Notes under the pieces: generated by a model | Databases searched by the model: none | The model's input: only the letters and a program-made list of their open reading frames with translations | What the model was told of the DNA's origin: nothing | Shown: in pieces, positions 1-64,000 of the stretch | Position numbering within the stretch: position 1 is the first letter of the stretch | Layout: every line of letters begins with the position of its first letter | Program-made: the position numbers and the translations under genes | Origin: Robiginitalea marina | Lineage (GTDB): Bacteria > Bacteroidota > Bacteroidia > Flavobacteriales > Flavobacteriaceae | Direction: 5' to 3' | Length of the DNA: 64,000 nt | Assembly: GCF_024006985.1 (NCBI RefSeq) | Contig: NZ_JAMXIB010000004.1 | Location: 62,001 to 126,000, forward strand

Positions 1-2103
1 GGCGTCCGCATCGATTATATCGGGGGCACCAGCATGGGGGCCATTGTGGGGGCGTTATATGCATCGGGGTATTCGGCCCGGCAGCTCGATTCCCTGTTCG
101 CTGCCACCGATTTTTCGCAACTTATCCAGGACAACCTGCCCCGTTCGGCCAAATCCTTCCACGAAAAGGAAGATTCGGAGCGCTATGCCCTTACCCTGCC
201 CTTCAACAAGTTCAGGGTTTCTTTCCCGGCCGCCCTTTCAGGGGGTCAGAACATCTACAACGAGCTCGTAAGGGCCCTCTACCATGTGAGGGATGTCAGT
301 GATTTCAACCAGTTGCCCATCCCGTTTTTTTGCATTGCCACCGACGTGGAGACGGGGGAGGAAATCCGCCTCGACCAGGGATACCTCCCCGAGGCCATTA
401 TGGCCAGCGGCACGTTTCCATCCCTGTTCGAACCCGCCGAGGTCAATGGACGGATCCTTATTGACGGGGGCGTCCTGAACAATTACCCGGTGGATGAAGT
501 ACGGGCCATGGGGGCAGACCTGGTGATCGGGGTCGACGTTCAGCACGGCCTGCGGGACCGCGAATCCCTCACCTCGGCCACAGAAGTCCTGCTGCAGATA
601 AACAACTACCGCACGGTAGGGCAGATGAAGGAGAAATCGCTGAGGACGGACCTGTACATCAGGCCGGAAATGGACCAGTACAGCGTCATTGATTTTGCCC
701 TTCGCGACAGCATCATAGCCGAAGGGGTGCGGGCAGCGGAAAACCAGCGTCCTGCCATGGAGGCCCTGGCAGCCCGTCAGGGGAACCCCCCGCCAAGGCC
801 GCTACACCCCGGGTTGGCGGATTCCCTTCAGGTGAACCGGCTGGTCATTAAAGGGGCGAACAATTATTCCCGGGGCTATGTCAAGGGGAAATTGCGATTC
901 GACCTTTCCGAGAAAATCTCGTTTTCGGACCTCAATGAAGGGATTTCCAACCTCGCCGCCACGGGAAATTTCCAGGCCATTCGGTATGAACTGCTTTCCA
1001 GCGGGGAAGGGGAAGACATGGTCCTGAAACTGAATCAAAACCCCGTCAGGACCTTTCTGCGCATCGGGGTCCATTACGACGACCTTTTCAAGAGCGGGGC
1101 CCTGATCAACCTGACCCGGAAACGGTTCCTGTTAGACGACGATGTGGCCTCCTTTGACCTGATCCTGGGCGACAAGGTCCGCTACAATGCCGAATATTAC
1201 GTGGACCGCGGAAGTTACTGGAGTTTTGGGGTGAATTCGCGGTATAACGAGTTCGACCATGAAATCAACTACCGTGTGATCCAGTCCAATTTCCAGACCC
1301 GTGAAAACCCCAACATCAACAACATCACCCTCGATGTTGTCGACCTGACCAACCAGGTATACCTGCAGACGGTTTTGCGCGAAGAATTTGCCTTTGGGAT
1401 CGGGATCGAACACAAGCTGCTGAAATACAGCACCACCAACCTCAATGAATTGGACCCGGCGGAAAGCGCGGCGGAATTCGTGCCTCCTGCTGAGCGCACC
1501 TTTTTCGAAAAAAGCCATTATTTCAGCACCTACGGGAGCCTTATGCTCGACACGTATGACAATCGGTACTTTCCCAGTCGCGGCCTCTATTTCGACGGGG
1601 ATTTCCACCTCTACCTTTTTTCTTCCGATTTCAACGATAATTTCAGGGAATTCGCGGTGGGCAAGGCGCGGATGGGGGGAGCATTCCCCCTGTGGGGAAA
1701 CCTCAGCCTGAACCTGGAGACGGAAGGCGGTTTCAAATTGGGGACTTCCCCCGTGACCTCCCTCGATTTTGTGCTTGGGGGCTATGGAAGCATTACCCTG
1801 AATAACTTTATCCCCTTCCTCGGATACGATTTTTTGAGCCTGCCCGGCAACAGCTATGTAAAGTCCTACGCCCGGCTCGACTGGCAGTTCTCCCCAAAGC
1901 ACCACCTGATGCTCTCTGCCAATGCGGCCAACGTGGAAGACGACCTGTTCCGGACCGGGGAATGGTTTACGGCCCCAAACTTTACAGGGTATGGCCTGGG
2001 CTATGGCTGGGATTCCTTCTTTGGCCCGGTACAGGTCCTCTACTCCTGGTCGCCCGAGGCGCGCAATAATGTCGTGTTTTTCAGCATCGGGTACTGGTTT
2101 TGA
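1..2103 (+). CDS. Patatin-like phospholipase with POTRA and outer-membrane beta-barrel (type Vd-like), 5' partial
   Basis: The reading frame is open from the first base, so the signal peptide and start lie outside the window. The first codons hold the lipase nucleophile motif GTSMG (Ser at codon 11), and the partner Asp is in DGG near base 463, giving the patatin Ser-Asp dyad. After the patatin domain comes a short POTRA-like segment (about bases 820-1020) and then a long Omp85/BamA-type beta-barrel ending in an aromatic residue (GYWF), the usual outer-membrane assembly signal. This order matches PlpD-type (type Vd) proteins, in which a lipase is joined to its own barrel. It probably acts on phospholipids at or outside the outer membrane. 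Whether the lipase is released is unknown. Confidence 0.88.
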   Translation, partial: GVRIDYIGGTSMGAIVGALYASGYSARQLDSLFAATDFSQLIQDNLPRSAKSFHEKEDSERYALTLPFNKFRVSFPAALSGGQNIYNELVRALYHVRDVSDFNQLPIPFFCIATDVETGEEIRLDQGYLPEAIMASGTFPSLFEPAEVNGRILIDGGVLNNYPVDEVRAMGADLVIGVDVQHGLRDRESLTSATEVLLQINNYRTVGQMKEKSLRTDLYIRPEMDQYSVIDFALRDSIIAEGVRAAENQRPAMEALAARQGNPPPRPLHPGLADSLQVNRLVIKGANNYSRGYVKGKLRFDLSEKISFSDLNEGISNLAATGNFQAIRYELLSSGEGEDMVLKLNQNPVRTFLRIGVHYDDLFKSGALINLTRKRFLLDDDVASFDLILGDKVRYNAEYYVDRGSYWSFGVNSRYNEFDHEINYRVIQSNFQTRENPNINNITLDVVDLTNQVYLQTVLREEFAFGIGIEHKLLKYSTTNLNELDPAESAAEFVPPAERTFFEKSHYFSTYGSLMLDTYDNRYFPSRGLYFDGDFHLYLFSSDFNDNFREFAVGKARMGGAFPLWGNLSLNLETEGGFKLGTSPVTSLDFVLGGYGSITLNNFIPFLGYDFLSLPGNSYVKSYARLDWQFSPKHHLMLSANAANVEDDLFRTGEWFTAPNFTGYGLGYGWDSFFGPVQVLYSWSPEARNNVVFFSIGYWF

Positions 2104-2110
2104 GGGCCCG

Positions 2111-2152
2111 GCGTCCCCGGGACATCCCCTTCCCGGGGTCGCGCTTTTTTTC
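2111..2152 (+). terminator. Intrinsic terminator after the patatin gene
   Basis: Inverted repeat 2111-2121 with 2132-2142 (GCG, one T:T mismatch, CCCCGGG stem), followed by a T run at 2145-2152. It separates the patatin gene from hppD. Confidence 0.75.
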
Positions 2153-2308
2153 CGATATTTGCAAAAAAGGGATCGGATGACCTCTTCATTGCCCGGGAAT
2201 ACCCCCCAGCACCGCGCCATGTGGTAAGGCAACGGTTGCGCTTTTGTTCCGATACGGGCCTATATGCCCGCTGCACCCGATTTAGACAACCGAAAAAAGA
2301 TTACGCTT

Positions 2309-3451
2309 ATGGCTTTAACAGACAGTACTTCGATGAAACTTCCCATAGAGAACCCGGGGGCGGAGGATTTCCTCCCCCTGCTGGGTACCGACCACGTGGA
2401 GCTCTACGTGGGCAATGCCAAGCAGGCCGCCCATTACTATATGTCTGCCTGGGGCTTCCAGCCCCTGGCCTATGCCGGTTTGGAAACCGGGTTGAAAGAC
2501 CGCGTTTCCTATGTGTTGCAACAGGATAAAATCCGCCTGGTGCTCACCGCACCCCTGAAACCCGGGGGGGGGCTTAACCGCCACATCGACCGGCACGGCG
2601 ATGGGGTAAAGGTGATTGCCCTGTGGGTGGACGACGCCCGGAAGAGTTATGAGGAAACGGTAAAACGGGGGGCCAGGAGTTATTTTGAGCCTAAAACCCT
2701 GAAGGACGAGCATGGGGAAGTGGTGCTGTCCGGGATCCATACCTACGGGGAAACTGTCCATGTTTTCGTGGAACGGGGCAAGTATTCCGGCCCCTTTATG
2801 CCGGGCTACCGCGCGTGGGACCCTCATTATCAACCCACATCCACGGGCCTGAAATATATCGACCACATGGTGGGGAACGTGGGGTGGAACGAAATGAATA
2901 CCTGGGTCGATTTCTATGCCCGGGTCATGGGGTTTGCCCAATTGGTGTCCTTTGACGACAAGGACATTTCCACGGAATATACCGCCCTGATGAGCAAGGT
3001 GATGAGCAATGGCAACGGGAGGATCAAATTCCCCATCAACGAACCTGCCGAGGGACGCAAGAAATCGCAGATCGAGGAGTATATCGACTTCTATAACGGC
3101 GCCGGGGTACAGCACCTTGCCCTGGCCACCGACAACATCATCCAGACCGTTGGCGCCCTGCGCGACAGGGGGGTCGATTTCCTTACAGTCCCGCCCGCCT
3201 ACTATGAGGACGTCCTGGACCGGGTCGGGGAAATCGACGAAGACCTCGCCCCCTTAAGGGACCTGGGGATCCTGATCGACCGGGACGACGAAGGCTACCT
3301 CCTTCAGATCTTTACCAAGCCCATCCTGGATCGACCCACCCTGTTTGTGGAGATCATCCAGCGCAAAGGGGCAAAGTCTTTTGGAAAGGGGAATTTCAAG
3401 GCGCTTTTCGAAGCCATTGAAAGGGAGCAGGCCTCCCGGGGAACCCTGTAA
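2309..3451 (+). CDS. hppD: 4-hydroxyphenylpyruvate dioxygenase
   Basis: Converts 4-hydroxyphenylpyruvate to homogentisate in tyrosine breakdown, using non-haem iron and O2. Two vicinal-oxygen-chelate halves are visible. The iron ligands expected for the family are present in the C-terminal half: His in KYIDHMVG, His in GVQHLALA and Glu in LFVEIIQRKG. An in-frame ATG lies 45 bases upstream at 2264, but the ATG at 2309 gives the usual length (380 aa), with a conserved-looking N-terminal domain starting near FLPLLGTDHVELYVGNAKQA. A run of nine G at about 2564-2572 encodes Gly-Gly-Gly. It stands alone, with a terminator upstream and a small-RNA unit downstream. Homogentisate dioxygenase is not in the window. 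Confidence 0.95.
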   Translation: MALTDSTSMKLPIENPGAEDFLPLLGTDHVELYVGNAKQAAHYYMSAWGFQPLAYAGLETGLKDRVSYVLQQDKIRLVLTAPLKPGGGLNRHIDRHGDGVKVIALWVDDARKSYEETVKRGARSYFEPKTLKDEHGEVVLSGIHTYGETVHVFVERGKYSGPFMPGYRAWDPHYQPTSTGLKYIDHMVGNVGWNEMNTWVDFYARVMGFAQLVSFDDKDISTEYTALMSKVMSNGNGRIKFPINEPAEGRKKSQIEEYIDFYNGAGVQHLALATDNIIQTVGALRDRGVDFLTVPPAYYEDVLDRVGEIDEDLAPLRDLGILIDRDDEGYLLQIFTKPILDRPTLFVEIIQRKGAKSFGKGNFKALFEAIEREQASRGTL

Positions 3452-3537
3452 CCGCCGTTCTTCTTAACGAATTCTGAAAAATCGATGCCCAACCAATAAA
3501 ACTGTGTTAAGGTCGTCGTTAAAGTCCGTTAAAAATT

Positions 3538-3568
3538 TTTCCGGACGCCCGGGATCGATGTATTTTTG
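3538..3568 (+). promoter_or_regulatory. Promoter of a putative small RNA
   Basis: A perfect Bacteroidetes -7 box TATTTTTG (TAnnTTTG) sits at 3561-3568. A T-rich TTTC lies exactly 19 bases upstream, at the -33 position. No coding start follows within 250 bases, so the natural product is the structured RNA at 3569-3677. Confidence 0.6.
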
Positions 3569-3677
3569 TCAGCGTAAGGGGTGGTTCCCTTATAACTTTA
3601 AGTATTGGTTTTTCATAATTTAAAGTTTGGTTGGTTATTTAGGAAAAGCCCCGATCGCCTGATCGGGGCTTTTTTTG
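3569..3677 (+). ncRNA. Candidate small structured RNA, about 100 nt
   Basis: The 369-base gap between hppD and the DUF3108 gene holds no plausible reading frame but has a complete transcription unit. After the promoter come three helices: TAAGGG (3575-3580) with CCCTTA (3587-3592); AACTTTAA (3594-3601) with TTAAAGTT (3620-3627); and a terminator hairpin (3647-3670) with a T tail. All stems are perfect. I cannot assign a family. It could be one of the flavobacterial structured RNAs in Rfam or something new. The alternative is a leader with attenuator, but the next gene starts about 145 bases beyond the terminator. The remaining bases, 3678-3820, show only a weak CAACTTTG promoter-like box near 3807. 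Confidence 0.5.
3647..3677 (+). terminator. Intrinsic terminator of the small RNA
   Basis: Perfect 10-base-pair stem, 3647-3656 with 3661-3670, loop GCCT, followed by seven T at 3671-3677. Confidence 0.85.
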
Positions 3678-3820
3678 TCTGTACGCACCCCCGGAAGGGA
3701 TCGATGGCTACCTTTTTAAGGCCATCTGCGCAATACATTGGAACAAAAGTTGTTTAACTTACTGTAAATTGAGCCGGTACCCTTCCGGGGAACCGGATTT
3801 TTGCTCAACTTTGCCCTGTT

Positions 3821-4648
3821 ATGGTTGCTTTCAGAATCCTCTGGTTCTTCCTGTCCCTCGGCCTTGCCGGGGCATTGGCCCAGTACCCCACGGAAGACCC
3901 CGATGGTGCCGGCAGCCCCGCCGCCTTTGGGGAGAGCGCGTTTAAGCCGGGGGAATGGCTGAAGTTCCGGATCCACTACGGCATCCTCAATGCGAGCTAT
4001 GCCACCCTGCACCTCACTGAAGACACCATCGGGGACGTCCCGGTCTACCATGTGGTGGGCAAGGGTAAAACCACCGGTTTTGCGAGTATTTTTTTCAAAG
4101 TCGACGATACGTACGAAAGCTATTTCGGCAAGGCCGACATGAAACCGTATCGTTTTATACGAAAGGTTTATGAGGGCGGATACACCAAGGACATCGAAAT
4201 CCAGTTCGATCATCGGGGGAAAGAAGCCCTGCTGCACGATAAAAAACACCAGAAAAAAATGCGGATCCCCTTTGAGCGGACCGTGCAGGATTTGATTTCC
4301 GGGTTCTATTTCCTCAGGAATTCCTATACTGCCGAGGACCTCGAAGTAGGCAAAAGCATTGATATCGACATGCTTTACGACGACGACGGGATTTTTAAAT
4401 TCCGCCTGAAATACCTTGGGAAGGAAACCCTAAACACCAAGTACGGCAGGGTGGAATGCCTGAAATTCCGCCCCTATGTGCAGTCCGGAAGGGTGTTTAA
4501 AGAACAGGAAAGTTTATCTTTGTGGGTGTCTAACGATAAAAACAAAATCCCGATCCGGATTGAGGCCGACCTGGCCGTAGGCTCTATAAAGGCCGACCTG
4601 GACGGGTTTAACAGCCTGAAGTACCAATTCAGGATCCTTATGGATTAA
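3821..4648 (+). CDS. DUF3108 domain periplasmic protein
   Basis: 275 aa with a clear signal peptide (hydrophobic stretch ending GALAQ), so exported. The rest fits the DUF3108 family: an N-terminal EWLKFRIHYG strand, a KTTGFASIFFKVDDTYESYF segment, and a later strand around LNTKYGRVECLKFRP. Family function is unknown; related beta-rich proteins are thought to bind lipid or envelope material, which is only an inference here. It is 14 bases upstream of tryptophan 2,3-dioxygenase and probably shares its transcript, continuing into the M23 peptidase and pgi. Confidence 0.85.
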   Translation: MVAFRILWFFLSLGLAGALAQYPTEDPDGAGSPAAFGESAFKPGEWLKFRIHYGILNASYATLHLTEDTIGDVPVYHVVGKGKTTGFASIFFKVDDTYESYFGKADMKPYRFIRKVYEGGYTKDIEIQFDHRGKEALLHDKKHQKKMRIPFERTVQDLISGFYFLRNSYTAEDLEVGKSIDIDMLYDDDGIFKFRLKYLGKETLNTKYGRVECLKFRPYVQSGRVFKEQESLSLWVSNDKNKIPIRIEADLAVGSIKADLDGFNSLKYQFRILMD

Positions 4649-4662
4649 CCCACTTACTACCT

Positions 4663-5628
4663 ATGGATCAAAGGGAGCGCGTAGAGGAGCAGATCCGGAA
4701 GCTGGAAGAGAAGTACAGGGATTCCGGGCAGGACCTCAGCTCTTACCTCGATGGCTTGCTGTACCAGCGCTACCTGACCTATTGGGATTACATCCACCTC
4801 GATACCCTGCTGAGCCTGCAGGTCCCCCGCACCCATTTCCCCGATGAGGAAATCTTCATCATGTACCACCAGATTACCGAGTTGTACTTTAAGCTGATCC
4901 TGCATGAACAGCAACAGATTGTGGATGACCGGACTCAGGACGTGGGGTTCTTTACTGAAAAGCTCAACCGGATCAACAACTATTACAAAGCCCTGATATC
5001 CTCCTTCAGCATCATGGTCAGGGGGATGGAACCCGGCCAGTTCCTGCGCTACCGCATGGCCCTGTTGCCGGCAAGCGGATTCCAGTCGGCCCAGTACCGG
5101 ATGATTGAAATTTATGCCACCCCACTGGAACTCCTGGTCCACCCTTCCGAACGCCACCGGTTCTCTGCCGAACACCCCCTGGAGGAGCTTTACGAGCATA
5201 TCTACTGGAAAATGGGGGCCACCGATATCCGGACCGGGGAAAAAACCCTCACCCTCAAGCAATTCGAATACCGGTATACCCCTCGATTTATCCGGATCGC
5301 AAAAGAAGTTAAGGGGAACACCATTTACCATAAATACTTAAATTTGCCGCCGGAGGCCAGGGATAATAAAGCCCTTAAATCCGCGTTACAACGGATGGAC
5401 CTCAATGCCAATGTCAACTGGCCGCTGATGCATTTGGGATCGGCTTACCGGTACCTGGACAGGGAAGACCAGGCCGTGGAGGCCACGGGCGGCACCAACT
5501 GGAAGGAGTACCTCCCCCCCGGGTTTCAGAAGATTGTTTTCTTCCCGGCGGCACACGAGGCGGAAACCCTCGAAAACTGGGGCAAACAATGGGTTGAGCA
5601 CGAGTTCAATCCCCAAAATACAAAGTGA
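4663..5628 (+). CDS. kynA: Tryptophan 2,3-dioxygenase
   Basis: Haem enzyme that opens the indole ring of tryptophan to N-formylkynurenine, the first step of the kynurenine pathway. Family signatures visible include FIMYHQITELYFKLILHE (substrate/haem pocket), FLRYRMALLPASGFQSAQYR, and the C-terminal WPLMHLGSAYRYL with a TGGT stretch, where the proximal haem His is expected. At 321 aa it is longer than short bacterial forms (about 280 aa) because of an N-terminal helix and an inserted segment. It lies between DUF3108 (14-base gap) and the M23 peptidase (3-base gap). Later kynurenine-pathway genes are not in the window. Confidence 0.95.
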   Translation: MDQRERVEEQIRKLEEKYRDSGQDLSSYLDGLLYQRYLTYWDYIHLDTLLSLQVPRTHFPDEEIFIMYHQITELYFKLILHEQQQIVDDRTQDVGFFTEKLNRINNYYKALISSFSIMVRGMEPGQFLRYRMALLPASGFQSAQYRMIEIYATPLELLVHPSERHRFSAEHPLEELYEHIYWKMGATDIRTGEKTLTLKQFEYRYTPRFIRIAKEVKGNTIYHKYLNLPPEARDNKALKSALQRMDLNANVNWPLMHLGSAYRYLDREDQAVEATGGTNWKEYLPPGFQKIVFFPAAHEAETLENWGKQWVEHEFNPQNTK

Positions 5629-5631
5629 TAC

Positions 5632-6933
5632 ATGCGAACGTACTGGGGCATTTTTTTAGGGGCACTGCTCGTCCTTTCCTGTAAGGACCAGCCAGCTGAA
5701 ACAGCAGCGAATGACGGGGAACAGGAAAAGGCTGCCCCGGTGACCCCCAGGTTCGCCTACGGCTTCAACCTCGGGGATTTTGAGGTAGTGGAGGACACCA
5801 TCCGTTCCGGGGATAGTTTCGGGGAACTCATGCTGGCCAATAAAGTCGCCTACCCGAAGATCCATGAACTGGCCCAGAATTACAAAGACACCTTCGACGT
5901 GCGCCGAATCCGCGCGGGAAAGCCCTATTTGATCCTGAAATCGAAGGATACAGCCGGGGCGGCGCAGGTATTCATCTACCAGGAAGACCCCATCAACTAC
6001 ACGGTGGTGGATTTCCGCGATTCGGTCAGGGCTTACCGCTCCAAACGCAAGGTTACCTATGTCCAGAAAGAGGCTTCAGGGGTCATCCCGCAGGGGGGGT
6101 CCCTTTCCAATGTCATCGTGGGCCAGGGCCTCGACTATTATCTAACGTATGACCTCTCGCAAATCTATGCCTGGACCATTGACTTTTTCAAGCTGAACCC
6201 CGGGGACAAATTCAAGATCGTATACCAGGAAAAATACATCAACGACAGTATCTACGCCGGGGTCGGGCCCATTGAAGCTGCGTACTTCGAACACAACGGG
6301 GAACCCTTTTACGCCTTTGCCTACCATAGTGATTCCCTCGACGTGCGCGAGTATTATGATGAGCAGGCCAACAACCTGAGGCGTACCTTCCTGAGGGCCC
6401 CCCTGAAGTTTGGCAGGCTCTCGTCCCGGTATAACCTGAACCGGCGCATCCGGTATTACGGATACAAGGTCAGGCCGCATAAAGGCACAGATTATGCGGC
6501 TCCCGTCGGCACCCCCATCCTGGCCACGGCAGACGGGGTGGTTACGGAATCCACCCAAAAGGGAGGCAACGGGAAATATGTGAAAATCCGCCACAACGGC
6601 ACCTACAGCACCCAGTACCTGCATATGAAGGCCCAGAAGGTGAAGAAGGGGCAATTCGTGCGGCAGGGCGATGTCATCGGATGGATCGGCATGACCGGGA
6701 ACACCAGCGGCCCACACGTCTGCTACCGGTTCTGGAAGAACGGTCGGCAGGTGGACCCGCTCAGGGAAAAACTCCCCCTGGCAGAACCCCTGGCGGAAGC
6801 CCTCAGGCCCGCCTATTTCGAATATATCGATACGTACAGGGAACAACTGGACTGTATCGAATTCCCGCTTATGGAAGACGGGGAAGATTTACTGACCCTA
6901 AATGATCCTGAGGATGCCGCTGCCCAGAATTAA
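5632..6933 (+). CDS. M23 family metallopeptidase, lipoprotein
   Basis: Peptidoglycan endopeptidase-type protein of 433 aa. The N-terminus has a lipobox (LLVLSC), so it is probably lipid-anchored. An N-terminal region around residues 35-100 resembles the binding module in front of many M23 domains. The LytM/M23 domain holds zinc ligands in [11 protein letters not shown] and STQYLHM, and the last motif reads GPHVCYRF. The usual motif is H-x-H; here the second His is Cys. The C-terminus is an acidic tail. The gene follows kynA by 3 bases and its 3' end overlaps the start of pgi. Confidence 0.9.
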
Positions 6934-8551
6934 TCCGACCCGGACAGGGGCCTGGGAACGCCTTGGAGCCCATTATCAGCAGCTGAAAGATAAATCCCTC
7001 AGGGACCTTTTTTCCGAAGACCCGGAGCGGGCGGAGCGTTTCTCGATCGAATGGAATTCCTTTTTGCTCGATTACTCCAAGAACCGCATCGATGCCGGAA
7101 CCATGGAGCTTCTGGAAGAACTGGCCCGGGAGTGTGGCCTGGAGCAGGCCATGGAAGCGTATTTCAGTGGCGAACCCATCAATGAAACCGAAGGCCGGGC
7201 CGTTTTACACATGGCCCTCAGGGCAGAAGCTGGCGATGGGTTCCATCTCGACGGGGTGGACCTTTACGGGGAAGTTTCCCGGGTGCGGAAGCAAATGCAG
7301 GCATTTAGTGGGGAAATCATTTCCGGGAAACGCACCGGGTATACCGGCAAAGCATTTACCGATGTGGTCAACATTGGGATCGGTGGATCCGACCTCGGCC
7401 CGGTAATGGTTACCGAAGCCCTGAAATATTACCGGAACCACCTCAGGCTGCACTTTATGAGCAACGTGGACGGCGACCACGTACACGACATCCTTCATGG
7501 CCTCAATCCTGAGACCACCTTGTTTGTTATCGTCTCCAAATCCTTTACCACCCAGGAAACCCTCAGCAATGCCCTGACCGCCAGGGCGTGGTTCCTGCAG
7601 CATACCTCCCATGAAAATGTGGGTGCCCATTTTGCTGCCGTATCGACCAATACCGACAAAATCGGCGAATTCGGCATCGCCCCCGAAAATGTTTTCCCCA
7701 TGTGGGACTGGGTCGGGGGCCGGTTTTCCCTATGGAGTGCCGTGGGCCTGTCGATCTGCCTGTCGATCGGCTATGAGCATTTTTCAAACCTCCTGAGGGG
7801 GGCCAGGGATATGGACCGGCATTTCCGTTCAGCTCCCCTGGGCGAAAACCTTCCGGTAGTCCTGGGCCTGCTGAGCCTCTGGTACAACAATTTCTTCGGG
7901 GCGGAAACCGAAGCCGTAATCCCGTATTCCCAGTACCTGCATCGCCTGCCGGCCTACCTGCAGCAAGGGGTAATGGAAAGCAATGGGAAAAGCGTCGACC
8001 GGGACGGGCACAGGGTGCCCTATCAGACCGGAACGATTATCTGGGGGGAGCCCGGCACCAATTCGCAGCACGCCTTTTTCCAGCTTATCCACCAGGGGAC
8101 AAAACTGATCCCGGCCGATTTCATCGGCTTCCGGCATTCCCTGTTTGGCGATCTCGAACACCACCACAAACTGATGGCCAACTTCTTCGCCCAGACCGAA
8201 GCCCTGATGAACGGCAAACCCGAGGATGAAGTAAGGCAGGAACTCCAGGCGCGGGGCGTATCGGGCCCTGCCCTTGACCGGTTGGCTCCCTTTAAGGTTT
8301 TCGAAGGGAACAACCCCACCAATACCCTGCTGATCGACCGTCTGAGCCCAGAAACCCTCGGGGCCCTGATTGCCCTTTACGAACACAAGATCTTTGTGCA
8401 GGGAATCCTCTGGAACATCTTTAGTTACGACCAGTGGGGCGTGGAACTGGGCAAGGAGCTCGCCAATACCATCCTCAGGGAACTGGAAGATTCAAAATTT
8501 GGCAGGCACGACGCCTCAACGCTTCAACTTCTGCAATATTTTAACCGATAA
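6914..8551 (+). CDS. pgi: Glucose-6-phosphate isomerase
   Basis: Interconverts glucose 6-phosphate and fructose 6-phosphate in glycolysis and gluconeogenesis. Both family signatures are seen: [15 protein letters not shown] and [18 protein letters not shown]. Catalytic residues expected in the family are present: Glu in GVMESNGKS, His in [11 protein letters not shown] and Lys in VELGKE. The 545 aa length is normal. I chose ATG 6914 ([11 protein letters not shown]) because family members begin at this point; an ATG four codons earlier (6902) is also possible. Either start overlaps the end of the M23 gene, which suggests translational coupling. Confidence 0.97.
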
Positions 8552-8596
8552 ATTGCCGACTCCCCATTTGTTAAAAACTTCCCGTAATTGTTAACT

Positions 8597-8622
8597 AACC
8601 CCCCTTAAACAGGGGGTTTTTT
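8597..8622 (+). terminator. Intrinsic terminator after pgi
   Basis: CCCCCT (8600-8605) pairs with AGGGGG (8611-8616), loop TAAAC, followed by TTTTTT. It ends the DUF3108-kynA-M23-pgi run. Confidence 0.75.
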
Positions 8623-8626
8623 ATGT

Positions 8627-8634
8627 TAAATTTG
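8627..8634 (+). promoter_or_regulatory. Possible -7 box for the Oar-like receptor
   Basis: TAAATTTG matches TAnnTTTG and lies 87 bases before the receptor start. No good -33 element is seen, so the assignment is tentative. Confidence 0.35.
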
Positions 8635-8660
8635 TGAATGGTAATTTAACATTGCCTTAA

Positions 8661-8692
8661 TGCAAAAGAGTGGGTTTTGCCCCACTTTTGCA
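8661..8692 (+). promoter_or_regulatory. Quasi-palindrome in the receptor leader
   Basis: TGCAAAAGAGTGGG and CCCACTTTTGCA can pair over 12 base pairs with two bulged bases and loop TTTTGC, ending 29 bases before the receptor ATG. It could be an operator or an RNA hairpin in the leader. Confidence 0.4.
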
Positions 8693-8721
8693 CCGTTTCC
8701 AAAAACCTAAATAACACTGAC

Positions 8722-11700
8722 ATGAAAAAATTAATCCTTTCCCTGCTAATGGTACTCGGCGCTTCGGTGGCGTTTGCCCAGGGAGTTACCACTGCGAATA
8801 TGCAGGGTTCGGTAACGGACGAACAGGGAGAACCCCTGTTCGGAGCCAATGTGGTCGCCATCCACACTCCTTCGGGGACTACTTATGGGGCCATTGTCAA
8901 TGAAGACGGACGCTTTTACCTGCCCAATATCCGGGTTGGGGGTCCCTACACCGTTAACGTGACCTATGTGGGATTCCAGGACCAAAGCTTCGGAGGAATC
9001 AACCTGGGTCTTGGCCAGAGCTACAACCTCAGGGTGGTGATGATCGAAGGCGTATTGCTGGAGGAGGTCGTTGTCACTTCTGTAAGTGGCAGTATTATCG
9101 ACCCGGATCGGACCGGCCCTGCAGTCAACCTCAGCCGGGAAACTATCGATGCCCTCCCAACCATCAACAGGAGCATCAACGACTTTACCAGGCTGACCCC
9201 CCAATCTAGCGGGACTTCCTTTGCGGGTACTTCCAGCAGGTTTAACAACTACACCATCGACGGGAACATCTACAACAACAACTTCGGTCTTGGAAGTGGT
9301 CAGTTCGCCGGGTCCAACCCGATTTCCCTCGATGCCATTGAAGAGGTCCAGGTCAACCTGGCTCCATATGACGTGCGCCTCGCCGGGTTTACCGGGGCAG
9401 CCGTAAACGCCATTACCAAATCCGGTACCAACGACTTTAAAGGATCGGTCTACTATTTTTTCCGCAACGACCAGATGGTCGGGAACAAACTCCGGGACAT
9501 CGAGTTGAACCGGGGGGATTCGCAAGTGGATATCAAAGGGGTGTCCCTTGGAGGCCCCATTATTAAAGACAAGCTCTTTTTCTTTGTGAGCTACGAAGAA
9601 GAGGAAGAGGCGGTTCCGGGCTTTACCCGGGTAGCCTCCCGCCCCGGCCTGTCCCCTGATGGCCTTACCGTATCGAGGGTGCCGGCTTCTGACCTTGATT
9701 TCATCCGCCAGCAGATGCAGTCGTTGTACGGCTACGAAACAGGGCCTTACGAAAACTATCCGTTTTCATCTACCCAGACCCGTTTTAACGCCAGGCTGGA
9801 CTACAACCTGAACCAGAACAATAAATTTTCCCTCCGCTACAATTCCTACAGGGCGTCCAATGATGTTCCGATCAACGGAAACTCCAACCGCTACCTGCCT
9901 ACCCGGTACCGCAACACGAGCCGGACGGGCATTGAAGCGGTGACCTTTGCCAATGCCAACTATACCAACGACCGGAATGTGGATTCCTGGGTTGGGGAAT
10001 GGATTTCGAGGGTGAAGGAAAATATGTCCAATAAACTGACCGTGGGGTACACCTCCATTGCCGACCCGAAAAGGGGCATCCCCGGCGGGCAGGACTTCCC
10101 GTTCATCGAGGTGCTGGAGCCAGACGCAAGTGGCAACCTGCTGTATTACACCGCCCTTGGAAACGAGCTTTTCACCGTGGGGAACCTGTTGGAGAACAAT
10201 GTGTTCAACGTCACCAATAACTTCTCCATCTTTAAGGGAAGGCACACCTACACCATGGGGGTCAACTTTGAGTACATGACCTTCAAGAACGCGTTCAACC
10301 CATCGTTTCACGGGCACTACCGGTTCCTGAGCTATGACAGCTTCGTGGAAACCGTCATCAACCAGACCCCTGGGGCGTACCCTGAAGCTTTTGCCAAGGG
10401 ATATGCTTTGGACGGCTCCACCACCCCTCCCGTGGACGAAACCAAATTCGGACAATTCGGGGTGTATTTCCAGGATGAGTTCCAGGTGACCGATGACCTG
10501 AAGTTGACCGGAGGACTCCGGATCGATTTCCCCTTCTACGCTACGGATATCCCCCGCAACGAATTGCTCGATGCTTTGGACAAGACCTTCGTAGACGGCG
10601 ATGGCAACACGTTTACCCCCGACGTAAGCCAGTTCCCGAAAGTGAACCCGCTCTTCTCTCCGAGGGTTGGGGTGAACTGGGATGTGAATGGCGAGGGGAA
10701 AACGCAGGTCCGCGGGGGTACCGGTATTTTCTCAGGCCGTATCCCTTTTGTATGGTTGAGCAACCAGGTAAATGGTTCCGGCGTGGTCCGCGGCGGGATT
10801 GGATATGAAGGCCAGGAAGTGGTTGATGCCTTCGGGCCCAACTACGTCTTTAACCCGGACGTGACCTTCGGGAACCCTGCAAACCCTTCACAGACCCTTT
10901 CCAACGAGTTGAACCTCACCGATCGGGACTTTAAACTCCCGCAAGTGTGGAGGACGAATATCGGGGTAGACCACCAGTTGCCCTGGGGGATTACCGGAAC
11001 CATGGATTTCATCTATTCCAGGGACATCGCGACCCCCATTGTTTACAACCCCGTACTGCGCGAGCCTGACGGCGTCCTGGCCGGACCCGATCAGCGTCCT
11101 TACTGGGATGGCGGATATTCCAACGATCCCGATTTCAGGAACGTGTTCTACCTGACCAATGCCGACAAGAAGGCCGATTACATTTCACTTACCGCACAGC
11201 TGCAAAAGGAGTTTGACAACGGCTTCTATACCATGATCGCCTACACCCTCTCCCGGGCCAGGGATCTGGCTGCTTCCGGAGGCTCACAGGCAGGCTCCCT
11301 GTGGACGGCAGTAGTTCAGGAAGACCGGAATGACCCCGAACTGAGCTTTGCCAGCTTCGACCAGCCCAACCGTTTTATTGCCAATGTCAGCTATCGCACC
11401 GACAACAGCACCATTTCCCTGTTCTGGGAAGGAGGCGAAAACGGGCGGTTCAGCTATACCTACGCGGGTAACTTCGGCGATAACTCCGACCGTTTGATCT
11501 ATATCCCGAACGATGCTTCAGAATTGAACTTTCAGGAGTTCACCTTAAACGGAAGGACGATTACGGCCCAGCAGCAGATTGATCTTTTCAATGATTATAT
11601 CGACCGCGATGAGTACCTGAGCGCCAACCGGGGCAGCGTTGCCCAACGGAACGGGGCCAAGAACCCCTGGTTGAACCGGTATGACCTGAGGATTACCCAG

Positions 11701-11976
11701 GACATCAAGCTTACCGATGATGAAAAACACAAAATCCAGCTTTCGCTCGATTTCCTCAACATCGGGAACATGCTGAATTCTGACTGGGGTGTACCCCAGT
11801 TCGCCTTCCAGAGATCCCCGCTGAACTACCGGGGCAGGAATGATGCCGGCGAACCGATTTATCGTTTGAATACCATTCCCGGGACCTCGGAATTCCCAAC
11901 GTCCACCTATCGGCCATCGACCGATATCGGAGCTACCTGGAGGCTCCAGGTAGGGGTTAGGTATCTCTTTAATTAA
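8722..11976 (+). CDS. TonB-dependent receptor, Oar-like
   Basis: Outer-membrane active transporter of 1084 aa. Signal peptide MKKLILSLLMVLGASVAFAQ, then a carboxypeptidase-regulatory-like domain (about residues 28-110), a plug domain (about 115-250) and a long beta-barrel ending GVRYLFN. The large barrel and the plug segment RFNNYTIDGNIYNNNFGLG recall the Oar-type receptors of myxobacteria and Bacteroidetes. No SusD-type partner is adjacent, so the substrate is unclear; Oar-type proteins have been linked to protein or peptide traffic rather than glycans. Start chosen at the ATG that opens the signal peptide. It is monocistronic, with a strong terminator just after it. Confidence 0.92.
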   Translation: MKKLILSLLMVLGASVAFAQGVTTANMQGSVTDEQGEPLFGANVVAIHTPSGTTYGAIVNEDGRFYLPNIRVGGPYTVNVTYVGFQDQSFGGINLGLGQSYNLRVVMIEGVLLEEVVVTSVSGSIIDPDRTGPAVNLSRETIDALPTINRSINDFTRLTPQSSGTSFAGTSSRFNNYTIDGNIYNNNFGLGSGQFAGSNPISLDAIEEVQVNLAPYDVRLAGFTGAAVNAITKSGTNDFKGSVYYFFRNDQMVGNKLRDIELNRGDSQVDIKGVSLGGPIIKDKLFFFVSYEEEEEAVPGFTRVASRPGLSPDGLTVSRVPASDLDFIRQQMQSLYGYETGPYENYPFSSTQTRFNARLDYNLNQNNKFSLRYNSYRASNDVPINGNSNRYLPTRYRNTSRTGIEAVTFANANYTNDRNVDSWVGEWISRVKENMSNKLTVGYTSIADPKRGIPGGQDFPFIEVLEPDASGNLLYYTALGNELFTVGNLLENNVFNVTNNFSIFKGRHTYTMGVNFEYMTFKNAFNPSFHGHYRFLSYDSFVETVINQTPGAYPEAFAKGYALDGSTTPPVDETKFGQFGVYFQDEFQVTDDLKLTGGLRIDFPFYATDIPRNELLDALDKTFVDGDGNTFTPDVSQFPKVNPLFSPRVGVNWDVNGEGKTQVRGGTGIFSGRIPFVWLSNQVNGSGVVRGGIGYEGQEVVDAFGPNYVFNPDVTFGNPANPSQTLSNELNLTDRDFKLPQVWRTNIGVDHQLPWGITGTMDFIYSRDIATPIVYNPVLREPDGVLAGPDQRPYWDGGYSNDPDFRNVFYLTNADKKADYISLTAQLQKEFDNGFYTMIAYTLSRARDLAASGGSQAGSLWTAVVQEDRNDPELSFASFDQPNRFIANVSYRTDNSTISLFWEGGENGRFSYTYAGNFGDNSDRLIYIPNDASELNFQEFTLNGRTITAQQQIDLFNDYIDRDEYLSANRGSVAQRNGAKNPWLNRYDLRITQDIKLTDDEKHKIQLSLDFLNIGNMLNSDWGVPQFAFQRSPLNYRGRNDAGEPIYRLNTIPGTSEFPTSTYRPSTDIGATWRLQVGVRYLFN

Positions 11977-11996
11977 GAATAGCCACCAAATTGCAG

Positions 11997-12026
11997 AACC
12001 CCGGCCCTTGTGCCGGGGTTTTTTTA
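11997..12026 (+). terminator. Intrinsic terminator after the Oar-like receptor
   Basis: Perfect 9-base-pair stem AACCCCGGC (11997-12005) with GCCGGGGTT (12012-12020), followed by a T run. Confidence 0.85.
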
Positions 12027-12064
12027 TGGCAAAAATCAATACCTTTAAGGCTAAAACAAGCACC

Positions 12065-12508
12065 ATGGAAATTTTGCAAAATGCCCATTCCTATCTGGCC
12101 TATGTGGCCCTGGCCGTCCTTTTTATCGCGGTGGCCAATGCCATCCTTGGCCTGGCAGGCAATAAAATGTTTACCCTGGAAAAGGATTTCCGGATCAGCC
12201 TCTTTGCCCTGATCCTGGTCCATCTGCAACTCCTCCTTGGCGTGGCCCTGTATTTTGTTTCATCCAATGGTTTCTATGCGATTCAGGAATTCGGGATGGG
12301 CGTGGTCGGCAAGAACCCTGCAGCCCGCCTTCTGGCCCTGGAGCATCCGCTGATCAACATCATCGGCATCGTGCTGATTACCATAGGGTGGTCGCGGCAT
12401 AAAAAGTTCATGGAGGGCAACAGGAAGTTCCGCACTATCGCCATTTTCTATGGCCTTGGCCTGGTACTGATCCTCAGCCGCATCCCCTGGGGGCAATGGT
12501 TCAATTAA
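12065..12508 (+). CDS. Small integral membrane protein, four predicted helices
   Basis: 147 aa and almost entirely hydrophobic, with helices near residues 6-28, 43-64, 93-113 and 122-140. His residues fall near helix edges (NAHSYL, LVHLQ, ALEHPLINIIG), which hints at a cytochrome-b-like haem or quinone protein, but this is only a pattern. The ATG at 12065 gives a compact protein starting just before helix 1; earlier in-frame starts run into the upstream terminator and are unlikely. Its last 8 bases overlap the convergent gene on the other strand. Function unknown. Confidence 0.75.
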   Translation: MEILQNAHSYLAYVALAVLFIAVANAILGLAGNKMFTLEKDFRISLFALILVHLQLLLGVALYFVSSNGFYAIQEFGMGVVGKNPAARLLALEHPLINIIGIVLITIGWSRHKKFMEGNRKFRTIAIFYGLGLVLILSRIPWGQWFN

Positions 12509-13565
12509 CCCCTCCCAAAGGCCGGATGACGTAGGCATACACCGGGAAGTGGTCGCTGTACCCTCCCAGGTATACCCCGCCCGCATAGGTACGCAAGGGG
12601 TATCCTTTGTACCGCCCCCGTCGGGTTTTCAGGGGGCCACCCTGGAACACCCCGGCCTTCCAGAAGCGGAATCCCGGGTTACCGGCAACGGTCCAGGCCT
12701 CGCTAAACAGGATTTGGTCAAATAGGTTCCACCGGTCCCGGTAAGCCAGGCTGCCTATGCCCCGTCGATACATTTTTTCCATGGGGTTGAACAGGAGGCC
12801 GGATAAGCCCGTTTCCACTGCCTGACCCTTCTTCCCTGCCAAAATCTTCATGCTCGGGTCCACGGGGTTGTCGTTGAAATCGCCCATGCAAATAATCCGG
12901 CTGCCGGGATGGCGGGTGAGGAGGGAATCGACCAGAAAACGTTGTCGCAGGGCCGCTGCTTTGCGAAACTCCCCGGTCAGGGCCGGAACCCCGCCCCTGG
13001 AAGGCCAGTGGTTGACCATGACAAACACCCGGTCCGGGCCCAGGAAGCCGCCAACCACCAGTTGGTCGCGGGTATATTTCCTCCAGCCCGACCCGTCGAA
13101 CAACAACAGGCGGAAGCTCCGGCTTTCTTCAGGAAAGAACCGGTCTTTCCGATAGACCAGGGCTACGTCGATACCCCGGGGGTCAGGCGAATCGAAATGG
13201 ATTACGCCCAGGTCGTAAGGGAGCAAGGCGGGCTGGCGAACGAGCCGATCGAGTACGCCCCGGTTTTCCACCTCGCAGACCCCCAGCAAATCAGGGGGGT
13301 TCGCCCCGTATTCCGCCCCCAGCGACGCAAGGGTGGCCGACAGGTTTTGCAGCTTGCGCTGCAGTCGGGCTTCCGTCCACCGGTCCTTCCCATCCGGGGT
13401 ATGGTCGTCATCCCTGGCCAGGGAATCATTGGCCGTGTCAAAGAGGTTTTCCAGGTTGTAGAAAGCAATGGTCCGTATTTCGTAGGAGGTTGTTTTTTGC
13501 CCTCCCTCCTGCCCGGACAGGACGGGGCAGGCGCAAAGGAGCAGCCCCATGAGGTATCGCTTCAT
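12501..13565 (-). CDS. Exported endonuclease/exonuclease/phosphatase family protein
   Basis: 354 aa with an N-terminal signal peptide (MKRYLMGLLLCACPVLSGQ), so periplasmic, surface or secreted. The DNase-I-like fold motifs are intact: AFYNLENLFD, GVCEVENRGVLDRL (Glu), NHWPSRGG (His), CMGDFNDNP (Asp/Asn) and the C-terminal SDHFPVYA (Asp-His). Such enzymes cleave phosphodiester bonds in DNA, RNA, nucleotides or lipids; the substrate cannot be told from sequence. It is divergent from a TonB receptor and DUF5689/lamin-tail lipoprotein 91 bases away, which suggests a nutrient-capture role. Start chosen at the ATG opening the signal peptide. Confidence 0.88.
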   Translation of the reverse strand: MKRYLMGLLLCACPVLSGQEGGQKTTSYEIRTIAFYNLENLFDTANDSLARDDDHTPDGKDRWTEARLQRKLQNLSATLASLGAEYGANPPDLLGVCEVENRGVLDRLVRQPALLPYDLGVIHFDSPDPRGIDVALVYRKDRFFPEESRSFRLLLFDGSGWRKYTRDQLVVGGFLGPDRVFVMVNHWPSRGGVPALTGEFRKAAALRQRFLVDSLLTRHPGSRIICMGDFNDNPVDPSMKILAGKKGQAVETGLSGLLFNPMEKMYRRGIGSLAYRDRWNLFDQILFSEAWTVAGNPGFRFWKAGVFQGGPLKTRRGRYKGYPLRTYAGGVYLGGYSDHFPVYAYVIRPLGGVN

Positions 13566-13656
13566 CGCATCGTTTTTGGCGCAAAATACGCGACCGCCCT
13601 GCAAGGGTTATGCAAGGGGGCATCCGACCTTCGCATCTTCCTAAAACGGGTTGCAA

Positions 13657-16416
13657 ATGCGGCGTTTTTCTGGTGCTGTACTGATAGGGGTTGTTTTTCT
13701 GTTGGGACCCGCCTGGGGGAGTTTGAAGGCACAGGGCCCTGTGGTGTCGGGGTGGGTCAGGGATGCCCGTTCGCGGGTGCCCCTGTCAGGGGTAGTTGCC
13801 GCCCTGCCGGCAAAGGGGGTTTCTGCTGTAACGGATGAAAGGGGTCGGTTTTTCATGGGGATTCCCCTGTCTTCGGATTCCCTTTACCTTTCCCTGGACC
13901 TGAAGGGATACCGCAACAAGCGTTTCGGGCTGGGCATCGTGGAAGAAGCCCTGGACCTGGGGGTGATTTTGCTGGAAGAGGACCCCCGGCTGGTGGCCGG
14001 GGAGCAGCCGGCAACCCTCACGGATGCAGATCTCTTCGAAGAGGAAGACCTGAGCATGGGCACCGTTTTCCTGCAGTCAGGGCAGGACCTGTTCCTGAAC
14101 CGGGCTTCCTTCGATTTCAGTGCGGCCTTTTTCAGGGTAAGGGGGTTTGACAACAGGGAAGGCGCGGTTTTCTTCAACGGCGTGCCCATGAACCGGTTTT
14201 ACGATGGCCGCCCCCAATGGAACAACTGGGGAGGGTTAAACGACGTAACCCGGTACCCGGAGTTCCGCATGGGCCTCAGGGTAGGCGGGGCAGGATTTGG
14301 GGGCTTGCTGGGGACCACCCTCCTGGAAGTGGGGCCGGAAGGCCTCCGGGAAGGCTTCCGGGTAACCAGCAGTGCCTCCAACCGCGGTTATCGGGGAAGG
14401 CTTATGGCTACCTACAACTCGGGTATCCGGAATGGAGGCTGGGGATACCTGGTTTCTGCCTCCAGGCGCCTGGCCGGGAGCGGCTATATGGAAGGCACCT
14501 CCTATGATGCCTTTTCCGCCCTGGCTGGCATTGGCTTCCACCCCTCCGAAAATCACACGTTTACGCTCACCGGGGTATATGCCTCAAACCTCAGGGGCCG
14601 TTCCTCCGCACTGACCCTGGAAGCCATGGAACTGGGGGGCAGGGCGTATAACCCTTACTGGGGTTGGCAGGCCGGGAAGGTCCGAAATTCCCGGATGCGC
14701 TATATCGGGGAGCCCTTCCTGACCTTCAGCTACCGCTACCGCGGAAGGAAGCTCCAAACTACCCTGGCCACTGGCCACCAATGGGGCTTGCAATACCGGA
14801 CCCGGCTGGGGTATTTCGATGCGCCTAACCCTGACCCCAGCTACTACAGGAACCTTCCTTCTTTTTACTGGAACAGCCCCATAGGGCCCAACCTGCTGAA
14901 TGCGCGGGCGGCAAGGGATGGTTTTCGCGAGTCCGGGCAGGTCAATTGGGACCAGCTCTACCGGGTGAACCTGAATACGGTTGCTTCCGGTACAGCTTCT
15001 TACCTCCTGCTTTCGGACCGGAGCAGGGAAAGACGGCTCTCCCTGAACCAGTTTACCACCTGGGAACCCGCTCCCGGCTGGAAACTGGGGGCCGGTATCC
15101 TCTACCAGCATTCCGTTACCCGAAACTATGCCCGCCTGGACGACCTGCTTGGCGCCACCGCCCACCTCGACATCGATCCCTTCAGCGATACCCGGAACGA
15201 CCTGGAGGGCAACCCAGAGAAAGGGCAGGGCAACCACATTGGCTACGACTACCGGATCCGGGCCGGGCGTTGGGATTCCTTTGCTTCCCTGGAGGCGGAC
15301 TTCGAACGGGTAACGGGTTTTATGGCAATGGGGTTGGGAGGGGTACGCTACCAGCGGGAAGGCCTTTTCCGCAATGCCCGTTATCCCGACCATTCTTTTG
15401 GCCCAGGGGAAACCCACCATTTTCCCGATAGGCGGTTCAAGGCAGGGTTGCACCTGGGCCTTACCGGACGGCACTGGTTGGGGGTGCAGGCGGCGGTGCT
15501 GTCGCGTGCGCCTCTCATCCGGGATCTTTTTGTAAACCCCAGGGACCAGGGGGCGGTGGTTCCCGGAGTGCGCAATGAAAGGGCCTCCGTGGCCGACCTT
15601 AGCTATTTTTTCAGGGGCCATGCCCTCTCTTCGCGCCTTTCAGCCTATTATGCCCGTTTTTCTGACAGGGCCCAGGTGAGCTTTTTCTTTTCCGACACCG
15701 GGTTGGGGTCCGGCTTCGTACAGGAGGTGGCGACCGGCATCGGCAAGGTGTCACGAGGCCTGGAATGGGGACTGGAGTATGAGGCTGGCCCTTCTGTACA
15801 ATTCAGTGGGGCCCTGGCTTACGGGGACCACCGGTATGCTGAAAACCCGGAGGTGACCCTGTATTTCCTCCCCGGTACCCGGCCGGGGGAACTCCTGGAG
15901 CAAGAGGGCCGACTCCCCCTGGGAACGGCCGACCTGAAAGGGAGGCCTTTTGCGGCCGGACCTTCGGTGGCGGTCTCCCTTGGCCTGAACTATCGCGCCC
16001 CGGCCTTCTGGTGGGCCGGGGTCACCGGGAATTATATGGCCGGGCAATACCCCTCCCTGAGTATGCTCCGGTATACCGGGAGTTTTCTGCTCGATCCAGA
16101 GACCGGGCAACCGGTTTCAGGGATAACCGGGGAGGAGGTGCAAGGCCTCCTGGGGCAACGCCCGCTGCCCCCGATTTACCTGCTGAACCTCACTGCCGGG
16201 AAATCGTGGAAGAAAGGCCCCCATTATGTCAGCCTCTTTGCGAGTGTCTCAAACCTATTTGATGCATTTTTCCTTTCCGGGGGCTATGAACAGGGAAGGA
16301 ATGGAAACTATTTACAGTGGTCCGACGACCGCCTGAGCGGGAGCCCTTCCTTCGGGCCCAAATTCTGGCCCGGATTCGGAAGGACCTATTTTATGAACCT
16401 CAGCTGGAGTTTTTGA
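13657..16416 (+). CDS. TonB-dependent receptor paired with a DUF5689/lamin-tail lipoprotein
   Basis: Outer-membrane transporter of 919 aa. Signal peptide (RRFSGAVLIGVVFLLGPAWG), a carboxypeptidase-regulatory-like domain (about residues 25-105), a plug with SFDFSAAFFRVRGFDNREGA and GVPMNRFYDGRPQWNNWGG, and a barrel ending FMNLSWSF. ATG 13657 is used; a TTG two codons earlier is less likely. The stop overlaps the next start (TGATG), so the downstream lipoprotein is probably translationally coupled and could be its surface partner. The exported nuclease-fold protein is divergent. Substrate unknown. Confidence 0.9.
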   Translation: MRRFSGAVLIGVVFLLGPAWGSLKAQGPVVSGWVRDARSRVPLSGVVAALPAKGVSAVTDERGRFFMGIPLSSDSLYLSLDLKGYRNKRFGLGIVEEALDLGVILLEEDPRLVAGEQPATLTDADLFEEEDLSMGTVFLQSGQDLFLNRASFDFSAAFFRVRGFDNREGAVFFNGVPMNRFYDGRPQWNNWGGLNDVTRYPEFRMGLRVGGAGFGGLLGTTLLEVGPEGLREGFRVTSSASNRGYRGRLMATYNSGIRNGGWGYLVSASRRLAGSGYMEGTSYDAFSALAGIGFHPSENHTFTLTGVYASNLRGRSSALTLEAMELGGRAYNPYWGWQAGKVRNSRMRYIGEPFLTFSYRYRGRKLQTTLATGHQWGLQYRTRLGYFDAPNPDPSYYRNLPSFYWNSPIGPNLLNARAARDGFRESGQVNWDQLYRVNLNTVASGTASYLLLSDRSRERRLSLNQFTTWEPAPGWKLGAGILYQHSVTRNYARLDDLLGATAHLDIDPFSDTRNDLEGNPEKGQGNHIGYDYRIRAGRWDSFASLEADFERVTGFMAMGLGGVRYQREGLFRNARYPDHSFGPGETHHFPDRRFKAGLHLGLTGRHWLGVQAAVLSRAPLIRDLFVNPRDQGAVVPGVRNERASVADLSYFFRGHALSSRLSAYYARFSDRAQVSFFFSDTGLGSGFVQEVATGIGKVSRGLEWGLEYEAGPSVQFSGALAYGDHRYAENPEVTLYFLPGTRPGELLEQEGRLPLGTADLKGRPFAAGPSVAVSLGLNYRAPAFWWAGVTGNYMAGQYPSLSMLRYTGSFLLDPETGQPVSGITGEEVQGLLGQRPLPPIYLLNLTAGKSWKKGPHYVSLFASVSNLFDAFFLSGGYEQGRNGNYLQWSDDRLSGSPSFGPKFWPGFGRTYFMNLSWSF

Positions 16417-17783
16417 TGAGAAAGTTGCTTCTTCCCCGTATAATCCGGATGGTATGGGTACTGGGGGTATTCCCTTCCTGTCAGCCGGAGCGGGCATTCG
16501 ACAGGCCCTCCCCCGATTGCAAGGGCTTCGGCCTGCCGCCGATTACTTTGCAGGATTTGAAAGGATATTACCCCGGGCAAACCGTCCGCATCACCGATGC
16601 CTTGCAATGGGAGGGCTATGTGGTTTCTTCCGATGCCGCGTCCAACCTCTTTGGGGAGGTTTATTTGCAGGACCACCCACGGGAACCCACCGGCGGCCTT
16701 GCCCTGCTGATAGACCTTTCCGATACCCATGCCCTGCTGCCCGTTGGTTCCAGGGTAGCGATCAACCTGAAGGGGTTATACCTCGGACGGTCAGGCGGGG
16801 CCTTTGAACTGGGGGGCGCTTTCCCGTCCTTCGGCAACCTGGGGGTCGGGAGGCTGCCTGCAACCCAATTCACGGCACATGTAACGCTGCTTTGCGAAGA
16901 GGCCCAGGAACCTGAGCCGGTGCCCTTAACGATCCCGGAACTTTCCGAGACGGCCTTGAATACCCTGGTTGCCCTGGAGGGGGTAGAGTTTATCCGGGAG
17001 GAAGCAGGGCTCCCTTTTGCCACCCCCGGGCAACAGACCCGGCGTACCCTGGAAGATTGCTTTGGCCATTCCATCCAGGTACGCAACAGCGGGTATTCCG
17101 ATTTTCATGACGCCCTGCTGCCCGCGGGCCACGGGAGGGCCATTGGACTGTTGGGCGCTTTCAGGAACCGCTATGAGTTGCTGCTCATGGAGCCCGAAGA
17201 CCTGTTCCTGGACCAGCCAAGGTGCGACGAGCAGTTTTCCACACAGACCTCGGACCAAATCCTGATTTCCGAAATCGCGGACCCCGATAACCTCCCGGAA
17301 GCCCGTTTCATAGAACTCTTCAACGCCTCGGATTCCCCCGTACCCCTGCGCGGGTGGGAATTGAGGCGGTATACCAATGCAAACCCCACCCCGGGGGTAA
17401 GCGTGGCCCTGGATGGTCTGGAAATTGCTCCCGGGGGGGTTGTTGTCCTGAGTGCTTCCCCGGAGGTCTTCGAGGCTACTTATGGCTTTGCCCCCCACCG
17501 GGGGGTGGCGGGCAATGGCCCGGCAGATTCCAATGGCGATGATTCCATGGAACTGGTCGACCCTTTTGGGAATGTGGTGGATGCTTTTGGGGTACCGGGG
17601 GTCGATGGAACCGGAACTTCGCATGAATTTGAGGACGGGAGGGCCCTGAGAAACAGGGATGTACTTGCCGGGAGTCCGGTGTTCGACCCGGGCCAATGGA
17701 CGATTTACAACGATTCAGGGGGCAACGGGACCCTGCTGCTCCCCCGGAATGCCCCCGGGGATTTCAACCCCGGGGTCCATTGA
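16416..17783 (+). CDS. Lipoprotein with DUF5689-like and lamin-tail domains
   Basis: 455 aa. A hydrophobic N-terminus is followed by a lipobox-like FPSC, so probably an outer-membrane lipoprotein. Residues about 40-270 resemble DUF5689, an OB-like module common beside TonB receptors (GYVVSSDAASNLFGEVYLQD, then RVAINLKGLYLG). The C-terminal part is a lamin-tail domain: LISEIADP, ARFIELFNASD, PLRGWELRRYTN and an NSNGDD-like loop with SMELVDPFGNVVDAFG. Lamin-tail domains are often found in extracellular nucleases and surface proteins. The start overlaps the receptor stop by one base. No nuclease motif is seen in this protein itself. Confidence 0.85.
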   Translation: MRKLLLPRIIRMVWVLGVFPSCQPERAFDRPSPDCKGFGLPPITLQDLKGYYPGQTVRITDALQWEGYVVSSDAASNLFGEVYLQDHPREPTGGLALLIDLSDTHALLPVGSRVAINLKGLYLGRSGGAFELGGAFPSFGNLGVGRLPATQFTAHVTLLCEEAQEPEPVPLTIPELSETALNTLVALEGVEFIREEAGLPFATPGQQTRRTLEDCFGHSIQVRNSGYSDFHDALLPAGHGRAIGLLGAFRNRYELLLMEPEDLFLDQPRCDEQFSTQTSDQILISEIADPDNLPEARFIELFNASDSPVPLRGWELRRYTNANPTPGVSVALDGLEIAPGGVVVLSASPEVFEATYGFAPHRGVAGNGPADSNGDDSMELVDPFGNVVDAFGVPGVDGTGTSHEFEDGRALRNRDVLAGSPVFDPGQWTIYNDSGGNGTLLLPRNAPGDFNPGVH

Positions 17784-17881
17784 AAGAGGTGTTATGCCGG
17801 TGGAGTTGCAGGACGGGCCACGCCCCGATTTCAACCAGCCTTTTGCCGGTTCTCTGCCCAAAAACCACTAATTTTACAGGT

Positions 17882-18358
17882 ATGGAAATCACAGCCTTTT
17901 TTGACCAGGTCCGCCAGGGCGACCTTGCAGGCGTCCGGGATTCGCTTCAGGCGCATCCGCAATGGCTGAGTGCCCGGGACCCGCGCGGGTCGACCCCACT
18001 GATCATGGCATCGTATTACGACCGTCGGGAGGTCGTGGAATACCTGCTGGCGCAGGGAGCCCCTGTGGATGAAAAGGACGGGTCAGGAAATACTGCCTTA
18101 ATGGGGGTTTGTTTCAAGGGGTACCCGGAGATGGCCAAAATCCTTATCGGGGCCGGGGCTTCTGTGGATGCCCCTAACAGCATGGGGACCACCTGCCTAA
18201 TTTTTGCCGTCACCTTCAACCGGGAACCAATGGCAAGGCTGCTCCTGGAACACGGGGCATCCGTTGCCGTTCGCGATACCCAGGGGCAAACCGCCCTGGA
18301 CCATGCCAGGCGGCTGGGCCTGACAGGCCTGGTGGCTCTGATGGAAAACAAATCCTGA
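17882..18358 (+). CDS. Ankyrin repeat protein
   Basis: 158 aa, no signal peptide, probably cytoplasmic. Four ankyrin-type repeats can be read, for example RGSTPLIMASYYDRREVVEY, GNTALMGVCFKGYPEMAKIL, GTTCLIFAVTFNREPMARLL and GQTALDHARRLG. Such repeats bind proteins; the partner is unknown. An AT-rich TAATTTTA box (17869-17876) just upstream may be a promoter. The nitrilase-type gene follows after 13 bases, so the two are probably co-transcribed. Confidence 0.88.
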   Translation: MEITAFFDQVRQGDLAGVRDSLQAHPQWLSARDPRGSTPLIMASYYDRREVVEYLLAQGAPVDEKDGSGNTALMGVCFKGYPEMAKILIGAGASVDAPNSMGTTCLIFAVTFNREPMARLLLEHGASVAVRDTQGQTALDHARRLGLTGLVALMENKS

Positions 18359-18371
18359 AACCCTATTGTCC

Positions 18372-19136
18372 GTGGAAATTGCACTAGTCCAGACATCGCT
18401 CGCCTGGGAAGACCCGGAGGCAAACCGCCTGCATTTCTCACGCCTGCTAGATCCCGAAACCGGCAGGGCTGACCTGATCGTATTGCCTGAAATGTTCACT
18501 ACCGGATTTACCATGAGCCCCCAAAACATCCCTCCGGGCGAGGAGGCGCGTTCCCTCGACTGGATGCGGGAAACGGCCGCCAGGACGCGGGCAGCGGTTA
18601 CGGGGAGCCTCGTGGCCCGGGAAGGGGGGAAATATTACAACCGCCTGTTTTTTGTGGAACCCGGGGGGGCATATGAAACCTATGACAAGCGCCATACCTT
18701 TACCCTGGCCGGGGAAGACCAGGTGTATGAGCGCGGGCGCACGCGTAAGCTCATCCATTTCAGGGGGTTTACCATTTGCCCGCTGATTTGCTACGACCTC
18801 AGGTTCCCTGTTTGGTCCAGGAATACGGAAGATTACGACCTGTTGCTGTACGTGGCTAACTGGCCTGCCCCCCGGATCGCTGCCTGGGATGCCCTCCTCA
18901 AAGCCAGGGCCATTGAGAACATGGCCTATGTCGCAGGGGTTAACCGAACAGGCACCGACCCCAACGCGCATCGCTATCCTGGTCATAGCGCCGTCTTTGA
19001 TGCTCTGGGAACCCGCCTGGCCTATTCTGAGCAAGAGGAGGTTTTGCATGTAACGCTCTCCCTGGAACACCTCTCGGAAACCCGGAAATCCCTCCGCTTC
19101 CTGCAAGACCAGGACCGCTTTACTCTTGAATCGTAA
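18372..19136 (+). CDS. Nitrilase-superfamily amidase (omega-amidase type)
   Basis: 254 aa carbon-nitrogen hydrolase with the full catalytic triad: Glu in LPEMFTTGF, Lys in YDKRHTF and Cys in LICYDLRFPVW. Length and the DLRFPVWSRN segment fit the YafV/Nit2-like omega-amidases, which hydrolyse alpha-ketoglutaramate or alpha-ketosuccinamate and so repair metabolites from transamination. The start is probably GTG at 18372 (reading MEIALVQTS); a TTG two codons earlier is the alternative. No ATG is available at the right place. The 3' end overlaps the convergent Ig-like lipoprotein gene by 17 bases. Confidence 0.9.
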   Translation: MEIALVQTSLAWEDPEANRLHFSRLLDPETGRADLIVLPEMFTTGFTMSPQNIPPGEEARSLDWMRETAARTRAAVTGSLVAREGGKYYNRLFFVEPGGAYETYDKRHTFTLAGEDQVYERGRTRKLIHFRGFTICPLICYDLRFPVWSRNTEDYDLLLYVANWPAPRIAAWDALLKARAIENMAYVAGVNRTGTDPNAHRYPGHSAVFDALGTRLAYSEQEEVLHVTLSLEHLSETRKSLRFLQDQDRFTLES

Positions 19137-20739
19137 AGGTTTCCACTTTTTCCCAATTGGCCCTCATGTCGATGGCCCCGGGGTAATAAATCACTTTTTC
19201 CGGCTGTATTTTTTCGAGGAAAGACCCGGTATCCCACTTCCCATTCCCGTTGCTGTCAAAGATGATCCGGATACGGTAATTCCCGGGCGGGAGGAAGGTG
19301 AATTCCACCTCCCCAAAAGATTCCAGGTAGTGCCGGCGTGCCAGGGTTTCCTTCTGGTCGATCAGTTCAACGATCATCGGAAAACTGGGCTTTCCCTGTA
19401 ATACCAGGCGCAGGGTGCCGTAATCTGCGGGGCTGCCGGTGATCCAGCGGGCCACCAGGGTATCATGGGTGTCTCCGAAGAAGTCGGTAAAAGCCCCGGG
19501 AAAGGCCTGGAAGGAATAGGTCTTGTTAGGCTCCTTTTCGAAGTCGAGCACCACCCGGTTCATGGCCGTATCCAACCGGATGCCGGGGCGGATGGCGGCG
19601 CTGTCCTGGTCCATCATGCTGATCTTCGCAGTGTCGACGGAACGCAGGGGCAGGGTAGCCATCAGGAAGACCGTGTCGGCGAAATTCAGGCTCCTTTGTG
19701 GCTCCCACGACAATCGCAGGGAATCCCGGGCCAGTTTCAGGGGTTTAACCGAAAAGGTGTCAATCCGGCTTTCCGGGTGCGGGCCCCTCAGGGTAAACAC
19801 CAGTGAATCGACAGAAAACGGGGTGATCCACAGGTTAAGGCTGTCCTTCCCGGGCTGCGGGGCAAGCAGGGTTTTCACGCTGTCGGGCAGGGGGGTCAGC
19901 AGGGAGATTTCCGGGGGTATTTCCCCGTTGTACCCAAAGACGATCTTGTTGGCGGCGGCAAATGAAGGGGGCAGCACGCCGTAGTCGGGAATTTCCCTGA
20001 ATAGCCGCAACAGGTAGACAGAATCGGTGGGCAGCACGACGGTCTGTTCCACAAAACCGATTTTGTCGGTTTTCTGGTCAAAGGTGTTGTTCTTCCCGGC
20101 ATCCTTTAGCGCGAGCAGCCGATAGGCCCCGGCCTTCAGGTTTTGGAGCCGGAAGGTAACCGCGCTGTCGAGGGTATTGGTAATGTAGTAGGGCGGTTGC
20201 CGGTATACCAGGGAATCGGTATAGGCGGAGTCGGCCTGGTAGAGCATTACGCTTACAAAGGGATCTGCCCTCCGGCCGAAGGCGTCGGCCACTGCCCCTT
20301 CCAGGAAAAGCGAATCGATATAATCCCCGGTGGAAAAAACATAGGTGAGGAAGTTGTAGGGATTCCCCTCATTGTTGTCCACCACGCTTTGTCCGAAATT
20401 CAGGGTGTAGGTGGTATTCTCAAGGAGGGTGTCCTTCAGGATGATTTCCACATACTTGCTCGCCCCGCCCATAGGACTGATTTCCGGTTGGTTCCTGAGC
20501 GGGGGGGAAACGATGAGCTGGTTCTGCACATCCTGCAGGCGGATGTATTCATCGAAATAAAGCCTGATTTTATTCGTGGCAAACCCGGTAGTGTTGTTTG
20601 GGGGCTCGGCCCTGACCAACACCGGGGGCGTCTCGTCCTTCGGCCCCCCGCCCGGGCTCCCCCTCCGCCCGCAATGGCTCAGTGCCACAAGGGCACAGAG
20701 GGCAAAAACAAGGGCCAGGGCCCGGCGGAAGTAATCCAT
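19120..20739 (-). CDS. Ig-like (Big_5-type) domain lipoprotein
   Basis: 539 aa. Signal peptide with lipobox (ALSHC) gives a probable envelope lipoprotein. Residues about 38-140 form a bacterial Ig-like domain: DETPPVLVRAEPPNNTTGF, then IRLYFDEYIRL and YTLNFGQSVVDNNEGN. The C-terminus carries NYRIRIIFDSNGNGKWDTG, a calcium-loop-like motif often seen at the end of these proteins. The protein family is common in Bacteroidetes; the role is unknown. It lies 40 bases downstream of comF on the same strand. Confidence 0.82.
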   Translation of the reverse strand: MDYFRRALALVFALCALVALSHCGRRGSPGGGPKDETPPVLVRAEPPNNTTGFATNKIRLYFDEYIRLQDVQNQLIVSPPLRNQPEISPMGGASKYVEIILKDTLLENTTYTLNFGQSVVDNNEGNPYNFLTYVFSTGDYIDSLFLEGAVADAFGRRADPFVSVMLYQADSAYTDSLVYRQPPYYITNTLDSAVTFRLQNLKAGAYRLLALKDAGKNNTFDQKTDKIGFVEQTVVLPTDSVYLLRLFREIPDYGVLPPSFAAANKIVFGYNGEIPPEISLLTPLPDSVKTLLAPQPGKDSLNLWITPFSVDSLVFTLRGPHPESRIDTFSVKPLKLARDSLRLSWEPQRSLNFADTVFLMATLPLRSVDTAKISMMDQDSAAIRPGIRLDTAMNRVVLDFEKEPNKTYSFQAFPGAFTDFFGDTHDTLVARWITGSPADYGTLRLVLQGKPSFPMIVELIDQKETLARRHYLESFGEVEFTFLPPGNYRIRIIFDSNGNGKWDTGSFLEKIQPEKVIYYPGAIDMRANWEKVETFTIQE

Positions 20740-20779
20740 AATCCAATCATTGTACTCCGACGCAAAGAAACGACTAATT

Positions 20780-21499
20780 TTATGAAGTTGGCAACCTGGG
20801 CACGCAGGCCAGGGCCGCAATATGGATCCGGAGGTCGCCCACAGATTCGTTCAGGGCCTGGCAGCAGGCCTCCAGGGTTGCCCCCGTCGTGATGACGTCG
20901 TCTACCAGTAAAATTGACCTGCCTTCCAGTCGCCCGGGGTGGGGAACGCGGAAAACCCCGGAGGTCCCCTGCCAGCGCAGCCAGCGGTTCCTCCGGGTCT
21001 GGGTGGAAGTGGAACGGACCCTGGTAAGGAGGTCTTCTGAAAAGGCGGCCCCAAGCGACAGGGCGACCTCCCTGCCGAAGCGGCTGCATTGGTTGTATCC
21101 GCGGCGCCGCTTCCTGGATGGGTGCAGGGGCACGGGCAGCACGAGGTCGATGCCCTTAAGCCCCGGGTCCTTGCGGAGGCAACAGGCGTACCACCGGCCC
21201 AGGCTGGCCCCGATGCGTTCCTGCCCCCGGTATTTCAGCGCGTGAATGAGTCGTTGTACCATCCCTCCTTCGCGATAAAGGAGGAATGCAGCCGCCTTGG
21301 CCACCCGGGCACGGCCGTAAAACAGGCGGTCTACTGCGTTTTCGCGTTCAAAGTCAAATTCGGCAAGGGGTAATTCATTTCGACAAAATGCACATAGCAG
21401 TTGCTCTCCCCGATATAAAGGGGCATTACATCCAAAACAAAGTTCTGGGACCATATAGGTGTTTAGATCATTTAGTACTTTTGAGAGCTTTCTAACCAT
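20780..21499 (-). CDS. comF: ComF family phosphoribosyltransferase-like protein
   Basis: 239 aa. An N-terminal zinc finger (CFGCNAPLY ... CAFCRNEL) and the C-terminal phosphoribosyltransferase site ILLVDDVITTGATL are both present. ComF/GntX proteins take part in DNA uptake in competent bacteria, but are widespread in bacteria not known to be competent. The first start (21499) keeps an N-terminal helix before the zinc finger; an in-frame ATG at 21454 would begin five codons before its first Cys. The longer form leaves only 31 bases to the divergent coiled-coil gene, whose likely promoter lies inside the comF 5' end. Confidence 0.87.
   Translation of the reverse strand: MVRKLSKVLNDLNTYMVPELCFGCNAPLYRGEQLLCAFCRNELPLAEFDFERENAVDRLFYGRARVAKAAAFLLYREGGMVQRLIHALKYRGQERIGASLGRWYACCLRKDPGLKGIDLVLPVPLHPSRKRRRGYNQCSRFGREVALSLGAAFSEDLLTRVRSTSTQTRRNRWLRWQGTSGVFRVPHPGRLEGRSILLVDDVITTGATLEACCQALNESVGDLRIHIAALACVPRLPTS
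21476..21483 (+). promoter_or_regulatory. -7 box for the coiled-coil protein gene
   Basis: TACTTTTG matches TAnnTTTG, 47 bases before the ATG at 21531. It overlaps the 5' end of comF on the other strand if the longer comF start is used. Confidence 0.45.
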
Positions 21500-21530
21500 C
21501 TTTCAAACCCCTGCCAAGGCAGGCGCTTTA

Positions 21531-22427
21531 ATGAACCTCCAGGAGACCCCCTTGAAGAACCGGATCATCGTTACCACCCTGATCGCCGTGATCATAGGGA
21601 TCCTGATTGCCTTCTATTACCACTATGCTTCTTCCCGCCAGCAGATCCTTTACCTCGAGAAAGAGCGAACCCTGCTGATCAGGGACCTTACCCTGATGAA
21701 AACCGAAGTGGACCGCCTCCTGGCCATGAGCGAGGTTAGCGAGATCGATCTGCAGGAAAGCCGCAGCCGGGTGGACCAATTGCTGGATTCCGTGGGAAGG
21801 CTAAACTTCAATATCAACAGGTTGCGGCAGTACCGAAAAGAGCTGCGGGTGATGGAAGCCCGGTACGACAGCATCAAAGGTAGCAATGCCTTGCTGCAAT
21901 TTGCCAACAGGGATCTGGCGCAGAAATACGAACAGACCCAGGCCATGCTCGATGACCTGCGCGGGCGCACCAATTCCCTGGCGGAGGCCGAGGCCCTGCT
22001 GCGCCAAAAGAACCGGGAGCTCAGCCTGGAACTCAGGCGAAAGAGCTACCTGAGCCTGGAAAACCCACTGGGTGACGGGTTCCGCATCCGCGGCGACCGC
22101 CCGCTGAAAACCAACAAGGCCTCCACCATCGAAAAGCTGCGCGGCTGCGTAACGGTGAGCGGGAACCCCAACGCCACCATGGAGGAGAAAGTATTGTACC
22201 TCCAGTTTCTGGGCCCCAACATGGGGGTAATCGAGGACAATGCGAGTATCGTTTCGGTGAATGGGAATATTTACAGCAAGAAGCTGGAACTCATCTTTAC
22301 CGGGGAGGAAATGAATGTCTGTGACTTTATCACCGTCCCGGAAGGATCGCTGCGGCCCGGTATCTATACCCTCAATGTGTTCGAGGATGAAAAATTGCTT
22401 TCTTCCTCCGAATTTCAATTGAAATAG
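21531..22427 (+). CDS. Membrane-anchored coiled-coil protein of unknown function
   Basis: 298 aa. One N-terminal transmembrane segment (IIVTTLIAVIIGILIAFYY, residues about 11-31), then a long coiled coil to about residue 185 with many Leu/Glu/Arg heptads, then a beta-rich C-terminal domain containing KLRGCVTVSGNPNATMEEKV and ending SSSEFQLK. The coiled coil should project into the periplasm. I do not recognise a named family; similar flavobacterial proteins are annotated as hypothetical. The layout (membrane anchor, rod, small head) would suit an envelope scaffold. Start chosen at the ATG just before the transmembrane helix. Confidence 0.75.
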   Translation: MNLQETPLKNRIIVTTLIAVIIGILIAFYYHYASSRQQILYLEKERTLLIRDLTLMKTEVDRLLAMSEVSEIDLQESRSRVDQLLDSVGRLNFNINRLRQYRKELRVMEARYDSIKGSNALLQFANRDLAQKYEQTQAMLDDLRGRTNSLAEAEALLRQKNRELSLELRRKSYLSLENPLGDGFRIRGDRPLKTNKASTIEKLRGCVTVSGNPNATMEEKVLYLQFLGPNMGVIEDNASIVSVNGNIYSKKLELIFTGEEMNVCDFITVPEGSLRPGIYTLNVFEDEKLLSSSEFQLK

Positions 22428-22452
22428 CCCCCCTATTTTTTGCCCAATAGCC

Positions 22453-22460
22453 TATTTTTG
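22453..22460 (+). promoter_or_regulatory. -7 box for glyS
   Basis: TATTTTTG only 4 bases before the ATG, predicting a leaderless or nearly leaderless glyS mRNA. The surrounding 18 bases (22443-22460) match the bioB promoter element at 49454-49471 in 17 of 18 positions. Confidence 0.55.
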
Positions 22461-22464
22461 CCCC

Positions 22465-24015
22465 ATGGCAAATACAGAAGACCATTTCAGGAACGTGATT
22501 TCCCATGCCAAGGAGTATGGGTACGTGGTGCAGTCCAGCGAGATCTATGACGGCCTGAGCGCGGTATACGACTACGCCCAGAACGGGGCGGAACTCAAAA
22601 GGAACATCCGGGAATACTGGTGGCAGGCCATGGTGCAGCTGCACGAGAATATCGTGGGGATCGACGCCGCCATCTTCATGCATCCCACCACATGGAAGGC
22701 ATCCGGGCACGTGGACGCTTTCAACGACCCCCTGATCGACAATAAGGATTCCAAAAAGCGCTATCGGGCCGACGTGCTGATCGAAGACCACGTGGCCAAA
22801 ATAGAGGCGAAGGTCGAGAAGGAAGTGGCTAAGGCCGCCAGGCGGTTTGGGGAGGCCTTTGACCGGGAACAGTTCGTTTCCACCAACCCCAGGGTGCTGG
22901 GGTACCTCGAGGAATCGCAGCGGATCCTCAGGCGCATGGCGCGTTCCCTGGAGAAGGAAGACCTGGCTGATGTAAAGGCCCTTATCGAGGAACTGGGGAT
23001 TACCTGCCCGGTTTCCGGGTCCAGGAACTGGACGGAAGTAAAGCAGTTCAACCTGATGTTCGGCACCCGCCTTGGGGCCACGGCAGAATCTTCTATGGAA
23101 CTCTACCTGCGTCCGGAAACGGCCCAGGGGATCTTTGTCAATTTCCTCAACGTACAGAAATCGGGGCGGATGAAAATCCCGTTCGGCATCGCCCAGGTGG
23201 GCAAAGCCTTTCGGAACGAGATCGTCGCGCGGCAATTTATCTTCCGCATGCGGGAGTTCGAGCAGATGGAAATGCAATTCTTTATCCGGCCCGGGGAGCA
23301 GAAAAAATGGTACGAATACTGGAAGGAAGCCCGGATGAAGTGGCACCTTTCCCTGGGCATGGGCGCCGGGCAGTACCGCTTCCACGACCATGAAAAACTG
23401 GCCCACTACGCCGATGCGGCTGCCGACATCGAGTTCCGCTTCCCCTTTGGATTCAAGGAGCTGGAAGGCATCCATTCCCGCACCGATTTTGACCTTTCCA
23501 ACCATGAGAAATACTCCGGGAAAAAACTGCAGTATTTCGACCCTGATTTGAACGAACATTACGTGCCTTACGTGGTGGAGACCTCCATTGGCCTCGACCG
23601 GATGTTCCTGGCAGTATTCTCCCATGCCCTGCAGGAGGAAACCCTGGAGGACGGGTCCACCCGCACCGTGCTGCGGATCCCTGCCGTGCTGGCGCCTGTC
23701 AAGGCTGCCATTTTGCCCCTTGTCAAAAAGGACGGGTTGCCTGAGCTGGCCCATGAAATCTTCTCGGAACTCAAGTGGGAGTTCAATGTGCAATACGACG
23801 AAAAGGATGCCGTCGGCAGGCGGTACCGCAGGCAGGATGCCGCAGGGACCCCCTTCTGCATCACCGTGGACCACCAGTCGCTGGAAGACCGCACGGTGAC
23901 CCTGCGGTCCCGGGATTCCATGGAACAGCAGCGGGTACCCATCGCCGACCTGACAGCCTCAATCCACCGGGAGGTGGCCCCAAAGCAGTGGCTCAGGAAA
24001 ATGGAAACCCTTTAA
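22465..24015 (+). CDS. glyS: Glycyl-tRNA synthetase, single-chain type
   Basis: 516 aa class II aminoacyl-tRNA synthetase that charges tRNA-Gly. It is the alpha2 homodimer form, as in archaea, eukaryotes and Bacteroidetes, not the alpha2beta2 form. Class II motif 2 is seen at FRNEIVARQFIFRMREFEQM and motif 3 at ETSIGLDRMFLAVFSHA, followed by an anticodon-binding domain starting about RIPAVLAPVKAAILPLV. A likely -7 promoter box lies directly before the start. Its last 4 bases overlap the convergent receptor gene. Confidence 0.97.
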   Translation: MANTEDHFRNVISHAKEYGYVVQSSEIYDGLSAVYDYAQNGAELKRNIREYWWQAMVQLHENIVGIDAAIFMHPTTWKASGHVDAFNDPLIDNKDSKKRYRADVLIEDHVAKIEAKVEKEVAKAARRFGEAFDREQFVSTNPRVLGYLEESQRILRRMARSLEKEDLADVKALIEELGITCPVSGSRNWTEVKQFNLMFGTRLGATAESSMELYLRPETAQGIFVNFLNVQKSGRMKIPFGIAQVGKAFRNEIVARQFIFRMREFEQMEMQFFIRPGEQKKWYEYWKEARMKWHLSLGMGAGQYRFHDHEKLAHYADAAADIEFRFPFGFKELEGIHSRTDFDLSNHEKYSGKKLQYFDPDLNEHYVPYVVETSIGLDRMFLAVFSHALQEETLEDGSTRTVLRIPAVLAPVKAAILPLVKKDGLPELAHEIFSELKWEFNVQYDEKDAVGRRYRRQDAAGTPFCITVDHQSLEDRTVTLRSRDSMEQQRVPIADLTASIHREVAPKQWLRKMETL

Positions 24016-26090
24016 AGGGCGTACAGCAGTAATATTCCCGCGTAGTAATTCCGGCCATTTCCCGGGTAGTAATACCTGGGTTCAGACCCCCCGAACCCAG
24101 TGGCGTTGATCAGCACCGAACTGGCGTACCGGGTGTCGAGCAGGTTGTTCAACCCGAATTCGATTCCCAGGTTCAGGCGTTCCCCCAAGGCCCTGCGGTA
24201 GCCGAATTGGGTGTTCAACAGGTGGTAGAGCTCGCTGTACAGCGAATTGCTATCGGTCAGCGGGATAGCGTCCACAAACTGGTAGTGGCTGTTCCAGTAC
24301 CACCCCTTCCGGGAACGGACCTGTAAGCCGCCGTACAGCTGGTGCCTGGGCACGCCGGTCAGGGCATTGCCAGAAAAGTCGGAGTCACCGTCGATGAATT
24401 CCCTGAAGGAATGGTCGTTCAGGGTGTAGGAGAGGAAGGGCGACAGGCTGAAGTCGGAACGGGAGGGCAGCAGGTATTGCAGGCTCAATTCCACCCCGCG
24501 GTGCCTCGTTTTGCCTGCGTTTTGCCCGATAAACTGATCTTCCCCAACCCTTTGGGCCACCAGCAGGTCCCTGATTTCCATCTGGTACAGGGCAACCGTT
24601 CCCTGAAGGCGGTCCCCGAGCCAGGAGCCTTTTACCCCCACCTCATAATTCATTCCCTTTTCCTGCCCGATCTCGGGATTGATGATGCCATCGGGGTTCA
24701 GGGATTCTTCCAGGGAAGGGTTGCTGAACCCCCGGCTGACGTTTAGGTAAGCCCAGGAGTCCCCGTCGAAGGTATAGCGCAGGTCGAGGCTGGGGAGCCA
24801 CAGGGGGTCAAAGTTCCTGGAGGCACTCCGGTTCAGGTCCCCTTCCCGCCACAGGTCCCTGAAATCGTATTGGGTGCGGTTCAGGGTCAGCCCGGCTGCG
24901 GCCTGAAGCCGGGGGCCCACCTGCCATTGCAACTGGCTGAACAGGTAGAATTGCCTCCTGAACTCCTTGTTCCGACCGAGTTGGTCCCCGGGCAGGTTGC
25001 CCTGGCCGTCGTTCTCCTGGTAGCGGTTTTCATAAACGTCCCAGCGGTACTCATCGCGATAGAGCTCCACCCCAAGGGTTGCTTTCAACAGTTGCCTGCC
25101 CCCGGTGAGGTCCCCCGAAAAGACCGAACGCAGCCCATAGCCCAGGGTAAACTCGTCGAGGATGTTGAATGGCCGGGGTTCAAAGTGGTCGAGGTAGGAA
25201 ATGAACACGCTGCTGGTATTCTGAAAACCCGGGGCCAGGTCTATCCGGTCCGAAAGCCCGACGAGGGTGTATTGGTTCGCCTCGAAACCTTTGGCGGCCT
25301 TCCAGTTGGCGGCAGCCTGCCTGGGATTCGTCTCAAAATCCGTAAGGCCAAGGGAACTCGGGATTTCGGCGGTATAGTCGATGTAATTGGCCAGCAGGGT
25401 AAACTCGTGCGATTGCCCTGCTTCTAAGCCCACGTTAAGCAAGAATCCGTCGCGGTCAAAGGCATTGTTTTCCCGGTAGCCCTGGGTGGTCATCCGGTTG
25501 TACCGCACTTCCGCGCTTACCTTTCCATCCTTATGGGTGGCGCTCAGGTTTGCCTTCAACAGGCCGTAAGAGCCAAAACGGGTTTGACTCCTCAGCAGGG
25601 TCCCTTCCTCCTGTCCGGGGTCGGACCGGAGCAGGAGCGCCCCACCCAGGGCAGCCCCATAAGCTCCTGATTTTGGACCCTTTACCACCCTGATGCTGTT
25701 CAGGTTTTCGAGGTCGAAGGCTTCCAGGGTGGAGAACCCGGTGCCATTGGTCACCGGGATGTCGTTGTAATACATCCGAAGCTTGTCGGTGCCGAATGGG
25801 GTACGGGCACCCACCCCCCGGATGGTGATGCGGTTGGTATTCAGGGCCCCGGAAAGGAAATACACCCCGGGCACCTGGTTGAGGGTACCTGCAAAATCGG
25901 TGGGCGCCTGGGTCCTGATGGCCTGCTCGGTGAGCAGGTCGGAGGCGACAAGGCCCAGGGGGGAGTCAGCCACCCGGTCAGGGCCGATAACCACTTCATC
26001 CAGGTAAGTCACGGAGTCCCTTGGGATGTTTTGGGAAAAGGCAGGGGCCAGGCCTGTCAAAACGAACAAAAACAAAAGGGCTCTTCTCAT
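24012..26090 (-). CDS. TonB-dependent receptor, iron/siderophore type
   Basis: 692 aa. Signal peptide (RRALLFLFVLTGLAPAFSQ), then a plug with IRTQAPTDFAGTLNQVPGVY, RITIRGVGARTPFGTDKLRM and NLNSIRVVKGPKSGAYGAAL, and a barrel ending YYAGILLLYAL. It has no carboxypeptidase-regulatory-like domain, unlike the three other receptors here, and its plug is like ferric-citrate/siderophore receptors. Uptake of an iron complex or cofactor is likely but not proven. The start at 26090 is set by the signal peptide, with a TACCTTTG box 18 bases upstream. Confidence 0.9.
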   Translation of the reverse strand: MRRALLFLFVLTGLAPAFSQNIPRDSVTYLDEVVIGPDRVADSPLGLVASDLLTEQAIRTQAPTDFAGTLNQVPGVYFLSGALNTNRITIRGVGARTPFGTDKLRMYYNDIPVTNGTGFSTLEAFDLENLNSIRVVKGPKSGAYGAALGGALLLRSDPGQEEGTLLRSQTRFGSYGLLKANLSATHKDGKVSAEVRYNRMTTQGYRENNAFDRDGFLLNVGLEAGQSHEFTLLANYIDYTAEIPSSLGLTDFETNPRQAAANWKAAKGFEANQYTLVGLSDRIDLAPGFQNTSSVFISYLDHFEPRPFNILDEFTLGYGLRSVFSGDLTGGRQLLKATLGVELYRDEYRWDVYENRYQENDGQGNLPGDQLGRNKEFRRQFYLFSQLQWQVGPRLQAAAGLTLNRTQYDFRDLWREGDLNRSASRNFDPLWLPSLDLRYTFDGDSWAYLNVSRGFSNPSLEESLNPDGIINPEIGQEKGMNYEVGVKGSWLGDRLQGTVALYQMEIRDLLVAQRVGEDQFIGQNAGKTRHRGVELSLQYLLPSRSDFSLSPFLSYTLNDHSFREFIDGDSDFSGNALTGVPRHQLYGGLQVRSRKGWYWNSHYQFVDAIPLTDSNSLYSELYHLLNTQFGYRRALGERLNLGIEFGLNNLLDTRYASSVLINATGFGGSEPRYYYPGNGRNYYAGILLLYAL

Positions 26091-26107
26091 TCGGTCAGCT
26101 TGGGCCC

Positions 26108-26115
26108 CAAAGGTA
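26108..26115 (-). promoter_or_regulatory. -7 box for the siderophore-type receptor
   Basis: Minus-strand TACCTTTG, 18 bases upstream of the receptor ATG. Confidence 0.5.
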
Positions 26116-26232
26116 CGCCGAAAAACCAAACCCCCCCGGGCCAGCCTCAGGTCCCCCTGGGTACCTGATGGCCGCATCCCGCCGGACCGTTGCGGATCCG
26201 CCTCCCGGTTTCCCCAGGTGGGAGCGAAACCC

Positions 26233-26240
26233 TATTTTTG
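26233..26240 (+). promoter_or_regulatory. -7 box for exonuclease III
   Basis: TATTTTTG, 15 bases before the TTG start of the exonuclease III gene. Confidence 0.5.
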
Positions 26241-26255
26241 CCAAAAAATTTCGGT

Positions 26256-27017
26256 TTGAGGATTGCATCGTACAACGTAAACGGCATAAGGGCAGCATTG
26301 CGCAAAGGCTTTTTGGAATGGCTGGGGCATACCGACCCCGACGTGATATGCCTGCAGGAGATCAAAGCCACTGAGGAGCAGCTGGACCTCTCCCTGTTCG
26401 AAAGGGCAGGGTATCCCTATCACTACTGGTTCCCGGCCGAAAAAAAAGGATATAGCGGGGTCGCCATCCTCAGCCGGCAGAAGCCCGATCACGTGGCGAT
26501 GGGCACTGGTATCGGTTACATGGACGTCGAGGGACGCAACCTGCGGGCAGATTTCCAGGGGGTATCGGTCATGAGCCTGTACATCCCCTCGGGGACGAAC
26601 ATCGAAAGGATCGACCACAAGCTCCGGTATATGGACGATTTCCGAAACTATATTGACCAGCTTAAGAAAGACCACCCGAACCTGGTGATCTGCGGGGATT
26701 ACAACATCTGCCACCGCGCCATCGACATCCACGACCCGGTTCGCAACCAGAACGTCTCCGGGTTCCTCCCGGTGGAGCGGGAATGGATCGGGGATTTTAT
26801 AGACAGCGGTTTCATTGACAGTTTCCGGCACTTTAACCAGGAACCCCACCAGTATACCTGGTGGACCTACAGGGCCGGGGCCCGCGCCCGGAACAAGGGG
26901 TGGCGCCTCGATTACGGCATGGTAGCCGCCCCCCTTGAAAAGCAACTGAAACGATCCGTTATCCTATCGGGGGCGGTCCACAGCGACCATTGCCCCATCC
27001 TCCTGGAATTGGAGTAA
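26256..27017 (+). CDS. xth: Exodeoxyribonuclease III (AP endonuclease)
   Basis: 253 aa enzyme that cuts DNA at abasic sites and trims 3' ends in base-excision repair. The family motifs are all there: RIASYNVNGIRAALRKGF, VICLQEIKA (metal-binding Glu), VICGDYNICHRAIDIHDP (Asp/Asn), NKGWRLDYGMV and SDHCPILLELE (Asp-His). The start is a TTG at 26256, because the conserved N-terminus begins exactly there, no ATG is nearby, and a -7 promoter box lies just upstream. The aldo/keto reductase gene follows after 38 bases. Confidence 0.95.
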   Translation: MRIASYNVNGIRAALRKGFLEWLGHTDPDVICLQEIKATEEQLDLSLFERAGYPYHYWFPAEKKGYSGVAILSRQKPDHVAMGTGIGYMDVEGRNLRADFQGVSVMSLYIPSGTNIERIDHKLRYMDDFRNYIDQLKKDHPNLVICGDYNICHRAIDIHDPVRNQNVSGFLPVEREWIGDFIDSGFIDSFRHFNQEPHQYTWWTYRAGARARNKGWRLDYGMVAAPLEKQLKRSVILSGAVHSDHCPILLELE

Positions 27018-27055
27018 CCCGACCATCAACGATCGCCGCTAAAAGATACCATCAC

Positions 27056-28096
27056 ATGGAATTTACCCACCTTCCCCATACCGATATCCGCGTCAGCAAA
27101 ATTTGCCTGGGCACCATGACCTGGGGCCGGCAGAACACGGAAGCCGAAGGCCACGCCCAAATGGACTATGCCCTTAGCCAGGGCGTCAACTTTTTCGACA
27201 CGGCGGAACTGTACCCTATCCCGGCCCACAAGGATTTCCATTCCCTGACGGAACGGATCATAGGGAACTGGTTCCGGAAGCGGGGCACCAGGGAGCAGGT
27301 AATCCTGGCTTCCAAGATCGCCGGCCCGGCCCCGTTTACCCGGTTCATACGTACCACCGGTTACCGTCCGGATGCCATTTCCGAAGCGGTGGAGGGCAGC
27401 CTGAAGCGGCTCCGGACCTCCTATATGGACCTTTACCAGCTCCACTGGCCGGAACGTTCCACAAACTATTTCGGGAAGCGGGGCTACCAGCCGGACCCGG
27501 ATGAACAGTGGGAGGATAATATCAGGGGGGTACTCCAAACCCTCGGAAGGCTGGTCAGGGAGGGCAAGATCCGGCACGTGGGGCTTTCCAACGAAACCCC
27601 CTGGGGGGTCATGCGTTTTCTGGAAGAGGCCCGGAGCGACGCGGGCCTGCCGCGTATCATTACCGTGCAAAACCCGTACAGCCTGCTCAACCGGCTCTAT
27701 GAAGTAGGCCTGGCGGAGGTGTCGCACCGCACAGGGACCGGCCTGTTGGCCTATTCCCCCCTGGGGTTCGGCACCCTCAGCGGGAAGTACCTCGGGGGCA
27801 GGAAACCGGAAAATGCCAGGGTGACCCTGTTCCCGAACTATAACCGCTACAGCGGGCCGAAGGCGGTGGAAGCCGTCGGGGCATACAGTGAGATTGCCGC
27901 CCGGCATGGGCTGTCCCTGGCCCAGATGTCCCTGGCCTTTGTCAACAGCCGCCCCTTCCTTACCAGCACCATCATCGGGGCCACTTCCATGGAGCAACTC
28001 GCGGAAAATATCGGGAGCATCGAGGTTCGCCTGGGGGAGGAAATCCTCAGGGAAATTGAAAAGGTACACGAACTTCTGCCCAACCCGGCCCCCTAG
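27056..28096 (+). CDS. Aldo/keto reductase (Tas/YajO type)
   Basis: 346 aa NADPH-dependent oxidoreductase with a TIM-barrel. The catalytic tetrad is visible: Asp and Tyr in FDTAELYP, Lys in ASKIAG and His in YQLHWPERS. The cofactor-binding end includes STIIGATSMEQL. An insert with TNYFGKRGY near the active site is typical of the Tas-like subgroup. The substrate is not predictable. It follows xth by 38 bases, and its stop overlaps the convergent radA stop by 4 bases. Confidence 0.93.
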   Translation: MEFTHLPHTDIRVSKICLGTMTWGRQNTEAEGHAQMDYALSQGVNFFDTAELYPIPAHKDFHSLTERIIGNWFRKRGTREQVILASKIAGPAPFTRFIRTTGYRPDAISEAVEGSLKRLRTSYMDLYQLHWPERSTNYFGKRGYQPDPDEQWEDNIRGVLQTLGRLVREGKIRHVGLSNETPWGVMRFLEEARSDAGLPRIITVQNPYSLLNRLYEVGLAEVSHRTGTGLLAYSPLGFGTLSGKYLGGRKPENARVTLFPNYNRYSGPKAVEAVGAYSEIAARHGLSLAQMSLAFVNSRPFLTSTIIGATSMEQLAENIGSIEVRLGEEILREIEKVHELLPNPAP

Positions 28097-29451
28097 CCAA
28101 ACAGGGAACTGGCGATTTCCTCAATCCGGGCCACTCGCCTCACTTCGATGGCATGGCCTTTTTCCGGCAGGGCTGCATGTGCAGAAATGTAAATCACCCC
28201 AAACCCCAGTTTTTCGGCCTCGGAAATCCGTTGGGCGATGCGGGGGACCGGCCTGATTTCCCCGGCCAGGCCCACTTCAGCGGCAAAACAGGTAGTCTTT
28301 TCCACAGGGATGTCGGCATTGCTGGAGAGGATGGCCGCCACCACAGCCAGGTCTATAGCCGGGTCGTCGACCTGGATGCCCCCGGTAATGTTCAGGAAAA
28401 CATCCTTGGCGGCCAGCTTGAACCCCGCCCTTTTTTCCAGGACGGCCAGCAGCATATTCAAACGCCTCGAGGGATACCCGGTGGAAGACCGCTGCGGGGT
28501 GCCGTATACCGCAGAGCTGACCAGGGCCTGGATTTCGATCAGCAGCGGGCGCACCCCTTCCAGGGTCGCTGCCACGGCGGTCCCGCTAAGGGCTTCAGTA
28601 TTCGGGGAGATCAAGATTTTTGAGGGGTTAAGCACGGGGTGGAGGCCGTCGGACTGCATTTCATAGATGCCCAGCTCCGCCGTGGACCCGAACCTGTTTT
28701 TCAGGGCGCGCAGGATGCGGAAGACATGGTTGCGGTCCCCTTCGAATTGCAGGACCGTATCCACCATGTGTTCGAGGATCTTTGGCCCGGCAATGCTCCC
28801 GTCTTTCGTGATGTGGCCAATGAGCACCACCGGGGTGTTGGATTCCTTGGCAAAACGGATGAGTTCTGCCGTGCATTCCCTGATCTGGGAAATGCTGCCG
28901 GCCCCCGCTTCCAGGAAATCGGAATGCAGGGTTTGTATGGAATCCACCACCACTATTTCGGGACGGAGTTCGCTGATCTGCCTGAATATTTTGCCGGTTT
29001 GTGTTTCGGTAAGGATGAAGCAGGAATCGTCCTCTGGGGCAATTCGCCCGGCCCGCATCTTGATTTGCCTCTGGCTTTCTTCCCCGGAGATATAGAGGGT
29101 CTTCAGGGGCATCCGCAGGGCGGTTTGCAGCATAAGGGTGCTCTTCCCGATCCCCGGTTCCCCCCCGATCAGTGTAAGGGACCCGGGAACGAGCCCGCCC
29201 CCGAGCACCTGGTCCAGTTCCCGGTCCCCGGTGGGGATACGCAGATCGGCGTCCGCGGCAATCTCGCTGATGCGCAGGGGCCTGGCCGCCCTTTGGGGCC
29301 CTTCCACGGGCTTCCATTCGGGTTTATCGACTTTTTCAAGTACCTCTTCCACAACGGTATTCCACTGTTTGCAGGAGGTGCACTGCCCGATCCATTTGGG
29401 GTACTGGGCGCCGCAGTGCTGGCAGAAAAAAGCGGTTTTGGTCTTGGCCAT
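28093..29451 (-). CDS. radA: DNA repair protein RadA
   Basis: 452 aa. N-terminal zinc finger (CQHCGAQYPKWIGQCTSC), RecA-like ATPase with Walker A GGEPGIGKSTL, the RadA motif KNRFGS, and a Lon-protease-like C-terminal domain (KDVFLNITGGIQVDDPAIDL). RadA helps branch migration and processing of recombination intermediates. ATG 29451 is fixed by the zinc finger. A TATCTTTA box about 20 bases upstream may be its promoter. It is the last gene before the esterase-fold gene on the same strand. Confidence 0.96.
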   Translation of the reverse strand: MAKTKTAFFCQHCGAQYPKWIGQCTSCKQWNTVVEEVLEKVDKPEWKPVEGPQRAARPLRISEIAADADLRIPTGDRELDQVLGGGLVPGSLTLIGGEPGIGKSTLMLQTALRMPLKTLYISGEESQRQIKMRAGRIAPEDDSCFILTETQTGKIFRQISELRPEIVVVDSIQTLHSDFLEAGAGSISQIRECTAELIRFAKESNTPVVLIGHITKDGSIAGPKILEHMVDTVLQFEGDRNHVFRILRALKNRFGSTAELGIYEMQSDGLHPVLNPSKILISPNTEALSGTAVAATLEGVRPLLIEIQALVSSAVYGTPQRSSTGYPSRRLNMLLAVLEKRAGFKLAAKDVFLNITGGIQVDDPAIDLAVVAAILSSNADIPVEKTTCFAAEVGLAGEIRPVPRIAQRISEAEKLGFGVIYISAHAALPEKGHAIEVRRVARIEEIASSLFG

Positions 29452-29539
29452 ATGCCTTTGGGCATTTGGGCTAAAGATAGGGGGGGTTCCTGTAATAACC
29501 AAGGTAGCGCCCCCCTTTGTGCAGGGCACAAAAATGGGG

Positions 29540-30685
29540 TCAGAACCCGAAGTCTGCTTTCAGAGCATCCATTTTTTCCAGGGCCATTTCCTTGGTCAAA
29601 AAGTCGATTTCCTTCATGCCAAACGCTTTTTCAAACGTGCGCAACGCCTTTTTGGGCTCCCCCGCCTGTTCGTAGTATTCCCCTTCGAAATAAAAACCGA
29701 GCATGGTGTCCGGAAAGGCCTCCTTGCAGAGGTCCGAAAGGGATTTGAGGGATTCGAAATCGCCTTTTTTCCTGCATCCGGCATAAATGGCCATGATATC
29801 GTTCAGCGCCACTTCCTGACGGAACCCAAAGAGTTGCTCGATAGTCTGGTACTTCTTCTCGAGGTAGTTAAAAACGGGTTCTTCCGAGGTCAGGATCTTT
29901 TCCCGGTATTCCTGCGGGCTTATGGGCTTGAAGATTTCAAAGGTGTGCTCCCAGGCTTTGCCGATGCCATACGTGGCTACAGACACCTCATTGGCCTGGT
30001 CGTACTGGTCGAAGGTATAGGAAAAACCTTCCCGGTTGATTTGCTTCAGGGCGGTGTTTAATTGGGAAAGCCGGGGGTCAGGTTTCCCCTGGTCCCCTTC
30101 CACGATGAGGTGGTAAAACAGGGTTTGGTCCAAATCGGCGATACGCGCCGGGATACGGGTTTCCATTTCGGGGGCCAGGTCAGGGCTGATGCTTATAAAT
30201 GCGTTAAAGAGGGAGGTGTCCTTGAACAGGTAGTAATTTCCAAAATTTGCGGTGAGGTCATACCCCACAAACATTTTAAAAGGTGCCGCCTGATATGCGC
30301 TTACCATAAAGGGCACGATTTCCATGCCCAGGAATTCAAAGAATTTCTTTCCCTTTTCTGTCGGGAGGCCCGTGTCTTCCTCAAAAGCGCAGTCTTCGAG
30401 GCGCAGGCCGCCGGGGCTTTGGGCGATCCCCACCACCAGGGCTTCGGGCATCCCCTGGAAGCGGCTGTAGAACCTGGAGGTGGCCACGACCAGGTCGAAC
30501 AGATATTCGGCGTCCAGTACCACCACCAGGGGGTATTTTTTGTCTGGGCTTAAGTTTTCGGGGATGTAATACCGCACATTGCGGCGCTCCTGCAATTTAA
30601 AGGATTCAAAAATCTCTTCCTTGACCTGTGCCACCCCGGGGAGGGTTGCCCAGAGGCCAAGGGCCAGGCAGAGCAGACGTTTCAT
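29540..30685 (-). CDS. Esterase-fold (alpha/beta hydrolase) protein with apparently degenerate active site
   Basis: 381 aa with an N-terminal signal peptide (MKRLLCLALGLWATLPGVAQ). Residues about 30-270 look like the esterase-D type alpha/beta hydrolase: YPLVVVLDAEYLFDLV, EALVVGIAQS and FNAFISISPDL. The nucleophile elbow, normally GHSxGG, reads FVGYDLTANFG with no Ser, and the usual late DHGSVP-type His segment reads ANEVSVA. So it is probably not an active esterase, although a distant replacement cannot be excluded. A C-terminal helical part (about 285-381) resembles tetratricopeptide-like helices (GFYFEGEYYEQAGEPKKALR). It lies 22 bases after the flippase-like gene. Confidence 0.78.
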   Translation of the reverse strand: MKRLLCLALGLWATLPGVAQVKEEIFESFKLQERRNVRYYIPENLSPDKKYPLVVVLDAEYLFDLVVATSRFYSRFQGMPEALVVGIAQSPGGLRLEDCAFEEDTGLPTEKGKKFFEFLGMEIVPFMVSAYQAAPFKMFVGYDLTANFGNYYLFKDTSLFNAFISISPDLAPEMETRIPARIADLDQTLFYHLIVEGDQGKPDPRLSQLNTALKQINREGFSYTFDQYDQANEVSVATYGIGKAWEHTFEIFKPISPQEYREKILTSEEPVFNYLEKKYQTIEQLFGFRQEVALNDIMAIYAGCRKKGDFESLKSLSDLCKEAFPDTMLGFYFEGEYYEQAGEPKKALRTFEKAFGMKEIDFLTKEMALEKMDALKADFGF

Positions 30686-30707
30686 GCGGACGGGTTTTGT
30701 AGGGGGG

Positions 30708-31673
30708 TTAGCGATCCCTGTTCCATAACGGCAACAGCAGGAAAGATATTGCACCGAACCCCACGACCATAAGGGTCTGGGCGATCCACATAATCCACCC
30801 GAAGGCATCCCCGGCAACCGCACTGATCCCGAAGAGGGCCAGGGCCTTGCTGACAGCGATGGGATAGAGGCCAATGCCCCCGTTGGTGGTCGACATGGCG
30901 AAGGCCCCGGCCACAAAAGCAACCAGGAGTTCCCCAAAACTCAGGGAAATCGTCTCGGCCACGGTGAATTTGATCACCCAAAACATACCGATATAGCACC
31001 CCCAAATAAACAGGGTATGGCCAAGGAAGGCCCACTTCCGCTTCATGCGAAAAATGCTGAGCACCCCGTCGAGCAACCCCCGGATAAACCCCCGGGCCTT
31101 CAGGGCAAGCGGGTGGTTCGAACTCCGGAGCACGGCCAGGGCCAGGAACATCCCCCCAATGCCGACCCCAACCATCAGGATCGAACCCCCGAGTCCAACC
31201 CCGTTTTCAGACAGGTAGCGCCCGATAATGGCCGTCTGGGAAAGCAACGCGGCCAGGATGATGAGCAACAGCATGATCACGTCTATAACCCTTTCGGTGA
31301 CGATAGTCCCGAAGCCTTTCTGGAAAGGGACTTTCTCATAGGTGGCCAGGGCAGTGGCCCGGAGCACCTCCCCGGAACGGGGGATCCCCAGGTTGGCGAA
31401 ATAGGCCATAAGTACCATCAACAGGTTGTTCCGGATCCTCGGCCGGTATCCCAGGGGTTCCAGGAGGTAATTCCAGCGGATGGCCCTCGAGAGGTGGCTC
31501 AGGAATCCGATACCCACGGAAACGGACACCCAGAAAAGGTCGGCCTCGCGGATATAGCGGAAGATCCGGACCCGGTCGTCCGCGGAGGTGCTGTAGTAGG
31601 AATATGCGATCAGGAAAACCCCCACGATTATCGGGAGCAGGGTTTTCAGGGTTCTTTTGGCGCGTGCCTTCAA
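30708..31673 (-). CDS. Lysylphosphatidylglycerol-synthase TM / flippase-like membrane protein
   Basis: 321 aa polytopic protein with about eight transmembrane segments and the family motifs SHLSRAIRWNYLLEPLGY and LGIPRSGEVLRATALATYEK. These belong to the UPF0104/LPG-synthase transmembrane domain family, which moves or modifies membrane lipids; the actual substrate is unknown. It starts with TTG at 31673, two bases after the panD stop, and the protein sequence supports this start. It is part of the panC-panD-flippase-esterase run. Confidence 0.85.
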   Translation of the reverse strand: MKARAKRTLKTLLPIIVGVFLIAYSYYSTSADDRVRIFRYIREADLFWVSVSVGIGFLSHLSRAIRWNYLLEPLGYRPRIRNNLLMVLMAYFANLGIPRSGEVLRATALATYEKVPFQKGFGTIVTERVIDVIMLLLIILAALLSQTAIIGRYLSENGVGLGGSILMVGVGIGGMFLALAVLRSSNHPLALKARGFIRGLLDGVLSIFRMKRKWAFLGHTLFIWGCYIGMFWVIKFTVAETISLSFGELLVAFVAGAFAMSTTNGGIGLYPIAVSKALALFGISAVAGDAFGWIMWIAQTLMVVGFGAISFLLLPLWNRDR

Positions 31674-31675
31674 AA

Positions 31676-32026
31676 TCAGTTCAAAAGGTTCGTCTCCTCA
31701 TTGGGGAAAACCAGGGCCGGGTTAAACCCTTTTGCCTCTTCCAGGTGCATCCAGGCATAAGTGATCAGGATCAGGACGTCCCCCACGGCTACCTTTCGGG
31801 CCGCGGCGCCGTTCAGGGTAAGCTCCCCGCTTCCCCTCGGCCCCGGGATGGCATAGGTTTCCAGGCGTTCGCCATTGTTGTTGTTGACGATCTGGACCTT
31901 TTCGCCCCGAATGATGTTCGCGGCGTCCATCAGGTCCTCATCAATGGTAATGCTGCCGATATAATTCAGGTCGGCGCCGGTGACTTTTACCCGGTGTATC
32001 TTGGACTTGACAACTTCAATTTGCAT
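31676..32026 (-). CDS. panD: Aspartate 1-decarboxylase precursor
   Basis: 116 aa. Makes beta-alanine from aspartate for pantothenate and coenzyme A. The proenzyme cleaves itself between Gly24 and Ser25 (NYIGSITID) to create the pyruvoyl group; Lys9 and the later ETYAIPG region are also conserved. It follows panC by 13 bases, and a perfect minus-strand TAnnTTTG box in that gap may give a second, leaderless transcript. Confidence 0.96.
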
Positions 32027-32030
32027 GGCG

Positions 32031-32038
32031 CAAAGGTA
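32031..32038 (-). promoter_or_regulatory. Internal -7 box before panD
   Basis: Minus-strand TACCTTTG in the 13-base panC-panD gap, 4 bases before the panD ATG. Transcripts from it would have almost no leader. Confidence 0.45.
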
Positions 32039-32039
32039 A

Positions 32040-32888
32040 TTAATTCAGGGCGATATTGTCGATCAGCCGTACCCCGCCGAGGTAGGCGGCAACAAAGACC
32101 CTGTACTTTTTGTTTTTCTGTTTGCGGCGGACGGGCCGCAGGTCTTCTGCTCCGGCAATCTCCACATATTCCAGCTCGAAATCCGGATGGGAAGCAAACC
32201 GCTCCCGGGCAAAGGCCTTCACCTTTGCAGCACTTTCCGTGCCAAACCGGCCTTTTGCCTGCTGAAGGGTTTGGTAAATAAACCCCGCTTCCCCGCGAAG
32301 GGCTTCCGGCAAAAGCCGGTTGCGCGAACTCATGGCCAGGCCGTCGGCCTCCCTGACAATTGGGCAGGGGATGATTTCCACGGTAATGCCTTCCTCTTGT
32401 ACCATTTGCCTGACGATTTGCAGCTGCTGATAGTCCTTTTCCCCAAAGTAAGCCCGATGGGGCAGCACCACGCGCAAAAGGGCTTCCACAATGGTGCCTA
32501 CCCCGTCAAAATGTCCGGGCCGGTAGGCCCCTTCCATCACCCGGTCCAACCCTTTGAAATCGTAATGCTTCGAGGCAATGGCATCTCCGTACATTTCAGC
32601 GATTTCCGGGGCAAAAACGCTGATGCTCCCGGGGAGTTTCCCGAGCAGGGCAAGGTCTTCCTCCAGGGATTTGGGGTAGTTTTCCAGGTCCCTTGGGTTG
32701 TTAAACTGGGTGGGGTTTACAAAGATGCTGACCAAAACCTCCGGGTTTTCTGACGCGGCCCGGCGGACGAGTTCGAGGTGGCCGGTGTGCAGGGCCCCCA
32801 TGGTTGGGACAAGCCCGAGCCCTACCGCTTTGCTTCGGAGCGCCTCCCTGAATTCACGTACCTCTTCCCTGGTTTTAAAAACCTTCAT
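32040..32888 (-). CDS. panC: Pantoate-beta-alanine ligase
   Basis: 282 aa. Joins pantoate and beta-alanine using ATP to make pantothenate. Nucleotidyltransferase motifs visible: [17 protein letters not shown] (HIGH-like), [24 protein letters not shown] and [11 protein letters not shown] (KMSKS-like). It heads the minus-strand run to panD, directly supplying the enzyme that uses the panD product. A TAAGTTTG box lies 20 bases upstream. Confidence 0.97.
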
Positions 32889-32907
32889 GCCTTGAGTTTA
32901 CGGGCAG

Positions 32908-32915
32908 CAAACTTA
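32908..32915 (-). promoter_or_regulatory. -7 box for panC
   Basis: Minus-strand TAAGTTTG (TAnnTTTG), 19 bases upstream of the panC ATG. Confidence 0.5.
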
Positions 32916-32946
32916 CTATAATTACGGCTATTGTGCATAAATTTTG

Positions 32947-32954
32947 TAATTTTG
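32947..32954 (+). promoter_or_regulatory. -7 box for the glycogen-synthase-like gene
   Basis: TAATTTTG, 36 bases before the ATG at 32991, divergent from the panC promoter. Confidence 0.5.
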
Positions 32955-32990
32955 CAGCTACGTTGCGGCTACAGACAAAAACGCGCCTTT

Positions 32991-33803
32991 ATGAATGGTA
33001 AAAAGATATTGTTCGTATCTTCCGAATTAGTCCCTTACCTTCCTGAAAATCCTGTTTCCCTGATGTCCTATGAGGCTCCCAGAATGGTGAATAGCAGGGG
33101 GGGGCAAATCCGGATTTTCATGCCCCGGTACGGCAATATCAACGAGAGGAGGCACCAGTTGCACGAGGTAATCCGCCTTTCGGGGATGAACCTGGTGATC
33201 AACGACATGGATATGCCCCTGATCATCAAGGTAGCTTCCATCCCCAGGGAACGGATTCAGGTTTATTTCATAGACAACGAGGAATATTTCAAGAGGAAGG
33301 CCACTTTTGCCGACGAGAACGGAAACCTTTTCCCCGATAACGACGAGCGCGCCATCTTCTTTGCCAAAGGGGTGGTGGAAACGGTCAAGAAACTGAACTG
33401 GTCCCCCGACATCATCCACATCCACGGATGGATGGCTTCCCTGCTCCCGTTGTACCTCCGGGAATACTATGCCGATGAGCCCCTTTTCGCTGACAGCCGC
33501 ATTGTAACTTCCATCTACGGGGTGGGGTTTGACGGCAGCCTGAGCCCCGGGATGAAGGAAAAAATCGCCTTTGACCAGATCCCTGGAACGAGTATCGAAA
33601 AACTGGATCCCCCTTCCTACAATAATTTGTTAAAAATAGCGGCTGATTATTCGGACGCCGTTATCTTAGCCGCCGACGAGATCCCGGAAGAATTACAGGA
33701 ATACGTCGCCAACCTTCAAAAACCGGTATTGCCTTATGTCCCCTTCCAGGAATTCGAGGAGGCCTATGCAAACTTTTACAGTACCGAAGTCCTAAAAAAA
33801 TAA
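32991..33803 (+). CDS. Stand-alone glycogen/starch-synthase N-domain-like protein
   Basis: 270 aa, about half the size of a GT5 glycogen synthase. It matches only the N-terminal Rossmann domain: KKILFVSSELVPYLPE at the start, IFMPRYGNINERRH, and DIIHIHGWMASLLPLYLREY. The lysine-containing KTGGL loop that binds ADP-glucose is absent; the loop reads NPVSLMSYEAPRMVNSRGGQ. The C-terminal GT-B domain is missing and the stop is a normal one followed closely by the next gene. So it is unlikely to be an active synthase. In many Bacteroidetes the same kind of protein sits beside DUF4270 and panC (recalled, not checked). A run of eight G at about 33097-33104 lies in the coding sequence. Confidence 0.85.
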   Translation: MNGKKILFVSSELVPYLPENPVSLMSYEAPRMVNSRGGQIRIFMPRYGNINERRHQLHEVIRLSGMNLVINDMDMPLIIKVASIPRERIQVYFIDNEEYFKRKATFADENGNLFPDNDERAIFFAKGVVETVKKLNWSPDIIHIHGWMASLLPLYLREYYADEPLFADSRIVTSIYGVGFDGSLSPGMKEKIAFDQIPGTSIEKLDPPSYNNLLKIAADYSDAVILAADEIPEELQEYVANLQKPVLPYVPFQEFEEAYANFYSTEVLKK

Positions 33804-33809
33804 GCTTTC

Positions 33810-35630
33810 ATGAAGCGATTCCCGTTTTCGCTCCTTCGGGGTGCCCTGCTTGCCATCCTTTTGTGGTCCTGCCAGGAAGATCCCGTGACCATAGGCGACA
33901 AAATCGTTGGGCAGGAACCCTTTGTCAATGGAAAACAGGTGTATGATGTCTTCGCCTTTAACAAAAATATCGAGGCCTTCCCGACCAACCAGCTCCCGGT
34001 GTATCAGCTGGGTGTTTTCAATGACCCTGTTTACGGCCGCACCCGGGCAACCATAACGTCCCAGGTTTCCCTTCCACCCACAACGGGGAACCAGTTTTTC
34101 GGGAGGTTTACCCAATTCAGGGAAGACACGGACCCCAGTATCCCCGATGAGGAGGAAACCGTGGATGAGGTGATCCTGTACCTGCCGTATTTCCAGAAGC
34201 CGAATTCCGACCGGGACCTGGACGGGGTGATCGACTCCCTGGATGCCGATCCGGATGACCCGAACAGCGACACCGACGGGGATGGCCTGACCGACGCCGA
34301 GGAAAGGTCCCGGGGGACAGACCCCCTGAACCCGGACACGGATGGCGATGGCACAGGGGATGCGGAAGATGACGCCACCCCGATCAACATCTTTCCCCAG
34401 CGCAGGCAGCTCGACAGCATCTATGGAAAATTAGACGCCACTTTTTCCTTTAAAGTGGAACGGTCGACCTTCTTTTTGCGCGACCTCGATCCGGATTCCG
34501 GCTTTCAGGATGCCCAGCCCTATTTTTCAAACCAAAACCTGATCCCCGAATTCGCTTCGGATGTTTTATTTGAAGGGGTTTTGCAGGTGTCTGACCAGGA
34601 GATCCTGATTTTCGAGGAAGACGACCCCGACACCGAGGAAGATGAATCCCTGGTGGTGGCGGAGCGCATCCAACCGGGGATTCGCGTGGCCCTTGACCCC
34701 GATTTCTTCCAGCAGAATTTCCTGAATAAAGAAGGAGACCCCGAATTGTTGAGCAATGCCAACTTCAAGGATTTCTTCCGGGGGATCCACATGACCCTCA
34801 CCCCCCTGGAGGATGATGTCATGATCCTGTTCGACCTGACCCAGGCGCGCCTAACGGTTAATTATACCCACAAGGCCACCGAAGCGGAAGAGGTGGACAC
34901 CATACAAACCAGCAGCCAGCTGCGCCTCCTCTCCGGCGGGGGAAGCCAGCCCATAACCGGAAATGCCCTGAATTCCCTTGTAAGCGACGAATACCCGGGC
35001 GAGATTTCCGCTTCCTTTGCCTCGGCCAATAATGCCCCGGAGGAAAATGCCTCAAGGATTTACCTCAAGGGAAGCGGGGGTACCTATGCGGAACTCGAGT
35101 TATTTGACCTCCTCGGGGGTGGGGAGGCGATCAATGAGATCCGCCAGAATAACTGGATCATCAATGAGGCCAGCCTGGTGTTTTACGTGGACCGGGAACG
35201 CCTCGATGCGGCCGGGGCCGTTTATGAGCCGCCCCGTGTGCTGCTCTACAATGCGGAAACCAACCAGCCCCTTTACAACGTGCGTACGGAGACGAACCTT
35301 GAAGACACCCCGTTCGGGGTATTCCTGAATTACGACGGGAACCTGGAACGCTCCGGCAACCAGGGGATCAAATACACCGTGCGGATCACCGAACACCTCA
35401 ATAACATCATCCTCCGCGATTCTGCCAATGCCACGCTTGGCCTCAGCCTTACGGCCGATATCCGTTTGGCCGGGGTCTCTGAAGTCCTGCTTCCTGACAA
35501 TACGCGAAAGCAGTTCCCGGTGGGCAACAACATTACCCCGCTGGGGACCGTGCTTATTGGCAGCAATACCGACCCTGGGGACCCCAGGAGGCTGCGGCTG
35601 GAAATTTACTATACCGATACCGACCTGTAG
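33810..35630 (+). CDS. DUF4270 lipoprotein with thrombospondin type-3-like calcium repeats
   Basis: 606 aa. Signal peptide and lipobox (LLWSCQEDP) give an envelope lipoprotein. The N-terminal KIVGQEPFVNGKQVYDVFAF and QLGVFNDPVYGRTRATITSQ are characteristic of DUF4270. Residues about 132-188 are an acidic insert with repeats of the DxDxDGxxD type (DRDLDGVIDSLDAD, DTDGDGLTDAEE, DTDGDGTGDAED), like thrombospondin type-3 calcium-binding repeats. The rest is beta-rich. It starts 6 bases after the glycogen-synthase-like gene and is probably co-transcribed with it. Function unknown; cell-surface structure is a guess. Confidence 0.87.
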   Translation: MKRFPFSLLRGALLAILLWSCQEDPVTIGDKIVGQEPFVNGKQVYDVFAFNKNIEAFPTNQLPVYQLGVFNDPVYGRTRATITSQVSLPPTTGNQFFGRFTQFREDTDPSIPDEEETVDEVILYLPYFQKPNSDRDLDGVIDSLDADPDDPNSDTDGDGLTDAEERSRGTDPLNPDTDGDGTGDAEDDATPINIFPQRRQLDSIYGKLDATFSFKVERSTFFLRDLDPDSGFQDAQPYFSNQNLIPEFASDVLFEGVLQVSDQEILIFEEDDPDTEEDESLVVAERIQPGIRVALDPDFFQQNFLNKEGDPELLSNANFKDFFRGIHMTLTPLEDDVMILFDLTQARLTVNYTHKATEAEEVDTIQTSSQLRLLSGGGSQPITGNALNSLVSDEYPGEISASFASANNAPEENASRIYLKGSGGTYAELELFDLLGGGEAINEIRQNNWIINEASLVFYVDRERLDAAGAVYEPPRVLLYNAETNQPLYNVRTETNLEDTPFGVFLNYDGNLERSGNQGIKYTVRITEHLNNIILRDSANATLGLSLTADIRLAGVSEVLLPDNTRKQFPVGNNITPLGTVLIGSNTDPGDPRRLRLEIYYTDTDL

Positions 35631-35695
35631 CTCCCGGTTGTGTAGTAAAATACACCGTTCATCCATAATAATCCCCTGAAACAACGCGTTTTGGT

Positions 35696-35703
35696 TACCT
35701 TTG
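35696..35703 (+). promoter_or_regulatory. -7 box for glmS
   Basis: TACCTTTG, 19 bases before the glmS ATG. No matching -33 element is seen. Confidence 0.5.
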
Positions 35704-35722
35704 GGAACAAATTTTCGAAACT

Positions 35723-37570
35723 ATGTGTGGAATAGTCGGCTATATTGGCCACAGGGAGGCTTACCCTATCATCATGAAGGGATTGCAACGGCTCGAATAC
35801 CGCGGATACGACAGTGCCGGGATCGCCCTCTTCGATGGAAACACCATCAACCTTTCCAAGACCAAGGGAAAGGTCGATGACCTGAGTGCCCGTTCAAAGC
35901 AGGAGATTTCCCTTGCCGGTACCCTGGGGATCGGACATACCCGCTGGGCCACCCATGGCGTGCCCAACGACGTGAATTCCCACCCCCACTATTCAAATTC
36001 CGGGGAACTCGTGATAATCCACAACGGGATCATTGAGAATTACGACTCCGTTAAAAAGGAACTCCAGAAAAGGGGATATCAGTTTCATTCCGATACCGAT
36101 ACCGAGGTCCTGGTAAACCTCATTGAAGAGGTGAAGAAAAAAGAAGGGGTAAAGTTGGGCAAAGCAGTCCAGATAGCCCTCAACCAGGTGGTTGGGGCGT
36201 ATGCCATTGCGGTTTTTGACCGGTCCAAACCCGATGAAATCGTGGTTGCCCGACTGGGGAGCCCGTTGGCCATCGGGGTTGGGGAAGGCGAATTTTTCAT
36301 CGCCTCCGACGCTTCCCCTTTTATCGAATATACCAGCAATGCCGTGTACCTCGAAGACGGGGAAATGGCCATTGTCCGTTTGGGAAAAGAAATCAGGCTG
36401 CGCAAAATCCAGGACGACGCCATTGCCTACCCCCTGGTTCAGGAATTAAAGCTGAACATAGAAGAAATTGAAAAGGGCGGCTTTGACCATTTTATGCTCA
36501 AGGAAATCTACGAACAGCCCAGGGCGATTAAGGATACGTTCCGGGGAAGGTTGCGCCCCAATGAGGGGATCATCAAGATGGCAGGGGTTGACCAAAACCT
36601 GGAACGCCTGTTGAATGCCAACCGGATCATCATAGCGGCTTGCGGGACCTCCTGGCACGCCGGCCTGGTGGCCGAGTACATTTTTGAGGACCTGGCCCGT
36701 ATCCCCGTGGAAGTGGAATACGCCTCTGAGTTCCGGTACCGGAACCCGGTCATAACCGACAAGGATGTCCTTATTGCCATTTCCCAATCCGGGGAAACCG
36801 CCGATACCCTGGCAGCCATCAAACTGGCCAAGGAGCGTGGGGCATTTGTTTTTGGGGTCTGTAACGTGGTCGGCTCCTCCATTGCACGTGAAACCCATGC
36901 CGGGGCATATACCCACGCCGGGCCGGAGATCGGGGTGGCCTCGACCAAGGCGTTTACCACCCAGATCACGGTGCTTACCCTGCTTGCCCTGAAACTGGCG
37001 CAGGAAAAGGGCACCTATTCAAAGTCCCGTTTCAGAGAAATCCTTACGGAAATAGAAGGGATCCCCCACAAGGTGGAGAAGGTGCTCGAGTCTAACCCCC
37101 TTATCGAAATCATCGCCGCGGCCTATAAGGACGCCTCGAATTTCCTTTACCTGGGGAGGGGATACAATTTTCCCGTGGCCCTGGAAGGCGCCCTTAAACT
37201 AAAGGAAATCAGTTACATACATGCCGAGGGATACCCGGCGGCAGAGATGAAGCACGGGCCTATTGCCCTGATTGACGAGCACATGCCCGTGGTGGTCATC
37301 GCGACCAAAAAAGGGCATTACGAAAAAGTGGTGAGCAACATTCAGGAAATCAAGTCGCGCAAGGGGAAGATCATTGCCGTAGTTACCGAAGGGGATGTGC
37401 AGGTCAGGGAACTGGCCGATCACGTCATCGAGGTCCCCGAGTGCTCCGAAAGCCTTTCGCCCCTGCTGACGACCATCCCCCTGCAGCTGCTTTCCTACCA
37501 TATCGCTGTCATGCGGGGCTGCAATGTAGACCAGCCGCGCAACCTGGCCAAGTCGGTTACGGTGGAATAA
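35723..37570 (+). CDS. glmS: Glutamine-fructose-6-phosphate aminotransferase (isomerizing)
   Basis: 615 aa. Makes glucosamine 6-phosphate, the first step toward peptidoglycan and lipopolysaccharide amino sugars. The N-terminal nucleophile Cys follows the start Met (CGIVGYIGHREA), the glutaminase domain runs to about residue 240, and two SIS sugar-isomerase domains follow (AACGTSWHAG, ISQSGETADT, YLGRGYNFPVALEGALKLKE). The C-terminus LAKSVTVE is the usual ending. No glmS ribozyme-like structure is seen upstream. A long hairpin follows the gene. Confidence 0.97.
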   Translation: MCGIVGYIGHREAYPIIMKGLQRLEYRGYDSAGIALFDGNTINLSKTKGKVDDLSARSKQEISLAGTLGIGHTRWATHGVPNDVNSHPHYSNSGELVIIHNGIIENYDSVKKELQKRGYQFHSDTDTEVLVNLIEEVKKKEGVKLGKAVQIALNQVVGAYAIAVFDRSKPDEIVVARLGSPLAIGVGEGEFFIASDASPFIEYTSNAVYLEDGEMAIVRLGKEIRLRKIQDDAIAYPLVQELKLNIEEIEKGGFDHFMLKEIYEQPRAIKDTFRGRLRPNEGIIKMAGVDQNLERLLNANRIIIAACGTSWHAGLVAEYIFEDLARIPVEVEYASEFRYRNPVITDKDVLIAISQSGETADTLAAIKLAKERGAFVFGVCNVVGSSIARETHAGAYTHAGPEIGVASTKAFTTQITVLTLLALKLAQEKGTYSKSRFREILTEIEGIPHKVEKVLESNPLIEIIAAAYKDASNFLYLGRGYNFPVALEGALKLKEISYIHAEGYPAAEMKHGPIALIDEHMPVVVIATKKGHYEKVVSNIQEIKSRKGKIIAVVTEGDVQVRELADHVIEVPECSESLSPLLTTIPLQLLSYHIAVMRGCNVDQPRNLAKSVTVE

Positions 37571-37590
37571 ACGCCTTCCCGTATAGAGAA

Positions 37591-37636
37591 GCCCGCCCGT
37601 CCAAACCCCGGTTTGGACGGGCGGGCCTGTTTTGGA
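37591..37636 (+). terminator. Very long hairpin after glmS, probable terminator
   Basis: A perfect 17-base inverted repeat, 37591-37607 with 37610-37626, separated by only two C. It is followed by a poor T tract (TGTTTTGG), so it is a plausible but atypical terminator. Its length and perfection are unusual among the terminators here. Confidence 0.55.
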
Positions 37637-37871
37637 GTAAAGCCGTCTTTTCCCCCGGCCCCCGCCATGGCATTTTCCAAGACCCCGCCTGTCCCTTCTC
37701 AAGGCCATGCCCCGGCCCGGGATTTTTTTTCATTCGGGTTGTGCAGATCGCAATGTATCCCGGAATTTTTTGCGAGATTCGCGACATGGTGCTTTCGGAT
37801 TAAGAAATTGTAATTTTAAGTACCGAAAAATCTCTATATTGGCTATAATTTATTAACCCAAACTAAACTAA
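37637..37871 (+). other. Intergenic region before the fourth TonB receptor
   Basis: 235 bases without a credible gene. The first part is C-rich; the last 75 bases turn AT-rich (for example around 37800-37860, with TATAATTT near 37844), which probably holds the promoter of the receptor. I see no clear TAnnTTTG box, tRNA or repeat. Confidence 0.4.
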
Positions 37872-40625
37872 ATGAGAACAGCATTTTTTCTTCTTTCCAT
37901 GCTCCTGATGGGAATTGGGGGGTATGCACAGACAACAGTGCGAGGCACGGTAAGTGATGAAAGCGGCAATCCCGTTCCCGGAGCTAACGTGGTCATTATT
38001 GGGACCACCGTAGGAGCTACCGCTGATTTTGATGGGAATTTTGTCCTGGAAACCTCCGAGGCACCCCCTTTTGACCTGCGGGTCACCAGTGTAGGGTACT
38101 CATCCGCAACGGTTTCTGTGTCTTCAAATAACCAAACGCTCAGCATCACCCTGGCCGAGGCCCAGACCTTCCTCGACGAGGTGGTCATTTCAGCCTCCAG
38201 GACCCCGGAGCGGATCTTTGAATCCCCGGTTTCCGTTGAGCGGTTCGGCCTTAAAGAAATCAAGAATACCAGTGCCGAATCATTCTACAGTGGCCTGCAG
38301 AACCTTAAAGGGGTCGACATCAACACCAACAGCCTTACCTTCCAGTCGATCAACACCCGCGGGTTTGCCACCTTTGCCAACGTGCGCTTTATGCAGTTGG
38401 TGGATGGGATGGACAACACCGCCCCCGGCCTCAACTTCGTGCTTGGGAACCTGGTGGGGATGAGTGAGCTGGAGGTACAGAGCGTGGAAATCCTCCCGGG
38501 GGCTTCTTCTGCCCTTTATGGGGCGGGGGCTTTTAACGGGATCCTGTTCATGAACAGCAAGAGCCCTTTTGACTTCCAGGGCATCAGCGCCTATTTCAAG
38601 ACAGGCTTCACCCAGCAGGATGCCGCCGGGACCAACCCGTATTACGATTTTGGAATCCGGGCAGCCCACGCCTTTAGCGACAAGCTTGCCATCAAGGCCA
38701 ATTTCTCCTTCCTCCAGGGGGAAGACTGGCATGCCAATGACGCCCAGGACCTCCTGCGGCCCGGGGCGGACCGGACAAACCCCGCCTACGATGGCCTGAA
38801 CGTCTATGGGGACGAGGTGAGCACCCTGCTTAATTTCGATGCCCTCGCAGGCCTGCCTTCCGGGACTGTAGGTGCTTCCCAGGTCAGCCGTACCGGATAT
38901 GCCGAAGGGGACCTGCTCAACTACGGGGCCCAGAGTGTCAAGACGGATTTCTCCGTCTACTACCGGCCCTTTGCCAATGATTTTGAAATCATCTACAACG
39001 GACGGGTAGGCCGTGGAAACACTATTTACCAGGGGGCAAACCGGTATGCCATCCGCGATTTCACCCTGCAGCAGCACCGCCTGGAATTCCGGAACAACAA
39101 CTTTTTCGTCAGGGGGTATATTACCTCTGAAAACGCCGGGAATTCTTATGATACCCGTTTTGCCGCCATCAACATTAACCGGCGGTGGAAGTCCGACACC
39201 CAATGGTTTACGGAATATGCCCAGACCTTTATCGGGGCTCGCTTGGGGATCGGTACCGGGGTGCAGCTCGATGAGGATGCCGCCCATGCGGTGGCCCGCC
39301 AGGTGGCCGATTCCGGCCGGTTAGTCCCGGGAACCCCTCAGTTTCAAAGGGCGTTCAACGAAGTTACCAGTGATGGGGACCTGACCACAGGCGCCAAGTT
39401 CATCGACAACACCAAGTTCCGCCATGTGGATGCGAACTACAACTTTTCGCACCTTACCTCCGATTTTGCGGACATCATGATCGGGGGCTCTTTCCGGGAA
39501 TATGAGCTGAATTCAAGCGGGACTATTTTCACCGACTTTGACGGCCCTATAACCTACAATGAATACGGGGCTTACCTGCAGGTACAGAAGAAATTCCTCG
39601 AAGACCGCCTGAAATTCACCGGGTCGGTTCGGTACGACAAGAACGAATTCTTTGACGGCTTCTTCTCCCCCAGGGCTTCCCTTCTGGCTACCCTGGGTAG
39701 GGAACGCAACCATAATGTCCGCTTTTCCGTACAGCAGGGGTTCCGCAACCCGACCACCCAGGACCTGTTCATAGGGCTGAATGCCGGCCGTGCCATCCTG
39801 GTGGGGTCCGCCCCCGACAACCTGGACCGGGATGTCCGTACCTTTGACCTGAGTGCTGCCGGGCAGACCCTTACGGGAAGCCCTACGGCCACCGTGGTCG
39901 GACGCCAGGCCTACGAAAACGCCTTCTCCCTGAACTCCGTCCAGCGGGGTGCCCCCCAGGCCGTGGAAACTCCGTTGGTCAAGCCCGAGGAGATTACGGC
40001 CTTCGAATTGGGTTACCGCGCCCAGATTGGGAAGGTCGCCATAGACCTGAGCGGGTATTACAACCAGTATAACAACTTTATCTCCAATACCACCGTGTTG
40101 GTTCCCTTCTATGGAACGGCCGGCGACAACACCCTGTCTTTGCTGGCCCTGCAGAACGGGGATTTCTTCGCCTACCAGAACTATACAAATTCCCTGGCAG
40201 AAATAGAGTCCTACGGGGCAACCATCGGGATCGATGCCAAGGTTTTCGGGAATTTTGACTTCGGGGTGAACTACACCTACGCTGACCTGGAATTCGACCA
40301 GGCGGCTTTCCCCGATTTCAGAACCAACTTCAACACCCCGAACCACAAGGTAAAGGCCTCTTTCGGGAACACGGAGCTGTTCAAGAATTTTGGGTTTAAC
40401 GTCAATTACCGCTGGAGCGACACCTATTTCTGGCAGGCCACTTTTGCAGACGGTCAGATCCCGTCGTTCTCCGTACTGGATGCGCAGGTGAACTACGCCG
40501 TTCCGAGCCTCAAATCCATCTTCAAACTCGGTGGCTCGAACATCCTGGGGCAGGAGTATTTTTCGGCCGTGGGGACCGGAGCCGTGGGATCCATTTTCTA
40601 TGTCTCCTGGACCGTGAATCCATAA
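37872..40625 (+). CDS. TonB-dependent receptor with carboxypeptidase-like N-domain
   Basis: 917 aa. Signal peptide (RTAFFLLSMLLMGIGGYAQ), carboxypeptidase-regulatory-like domain (about residues 22-105: VRGTVSDESGNPVPGANVVI), plug (IFESPVSVERFGLKEIKNTS, SINTRGFATFANVRFMQLVD, ILPGASSALYGAGAFNG) and a barrel ending SIFYVSWTVNP. The plug resembles vitamin B12/iron-type receptors common in Bacteroidetes. No SusD homologue is adjacent. It is monocistronic, with a strong terminator. Confidence 0.92.
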   Translation: MRTAFFLLSMLLMGIGGYAQTTVRGTVSDESGNPVPGANVVIIGTTVGATADFDGNFVLETSEAPPFDLRVTSVGYSSATVSVSSNNQTLSITLAEAQTFLDEVVISASRTPERIFESPVSVERFGLKEIKNTSAESFYSGLQNLKGVDINTNSLTFQSINTRGFATFANVRFMQLVDGMDNTAPGLNFVLGNLVGMSELEVQSVEILPGASSALYGAGAFNGILFMNSKSPFDFQGISAYFKTGFTQQDAAGTNPYYDFGIRAAHAFSDKLAIKANFSFLQGEDWHANDAQDLLRPGADRTNPAYDGLNVYGDEVSTLLNFDALAGLPSGTVGASQVSRTGYAEGDLLNYGAQSVKTDFSVYYRPFANDFEIIYNGRVGRGNTIYQGANRYAIRDFTLQQHRLEFRNNNFFVRGYITSENAGNSYDTRFAAININRRWKSDTQWFTEYAQTFIGARLGIGTGVQLDEDAAHAVARQVADSGRLVPGTPQFQRAFNEVTSDGDLTTGAKFIDNTKFRHVDANYNFSHLTSDFADIMIGGSFREYELNSSGTIFTDFDGPITYNEYGAYLQVQKKFLEDRLKFTGSVRYDKNEFFDGFFSPRASLLATLGRERNHNVRFSVQQGFRNPTTQDLFIGLNAGRAILVGSAPDNLDRDVRTFDLSAAGQTLTGSPTATVVGRQAYENAFSLNSVQRGAPQAVETPLVKPEEITAFELGYRAQIGKVAIDLSGYYNQYNNFISNTTVLVPFYGTAGDNTLSLLALQNGDFFAYQNYTNSLAEIESYGATIGIDAKVFGNFDFGVNYTYADLEFDQAAFPDFRTNFNTPNHKVKASFGNTELFKNFGFNVNYRWSDTYFWQATFADGQIPSFSVLDAQVNYAVPSLKSIFKLGGSNILGQEYFSAVGTGAVGSIFYVSWTVNP

Positions 40626-40642
40626 GCGGGTCTTAAAAATGG

Positions 40643-40673
40643 AAAAACGCCGGTTTTACCGGCGTTTTTTTTA
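40643..40673 (+). terminator. Intrinsic terminator after the fourth TonB receptor
   Basis: AAAAACGCCGG (40643-40653) pairs with CCGGCGTTTTT (40659-40669), loop TTTTA, ending in a T run. Confidence 0.88.
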
Positions 40674-40717
40674 TGTAAAAAGGGCCCCTTTCCGTTCCAA
40701 TTTATAGAGGAATAGTA

Positions 40718-40725
40718 TATCTTTG
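40718..40725 (+). promoter_or_regulatory. -7 box for atpD-atpC
   Basis: TATCTTTG, 46 bases before the atpD ATG; a weak TTCC lies at the -33 position. Confidence 0.5.
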
Positions 40726-40759
40726 CAGCCGAAAAAACAGCGCCTTAACACCTTAGTGA

Positions 40760-42280
<1,521 letters not shown>

Positions 42281-42348
42281 TAGAGAAGGCAGTAGGCGGA
42301 GCGAAGCGTCAAGAAGCTTAACCCTGACTCATATAATAAGCAAAGCGC

Positions 42349-42627
42349 ATGTATTTAGAAATCGTATCCCCTGAAGCGACCCTGTTTGCAGGGGAAGTGA
42401 CGTCGGTTACCGTACCGGGGGTCAACGGGGAATTCCAGATGATGCTGGATCACGCCCCTATCGTTTCCCTCCTGCAGGCAGGGGAGGTCAAGATCGCGGG
42501 CAACATCGAAATCGAAGAGGAATTCCAGGACAGGTTTACCAAATCCCCTGAAGGAAAAACGGTGCTGAAAATCAGCAGCGGCACGGTGGAGCTGCAAAAT
42601 AACCGCATCATCGTTTTGGCCGATTAG
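42349..42627 (+). CDS. atpC: F0F1 ATP synthase subunit epsilon
   Basis: 92 aa, the short form made of the N-terminal beta-sandwich only (LEIVSPEATLFAGEVTSVTV, GEFQMMLDHAPIVSLLQAGE). The C-terminal helical hairpin that can inhibit ATP hydrolysis in E. coli is absent, so this form should lack that brake. It lies 68 bases after atpD, within the same transcript. Confidence 0.93.
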   Translation: MYLEIVSPEATLFAGEVTSVTVPGVNGEFQMMLDHAPIVSLLQAGEVKIAGNIEIEEEFQDRFTKSPEGKTVLKISSGTVELQNNRIIVLAD

Positions 42628-42654
42628 GGCCTGACCGATAATACCCTTTTGAAG

Positions 42655-42681
42655 CCCGCAGCCCAGGTTGCGGGTTTTTTT
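42655..42681 (+). terminator. Intrinsic terminator after atpC
   Basis: CCCGCA (42655-42660) pairs with TGCGGG (42669-42674), followed by TTTTTTT. It overlaps the 3' end of the minus-strand acetyltransferase gene by 2 bases. Confidence 0.72.
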
Positions 42682-43246
42682 ATTCCCACAGCACAATGTC
42701 CCAAACCTGTCCTTCTCCCTGGCGCTCAGCAATCTTTTTAAACCCCATTTTGCCATGAGCCTTCAGGGACCTCCTGTTTTCCTGTGAGATTTCCGTGACG
42801 AGGGTATCCGGGGAAACCCGTTCCTTCAGCCTTTCGTACAGGGCCCTTAAATGGCCCACTCCCCGGTAACCCTTTCGGATGCAGACCTGCCCCATGAGCC
42901 GGTAGGGGGGCAGGGGGGGCGTGGTTTTTTCGAGGACGGAAAACAGGGGTTCCAGAGTGGGCACCTGCTGCCGCAGCCCCGGGGTTAGCGAAAGGGCATA
43001 CCCGATCAGCCGGTCCCCGTCGAAGGCGACCATCTGAGGCCCCTGCGCCTGCATCCCGGCAAGCTCTTGCAGGGTATAGCGCAGCGTCACGAATCCTTCC
43101 CGTTCCCGTTCTTCCGGGGTAAGGGAATCCCGGAGGTTTTCCCCCTGCAGCTCGAGGATGGCTTGCAGTTCGCCTGGCGAGGCTGCGGGCCGGTACTGTA
43201 CGCTCAAAACAGACTGTATTGGGATAGGATGGTCCCCAAAGTACAT
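42680..43246 (-). CDS. GNAT family N-acetyltransferase
   Basis: 188 aa with a GNAT-type fold: central strand QMVAFDGDRLIGYALSL and the acetyl-CoA loop MGQVCIRKGYRGVGHLRALY, where RGxGxxR/A is the pyrophosphate loop. The acceptor is unknown. An N-terminal extension (about 15 aa) precedes the likely first strand VQYRPAASPGELQAIL, so the true start could be internal. It is divergent from bioF, with 29 bases between starts. Confidence 0.82.
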   Translation of the reverse strand: MYFGDHPIPIQSVLSVQYRPAASPGELQAILELQGENLRDSLTPEEREREGFVTLRYTLQELAGMQAQGPQMVAFDGDRLIGYALSLTPGLRQQVPTLEPLFSVLEKTTPPLPPYRLMGQVCIRKGYRGVGHLRALYERLKERVSPDTLVTEISQENRRSLKAHGKMGFKKIAERQGEGQVWDIVLWE

Positions 43247-43275
43247 TAAAATCGGGGAAGTTGTATTTTTACCCT

Positions 43276-44430
43276 ATGGAAGGATTCCCACGAAGATTGG
43301 AAGCCAGACTTGAAAAGCGCCTCCGCGAAGGGGCGTTCCGGCAGCTGTATCCCCCGAATGACCGGGTGGATTTTTCGTCCAACGATTACCTGGGGTACGC
43401 CCACAGCCCAAGGCAACCCGAAAGCAGCCTCCCGCCGGGGAGCACCGGATCGCGACTGATCAGCGGCAACCATGGCCTTTACTCGCAGGCCGAAAAGGTC
43501 ATTGCGGAGTTCCACCGGGCAGATTCTGCCCTTATCTACAATTCCGGGTACGATGCCAACGTGGGCCTGCTGTCTTGCCTGCTGCAGCGCAATGACTGCA
43601 TTTTCTATGATCAGAGCGTGCATGCCAGCATCCGCGATGGTATTGCCCTGGGAAAGGGCAGGGCATTCAAATTCAGCCACAACAGCCTCTCTTCCCTGAA
43701 GAAAAAGGTGGGTGCTGTCTTGCCAATGGGCAGAAAGAACGGCATCGAGGTTTATGTCATTACCGAGTCCGTTTTTTCCATGGAAGGGGACGGGCCCGAT
43801 CTGGCGGCTTTCAGTAGCTACTGCCGGGAAATGGGCTTTCACCTGATTGTGGATGAGGCCCATGCGGCAGGCATCCTTGGCCCGGGGGGTCGGGGGGAAG
43901 TAGTGGCCCAGGGGTGTGAGGATGCGGTTTTTGCCCGGGTGATAACCTTTGGAAAGGCCCTGGGATGCCACGGGGCAGCCGTGTTGGGGAGCCATCGGCT
44001 CAGGGAGTATCAGATCAACTTCAGCCGCAGCCTGATCTATACCACGGCATTGCCCCCCGGGAGCCTGCAGGCCCTGTTGAGGTCCTATCAATGGCTGGAG
44101 AGCCCGGCCGGGAAGGAGGCCCGTGAACAACTACGCCAGGTATGCACCGTATTCCGCGATACAGTTGCGGCACTGGGGCTGGGCCCCTTTTTCCGAATGG
44201 CCCGGGGACCAATCCATTGCTGTGAGGCTGGCGGCAACATGCGGGTAAAGGCCCTGGCCCTGATCCTGCAGGAGGCTGGCTTTGAGGTTAAACCGATTCT
44301 ATCCCCCACTGTGGATGCCGGCCGGGAATGTCTCCGCTTCAGCCTGCATGCCTTCAATACCGCTACCCAGGTGAGGGAAGTTTTGACTATCTTGGGCCAC
44401 GCCCTGAAAAAGGAATCCCATGGGGAATAA
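43276..44430 (+). CDS. bioF: 8-amino-7-oxononanoate synthase
   Basis: 384 aa pyridoxal-phosphate enzyme that joins pimeloyl-ACP (or -CoA) and alanine in biotin synthesis. Seen: VDFSSNDYLGYAH, TGSRLISGNHGLYSQAE, LIVDEAHAAGILGPGG and the PLP lysine in VITFGKALGCHGAAVL. The ATG at 43276 is preferred; a TATTTTTA box (43262-43269) is just upstream. Its end overlaps the DUF2007 gene by 11 bases. Closely related 2-amino-3-ketobutyrate ligase is less likely because bioD, bioA and bioB are next to it. Confidence 0.92.
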   Translation: MEGFPRRLEARLEKRLREGAFRQLYPPNDRVDFSSNDYLGYAHSPRQPESSLPPGSTGSRLISGNHGLYSQAEKVIAEFHRADSALIYNSGYDANVGLLSCLLQRNDCIFYDQSVHASIRDGIALGKGRAFKFSHNSLSSLKKKVGAVLPMGRKNGIEVYVITESVFSMEGDGPDLAAFSSYCREMGFHLIVDEAHAAGILGPGGRGEVVAQGCEDAVFARVITFGKALGCHGAAVLGSHRLREYQINFSRSLIYTTALPPGSLQALLRSYQWLESPAGKEAREQLRQVCTVFRDTVAALGLGPFFRMARGPIHCCEAGGNMRVKALALILQEAGFEVKPILSPTVDAGRECLRFSLHAFNTATQVREVLTILGHALKKESHGE

Positions 44431-44806
44431 AACCACCTACCATATGTTGGATGCCTTTGATTATGTGACCGATGCCGAGTTGCTCAAGGCAAAGCTCGAA
44501 TCGGAAGGCATCCCGGTATTCCTTAAGGATGCCAATATTTTACAGGCAGACCCCTTTATCGCGTCTGCCATAGGTGGGGTTAAGGTGATGGTCTTCCAGG
44601 AGGACCGGGAGAAGGCAGAAGAAATCTATAACGCAATTCGCGCCTATGCCCGCCGCGGCGATGGAAGCCCCGTGGTATGCCCGAACTGCAAGGCGGCCAG
44701 GAGTATCCGCTATTCGGACCGCAGGAATTTCTGGAACCGGCTTTTTCCTTTCCTGGAACCCATGAAATACAGGTGTTTGAATTGCAATATGATCACCAGA
44801 GGATAA
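44420..44806 (+). CDS. DUF2007 protein with C-terminal zinc ribbon, inside the biotin operon
   Basis: 128 aa. N-terminal DUF2007 region (DYVTDAELLKAKLESEGIPV, then AIGGVKVMVFQEDREKAEEI) and a C-terminal zinc ribbon (CPNCKAARS ... KYRCLNC). DUF2007 is small, of unknown function and structurally related to signal-transduction proteins. The start overlaps bioF by 11 bases and bioD begins 4 bases after the stop, so all three are probably coupled in translation. A role in biotin metabolism is only suggested by position. Confidence 0.82.
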   Translation: MGNKTTYHMLDAFDYVTDAELLKAKLESEGIPVFLKDANILQADPFIASAIGGVKVMVFQEDREKAEEIYNAIRAYARRGDGSPVVCPNCKAARSIRYSDRRNFWNRLFPFLEPMKYRCLNCNMITRG

Positions 44807-44810
44807 ACGG

Positions 44811-45437
44811 ATGGAACGCATCTTTGTCACAGGGATCTCCACGGAGGTAGGAAAAACCATGGCCTCGGCTATTTTGGTGGAGGCCCTGCAGGCCGACTAC
44901 TGGAAACCGGTGCAGGCCGGGGACCTGGAATATTCCGACAGCGACAAGGTTAGGGCCCTGATCAGTAACCCCCATTCCGTGATCCACCCCAATGCCTATG
45001 CCCTGAAAACCCCGATGAGCCCCCATGCGGCCGCGCAGCGCGAGGACATCCGACTGGAGCTTGACCGGATTGTGGCCCCCATTACCGACAACACCCTGGT
45101 CATTGAAGGGGCCGGGGGACTTCTGGTCCCCCTGAACGATACCGATACCATCCTGGATCTGATCCGCCCCGGATACCACGTGGTGGTGGTTTCCCGGCAT
45201 TACCTGGGGAGCATCAACCATACCCTGATGACCGTACAGTGTTTACGCCAAAAGGGCTTCGAACCTTTCCTGCTGTTTAGCGGCGACCGGCACCCGTCCA
45301 CGGAATCCATCATCGAATCGAAAACCGGGGCCCGTATCCTGGGCCGTATCGGGGAACAGGAAGCCTTTACAAGGGAAGTGGTCCTTGAGTTGGCAAAACA
45401 ACTTCGGCCTGTCCTGGCGGGCTACCACCTTTTGTAG
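44811..45437 (+). CDS. bioD: Dethiobiotin synthase
   Basis: 208 aa ATP-dependent enzyme that closes the ureido ring of dethiobiotin. P-loop FVTGISTEVGKTMASA, the substrate Lys in YWKPVQAGD and the VIEGAGGLLVPLN loop are all present. It lies 4 bases downstream of the DUF2007 gene. Its last 16 bases overlap the convergent glycosyltransferase gene, which interrupts the biotin cluster. Confidence 0.95.
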   Translation: MERIFVTGISTEVGKTMASAILVEALQADYWKPVQAGDLEYSDSDKVRALISNPHSVIHPNAYALKTPMSPHAAAQREDIRLELDRIVAPITDNTLVIEGAGGLLVPLNDTDTILDLIRPGYHVVVVSRHYLGSINHTLMTVQCLRQKGFEPFLLFSGDRHPSTESIIESKTGARILGRIGEQEAFTREVVLELAKQLRPVLAGYHLL

Positions 45438-46897
45438 ACGATGGCCTTACCGATTAGGGTATCCTTCCGGTAATGCGCGTTCAGGTAATTTTCCAGATAT
45501 GCGTTTTCCCGGGTGAACCTTTTGTCAAAAGCCGGTTTCCCATCCCTTTTTACGACCAAAACCGGCCGAAGGGTCCCCAGGAGGTATCCCAGTTCCCCGA
45601 GGGATGTACTCCGTCCCTCGTGCAGAAAGGGAAACAGTGCCGGGCGGCAGATGTTGCTCGGGTGCGTGGCGGCTTTGGATGGGGGGTCCTGGCCCAGGAA
45701 CCAGTATCCGATGTGGTATTCCAGGAAGAGGACCTGCGTGGTATCGCCATAGCGGGAACGGATATGCTGCGGCACGGCAATTCCCTCCCCGTTGTAGAGT
45801 TTGCCTGTTCGCTGGAAGTGCCGGGAAAGGTGTCCGTATTCGAGATAGCTTTCTATCGGCAGCAGCAGGATCAGGATCGGGAGGCCTGCGACCCACCCTC
45901 TGATGGCGGAGGGCCACTTCACTTCCAGTACCCCAAAGAAAACCACTAGGAATAGGGGATAAAATTGCAACAGGTAATGGCCGTTTAATTTTCCCCCTGC
46001 CCAGAAGGCCGCCACAATGCCCAAAAGGGTGGCCAGCACAAGGTCAAAACCGGGTCGGAACCGGCCCCGGCCCTTCCAACCGGCCCATAGGACCAACAGG
46101 CTGCCGGCATAGAACGGGAGGTATTTCCAGGGGAATCCGCTCCGGCTTCCGGAATAGGCCAGGGGGGCTTCCACCATGGCTTCCCACCAGAGCATGCCCT
46201 TCCCCCCGATCCAGTAGGGCAAAAAAGAACCGAAGGCCACAAGCCCCCCTCCGAGGAGGAGGCACCCCAGGGAAAGCAGGGGTATCCGGGGTTTTCGGGC
46301 AAGCAAGGCACCCAGGAGGTAGCCCCCAAGTACTGCCACGGCTACCAGCAGGTTGGTTTTGCAAAGCACGGCCAGTCCAAAGCCTGCGCCAGCCGTCAGA
46401 CTGGCCAATGGCCCCCTGTGCCGGAGCAGGAGAAGGAGGGATGGGAGCAGGAACAGCAGGCTGAGGTGTTCAGACATAACCCCCTGTACGCTGTTGAAGA
46501 GGCTCATCAGGAAGGCGGTGATCCATCCGGCCAGAAAACCCACCTTCCTGCCCCCGACCCGTTCCCCGATCAGATAGGTCGCTATGGCGATGCCGGCGAC
46601 GGCGACCGCACCCAGCAGGCGGATGGCTAACAGGCTTTTTCCAAAAATACTGATGGGGACGGCAAAAAGGAAGAAGAGGAAAGGGGGCTTGAGGTCCCAC
46701 AACTCTGTGTATGGAAGGTTCCCGTCCACAAGGGATTGGGCTACCAGGATGAAAGTGCTTTCATCCCTGTCGATATAATCCCTGAAAAAAAACGGGAAAC
46801 GGATCAGCAGGGTAAACAGGGCGATGGCGCCGAAATGAACCCGGGCTTTCCCATTGGCGGCCCAGTCATTCATTCGGGTAACCCACCGGTTTCGCAT
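45422..46897 (-). CDS. Glycosyltransferase family 39-type membrane protein
   Basis: 491 aa with about ten transmembrane helices. The first periplasmic loop has RDYIDRDESTFILVAQ and LWDLKPPFLFFLFA, the acidic and Pro-rich signature of the PMT/ArnT-like GT39/GT83 enzymes that use polyprenyl-phosphate sugars. The acceptor (lipid A, protein or glycan) cannot be told. It lies opposite to, and between, the two parts of the biotin cluster; its 5' end is 66 bases from the bioA start, so the two are divergent. Confidence 0.85.
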   Translation of the reverse strand: MRNRWVTRMNDWAANGKARVHFGAIALFTLLIRFPFFFRDYIDRDESTFILVAQSLVDGNLPYTELWDLKPPFLFFLFAVPISIFGKSLLAIRLLGAVAVAGIAIATYLIGERVGGRKVGFLAGWITAFLMSLFNSVQGVMSEHLSLLFLLPSLLLLLRHRGPLASLTAGAGFGLAVLCKTNLLVAVAVLGGYLLGALLARKPRIPLLSLGCLLLGGGLVAFGSFLPYWIGGKGMLWWEAMVEAPLAYSGSRSGFPWKYLPFYAGSLLVLWAGWKGRGRFRPGFDLVLATLLGIVAAFWAGGKLNGHYLLQFYPLFLVVFFGVLEVKWPSAIRGWVAGLPILILLLPIESYLEYGHLSRHFQRTGKLYNGEGIAVPQHIRSRYGDTTQVLFLEYHIGYWFLGQDPPSKAATHPSNICRPALFPFLHEGRSTSLGELGYLLGTLRPVLVVKRDGKPAFDKRFTRENAYLENYLNAHYRKDTLIGKAIVYKRW

Positions 46898-46963
46898 AGG
46901 GGCAATGGAGTTAATTTCTCATCTTTGCAAGGTATAAAAACCTTCACGGATAAAGAACCGATT

Positions 46964-48238
46964 TTGAAAAGCCTTTCACAACGGGACAGAAATTACATTT
47001 GGCACCCCCTTACCCAACACAAGACCCACCCTGAAGTGATCGGGATCAGGAAGGCGGAAGGGGTTTACCTCTACGATGAAGAGGGCAAAGGATATATCGA
47101 TGGGATTTCTTCCTGGTACACGGCGGTTTATGGTCATTGCAACCCGTTTATCACCGGGCGCGTCGCCCGGCAAATGGAACAGCTCGACCAGGTGGTCTTC
47201 AGTGGGTTTACCCATGAACCGGCGGTATCCCTTTCGGAGAAACTAATCCCATTGCTTCCCGGGAACCAGGCCCGCTTGTTCTTCTCCGACAACGGCTCCA
47301 CCGCCGTGGAGGTGGCCATCAAGATGGCCCTGCAATACCATTTCAACCGGGGCGAGCGACGCAAGGTTTTGCTGGCGTTTGAGGAAGGGTTCCACGGAGA
47401 TACCTTCGGGGCCATGTCGGTCTCCGGGCTCTCGGTCTACAACGGCCCCTTTGCCGATTTCAGCCTGGAGGTGAGGCGTATCCCGGTACCGGACCAGGAG
47501 GAACCCACTGCCCTGCTCACCCGGCTTGAGGAACTCCTCGAAACGGAATCGGTGGCTGCCTTTGTGTATGAGCCCCTGGTACAGGGGGCAGCAGCCATGA
47601 AAATGCATAACGCCCGCGGGCTGGACCGCGTCCTTGGTTGCCTCCGGGAGAAGGGGGTGTTGCTGGTCGCCGATGAGGTAATGACCGGGTTTGGCAAGAC
47701 GGGCACCCACTTTGCCTCCGGACAACTCAAAACGCAGCCCGATATCCTTTGCCTCTCCAAGGCCCTTACGGCAGGGCTCCTTCCCATGGCCGTTACCAGT
47801 TGTACCGCAGCGGTTTTTGATGCCTTTTATGGGGATGACCTTTCCCTTGGGTTTTTCCACGGGCACACCTATACGGCTAACCCCCTGGCCTGTACCGCAG
47901 CGCTTGCAGGGCTGGAATTACTGGTATCGGAGCCCATCCAGGAGGGGATCAGGCGTATAATGCACTCCCACGGGGAGTTCCTGCGACGGGTGGACGGACA
48001 CCCGGCCGTCAGGGCCTCCCGACAATGTGGGGTGATCCTGGCCCTGGACCTCGATGCCCCGGGCCCCCGTTACGGGGCTTTCAGGGACCGGGCCATGCGG
48101 TTTTTCATGGAACGCGGGGTCTATCTCAGGCCCCTGGGGAATACCGTCTATGTATTGCCGCCCTATGTGATCCGCCGGGAAGAGCTCCAAAAAATCTACG
48201 GGGCCATAGAGGCCCTGCTCGAACAACTCAAGGCATAA
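46964..48238 (+). CDS. bioA: Adenosylmethionine-8-amino-7-oxononanoate aminotransferase
   Basis: 424 aa PLP enzyme using S-adenosylmethionine as amino donor to make 7,8-diaminononanoate. Seen: YIWHPLTQHKTHPE near the start, ISSWYTAVYGHCNP, VADEVMTGFGKTGTHFASG and the PLP lysine in CLSKALTAGLLPMAVT. The start is a TTG at 46964 (MKSLSQRDRNYIWHP), which matches where family members begin; no ATG is suitably placed. A CATCTTTG box (46919-46926) 38 bases upstream may be the promoter. The ketosynthase gene follows after 6 bases. Confidence 0.94.
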   Translation: MKSLSQRDRNYIWHPLTQHKTHPEVIGIRKAEGVYLYDEEGKGYIDGISSWYTAVYGHCNPFITGRVARQMEQLDQVVFSGFTHEPAVSLSEKLIPLLPGNQARLFFSDNGSTAVEVAIKMALQYHFNRGERRKVLLAFEEGFHGDTFGAMSVSGLSVYNGPFADFSLEVRRIPVPDQEEPTALLTRLEELLETESVAAFVYEPLVQGAAAMKMHNARGLDRVLGCLREKGVLLVADEVMTGFGKTGTHFASGQLKTQPDILCLSKALTAGLLPMAVTSCTAAVFDAFYGDDLSLGFFHGHTYTANPLACTAALAGLELLVSEPIQEGIRRIMHSHGEFLRRVDGHPAVRASRQCGVILALDLDAPGPRYGAFRDRAMRFFMERGVYLRPLGNTVYVLPPYVIRREELQKIYGAIEALLEQLKA

Positions 48239-48244
48239 CCTGAA

Positions 48245-49438
48245 ATGGCTTTCGAACCGGTATCCCTGGTATCCATTGCATCCCTGTCGGCCCTTGGACT
48301 GGGGCCGGAAGAGGTATGGGCGGGATATTCCAGGGCGGCTTCCCATGCCCTCAGTACCATGAATGATGGGGCCGGTGGGCTGGCCTATGGGGGGAGGATC
48401 CCGGAAACCACCCGCACCCGGGTCAGGGAAATTCGGGAATCCTATTCTGCCTACGCCCATCTCGACCCCACCGTGATCTATGCCATCGCGACCAGCCGCA
48501 TGGCGGTAAAGCAGGCCGGGTGGGACCGGGCTTCGCGGTTTGGGGTCAACCTCGGGTCTTCCAGGGGTGCCACGGAAATTTTTGAGCGCTACCATGGGGA
48601 ATTCCTGGAGACCGGGAAGGTGGGCAGCCATGCCTCCCCGAGCACAACCCTGGGCAATATCGCCTCCTGGGTGGCACAGGACCTGGGTGCCCGTGGCCCG
48701 GAGATCTCCCACTCCATTACCTGCTCCACCGCCCTGCATGCAGTTTTGAACGGGGTAGCCTGGATAAGGGCCGGTCTGGAAGACCGGTTTCTGGTAGGTG
48801 GGAGCGAGGCCCCCCTGACCCCCTTTACCCTGGCCCAAATGCGGGCCCTTAAAATCTACAGTCGGGAAACGGGGGATTACCCCTCCCGGGCCCTCGATCT
48901 GGATAAAACGAATAACAGTATGGTATTGGGCGAAGGCTCTGGGGCGGCCTGCCTGGAAAATGGGCTGAAGCCCGGGGCCCTGGCCCTGATTTCGGGCCTT
49001 GGCTACGCTACCGAAGACCTGACCAGCGCGGTATCCCTGAGCCGGGAAGCTTCGTGCCTGCAGCGCGCCATGAACATGGCCCTTGCCGGGTGCGACCCGG
49101 GGCAGGTTGACGCCGTGGTCATGCATGCCCCCGGAACCCTCAGGGGGGACCGGGCAGAATACAGGGCCCTCCAACGGGTTTTTGGGCAGCAGCTTCCGGC
49201 CCTGACGACCAACAAATGGAAACTCGGGCATACCCTGGGGGCCTCGGGCCTGCTCAGCCTGGAGTTGGCCGTACAGATGCTGCAACACCAAAGCTTTGTT
49301 GCGGTTCCGTTTGTGCAGGGTATCCGGCCCCCGGGCCGGCTAAGGAAAATACTTGTCAATGCGGTGGGGTTCGGGGGCAATGCAGTGAGCCTCCTTGTGG
49401 AGCGGCCTCCCGGAGCCGAGGGGGAACCGTTCCCCTGA
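48245..49438 (+). CDS. Beta-ketoacyl synthase between bioA and bioB
   Basis: 397 aa thiolase-fold KAS I/II-like protein. The catalytic Cys is in HSITCSTALH, one His in VVMHAPGTLRGD and the second in KLGHTLGASG, so the Cys-His-His triad is intact. It follows bioA by 6 bases and precedes bioB by 97. The window has no bioC, bioH or other pimeloyl-chain gene, so this enzyme is a candidate for building the pimeloyl chain; KAS-like BioZ does this in some alphaproteobacteria (known). The actual reaction here is an inference. It could instead be a general fatty-acid enzyme, but the position argues otherwise. Confidence 0.85.
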   Translation: MAFEPVSLVSIASLSALGLGPEEVWAGYSRAASHALSTMNDGAGGLAYGGRIPETTRTRVREIRESYSAYAHLDPTVIYAIATSRMAVKQAGWDRASRFGVNLGSSRGATEIFERYHGEFLETGKVGSHASPSTTLGNIASWVAQDLGARGPEISHSITCSTALHAVLNGVAWIRAGLEDRFLVGGSEAPLTPFTLAQMRALKIYSRETGDYPSRALDLDKTNNSMVLGEGSGAACLENGLKPGALALISGLGYATEDLTSAVSLSREASCLQRAMNMALAGCDPGQVDAVVMHAPGTLRGDRAEYRALQRVFGQQLPALTTNKWKLGHTLGASGLLSLELAVQMLQHQSFVAVPFVQGIRPPGRLRKILVNAVGFGGNAVSLLVERPPGAEGEPFP

Positions 49439-49440
49439 GG

Positions 49441-49471
49441 TTGCCGGTTTACGCCCAATAGGCTATTTTTG
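49441..49471 (+). promoter_or_regulatory. Promoter before bioB
   Basis: -33 TTG (49441-49443), then a 19-base spacer counted after TTGC, then a -7 box TATTTTTG (49464-49471). bioB starts 65 bases downstream. The 18-base element CCCAATAGGCTATTTTTG (49454-49471) is nearly identical to the one before glyS. Confidence 0.6.
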
Positions 49472-49535
49472 GAATTCAGTGCAACCATCCGAACCGGGGA
49501 TCCAGATCCATTCCCGAAGCGGTAAATGAATAGAA

Positions 49536-50624
49536 ATGAACGATATCAGGCATACGTGGACCCGGGAGGAAATCATGGAGGTGTATAAAAAGCCCATCAT
49601 GGAGTTGCTGTATGAAGCAGCCTCGGTCCACCGGGCCTACCACGACCCCAATACAGTACAGGTTTCCACCCTTATTTCCATCAAAACCGGGGGGTGCCCG
49701 GAAGATTGCGGGTACTGCCCCCAGGCGGCCCGTTACCATACCGATATTGAGGGCAACGAACTGATGACGGTCTCGCAGGTAAAGGCACAGGCCCTGCGCG
49801 CCCGCGCCGCCGGGAGCTCAAGGGTTTGCATGGGGGCGGCCTGGCGGAATGTGAAGGATGGCCCCGAGTTCGACCAGGTGCTGGAAATGGTCCGGACCAT
49901 CAACAAACTCGACATGGAAGTGTGCTGTACCCTGGGCATGCTTACCGAGAACCAGGCACTTCGCCTGGCGGAGGCCGGGCTCTATGCCTACAACCATAAC
50001 CTGGACACTTCTGAAGACTATTATAAAGATGTGATTTCCACCCGGGCTTATGAGGACCGCCTGGAAACCATAGGAAATGTCCGCAAGACCAATGTCACGG
50101 TATGCAGCGGGGGGATCATCGGGATGGGGGAACGCCTCGAAGACCGCGCCGGGATGCTGGTTGCCCTGAGTTCCCTGGACCCACAGCCGGAATCGGTACC
50201 CATAAACGCCCTGGTAGCCGTGCCGGGAACCCCCCTGGAAGACCAGCAACCTGTTTCCATATGGGAAATGGTGCGGATGGTGGCCACCACGCGGATAACC
50301 ATGCCCCGGACCCAGGTGCGGCTCTCCGCCGGGCGTACGGGGATGAGCCGGGAGGGCCAGGCCCTTTGTTTTTTTGCCGGGGCCAATTCCATCTTTGCGG
50401 GCGATAAGTTGCTCACCACGCCGAACCCCGATGTGAATGAGGATATGGAGATGTTCCGGCAGCTCGGCCTGAAACCCCAGGAGCCCTTTGCCAAGGGGCC
50501 CAGGCCTGTTTCGGTGGAAGCGACGGAAGCCGTGCACCATGCCCTCGGCGAAAAGCCCCGCTGGACCAGGCCCGGGCATACCATCGAAAGGAACGAACAG
50601 GCGCGCACCGGCCGTCGGGAATAA
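49536..50624 (+). CDS. bioB: Biotin synthase
   Basis: 362 aa radical SAM enzyme that inserts sulfur into dethiobiotin. The 4Fe-4S motif CPEDCGYC and the 2Fe-2S cluster ligands expected in the family (Cys in RVCMGAAW and EVCCTLGML, Arg in QVRLSAGR) are present, as is ETIGNVRKTNVTVCSGGIIG. The C-terminal 30 residues are basic and variable. It has its own promoter 65 bases upstream, so it can be expressed apart from bioA and the ketosynthase. Confidence 0.97.
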   Translation: MNDIRHTWTREEIMEVYKKPIMELLYEAASVHRAYHDPNTVQVSTLISIKTGGCPEDCGYCPQAARYHTDIEGNELMTVSQVKAQALRARAAGSSRVCMGAAWRNVKDGPEFDQVLEMVRTINKLDMEVCCTLGMLTENQALRLAEAGLYAYNHNLDTSEDYYKDVISTRAYEDRLETIGNVRKTNVTVCSGGIIGMGERLEDRAGMLVALSSLDPQPESVPINALVAVPGTPLEDQQPVSIWEMVRMVATTRITMPRTQVRLSAGRTGMSREGQALCFFAGANSIFAGDKLLTTPNPDVNEDMEMFRQLGLKPQEPFAKGPRPVSVEATEAVHHALGEKPRWTRPGHTIERNEQARTGRRE

Positions 50625-50700
50625 ATGCCTGCAGGGAGCAGACAGGATATCGGGGTGTTGGGGACGTTTCTTAATTTTATCGGCTAAATTCCACCCAAAA

Positions 50701-51561
50701 GTGAAGCTCGAAGAAGTAACCAGGATAACAACTATTTCCAGGGAAGCCTTTCTGAATGATTTTTTCAGGCCGCAGCGGCCTGTGGTTATCGAAAAGGCGA
50801 TAACCTCGTGGCCCGCCTATTCCAAATGGAACCTGGATTATATGCGGCAGGTGGCCGGCGATAAAATAGTACCCCTATACGATGACCGGCCGGTAGACCA
50901 CCGGGAAGGGTTTAACGAGCCCCATGCCAAAATGCGCATGGACGATTACATCGACCTTTTGAAACGGGAGCCGACGCGATACCGCATATTCCTCTGGAAC
51001 ATCCTGAAAGAGGTGCCCCGCCTGCAGGACGATTTTGAATTCCCCGATTTTGGCCTGAAACTGATGAAAGGCCTCCCCATGCTGTTTTTCGGCGGGCGGG
51101 ATTCGTATACCTTTATGCATTACGATATCGACCTGGCCAATATTTTCCATTTCCACTTCGATGGGGTGAAGGAGTGCATCCTGTTTCCGCAATCGGAGAA
51201 CAACGTACTCTATAAAGTTCCTCATTCCCTGATTACCCACGAAGGCATCGACTTTTCAGACCCGGACCTCAATAAATGGCCTGCCCTCAGGAATGCCCGG
51301 GGGTTCAGGACTCGACTGGGCCATGGGGAGGTCCTCTATATGCCTGAAGGGTACTGGCATTATATGCGGTATGTGACCCCGGGGTTTTCCATGAGCCTGC
51401 GGGCTATTGCCCGAAATCCGGCGAATCTGGGAAAGGCGGTTTACAACCTGCTGGTGATGCGGAACTATGACAACCTGATGCGGCGGCTGCGCGGGCAGCA
51501 GTGGATCGACTGGAAAAATCAGCAGGCCATTGCCAGGACCCATAAAATGCTTTCTCCATAG
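50701..51561 (+). CDS. Cupin-like / JmjC-type 2-oxoglutarate oxygenase
   Basis: 286 aa. N-terminal region with FRPQRPVVIEKAITSWPAYS is typical of the cupin_8/JmjC family. Iron ligands are visible: His-x-Asp in MHYDIDLANIFHFHFDG and a late His in GYWHYMRYVTPGFSMSLRA. The family hydroxylates proteins, including ribosomal proteins, or small molecules; the target is unknown. The start is GTG at 50701, as the conserved N-terminus begins there. A TAATTTTA box (50672-50679) is 21 bases upstream. Confidence 0.88.
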   Translation: MKLEEVTRITTISREAFLNDFFRPQRPVVIEKAITSWPAYSKWNLDYMRQVAGDKIVPLYDDRPVDHREGFNEPHAKMRMDDYIDLLKREPTRYRIFLWNILKEVPRLQDDFEFPDFGLKLMKGLPMLFFGGRDSYTFMHYDIDLANIFHFHFDGVKECILFPQSENNVLYKVPHSLITHEGIDFSDPDLNKWPALRNARGFRTRLGHGEVLYMPEGYWHYMRYVTPGFSMSLRAIARNPANLGKAVYNLLVMRNYDNLMRRLRGQQWIDWKNQQAIARTHKMLSP

Positions 51562-51631
51562 GTTTCCGGCCTCTTCCGGAATATGTTTCCTTTTCGTCCA
51601 ACTCTTTTTCGGCTGTTATGGATAGGATTCC

Positions 51632-51639
51632 TAAATTTG
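51632..51639 (+). promoter_or_regulatory. -7 box for the GNAT-like gene
   Basis: TAAATTTG (TAnnTTTG), 27 bases before the ATG at 51667. Confidence 0.45.
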
Positions 51640-51666
51640 GGTCTGACCCTGCAAGGAAGCCGACCT

Positions 51667-52830
51667 ATGGAATTAATCCCCCTGGCCACAAAAAAAGATG
51701 AAAAACGCTTCCTTGAATTCCCGGTTTCCCTTTACAAAGGCAACCCTCACTGGATCCGGCCCCTGGATGCCGACATAGAATCCGTTTTCGACCCGCGAGA
51801 AAACAAAACCTTCCATGATGGGGTATGCAAGCGGTGGCTGCTGCAGGAAGGGGACAAAATCATAGGCAGGATCGCAGCATTTGTGATCCGCGCCGCGGAC
51901 CGGGACGAGGGCCCTGAGTCCCGGGGCGGGGTGGGGTTTTTTGAATGTATCGACAGGCAGGAGGCGGCCAACGCCCTTTTTGATGCCGCCAGGGACTGGC
52001 TGCGGCAACAGGGGGTTGCGTTTATGGATGGGCCGATCAATTTTGGCAAACGGGACAAATGGTGGGGTTTGCTCACCAAAGGTTACGAGCTGGAGCCCAA
52101 TTACCAGAGCAACTACAATTTTCCCTATTACCGGGAATTGTTCGAGAGGTATGGCTTTAAGACCTATTTCGAGCAGTATACCTTTATTAAACCGATCCAC
52201 GAACCCCTGAGCTCCCGGCTTGAGTACAAGGCGGACCGGATTGCTGAAGACCCCTCATATACCTTTGAACATTTACGCCTTTCCGATATTGACAAATACG
52301 CCGCCGATATTATTCAGGTGTATAACCGCGCCTGGAAAAAGCACCAGGGGGTAGACTCCCTTACCCTTGACCAGGGCAGGGCCATGATGGCCCGTATAAA
52401 GCCGATTATCGACGAAAAACTCATCTGGATTGCCTACTACAGGGAAGAGCCGGTGGCCATTTTCGTCAATATCCCGGAGGTAAACCAAATTCTCAGGCGC
52501 CTCAATGGCAGGTTAGACTGGTTGGGAAAGCTGAAATTCTTCTGGTTAAAAAAAACAGGCCGGATAACCCGTGTGCTGGGAATGGTTTTTGGCGTGGTCC
52601 CGGAGCACCAGGGGAAAGGGGTCGACGGGGCCATTATCCACGCCTGTGCCCGGGTCATCCGCACACAGCGACACTACCAGACCATTGAACTGAGCGGGAT
52701 CGGGGACTTTAACCCAAAAATGATCCTGGTTGCCCGGCAGGTAGGGGGCCAGCTTGGCAAGGTCCATACCACCTATCGCTACCTGTTCGACAGGCAAGCC
52801 CCTTTTGAGCGGATGAAGCCCATCCGTTGA
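51667..52830 (+). CDS. GNAT-like acyltransferase of unknown function
   Basis: 387 aa. Two GNAT-like halves can be inferred: an N-terminal GDKIIGRIAAFV strand and a C-terminal part with VFGVVPEHQGKGVDGAIIHA, where the QGKG segment is the acetyl-CoA loop. MDGPINFGKRDKWWGLLTKG is a strongly conserved-looking stretch. Homologous proteins are often annotated loosely; I would not assign a substrate. Start chosen at ATG 51667, as the conserved region begins with ELIPLATKKDEKRFLEFP. It runs toward the convergent hydroxylase-type gene (14-base gap). Confidence 0.78.
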   Translation: MELIPLATKKDEKRFLEFPVSLYKGNPHWIRPLDADIESVFDPRENKTFHDGVCKRWLLQEGDKIIGRIAAFVIRAADRDEGPESRGGVGFFECIDRQEAANALFDAARDWLRQQGVAFMDGPINFGKRDKWWGLLTKGYELEPNYQSNYNFPYYRELFERYGFKTYFEQYTFIKPIHEPLSSRLEYKADRIAEDPSYTFEHLRLSDIDKYAADIIQVYNRAWKKHQGVDSLTLDQGRAMMARIKPIIDEKLIWIAYYREEPVAIFVNIPEVNQILRRLNGRLDWLGKLKFFWLKKTGRITRVLGMVFGVVPEHQGKGVDGAIIHACARVIRTQRHYQTIELSGIGDFNPKMILVARQVGGQLGKVHTTYRYLFDRQAPFERMKPIR

Positions 52831-52844
52831 ATCCTGGGGTTTTC

Positions 52845-53504
52845 TCAGGCCTCTTCTTTCGCTTCCGCGGGCGGCATGGTGCCGAATACCCGGTCCCAAA
52901 AAGTGCTGGAGACGCCAAAAGCCCGGTCGGGGTACCGGTAATGGTGCAGGCTGTGGTGCATCCAGAGCTTCCTGAACCGTTTTGGCGGGCGCATCACATG
53001 GGTTGCGCGGTGCACAAAGGAATACAACAGGTACCCTGTAAAAAAGCCCGGGAAGAACCCGAAGGTGATTCTTGGGACCCCAAATACAAGGAAGGCCAGA
53101 TAAAAAATGCCAAATAATATTCCTGCCATAAGCAGCCCCGGGACGGGGGGCATCAAAAGGCGTTCTTTATCCCTGGGAAACTGGTGGTGCGACCCGTGCA
53201 TGATAAAGTGGAACCGCTGCGACCACCTGGCTTCGGAAACCCAATGGAACACATAGCGGTGGAGCAGGTATTCGGCCAGGGTCCAGAAAAGCAGCCCGAC
53301 CACAAAGAGTCCGGCAAGGAGCCATGGCTCCAGGCCAATGCGGAACCGCGCCAAAGCAAGTAACCCCGCAATGGTGCCCCCGTAGACGATGATGTTCTGG
53401 GTGGGGTTGGTTTTGGTGAGGCTTTCCAGGAAAGGGTTTTTGAAAATTTGCGCTTGCCCGTGCTGGAATTCTGTGGTTACCTTTGGTTTCATTTTCCCTT
53501 GCAT
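52845..53504 (-). CDS. Fatty acid hydroxylase / sterol-desaturase-type membrane protein
   Basis: 219 aa membrane protein with the di-iron histidine motifs HRYVFH, HGSHHQFP, FVHRATH and HHSLHH (fatty acid hydroxylase superfamily). The C-terminus GVSSTFWDRVFGTMP is typical. In Bacteroidetes such enzymes may 2-hydroxylate fatty acids of sphingolipids or lipid A, but this is only inference from the family. A Met at residue 5 (53492) is an alternative start. A minus-strand TATTTTTG box lies 17 bases upstream of the first start. Confidence 0.9.
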   Translation of the reverse strand: MQGKMKPKVTTEFQHGQAQIFKNPFLESLTKTNPTQNIIVYGGTIAGLLALARFRIGLEPWLLAGLFVVGLLFWTLAEYLLHRYVFHWVSEARWSQRFHFIMHGSHHQFPRDKERLLMPPVPGLLMAGILFGIFYLAFLVFGVPRITFGFFPGFFTGYLLYSFVHRATHVMRPPKRFRKLWMHHSLHHYRYPDRAFGVSSTFWDRVFGTMPPAEAKEEA

Positions 53505-53521
53505 TTGGTTCTCAAAAGATA

Positions 53522-53529
53522 CAAAAATA
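53522..53529 (-). promoter_or_regulatory. -7 box for the hydroxylase-type gene
   Basis: Minus-strand TATTTTTG, 17 bases upstream of its first ATG. Confidence 0.5.
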
Positions 53530-53555
53530 TCCGAAACCTTGCAGGGGTAGTGTTT

Positions 53556-54041
53556 TCAGGGGTTGCGTTCCAGCACCTTTATTTTGTCGTGGACCAACTC
53601 CATTTCCCAGCCCCTGTAAAAGAAGTAGTCGGCGAATTTCCGTTTCTTTTTCTGTACGTCGGTTTCCCTGGCCAATTGCCCCCAGCGGGTTTCCGCAAGG
53701 GCATGGAAGGCCCTGAGGTATTCCTGCTCGGGAATTTCGTCCAGGGCCTTTTGGATGAGGTATTCCGAAAGGTTGCGTTGTTCCAGGGCTTTCCGGATCC
53801 TGACCCTGCCCCATCCCTTCTGGTGGAATTTACCCCTGGAAAACGCCAGGGCGAACCGTTCCTCGCTCAGGAAACCCGATTCGATCAGTCCGACCACAAT
53901 GGCGTCAATGGCTTCAGGGATCATGCGCATTTGCCTGAGCTTCTGCACTACTTCCTGGTGGCTGCGCTCCTGGAAGGCGCAATACCGTTCCATCCGTTTT
54001 TTGGCTTCTTCCAGGGTAAAGGATTTTTGCGGAAAGGCCAT
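53556..54041 (-). CDS. recX: Regulatory protein RecX
   Basis: 161 aa of alpha-helical repeats, with ERSHQEVVQKLRQMRMIPEA, LIESGFLSEERFALAFSRGK and GWGRVRIRKALEQRNLSE, matching the RecX three-helix repeats that bind RecA filaments and limit recombination. The gene begins 10 bases after the stop of the large glycosidase-like lipoprotein gene on the same strand and is probably co-transcribed with it. RecA is not in the window. Confidence 0.93.
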   Translation of the reverse strand: MAFPQKSFTLEEAKKRMERYCAFQERSHQEVVQKLRQMRMIPEAIDAIVVGLIESGFLSEERFALAFSRGKFHQKGWGRVRIRKALEQRNLSEYLIQKALDEIPEQEYLRAFHALAETRWGQLARETDVQKKKRKFADYFFYRGWEMELVHDKIKVLERNP

Positions 54042-54051
54042 CCCGGGGAGC

Positions 54052-56475
54052 TTAGTTTTTTATGTACCTGAGTTCAATGGCCTGCCCCTTGCCGGAAACC
54101 TCAAGGGTTCCGTTCTCCCACCTTTGCAGGGCCTCCCCCTCAAGGAGTTCCAAACTCCCTTCCAGGACCCCTTCCAGGTGGAGCAGCAGGTTCCAGTCTT
54201 CGCGGGTTTGTACCACCCGCAGGCGGATGCTGCCCTCCGGATCCTTCTCGTAGAAAACCGATACCCTGTTCTCCCCTATGTGAACATCCTCCAAAGAAGC
54301 CTTCTCCCAGGAAGCAGGCATCTGAGGCCGGAGGCGTACCTGTTTGCGCGAGGCCATCGGGTCGATCCCAAAGAATTGCCGGATGATCGGGACCGCAAAG
54401 CTGTAGCTGTTCCAGGCCTGTGCAATCATGCCATAATCGGGGGAGACTTCGTACATGCTGCCGGGAAAGGCGTAGCTAAAGCTGCGGACCATGCGGTTGA
54501 GGTAGTCCAGGGCCTGGTCGGGCCTTCCGTAATTGTTTTCCGCGATCGCCTGTACCCCGGTGGGCAGGGTCATTACCGCCCCGGTATAAGAAAAGACAGA
54601 GCTCCCCTTGAAGGACCCTTTGTCGTCACCGGCAGTTTCGTCCCGGTCAATGCCCGTGACGAACATCCCAAAGGGATTGGTGAAGTTTCGGGCCGTTTCC
54701 AAAGCCTCCAGGGCTTTGTCCCGGTCGGCAATCCCCATTTCCATAGGGGTGTTCACCACCCAATTATGATGTACCACAAATGGCCTTGGCCGGGGATGCG
54801 GGTTTTGCAGGATCTGGTTCCGGGTCTGCTCCAGTTCCCTCGCCGCCCAGGGTTTGCCCAGGGTGTCGGCCCGGACTATGGCGTCTTCGATTAGCCCCAG
54901 GGCCTGCTGGTCGGTCCCTATAAAATCTGCATAGGACCGGAACGGGGCTGACCAGAACTCCCTGTTGATCCGGGCCTTTAAGGTATCGGCCTGTTGGGCG
55001 TAGGCCCGGGCCAAACTGGTTTCCCCGAGTTCCTCTGCCATAAGGGCGGCATGGGAGAAGGCCGCCTGGGTATAGGAGGCCACGTCTATCATCTCGCTGT
55101 CGAGGCCGTGGATTTCCATCATCCCGAATCCGTCGGGGAATCCGTTTCCATCCCGGTCATTCTCATCCATCAGCCATTGGAGCCCTTTCTTCACCGTGGG
55201 GAAATAGCGCTTCAGGAAGTCGCGGTTGCCATCCCATTTATATACCTGCCAGACCAGGGAGGCGAACTGGGGGGTTTCATTGATATTCCCCGGGTTAAAG
55301 ACCGCCCCGTTGGTCGACATTTCGTGGAGGATCCGCCCATTGCCGTTTACCGCTTCTGAAACGCTGTCGAGCAGGCGGATGGTTTCATAGACGATTTCGC
55401 GTTGCCCGAGGGCCATGTACCCCTGCAGGGCATATTCGCTGTCGACCCCGAACCACCAGGGGTAGTCCGGGATACCGGCCCCGATCCCCCTTCCGATTTC
55501 AGGGACGTCCCGGATCAGCCAGTCGCAATTGTACTTCAGCCATTCAAAGGTTTCGTTCAGCGCGCTGTCGGGGGTGGTAAGTCGAGAACGGGAAGCCAGG
55601 CCGGCGTAACGCTCCCGCTTGGCTATCAGGTCTGCAGAGGCATTTTTCAGGAGGTCTGAAAAAGTGGCTTTGGCTTGCGCTTCATCGCTATAGGATCCTG
55701 CAATGGCGAAGCGGATTGTTTTTTGCCCACCGGGGGGAAGGGTCACGGCATAGGACAGGACTGAACTGGTTTCGTTTCCCGCTTTCCCGGGGGTGTCCAA
55801 AGGCGCTGGGGACTCCCGGCTATCTGCCGGAAGGTCCGAGCCAAAGACCACGAACCAGGGGTTGAGCGAATCTTTGACCACCCAGGCCCCCAGTGCCTCG
55901 TCGAAAGCCGGAAGGTCTTTGCCGTCGGCCATGCCGGTGCGTTCCCCCAACCAGGTCGGACGAAGGTCGGTGTGTCCCACAAAGCCGAACTCCAGGGGCA
56001 TTTCCTTTTGGGAAGTATTCCGAAGGACATACTCCACTACCACGCCCTCTTTCGCGTCGGGCACAAACTGCCATCGCTCAGCCTCCAGGCCCGGCAAGCC
56101 CCGAGAATAGTCGTGGCGCCCCGCCATGGGGTAATTCACAAACCTGTGGGCCCCTTCAAGGGGGTGGGTCACCCCATCGAGGGTCAGGAAGGCTGTGAAC
56201 CCGTCCATCAGTTTAATGGGGTGGTCCCAGATCCCCCCCATTTCCCCTTTGATGTGCCATCCGAGGTCGGGGAAGCTCCCATCCTGGTACCCGACCATAT
56301 ACACCCGGTCTCCGGCTGTCAGGAAGGGGCTCTGCAGGTACTCCTTTTTACCCTCAATGGAGGGCTCCCCCTTCAGGAGGCTGCCTAAGGGCCTATCGGA
56401 AGCCGGCGGGCGTTCCTGGCAGGAAAACATCAGCAAGATGCCCAGGGCGAAGGGGTACAGCGTGGGGAATTTCAT
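54052..56475 (-). CDS. Large lipoprotein with an (alpha/alpha)6 glycosidase-like domain
   Basis: 807 aa. Lipobox (LLMFSC) at the N-terminus, so envelope-anchored. Residues about 25-260 form a beta-sandwich-type domain; residues about 290-720 look like a six-hairpin glycoside hydrolase of the glycogen-debranching/trehalase-like group (YNCDWLIRDVPEIGRGIGAG, YPWWFGVDSEYALQGYMALG, and DENDRDGNGFPDGFGMMEIH with candidate acidic residues). A C-terminal beta domain follows. The substrate and GH family are not certain; an alpha-glucan or other oligosaccharide is a reasonable guess. A TATTTTTA box lies about 35 bases upstream on the minus strand. Confidence 0.8.
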   Translation of the reverse strand: MKFPTLYPFALGILLMFSCQERPPASDRPLGSLLKGEPSIEGKKEYLQSPFLTAGDRVYMVGYQDGSFPDLGWHIKGEMGGIWDHPIKLMDGFTAFLTLDGVTHPLEGAHRFVNYPMAGRHDYSRGLPGLEAERWQFVPDAKEGVVVEYVLRNTSQKEMPLEFGFVGHTDLRPTWLGERTGMADGKDLPAFDEALGAWVVKDSLNPWFVVFGSDLPADSRESPAPLDTPGKAGNETSSVLSYAVTLPPGGQKTIRFAIAGSYSDEAQAKATFSDLLKNASADLIAKRERYAGLASRSRLTTPDSALNETFEWLKYNCDWLIRDVPEIGRGIGAGIPDYPWWFGVDSEYALQGYMALGQREIVYETIRLLDSVSEAVNGNGRILHEMSTNGAVFNPGNINETPQFASLVWQVYKWDGNRDFLKRYFPTVKKGLQWLMDENDRDGNGFPDGFGMMEIHGLDSEMIDVASYTQAAFSHAALMAEELGETSLARAYAQQADTLKARINREFWSAPFRSYADFIGTDQQALGLIEDAIVRADTLGKPWAARELEQTRNQILQNPHPRPRPFVVHHNWVVNTPMEMGIADRDKALEALETARNFTNPFGMFVTGIDRDETAGDDKGSFKGSSVFSYTGAVMTLPTGVQAIAENNYGRPDQALDYLNRMVRSFSYAFPGSMYEVSPDYGMIAQAWNSYSFAVPIIRQFFGIDPMASRKQVRLRPQMPASWEKASLEDVHIGENRVSVFYEKDPEGSIRLRVVQTREDWNLLLHLEGVLEGSLELLEGEALQRWENGTLEVSGKGQAIELRYIKN

Positions 56476-56559
56476 GACCGCATAGGGGTTTAGAGGGTTA
56501 CCATCTCCTAAAAATACGTATTTGGGCGCAGAGTACAGAAAGGGCCAAGGGCAGGGGAC

Positions 56560-56592
56560 AAAAAAAAACAGCCCCGGCGAGGGGGCTGTTTT
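56560..56592 (-). terminator. Intrinsic terminator after RNase G
   Basis: On the minus strand, AAAACAGCCCC pairs with GGGGCTGTTTT (11 base pairs), followed by a T run. It separates rng from the glycosidase-like gene. Confidence 0.85.
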
Positions 56593-56595
56593 GTG

Positions 56596-58143
56596 TTATT
56601 CCAGGGGATTGCCTTCCCGGTCTGTAAACCGGTATTCCAGGTAGGTATAGGCGTCCCTGGGCTGGATTTTGATCCATTTTTTGTGCTCCAGGTACCATTT
56701 GGAACGAATGGAAGGGAATCCTTTGGTAAGGTAGGCGGCAATAAAGGGGTGCGCATTCAGGGTAATGCTCCGCTCCCGACCGCCTGATTTCAGGATTTGC
56801 TCCAGGTCGTAACTGATTTTTTCGATCAGCATGATGGGAGCTTCCACTTCCTGTCCGTCACCGCTGGGGTTGGCTTCCGAGGTCTTGATGTTCACCTCGG
56901 GGCGGACCCTTTGCCGGGTAATCTGCACCAGGCCAAATTTGCTCGGGGGCAGGATTTTGTGCTTCGCACGGTCGTCGGCCATTTCGTCCCGAAGCTTGTT
57001 GAACAACTTCTTACGGTGCTCCGGGCGCGCCATGTCGATAAAATCGATGACGATAATGCCACCCATATCGCGAAGGCGCAATTGCCTGGCAATTTCCGTA
57101 GCCGCAAGGAGGTTGACCTCCAGGGCCGTATCTTCCTGGTTGCGGGCTTTGTTTGACCGGTTTCCGCTGTTCACATCTATTACGTGCAGGGCTTCGGTAT
57201 GTTCGATCACCAGGTAGGCCCCCTTGCTCATGGAGGCTGTCCGTCCGAAGGAAGTTTTGATCTGCCTTTCTATCCCGAATTTTTCAAAAATCGGGACATT
57301 GGAAGTATAGTACTTCACTATGGATTCCTTTTCAGGGGCAATTTCATGCACATAATCCCTGATCTGGGTGTAAAGCGTTTCGTCATCCACATAAATCCCG
57401 GTGAAGGTGTCGTTGAATACGTCCCGCAATATGGAGGAGGCGCGGTTCAGTTCCACCAAAACCTTGGAGGGGGTGGGTGCCTGTTGCAATTTCTTGCACA
57501 TCGACGTCCATTTGGACATCAGATTTTCCAGATCCTTATCTAATTCGGCTACTTTTTTGCCTTCGGCTACTGTCCGGATGATCACTCCAAAACCTTTTGG
57601 CTTGATGCTCTGCACCAGGCGCTTCAACCGGTCCTTTTCCTCTTTGCTGGGGATCTTCTGGGAAACGGAAACCCTGTCCGAGAAGGGAACCATCACCAGG
57701 TACCTCCCGGCAATGGACAGCTCTGAACTGATCCGCGGGCCTTTGGTGGAAATGGGCTCCTTGACAATTTGCACCAGCATGGACTGGTTCGGCTTGACAA
57801 CATCCTTGATGTTGCCATTTTTATCGATGTCATTTTCAACCGGGAAATTCTTGAGGGAGTAATCCCTCAATTTGCCGGAGCGCACCATCTTTATAAACTT
57901 AAGCATGCTGCCCAGCTGAGGCCCGAGGTCGTGGTAGTGCAAAAAGGCGTCCTTTTCGTATCCAACGTCCACAAAGGCTGCGTTTAGCCCGGGAACCGGT
58001 TTTCTTATTTTGGCGACCAGGATGTCTCCCACATTGAAATTGTGGTCGTTTTCATCCTTGTGGAGCTCTATAAGCCTGCCATCTTTGAGTAAGGCAAAAT
58101 CGACGGAATCAGGTCTGGATCTTACGATTAATTCTCTATTCAC
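56596..58143 (-). CDS. rng: Ribonuclease G
   Basis: 515 aa RNase E/G family enzyme that processes rRNA and cuts mRNA. An S1-type domain (about residues 35-120) is followed by the DNase-I-like catalytic region with Asp in HVIDVNSGN and GGIIVIDFIDM. The Cys-pair zinc link (CPxC) found in many RNase E/G proteins is absent; the stretch reads RQRVRPEVNIKTSEANPSG. The start is GTG (58143), which opens the usual N-terminus (NRELIVRSRPDSVDFALLKD). It lies downstream of a terminator that follows the 29-residue peptide gene, and its own promoter is probably in the 146-base gap. Confidence 0.95.
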   Translation of the reverse strand: MNRELIVRSRPDSVDFALLKDGRLIELHKDENDHNFNVGDILVAKIRKPVPGLNAAFVDVGYEKDAFLHYHDLGPQLGSMLKFIKMVRSGKLRDYSLKNFPVENDIDKNGNIKDVVKPNQSMLVQIVKEPISTKGPRISSELSIAGRYLVMVPFSDRVSVSQKIPSKEEKDRLKRLVQSIKPKGFGVIIRTVAEGKKVAELDKDLENLMSKWTSMCKKLQQAPTPSKVLVELNRASSILRDVFNDTFTGIYVDDETLYTQIRDYVHEIAPEKESIVKYYTSNVPIFEKFGIERQIKTSFGRTASMSKGAYLVIEHTEALHVIDVNSGNRSNKARNQEDTALEVNLLAATEIARQLRLRDMGGIIVIDFIDMARPEHRKKLFNKLRDEMADDRAKHKILPPSKFGLVQITRQRVRPEVNIKTSEANPSGDGQEVEAPIMLIEKISYDLEQILKSGGRERSITLNAHPFIAAYLTKGFPSIRSKWYLEHKKWIKIQPRDAYTYLEYRFTDREGNPLE

Positions 58144-58270
58144 CTGATTTGATTTAGTTCCACTTTCCGTAGAAAATGAAAGGATTAAACAATATAAGTA
58201 TACAGGTTGTATCGTAAACCCGTCGAAATCCTCGAAAGAATTTCTATGTCAATGAACGTATAGAAAAAAG

Positions 58271-58299
58271 GAAAAAGTAGTTGTTGGAACTACTTTTTC
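58271..58299 (-). terminator. Terminator overlapping the end of the 29-residue peptide gene
   Basis: A 12-base-pair perfect stem (58271-58282 with 58288-58299, loop of 5) whose upstream arm includes the stop codon of the small gene on the minus strand; a T-rich stretch follows on that strand. It would end transcription from HU and the small gene before rng. Confidence 0.75.
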
Positions 58300-58379
58300 T
58301 TGTGTCGGTTAGCTCTCCTTCTCTTTTTGCGTTTGTGGGTCGCTACCTTATGTCTTTTTCTTTTTTTACCACTCGGCAT
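58290..58379 (-). CDS. 29-residue basic ribosomal-type peptide
   Basis: A short minus-strand frame opens at 58379 with MPSGKKRKRHKVATHKRKK and ends at 58290 with TAG. It is 29 aa long and almost two-thirds Lys, Arg or His, with no acidic residue, as in small ribosomal proteins. It lies between HU and RNase G. Homologues of this peptide are conserved in Bacteroidetes (recalled, not checked). The additional ribosomal protein bL38, reported from a Flavobacterium johnsoniae ribosome structure, may be this peptide, but I cannot confirm the identity from sequence alone. Confidence 0.8.
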   Translation of the reverse strand: MPSGKKRKRHKVATHKRKKRRRANRHKKK

Positions 58380-58398
58380 AGCTCAGTTTTAACGGTTA

Positions 58399-58689
58399 CT
58401 ATTTAACCTGCACGTTGCTCTTCACTCCTTCGACAAACACCTTGGCAGGTTTAAAGGCCGGAATATTGTGAGCAGGTATTTTGATGGTTGTATTTTTGGA
58501 AATGTTCCTTCCTGTCTTTTCAGCACGGGTTTTGATGATAAAACTGCCAAAGCCCCTGAGATATACATTGTCGCCGTTTTCCAAAGAGGACTTTACTTCT
58601 TCCATAAAGCTCTCCACAGTAGCCTGTACATCTCCTTTTTCCATTCCCAGTTTTTCTGAGATCCTCGATACGATATCCGCTTTCGTCAT
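58399..58689 (-). CDS. HU family DNA-binding protein
   Basis: 96 aa nucleoid protein. Starts MTKADIVSRISEKLGMEKGD and has the DNA-binding beta-arm around RGFGSFIIKTRAEKTGRNIS and HNIPAFKPAKVF. It bends and compacts DNA. The small basic peptide gene follows after 19 bases, so the two are probably co-transcribed, and both products would be made in large amounts. A TATATTTG box lies 28 bases upstream. HU versus IHF subunit cannot be separated with certainty. Confidence 0.95.
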   Translation of the reverse strand: MTKADIVSRISEKLGMEKGDVQATVESFMEEVKSSLENGDNVYLRGFGSFIIKTRAEKTGRNISKNTTIKIPAHNIPAFKPAKVFVEGVKSNVQVK

Positions 58690-58717
58690 TTTAAATTATC
58701 TGTAGGTTTCAGGGTTG

Positions 58718-58725
58718 CAAATATA
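58718..58725 (-). promoter_or_regulatory. -7 box for the HU gene
   Basis: Minus-strand TATATTTG (TAnnTTTG) in an AT-rich stretch, 28 bases upstream of the ATG. Confidence 0.5.
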
Positions 58726-58807
58726 TAAATATTATTCAATTTTTTTTCCTGCCCCTTCATTTTTAAGTCCTTAAATACAGTTAGTTTTGGATCCCTGTTA
58801 AAGACCC

Positions 58808-59860
58808 ATGGAATTTTCGGATGTAATTCTCGCCTGGTACCGCACCCATAAAAGGGATCTGCCCTGGAGAAATACCCGGGATCCTTACCCTATCTGGCTC
58901 TCTGAAATCATGCTCCAGCAGACCAGGGTCGCCCAGGGCCTGCCCTATTTCCTGAAGTTCATGGAGCATTTCCCCACGGTGGGAGACCTGGCGGCTGCCC
59001 CCGAAGAAGAAGTCCTGAAGCTCTGGCAGGGCCTGGGGTATTACTCCCGGGCGCGGAACCTGCATGCCGCGGCCAAAACCATTTCCAGGGAATATGAGGG
59101 CAATTTCCCGCAGACGTATGAAGGACTCCTTAAACTAAAAGGCGTGGGGGCCTATACGGCCGCGGCAATCAGTTCTATTTGTTTCCAAGAGCCCAACCCG
59201 GTGGTAGACGGGAATGTGTACCGGGTACTGAGCCGGTATTTCGGGGTCGACCTTCCGGTCAACGCCCCGGAGGGGATGCGTTATTTCGCCAAACTGGCCC
59301 GGGAAGTAATGGATGCAGAGCAAATCGGGGATTACAACCAGGGGCTGATGGAATTTGGCGCCCTGCAATGCGTTCCCCGGAACCCCGATTGTGCGGCCTG
59401 CCCCCTGGGCGGGGGTTGTGAGGCAGTCCGCCAGGGCAGGGTGGGCGAACTCCCGGTCAAGCTGCCGAAGAAGGGGGTGCGCACGAGGTATTTCAACTAC
59501 CTGTTCCCCGTGGATCGGGAATTCCGGACCCTGCTTACCCGCCGCAATGGACCTGGAATCTGGGAGGGGTTGTTCGAATTTCCCCTGGTGGAATCGGGGG
59601 GCGTCGTCCCCGAGGATGGGATCAGGGCCCTCCTGCCCGGGGCAGGGATACAGGGGCTGGGCGAAGCCACGGATGTGGTGCGATTCAACCCGAACCCCAT
59701 CATCCACAAACTCTCCCATCAACACCTTTACGTAACCTTCTGGATCGTGCACCTCCCCGGTTCCCTGGAAGGCGCGGTGCCCATTTCCCAAATGCATTCC
59801 TACCCCGTTCCCGTGCTGATTGCAAATTTCATGGAAACGGTTAAAAATTCGTACTTTTGA
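58808..59860 (+). CDS. mutY: A/G-specific adenine DNA glycosylase
   Basis: 350 aa. Removes adenine mispaired with 8-oxoguanine. Seen: WLSEIMLQQTRVAQ (catalytic Glu), helix-hairpin-helix LKGVGAYTAAAIS, catalytic Asp in PVVDGNVYRVLSR and the iron-sulfur motif C-x6-C-x2-C-x5-C (CVPRNPDCAACPLGGGC). The C-terminal NUDIX-like domain (about residues 230-345) is present. It is followed after 15 bases by ssb, and then gldE and gldD, an order known from other flavobacteria. Confidence 0.97.
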   Translation: MEFSDVILAWYRTHKRDLPWRNTRDPYPIWLSEIMLQQTRVAQGLPYFLKFMEHFPTVGDLAAAPEEEVLKLWQGLGYYSRARNLHAAAKTISREYEGNFPQTYEGLLKLKGVGAYTAAAISSICFQEPNPVVDGNVYRVLSRYFGVDLPVNAPEGMRYFAKLAREVMDAEQIGDYNQGLMEFGALQCVPRNPDCAACPLGGGCEAVRQGRVGELPVKLPKKGVRTRYFNYLFPVDREFRTLLTRRNGPGIWEGLFEFPLVESGGVVPEDGIRALLPGAGIQGLGEATDVVRFNPNPIIHKLSHQHLYVTFWIVHLPGSLEGAVPISQMHSYPVPVLIANFMETVKNSYF

Positions 59861-59875
59861 CCGAAGGGAAATTCT

Positions 59876-60340
59876 ATGAGCGGAACATTAAATAAAGTAA
59901 TGCTGATTGGCCATCTGGGAGACGAGGTCAAGTTACACTATTTTGAAGGCGGCAATTGCATCGGGCGATTCCCGATCGCCACCAATGAGACCTACACCAA
60001 TCGCCAGACGGGTGAAAAGGTCACCAATACCGAATGGCACAATATTGTGGTGCGCAACAAAGCTGCGGAAATCTGTGAGAAATACCTCAGCAAGGGCGAC
60101 CTGATCTACGTGGAAGGACGCCTGAAGACCCGGCAGTGGCAGGGCGAGGACGGGGCAACCCGGTACTCCACCGAGGTACAGGTCACTGATTTTACCTTCC
60201 TCTCCAACAAGGGAGGGGAAGAGGCCAGGGGTGCCTCCCCGGCATCCAACATGGGAAGCGGCGTTTCCCAGGGGCCGGCTGCCGGAAAAACTCCCCCGAG
60301 GGCGGAACCCCCGGAGGAAGAGGACGACCTGCCTTTTTAA
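59876..60340 (+). CDS. ssb: Single-stranded DNA-binding protein
   Basis: 154 aa. N-terminal OB-fold (MLIGHLGDEVKLHYFEGG, TNTEWHNIVVRNKAAEICEK, YVEGRLKTRQWQGEDGATRY), a flexible Gly/Pro-rich linker and an acidic C-terminal tip ending DDLPF, which recruits repair and replication partners. It lies 15 bases after mutY, and gldE follows after 19 bases. Confidence 0.96.
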   Translation: MSGTLNKVMLIGHLGDEVKLHYFEGGNCIGRFPIATNETYTNRQTGEKVTNTEWHNIVVRNKAAEICEKYLSKGDLIYVEGRLKTRQWQGEDGATRYSTEVQVTDFTFLSNKGGEEARGASPASNMGSGVSQGPAAGKTPPRAEPPEEEDDLPF

Positions 60341-60359
60341 GTAACCAAATACCAAGCAC

Positions 60360-61688
60360 TTGGACCCTGACCCCCTAAGCGCTCTCTTCCTCGGGATGGC
60401 TCCCGACGCCTACCTGATCCTGAAGTTTACCTTGTTGGTGGTAATGTTGCTGTGTTCCGGCCTGATTTCAGGGGCGGAAGTCGCCTTTTTTGGCTTGTCG
60501 CAGACTGAGCTGAATGAAATCAAGGCTTCCGGGGATGCCAAGGGCAAAGTTATCCACAACCTGCTGGAAAAGCCGCGGAAACTCCTCGCTACGGTCCTGA
60601 TCGCCAATAACGCCATCAACATTGGGATTGTACTGCTTTTGAATGATATTGGGGACACCCTCTTTGCGGGCATTGACCAGGTTTTCCTGGGGGTCCTCTC
60701 CGCCAGGTTTTTACTGGAAGTGGTGCTCGCGACCTTCCTGATCCTTTTGTTCGGGGAAATCCTGCCCAAGATCTACGCGAACCGAAACCGCCGTGCTTTT
60801 GCCCTGCGGATGACCTATGCCATCAGGGTACTCGACATCCTGTTCACCCCGGTGACCAGCCCCATGCGGAAGGGGAGCCTGCTCCTCTACAAATACCTGG
60901 GGAAACAGAAATCGAACCTCAGTGTAGACCACCTTTCACAGGCCCTGGAACTGACTTCCGAAGGCGACACCACCCGGGAGGAACAAAAGATCCTGCAGGG
61001 AATTGTTTCTTTTGGCAATACCGACACCAAGCAGGTCATGCGACCGCGGATCGATATTTTCGCCCTGAACGAATCCATGAAGTATTCCGAGGTGCTGGAA
61101 GAGATCCAGAAAAACGGCTATTCCCGCATCCCGGTGTACAACGAGAACCTCGACAACGTCCTGGGGGTGTTGTACGTCAAGGACCTGCTTCCTTACCTGG
61201 ATCGGAAGTCCTTCAACTGGGTTTCCCTGATCAGGGAGCCCTTCTTTGTCCCCGAGAACAAGAAACTGGATGACCTCCTGCTGGAATTCCAGAACAAAAA
61301 AAACCACCTGGCCATTGTGGTGGATGAATTCGGGGGCACCTCCGGAATCGTTACCCTGGAAGATGTCATCGAAGAAATTGTAGGCGACATCAGCGATGAG
61401 TTCGATGACGAGGACCTGGTCTATTCCAAACTCGACGATTACAACTACGTTTTCGAGGGCAAGACCAACCTGAAGGACTTTTACAAGGTCATCCACCTGG
61501 AAGACCCTGTGGAATTTGAGAACCGGAAGGGCGAATCGGAAACGGTGGCAGGCTTTGTCCTGGAAATTGCCGGGGATTTCCCCCGGAAGGGCGAGAAAGT
61601 ACCCTTTAACGGATACCAGTTTATGGTGGAAAGCATGGACCGGAAACGACTCAAACAAATAAAAGTGACCCTCCCCCATGAGAAATAA
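60360..61688 (+). CDS. gldE: Gliding motility-associated protein GldE (CNNM/CBS family)
   Basis: 442 aa. Four transmembrane segments in a DUF21/CNNM domain (FTLLVVMLLCSGLISGAEVA ... FLILLFGEILPKIYANRNRR), a CBS pair (about residues 215-345, MRPRIDIFALNESMKYSEV, VVDEFGGTSGIVTLEDVIEE) and a CorC-type C-terminal domain. In Flavobacterium, GldE suppresses gldB defects and acts with GldD (known). The family includes metal or CBS-linked transporters. The start is TTG 60360 (reading MDPDPLSAL), which matches known GldE N-termini; an ATG at 60396 is the alternative. It overlaps gldD by 11 bases. Confidence 0.92.
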   Translation: MDPDPLSALFLGMAPDAYLILKFTLLVVMLLCSGLISGAEVAFFGLSQTELNEIKASGDAKGKVIHNLLEKPRKLLATVLIANNAINIGIVLLLNDIGDTLFAGIDQVFLGVLSARFLLEVVLATFLILLFGEILPKIYANRNRRAFALRMTYAIRVLDILFTPVTSPMRKGSLLLYKYLGKQKSNLSVDHLSQALELTSEGDTTREEQKILQGIVSFGNTDTKQVMRPRIDIFALNESMKYSEVLEEIQKNGYSRIPVYNENLDNVLGVLYVKDLLPYLDRKSFNWVSLIREPFFVPENKKLDDLLLEFQNKKNHLAIVVDEFGGTSGIVTLEDVIEEIVGDISDEFDDEDLVYSKLDDYNYVFEGKTNLKDFYKVIHLEDPVEFENRKGESETVAGFVLEIAGDFPRKGEKVPFNGYQFMVESMDRKRLKQIKVTLPHEK

Positions 61689-62238
61689 CCTCCTCCTTCT
61701 GGGCTGCTGCCTGGTACTTGGCCTCCTGTGTTCCTGCAAGGAAGACCCCCAGCCCAAACCCCGGGCCCTGTTGCGGCTCGAGTATCCCCGCCCGGCTTAT
61801 CGCCTGATGGATGCGCCCTGCCCCTTTGAGTTTGAGTATAACCAGATGGCCGTTGCCGGGCTGAGGGAAGGCTGCGATATGGTCCTGGACTACCGCCCCA
61901 TGAACGGATCGGTGTACCTGACCTATAAGCCGGTGGAGGGAAACCTCAGGGAATTGCTCTCGGATGCACAGAAACTCTCGTACCAACATGTGGTGAAGGC
62001 CGACAATATTGTGGAGCAGCCCTATGTAAACGAGCAGGAACGCGTCTATGGCATGTTTTATGAAGTGCGGGGCGATGCCGCCTCCCAGTCGCAGTTTTAC
62101 GTCACCGACAGCACCCGGCATTTTGTTACCGGATCGGTGTATTTTTACGCCAAGCCCAATTATGATTCCATCCTGCCGGCAGCTTCCTACCTGCAGCAAG
62201 ACATCCGCCGCATCATGGAAACCATCCGATGGAAATAG
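61678..62238 (+). CDS. gldD: Gliding motility lipoprotein GldD
   Basis: 186 aa. Signal peptide and lipobox (GLLCSCKEDP), followed by RALLRLEYPRPAYRLMDAPC and a beta-rich body ending with YLQQDIRRIMETIRWK. GldD is required for gliding in Flavobacterium johnsoniae (known) and is probably an envelope part of the motility apparatus. The 5' end overlaps gldE by 11 bases, so translation is likely coupled. Confidence 0.92.
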   Translation: MRNNLLLLGCCLVLGLLCSCKEDPQPKPRALLRLEYPRPAYRLMDAPCPFEFEYNQMAVAGLREGCDMVLDYRPMNGSVYLTYKPVEGNLRELLSDAQKLSYQHVVKADNIVEQPYVNEQERVYGMFYEVRGDAASQSQFYVTDSTRHFVTGSVYFYAKPNYDSILPAASYLQQDIRRIMETIRWK

Positions 62239-62260
62239 GCATGCTTTCAAAAGACCTCAG

Positions 62261-63205
62261 ATGACCCCGTACACAGCAGAAGCGTTGGCTGAATGCCACC
62301 GCAAAATCACCCCTTACATCCATCGGACTCCCGTGCTTCGTTCCCGGTTGCTCGACGAACTTTCAGGGGCCAGCCTGTTTTTCAAATGCGAGAACTTCCA
62401 GCGGGGCGGCTCATATAAAATCAGGGGGGCCACCCATGCCCTCCTGGTAAAAATGGAGGAGGGCCCCTTGCCCGGCGTGGTCACCCATTCCTCCGGGAAT
62501 TTTGCCCAGGCCCTTTCGCTGGCTGCGAAAAACCTCGGCATCCCTGCCTACATCGTAATGCCGCAGAACGCCCCGGAAGTAAAAAAGCAGGGAGTGCGGG
62601 AGTATGGGGGCCGGATTTTTGAATGCGCCCCTACCCTGGAGGCCCGCGAAAGGGAGGCCGCTCGCATCGGGCGTGAAACCGGTGCGGTATTCATACACCC
62701 CTCAAACGATCCGTGGGTAATGCTGGGCCAGGGTACGGCCTGCAAAGAACTGCTCGAAGAGGTGGAGGCCCTTGATTTTGCAGTGGCCCCTGTGGGCGGG
62801 GGTGGCCTGCTGGGGGGCACTGCCCTGGCGGCAGCTTTTTTTGGCAGCAACTGCCAGGCCATTGGGGCGGAACCCCTGGCAGTGGATGACGCCTACCGCT
62901 CCCTGAAGGCGGGGAAGATTTTGGGAAACGCGACTACCGATACCATTGCCGATGGGTTGAAGACCGTTTTGGGGTCGTATACCTTTCCCGTAATTCAGGA
63001 GTATGTGAACACCATTGTCAGGGTCACTGAAGAGGAAATTGTCGGGGCCATGAGGCTGGTCTGGGAACGCATGAAAATAGTCATTGAGCCTTCCAGCGCC
63101 GTTACCCTTGCGGCAGTCCTGAGGGAGCCAGCTCTTTTCCGGGGGAAGCGTACAGGCCTTCTGATTTCAGGCGGGAATGTGGACCTGGGGCGTTTGCCTT
63201 TCTGA
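62261..63205 (+). CDS. Threonine/serine dehydratase or serine racemase-type PLP enzyme
   Basis: 314 aa fold-type II PLP enzyme. The PLP lysine is in GGSYKIRGATHAL, the phosphate-binding loop is PVGGGGLLGG, and SSGNFAQALSLAAK and VIEPSSAVTLAAVL are family features. Length, without a C-terminal regulatory ACT domain, fits catabolic threonine dehydratase or serine racemase; the two cannot be separated safely. ATG 62261 lies 22 bases after gldD, probably in the same transcript. The convergent lipoprotein gene begins 3 bases after its end. Confidence 0.9.
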   Translation: MTPYTAEALAECHRKITPYIHRTPVLRSRLLDELSGASLFFKCENFQRGGSYKIRGATHALLVKMEEGPLPGVVTHSSGNFAQALSLAAKNLGIPAYIVMPQNAPEVKKQGVREYGGRIFECAPTLEAREREAARIGRETGAVFIHPSNDPWVMLGQGTACKELLEEVEALDFAVAPVGGGGLLGGTALAAAFFGSNCQAIGAEPLAVDDAYRSLKAGKILGNATTDTIADGLKTVLGSYTFPVIQEYVNTIVRVTEEEIVGAMRLVWERMKIVIEPSSAVTLAAVLREPALFRGKRTGLLISGGNVDLGRLPF

Positions 63206-63208
63206 AGG

Positions 63209-63676
63209 CTACTCTTGCGGGATACTGTCGCGGGCCCCTAGAAGCGCCCTTGCCCTGCGGATACTCCCCATGACCTGGTTTTGCATAGCCCTGACCTTGA
63301 CCTCTTCCTCGACCAGCCAGGTTTCTTTTTCGCGGCTCAGCGCTTTTCCCTTCATGATTTCCTCGTGGTCAAAGCGTTCCCCAAACCCCTGCATCCAGTC
63401 CATCATTGAAGTATGGGCCTTCTGGAGGTCCTGCATTGCCCTGCGGTACTCCTGACCCTGTTCGGTACTGTCTGCCAGGGGCTTCAGGTCTGCCACCAGT
63501 TTGGAGATCGTGGTCATTTCCGGCATTACCGAATCGTGGATGGCCATTACCTGCTCCATCCGGGAGGGTTCCTTTTCCGCTTCCCGGCATGAGGCCATAT
63601 AAAGTACGCTGGCCAGGAGGCCGGTGAAAAGGAATATTCGTGAAAAGTTCAGGGAAGCTGTGGTTTTCGCTTTCAT
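63209..63676 (-). CDS. Small lipoprotein of unknown function
   Basis: 155 aa. Signal peptide and lipobox (YMASCREAEK), then a helical body rich in Met, Glu and Lys (MEQVMAIHDSVMPEMTTISK, MQDLQKAHTSMMDWMQGFGE), possibly a helical bundle or coiled coil. It resembles small Met-rich envelope proteins seen in flavobacteria; I do not recognise a named family. ATG 63676 opens the signal peptide. A TACATTTG box is 17 bases upstream. Confidence 0.75.
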   Translation of the reverse strand: MKAKTTASLNFSRIFLFTGLLASVLYMASCREAEKEPSRMEQVMAIHDSVMPEMTTISKLVADLKPLADSTEQGQEYRRAMQDLQKAHTSMMDWMQGFGERFDHEEIMKGKALSREKETWLVEEEVKVRAMQNQVMGSIRRARALLGARDSIPQE

Positions 63677-63693
63677 GGTTTCGGAATCTATGC

Positions 63694-63701
63694 CAAATGT
63701 A
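63694..63701 (-). promoter_or_regulatory. -7 box for the small lipoprotein gene
   Basis: Minus-strand TACATTTG, 17 bases upstream of the ATG. A plus-strand CAACTTTG (63703-63710) for the EamA gene is adjacent, so the two divergent promoters nearly touch. Confidence 0.5.
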
Positions 63702-63728
63702 GCAACTTTGCCCAAACTAACCCCTGGG

Positions 63729-64000
63729 ATGAGCGATACAAACCGACGCCTTTTCTACCTGGCCCTGCTATCCCTAATATGGGGAAGTTCCTATATCCTT
63801 ATCAAAAAGGGGCTCGAAGGTTTTTCGGCCACCCAGTTGTGGAGTGTCCGCGTGCTGCTGGCCGGTCTTTTGCTTTTGGCCATCGGGGCCCGTTCCCTCC
63901 GCACCATTGGGAAAGCCGAATGGCCCTGGGTGGCCCTTAGCGGCGTGGTGGGCAGCTTTATTCCCATGTTCCTTTTCGCCTGGGCCGAGACGGAAATCGA
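63729..64000 (+). CDS. EamA family transporter, 3' partial
   Basis: Starts at ATG 63729 and stays open to the end of the window (at least 90 codons). The N-terminus RLFYLALLSLIWGSSYILIK, then ATQLWSVRVLLAGLLLLAIG and GVVGSFIPMFLFAWAE, is typical of the first transmembrane segments of DMT/EamA exporters (ten helices when complete). The substrate is unknown. It is divergent from the small lipoprotein gene. Confidence 0.85.
   Translation, partial: MSDTNRRLFYLALLSLIWGSSYILIKKGLEGFSATQLWSVRVLLAGLLLLAIGARSLRTIGKAEWPWVALSGVVGSFIPMFLFAWAETEI

Follow-up and report, generated by a model that had tools for sequence, protein, structure and literature searches.

Several sources of the pimeloyl chain used in biotin synthesis have been described. 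The closest to the one considered here is BioZ, a KAS III-like protein which, according to PMC7645780, occurs mainly in alphaproteobacteria and has also been reported in Rhodothermus and Marinithermus. BioE and BioL, a ferritin-like diiron oxygenase and a MocR repressor, are described as a pair in the Weeksellaceae and other groups, and Chlamydia as having BioE without BioL (PMC12915131). For the Balneolaceae, bioC was reported with no recognised bioH, and the available portion of that report mentions no ketosynthase in a bio cluster there (PMC9909488). A survey of gut genomes found 74 species "from diverse phyla" that have bioF, bioA, bioD, and bioB with the pimeloyl source missing, and proposed uncharacterized enzymes to supply it (PMC6593275). 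Among the matches listed from the open-licence literature there was no KAS I/II-type pimeloyl enzyme and no bioA-ketosynthase-bioB cluster; PNAS 2025 e2509301122 (Hang et al., cited in PMC12915131 with the BioZ references) might describe it.

Here we analyse a ketosynthase gene, called KS below, from a biotin cluster of Robiginitalea marina. We propose that KS is very probably the pimeloyl-forming enzyme, condensing a dicarboxylic primer with malonyl-ACP, in its own genome and in most genomes of the family that carry the upstream biotin genes.

RESULTS

Gene order at the locus

The window, that is, the whole stretch of 64,000 nucleotides that was analysed, contains the following biotin-cluster genes:

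43261..44430, + strand: bioF-like AON synthase (best NCBIfam match TIGR00858, 268.6 bits, below the equivalog cut-off of 426)
44811..45437, + strand: bioD, dethiobiotin synthase (114.1 bits, cut-off 83.3)
46736..48238, + strand: bioA open reading frame with a mechanical start (TIGR00508, 519.9 bits, cut-off 405)
48245..49438, + strand: KS, the bio-cluster ketosynthase of KAS I/II class, 397 aa with an ATG start (open reading frame, Pfam domains, and triad)
49536..50624, + strand: bioB, biotin synthase (TIGR00433, 399.2 bits, cut-off 225)

Open reading frames and profile matches place bioF, a gene for a DUF2007 protein, bioD, and bioA 5' of KS on the same strand. The bioA stop codon ends at 48238 and the KS ATG begins at 48245, leaving a gap of 6 nt, and 97 nt separate the end of KS from the start of bioB at 49536; the first-pass annotation, which had placed KS 6 bases after bioA and before bioB, was correct in the reading frame, in the 6-nt gap, and in the position ahead of bioB. 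The true start of bioA is further downstream, at ~46.9 kb, because the TIGR00508 match opens at residue 88.

Three other genes lie in the cluster. The DUF2007 gene (44420-44806, + strand), between bioF and bioD, has relatives in 53 of 92 clustered regions. Between bioD and bioA is an oppositely oriented gene that resembles PMT_2-type membrane glycosyltransferases (45422-46897, − strand), and 12 other regions have relatives at this position. A Cupin_8 (JmjC-like) gene (50488-51561, + strand) follows bioB and has a relative in 69 of the 92 clustered regions. Relatives of the Cupin_8 gene are also present in bioB-containing genomes with no bioA over the cut-off, such as G061, G093, G115, and G135, so the gene appears to be a conserved companion of bioB, and for the same reason it was rejected as the missing pimeloyl gene.

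Class and fold of KS

KS matched the Pfam models ketoacyl-synt (74.0 bits) and Ketoacyl-synt_C (67.6 bits), both over the cut-off of 20.8, and scored 18.6 bits against the KAS III model ACP_syn_III, under its cut-off of 24. The catalytic residues C160, H294, and H329 form an intact Cys-His-His triad, accompanied by K324, and the gating Phe (F376) is in place. The top matches in a sequence search of the PDB were FabF proteins (best E 1.8e-26). An AlphaFold model made from a 33-sequence alignment had a mean pLDDT of 87.4 and a pTM of 0.91, and aligned with PDB FabF structures (8cne) with a TM score of ~0.84 at 25% identity. By its N and C domains, triad, and fold, KS is a member of the KAS I/II (FabF/FabB-like) class, in agreement with the first-pass description of a KAS I/II-like protein with an intact triad. 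The best NCBIfam match was the FabF equivalog TIGR03150, at 132.1 bits and far under the cut-off of 493.75, which places KS outside that equivalog.

In three genomes (G072, G080, and G113) the single open frame of KS matches the window protein in two parts that divide near residues 206-212, which suggests a loop insertion in these KS proteins.

KS clade and acyl pocket

For the tree, 29 of the 89 bio-cluster KSs were chosen and combined with 23 rows of other ketosynthases. The latter represent 22 distinct proteins, since par_L115 and para_L274 are the same gene, and include E. coli FabF and FabB and paralogues from the window's genome and related genomes. The window's genome has five PF00109 matches, two of which (L004 and L005) were left out of the tree; from a sequence motif we take these two to be thiolase-like. 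The bio KSs fell together on one side of a long-stemmed branch (SH-aLRT 100), with FabF and FabB on the other. Two distant bio KSs are on long branches, so their exact position in the tree is unsure. A separate FabF-like gene of the window's genome (C44:4850) grouped with FabF.

Pocket residues were identified by alignment to E. coli FabF, with the literature numbering (Met removed). The position of the FabF gate residue Ile108 is occupied by Arg107 in 89 of 89 bio KSs (83 from the family and 6 distant), which were found without the GSSRGAT pattern, and by Arg in 0 of the 22 distinct other KSs, which have Ile, Val, or, in FabB, a gap. FabF F202 is replaced by Met in 83 of the 89. The substitutions L111 to T110, I138 to T135, and G201 to Q198 are present in all 89 (89/89 each), M141 to N138 in 87, and A162 to T159 in 85; from the alignment and the FabF structure, the replaced residues other than I108 and F202 presumably line the pocket. 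In the KS model, pocket residues 131-136 have a pLDDT <50. R107 was also found in 79 of 80 named loci (the best 80 of 554; in one it was not found), a count that is partly circular because the search patterns included the GSSRGAT motif and that we do not use as evidence.

I108 and F202 are reported to gate the FabF acyl pocket (PMC7138838). An Arg in place of the Ile108 gate suggests that the primer carries a free carboxylate, and the alignment suggests that the cationic, polar KS pocket as a whole would suit a short primer of this kind. In BioZ, S84, R147, and S287 were proposed to contact the free carboxylate at the pocket end; the S84A and S287A proteins failed to complement, and R147A was partly active (PMC8024396). 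The Arg in the KS pocket is therefore suggestive, not proof.

These results bear on the first-pass label of "KAS II-type". The fold and triad uphold it, and it needs qualifying in that KS falls far below the FabF cut-off, belongs to its own clade, and has an altered acyl pocket.

Distribution of KS in the family

The window's family was sampled with 149 genomes, one per genus, which were searched for KS, bioA, bioB, BioC, and BioE. KS orthologues were found in 83 genomes, the weakest best match having an E of 5.3e-68 and the strongest match outside the group 5.8e-27. Genes over the cut-off were present in 91 of the 149 for bioB and in 85 for bioA. All 83 genomes with KS have both bioA and bioB, and KS was found in 0 of the 64 genomes with no bioA over the cut-off. 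Only two genomes, G003 and G142, have bioA and no KS. Every one of the 85 genomes with bioA over the cut-off has one, and only one, of the three pimeloyl solutions that were looked for: KS in 83, bioC plus bioG in one, and a BioE-like gene in one. Fisher's p for the set comparison is 2e-40, a value that serves as a scale only, because the genera share ancestry. As the genera are not independent, the comparison on the BioB tree (84 rows with both traits, G003 and G079 being outside the count) came to only 5 independent pairs; 2 of these are on strongly supported branches, both in the expected direction, and the sign test for independent co-loss, which was short of power, gave a p of 0.5.

Eight genomes have bioB and no KS. 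Five of them (G061, G089, G093, G115, and G135; loci L042 and L044-L047) have no bioA over the cut-off, and the others are G079, with a partial bioA, G003, and G142. The absence of KS from those five indicates that KS follows bioA, not bioB. Perhaps they salvage dethiobiotin, as in the "A1" variant of PMC6593275. Among the eight genomes, G089 is 82% complete; G079, whose partial bioA lies at the edge of a contig and scores under the cut-off, is 81% complete and was counted as lacking bioA and left out of the tree trait counts.

An ordinary FabF in a chance position was rejected as an identity for KS, given the separate clade and the exact tracking of bioA.

Conservation of the neighborhood

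The KS regions of the window and 82 other genomes, up to ~19 kb each, were compared. In 73 of the 83, the nearest tracked genes on the same strand were bioA on the upstream side and bioB on the downstream side; 4 had bioA alone, 3 had bioB alone, and 3 had neither. In total, bioA was nearest upstream in 77 and bioB nearest downstream in 76. The linkage of KS to the bio genes is far above chance, and the bioA-ketosynthase-bioB arrangement, which the first-pass annotation had proposed to survey across the phylum, proved to be conserved.

The spacing varies. In 35 of the 77 regions bioA is within 130 nt of KS and in the rest the gap is 273 to 6,989 nt, and bioB is as far as 10 kb from KS in some regions. 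The three genomes with no same-strand bio gene by KS (G016, G023, and G030) have bioA elsewhere in the genome. In 28 regions KS is immediately preceded by a small gene of family c15 that is oriented in the opposite direction.

Occurrence in the phylum

Among 395 genomes of the phylum, KS was found in 33 at an E of 2.8e-52 or better, and nine more had matches only at 3.6e-34 to 9.3e-33. Six of the 33 KSs are from four other families, and all six adjoin bioA or bioF. Two of the nine weaker matches were inspected and had no bio gene nearby. BioC at E ≤ 1e-40 was present in 117 of the 395 genomes (80 of them over the cut-off), with an overlap of 0 with the 33 KS-containing genomes. We also examined named loci, using the best 80 of 554, which include Flavobacterium, Aquimarina, Maribacter, Flagellimonas, Eudoraea, and one Robiginitalea. 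Of these best 80, 76 had bioA upstream; within the flanks retrieved, 41 had bioB downstream and none had bioC, bioG, or bioE.

The two genomes with bioA and no KS

The two exceptional genomes have these features:

G003, L041:8309-13791: cluster bioB-bioA-bioF-bioG-bioC-bioD (BioG PF04301, 146.8 bits; BioC TIGR02072, 204 bits, cut-off 185)
G142, L048:11848-12483 (− strand) and L048:12661-14166 (+ strand): BioE-BioL-type module beside bioF/D/B/A

The bio genes of G003 are only 31-33% identical to the family's own bio genes; the cluster may have been acquired from elsewhere, or its contig may be foreign to this assembly, which is 80% complete.

The G142 cluster contains bioF, bioD, bioB, and bioA, together with a 211-aa BioE-like protein and a divergent MocR-type regulator with GntR and aminotransferase domains. 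Searches of Pfam, NCBIfam, and the PDB gave no match for the 211-aa protein at the thresholds applied. Its residues E26, E53, H56, E125, E155, and H158 have exactly the spacing of the six iron ligands of CpBioE (E41, E68, H71, E140, E170, and H173; PMC12915131). From this ligand spacing and the MocR neighbor we read the pair as a probable BioE-BioL module. With the G142 protein as query, BioE at E ≤ 1e-5 was found in 1 of the 149 family genomes, G142 itself, and BioE was accordingly rejected as the pimeloyl source of the KS-containing genomes, none of the 83 in the family having it.

Search for other pimeloyl genes in the window's genome

The genome assembly that contains the window (G000) is 3.25 Mb in 49 contigs and 99.99% complete. 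It had no BioC (TIGR02072) at E ≤ 1e-15 among 15 scored candidates, no BioE at E ≤ 1e-5 when queried with the BioE-like protein of G142, and no BioW (PF03744) at E ≤ 0.001, a search in which the Bacillus subtilis control was detected. The BioW route and a hidden BioC were rejected on these results, the former because the window's genome has no BioW and the latter because there was no match at the thresholds used. The first-pass annotation had noted that the window contains no known pimeloyl-synthesis gene, and for BioC, BioE, and BioW this holds genome-wide. The same genome has one P450, a 466-aa open frame on contig C2, with the bio cluster on contig C44, and five KAS III-type matches, two on C11 and one each on C4, C22, and C49, the window's C44 having none. 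BioH was searched for in this genome only, and three generic alpha/beta-hydrolases matched, with at most 50.7 bits vs the cut-off of 207. The P450, KAS III-type, and hydrolase matches, which belong to generic families that may yet have a role, are all outside the window.

In the family, BioC over the cut-off was found in 1 of the 149 genomes, G003, which has no KS. Methyltransferases matched the BioC model at E ≤ 1e-15 in 70 genomes; the best such match outside G003 was 1.2e-24, with 88 bits vs the cut-off of 185. These weak matches leave room for a very divergent BioC. The first-pass annotation had asked whether bioC and bioH are missing from the genomes that have the ketosynthase: for bioC over the cut-off the answer is that it occurs in 0 of 83, and for BioH it extends to the window's genome alone and to three weak matches.

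DISCUSSION

Proposed role of KS

The best reading of these results is that KS is a BioZ-like enzyme of the KAS I/II class that would form pimeloyl-ACP without methylation by BioC. The first-pass suggestion of an unrecognised pimeloyl route of KAS II type in Bacteroidetes is supported by the co-occurrence of KS with bioA and by the replacement of KS in G003 and G142. The involvement of KS in pimeloyl formation, its binding of a carboxylate, and the identity of its primer we infer from sequence comparisons.

As we envisage the reaction, a short dicarboxylic acyl primer would be loaded on Cys160, with its free omega-carboxylate held by Arg107 and the polar residues near it, which stand in place of the hydrophobic pocket of FabF. 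The primer would then be condensed with malonyl-ACP by the Cys-His-His mechanism, and the ordinary FAS II reductases and dehydratase would finish the chain to give pimeloyl-ACP for use by BioF. The methyl-ester disguise, put on by BioC and taken off by BioH or BioG, would be unnecessary. By analogy with BioZ, a glutaryl thioester primer, needing one condensation, seems somewhat likelier than a malonyl thioester, needing two.

Alternatives

A variant of the same proposal, whose probability overlaps with that of the whole, holds that only malonyl groups are used: Arg107 would prevent decarboxylation of a malonyl thioester primer, which would be extended twice. A cationic, polar pocket would suit any short omega-carboxylate, and no candidate for glutarate activation stood out among the recurrent cluster neighbors, of whose families a minority were identified. 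Ketosynthases normally decarboxylate malonyl groups, however, and the known precedent, BioZ, is reported to take glutaryl-CoA (PMC7645780); we consider the malonyl-only variant a possibility to be kept in mind rather than the one to be expected. Another explanation would have KS condense for a methyl-ester route of the BioC type, with a highly diverged methyltransferase and esterase elsewhere in the genome. The alpha/beta-hydrolases of the window's genome are weakly BioH-like, and generic methyltransferases weakly match the BioC model in 70 of the 149 family genomes at E ≤ 1e-15, but 0 of the 15 methyltransferase candidates of the genome itself reach that level and BioC at E ≤ 1e-40 is present in 0 of the 33 KS-containing phylum genomes. 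In addition, organisms with BioC, such as E. coli, use ordinary FabF/FabB, and a methyl ester would be expected to favor a hydrophobic pocket, not an invariant Arg. We judge this explanation improbable.

It is very unlikely that KS is an elongation enzyme of housekeeping or secondary metabolism merely riding in the bio operon. Its fold and triad are ordinary, and in 3 of 83 regions it is away from same-strand bio genes; such a passenger would not be expected to track bioA exactly (83/83 with bioA, 0/64 without), even where the cluster is broken up, and the genome has a separate FabF-like gene (C44:4850). We give just as little weight to the idea that the pimeloyl chain comes from a BioI-like P450, or from long acyl chains cleaved in some other way, with KS having a different role in the biotin pathway. 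The one P450 of the genome could be cited in its favor, but that 466-aa open frame is on C2 and the bio cluster on C44, BioW was not found, and the absence of KS exactly where bioC plus bioG or a BioE-like gene occurs would be left unexplained.

Significance

The pimeloyl-forming role proposed for KS offers a specific candidate gene for a named pimeloyl gap in a large bacterial family, and the Arg in the acyl gate a possible structural reason why a free carboxylate could be accommodated by an enzyme resembling FabF. If the proposal is true, there is an additional route to pimeloyl-ACP, KS is a simple marker of biotin synthesis in the family, and many genes otherwise called generic beta-ketoacyl synthases would presumably gain a function. 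More tentatively, and with considerable doubt, one may speak of a fifth pimeloyl route, in which a KAS I/II enzyme that evolved separately from BioZ would have an invariant Arg gate that admits a free dicarboxylic primer (possibly malonyl), would need neither methyl-ester masking nor lysine catabolism, and would serve a large part of the Flavobacteriaceae as well as several further families in the phylum.

Comparison with known systems

KS resembles BioZ in being a condensing enzyme in the bio cluster of genomes without BioC. Unlike BioZ, which has the KAS III fold and a Cys-His-Asn triad, it has the KAS I/II fold and Cys-His-His, and assignment to BioZ was rejected because the KAS class is wrong, with ACP_syn_III under the cut-off and His at both positions. 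BioZ is further defined by condensing glutaryl-CoA with malonyl-ACP and by complementing E. coli bioC/bioH mutants. With FabF and FabB it shares the fold, the triad, and the gating Phe F376; it differs from them in its separate clade, in Arg for Ile108 and Met for F202, and in the other polar replacements. The BioE-BioL pair, like KS, fills the pimeloyl slot of a bio cluster, as in G142, whereas BioE is an unrelated protein reported to cleave long acyl chains (PMC12915131). The BioC-BioH/BioG pathway, like the route proposed for KS, gives pimeloyl-ACP through FAS II elongation; it does so by methylating and then demethylating, steps that the KS route would dispense with.
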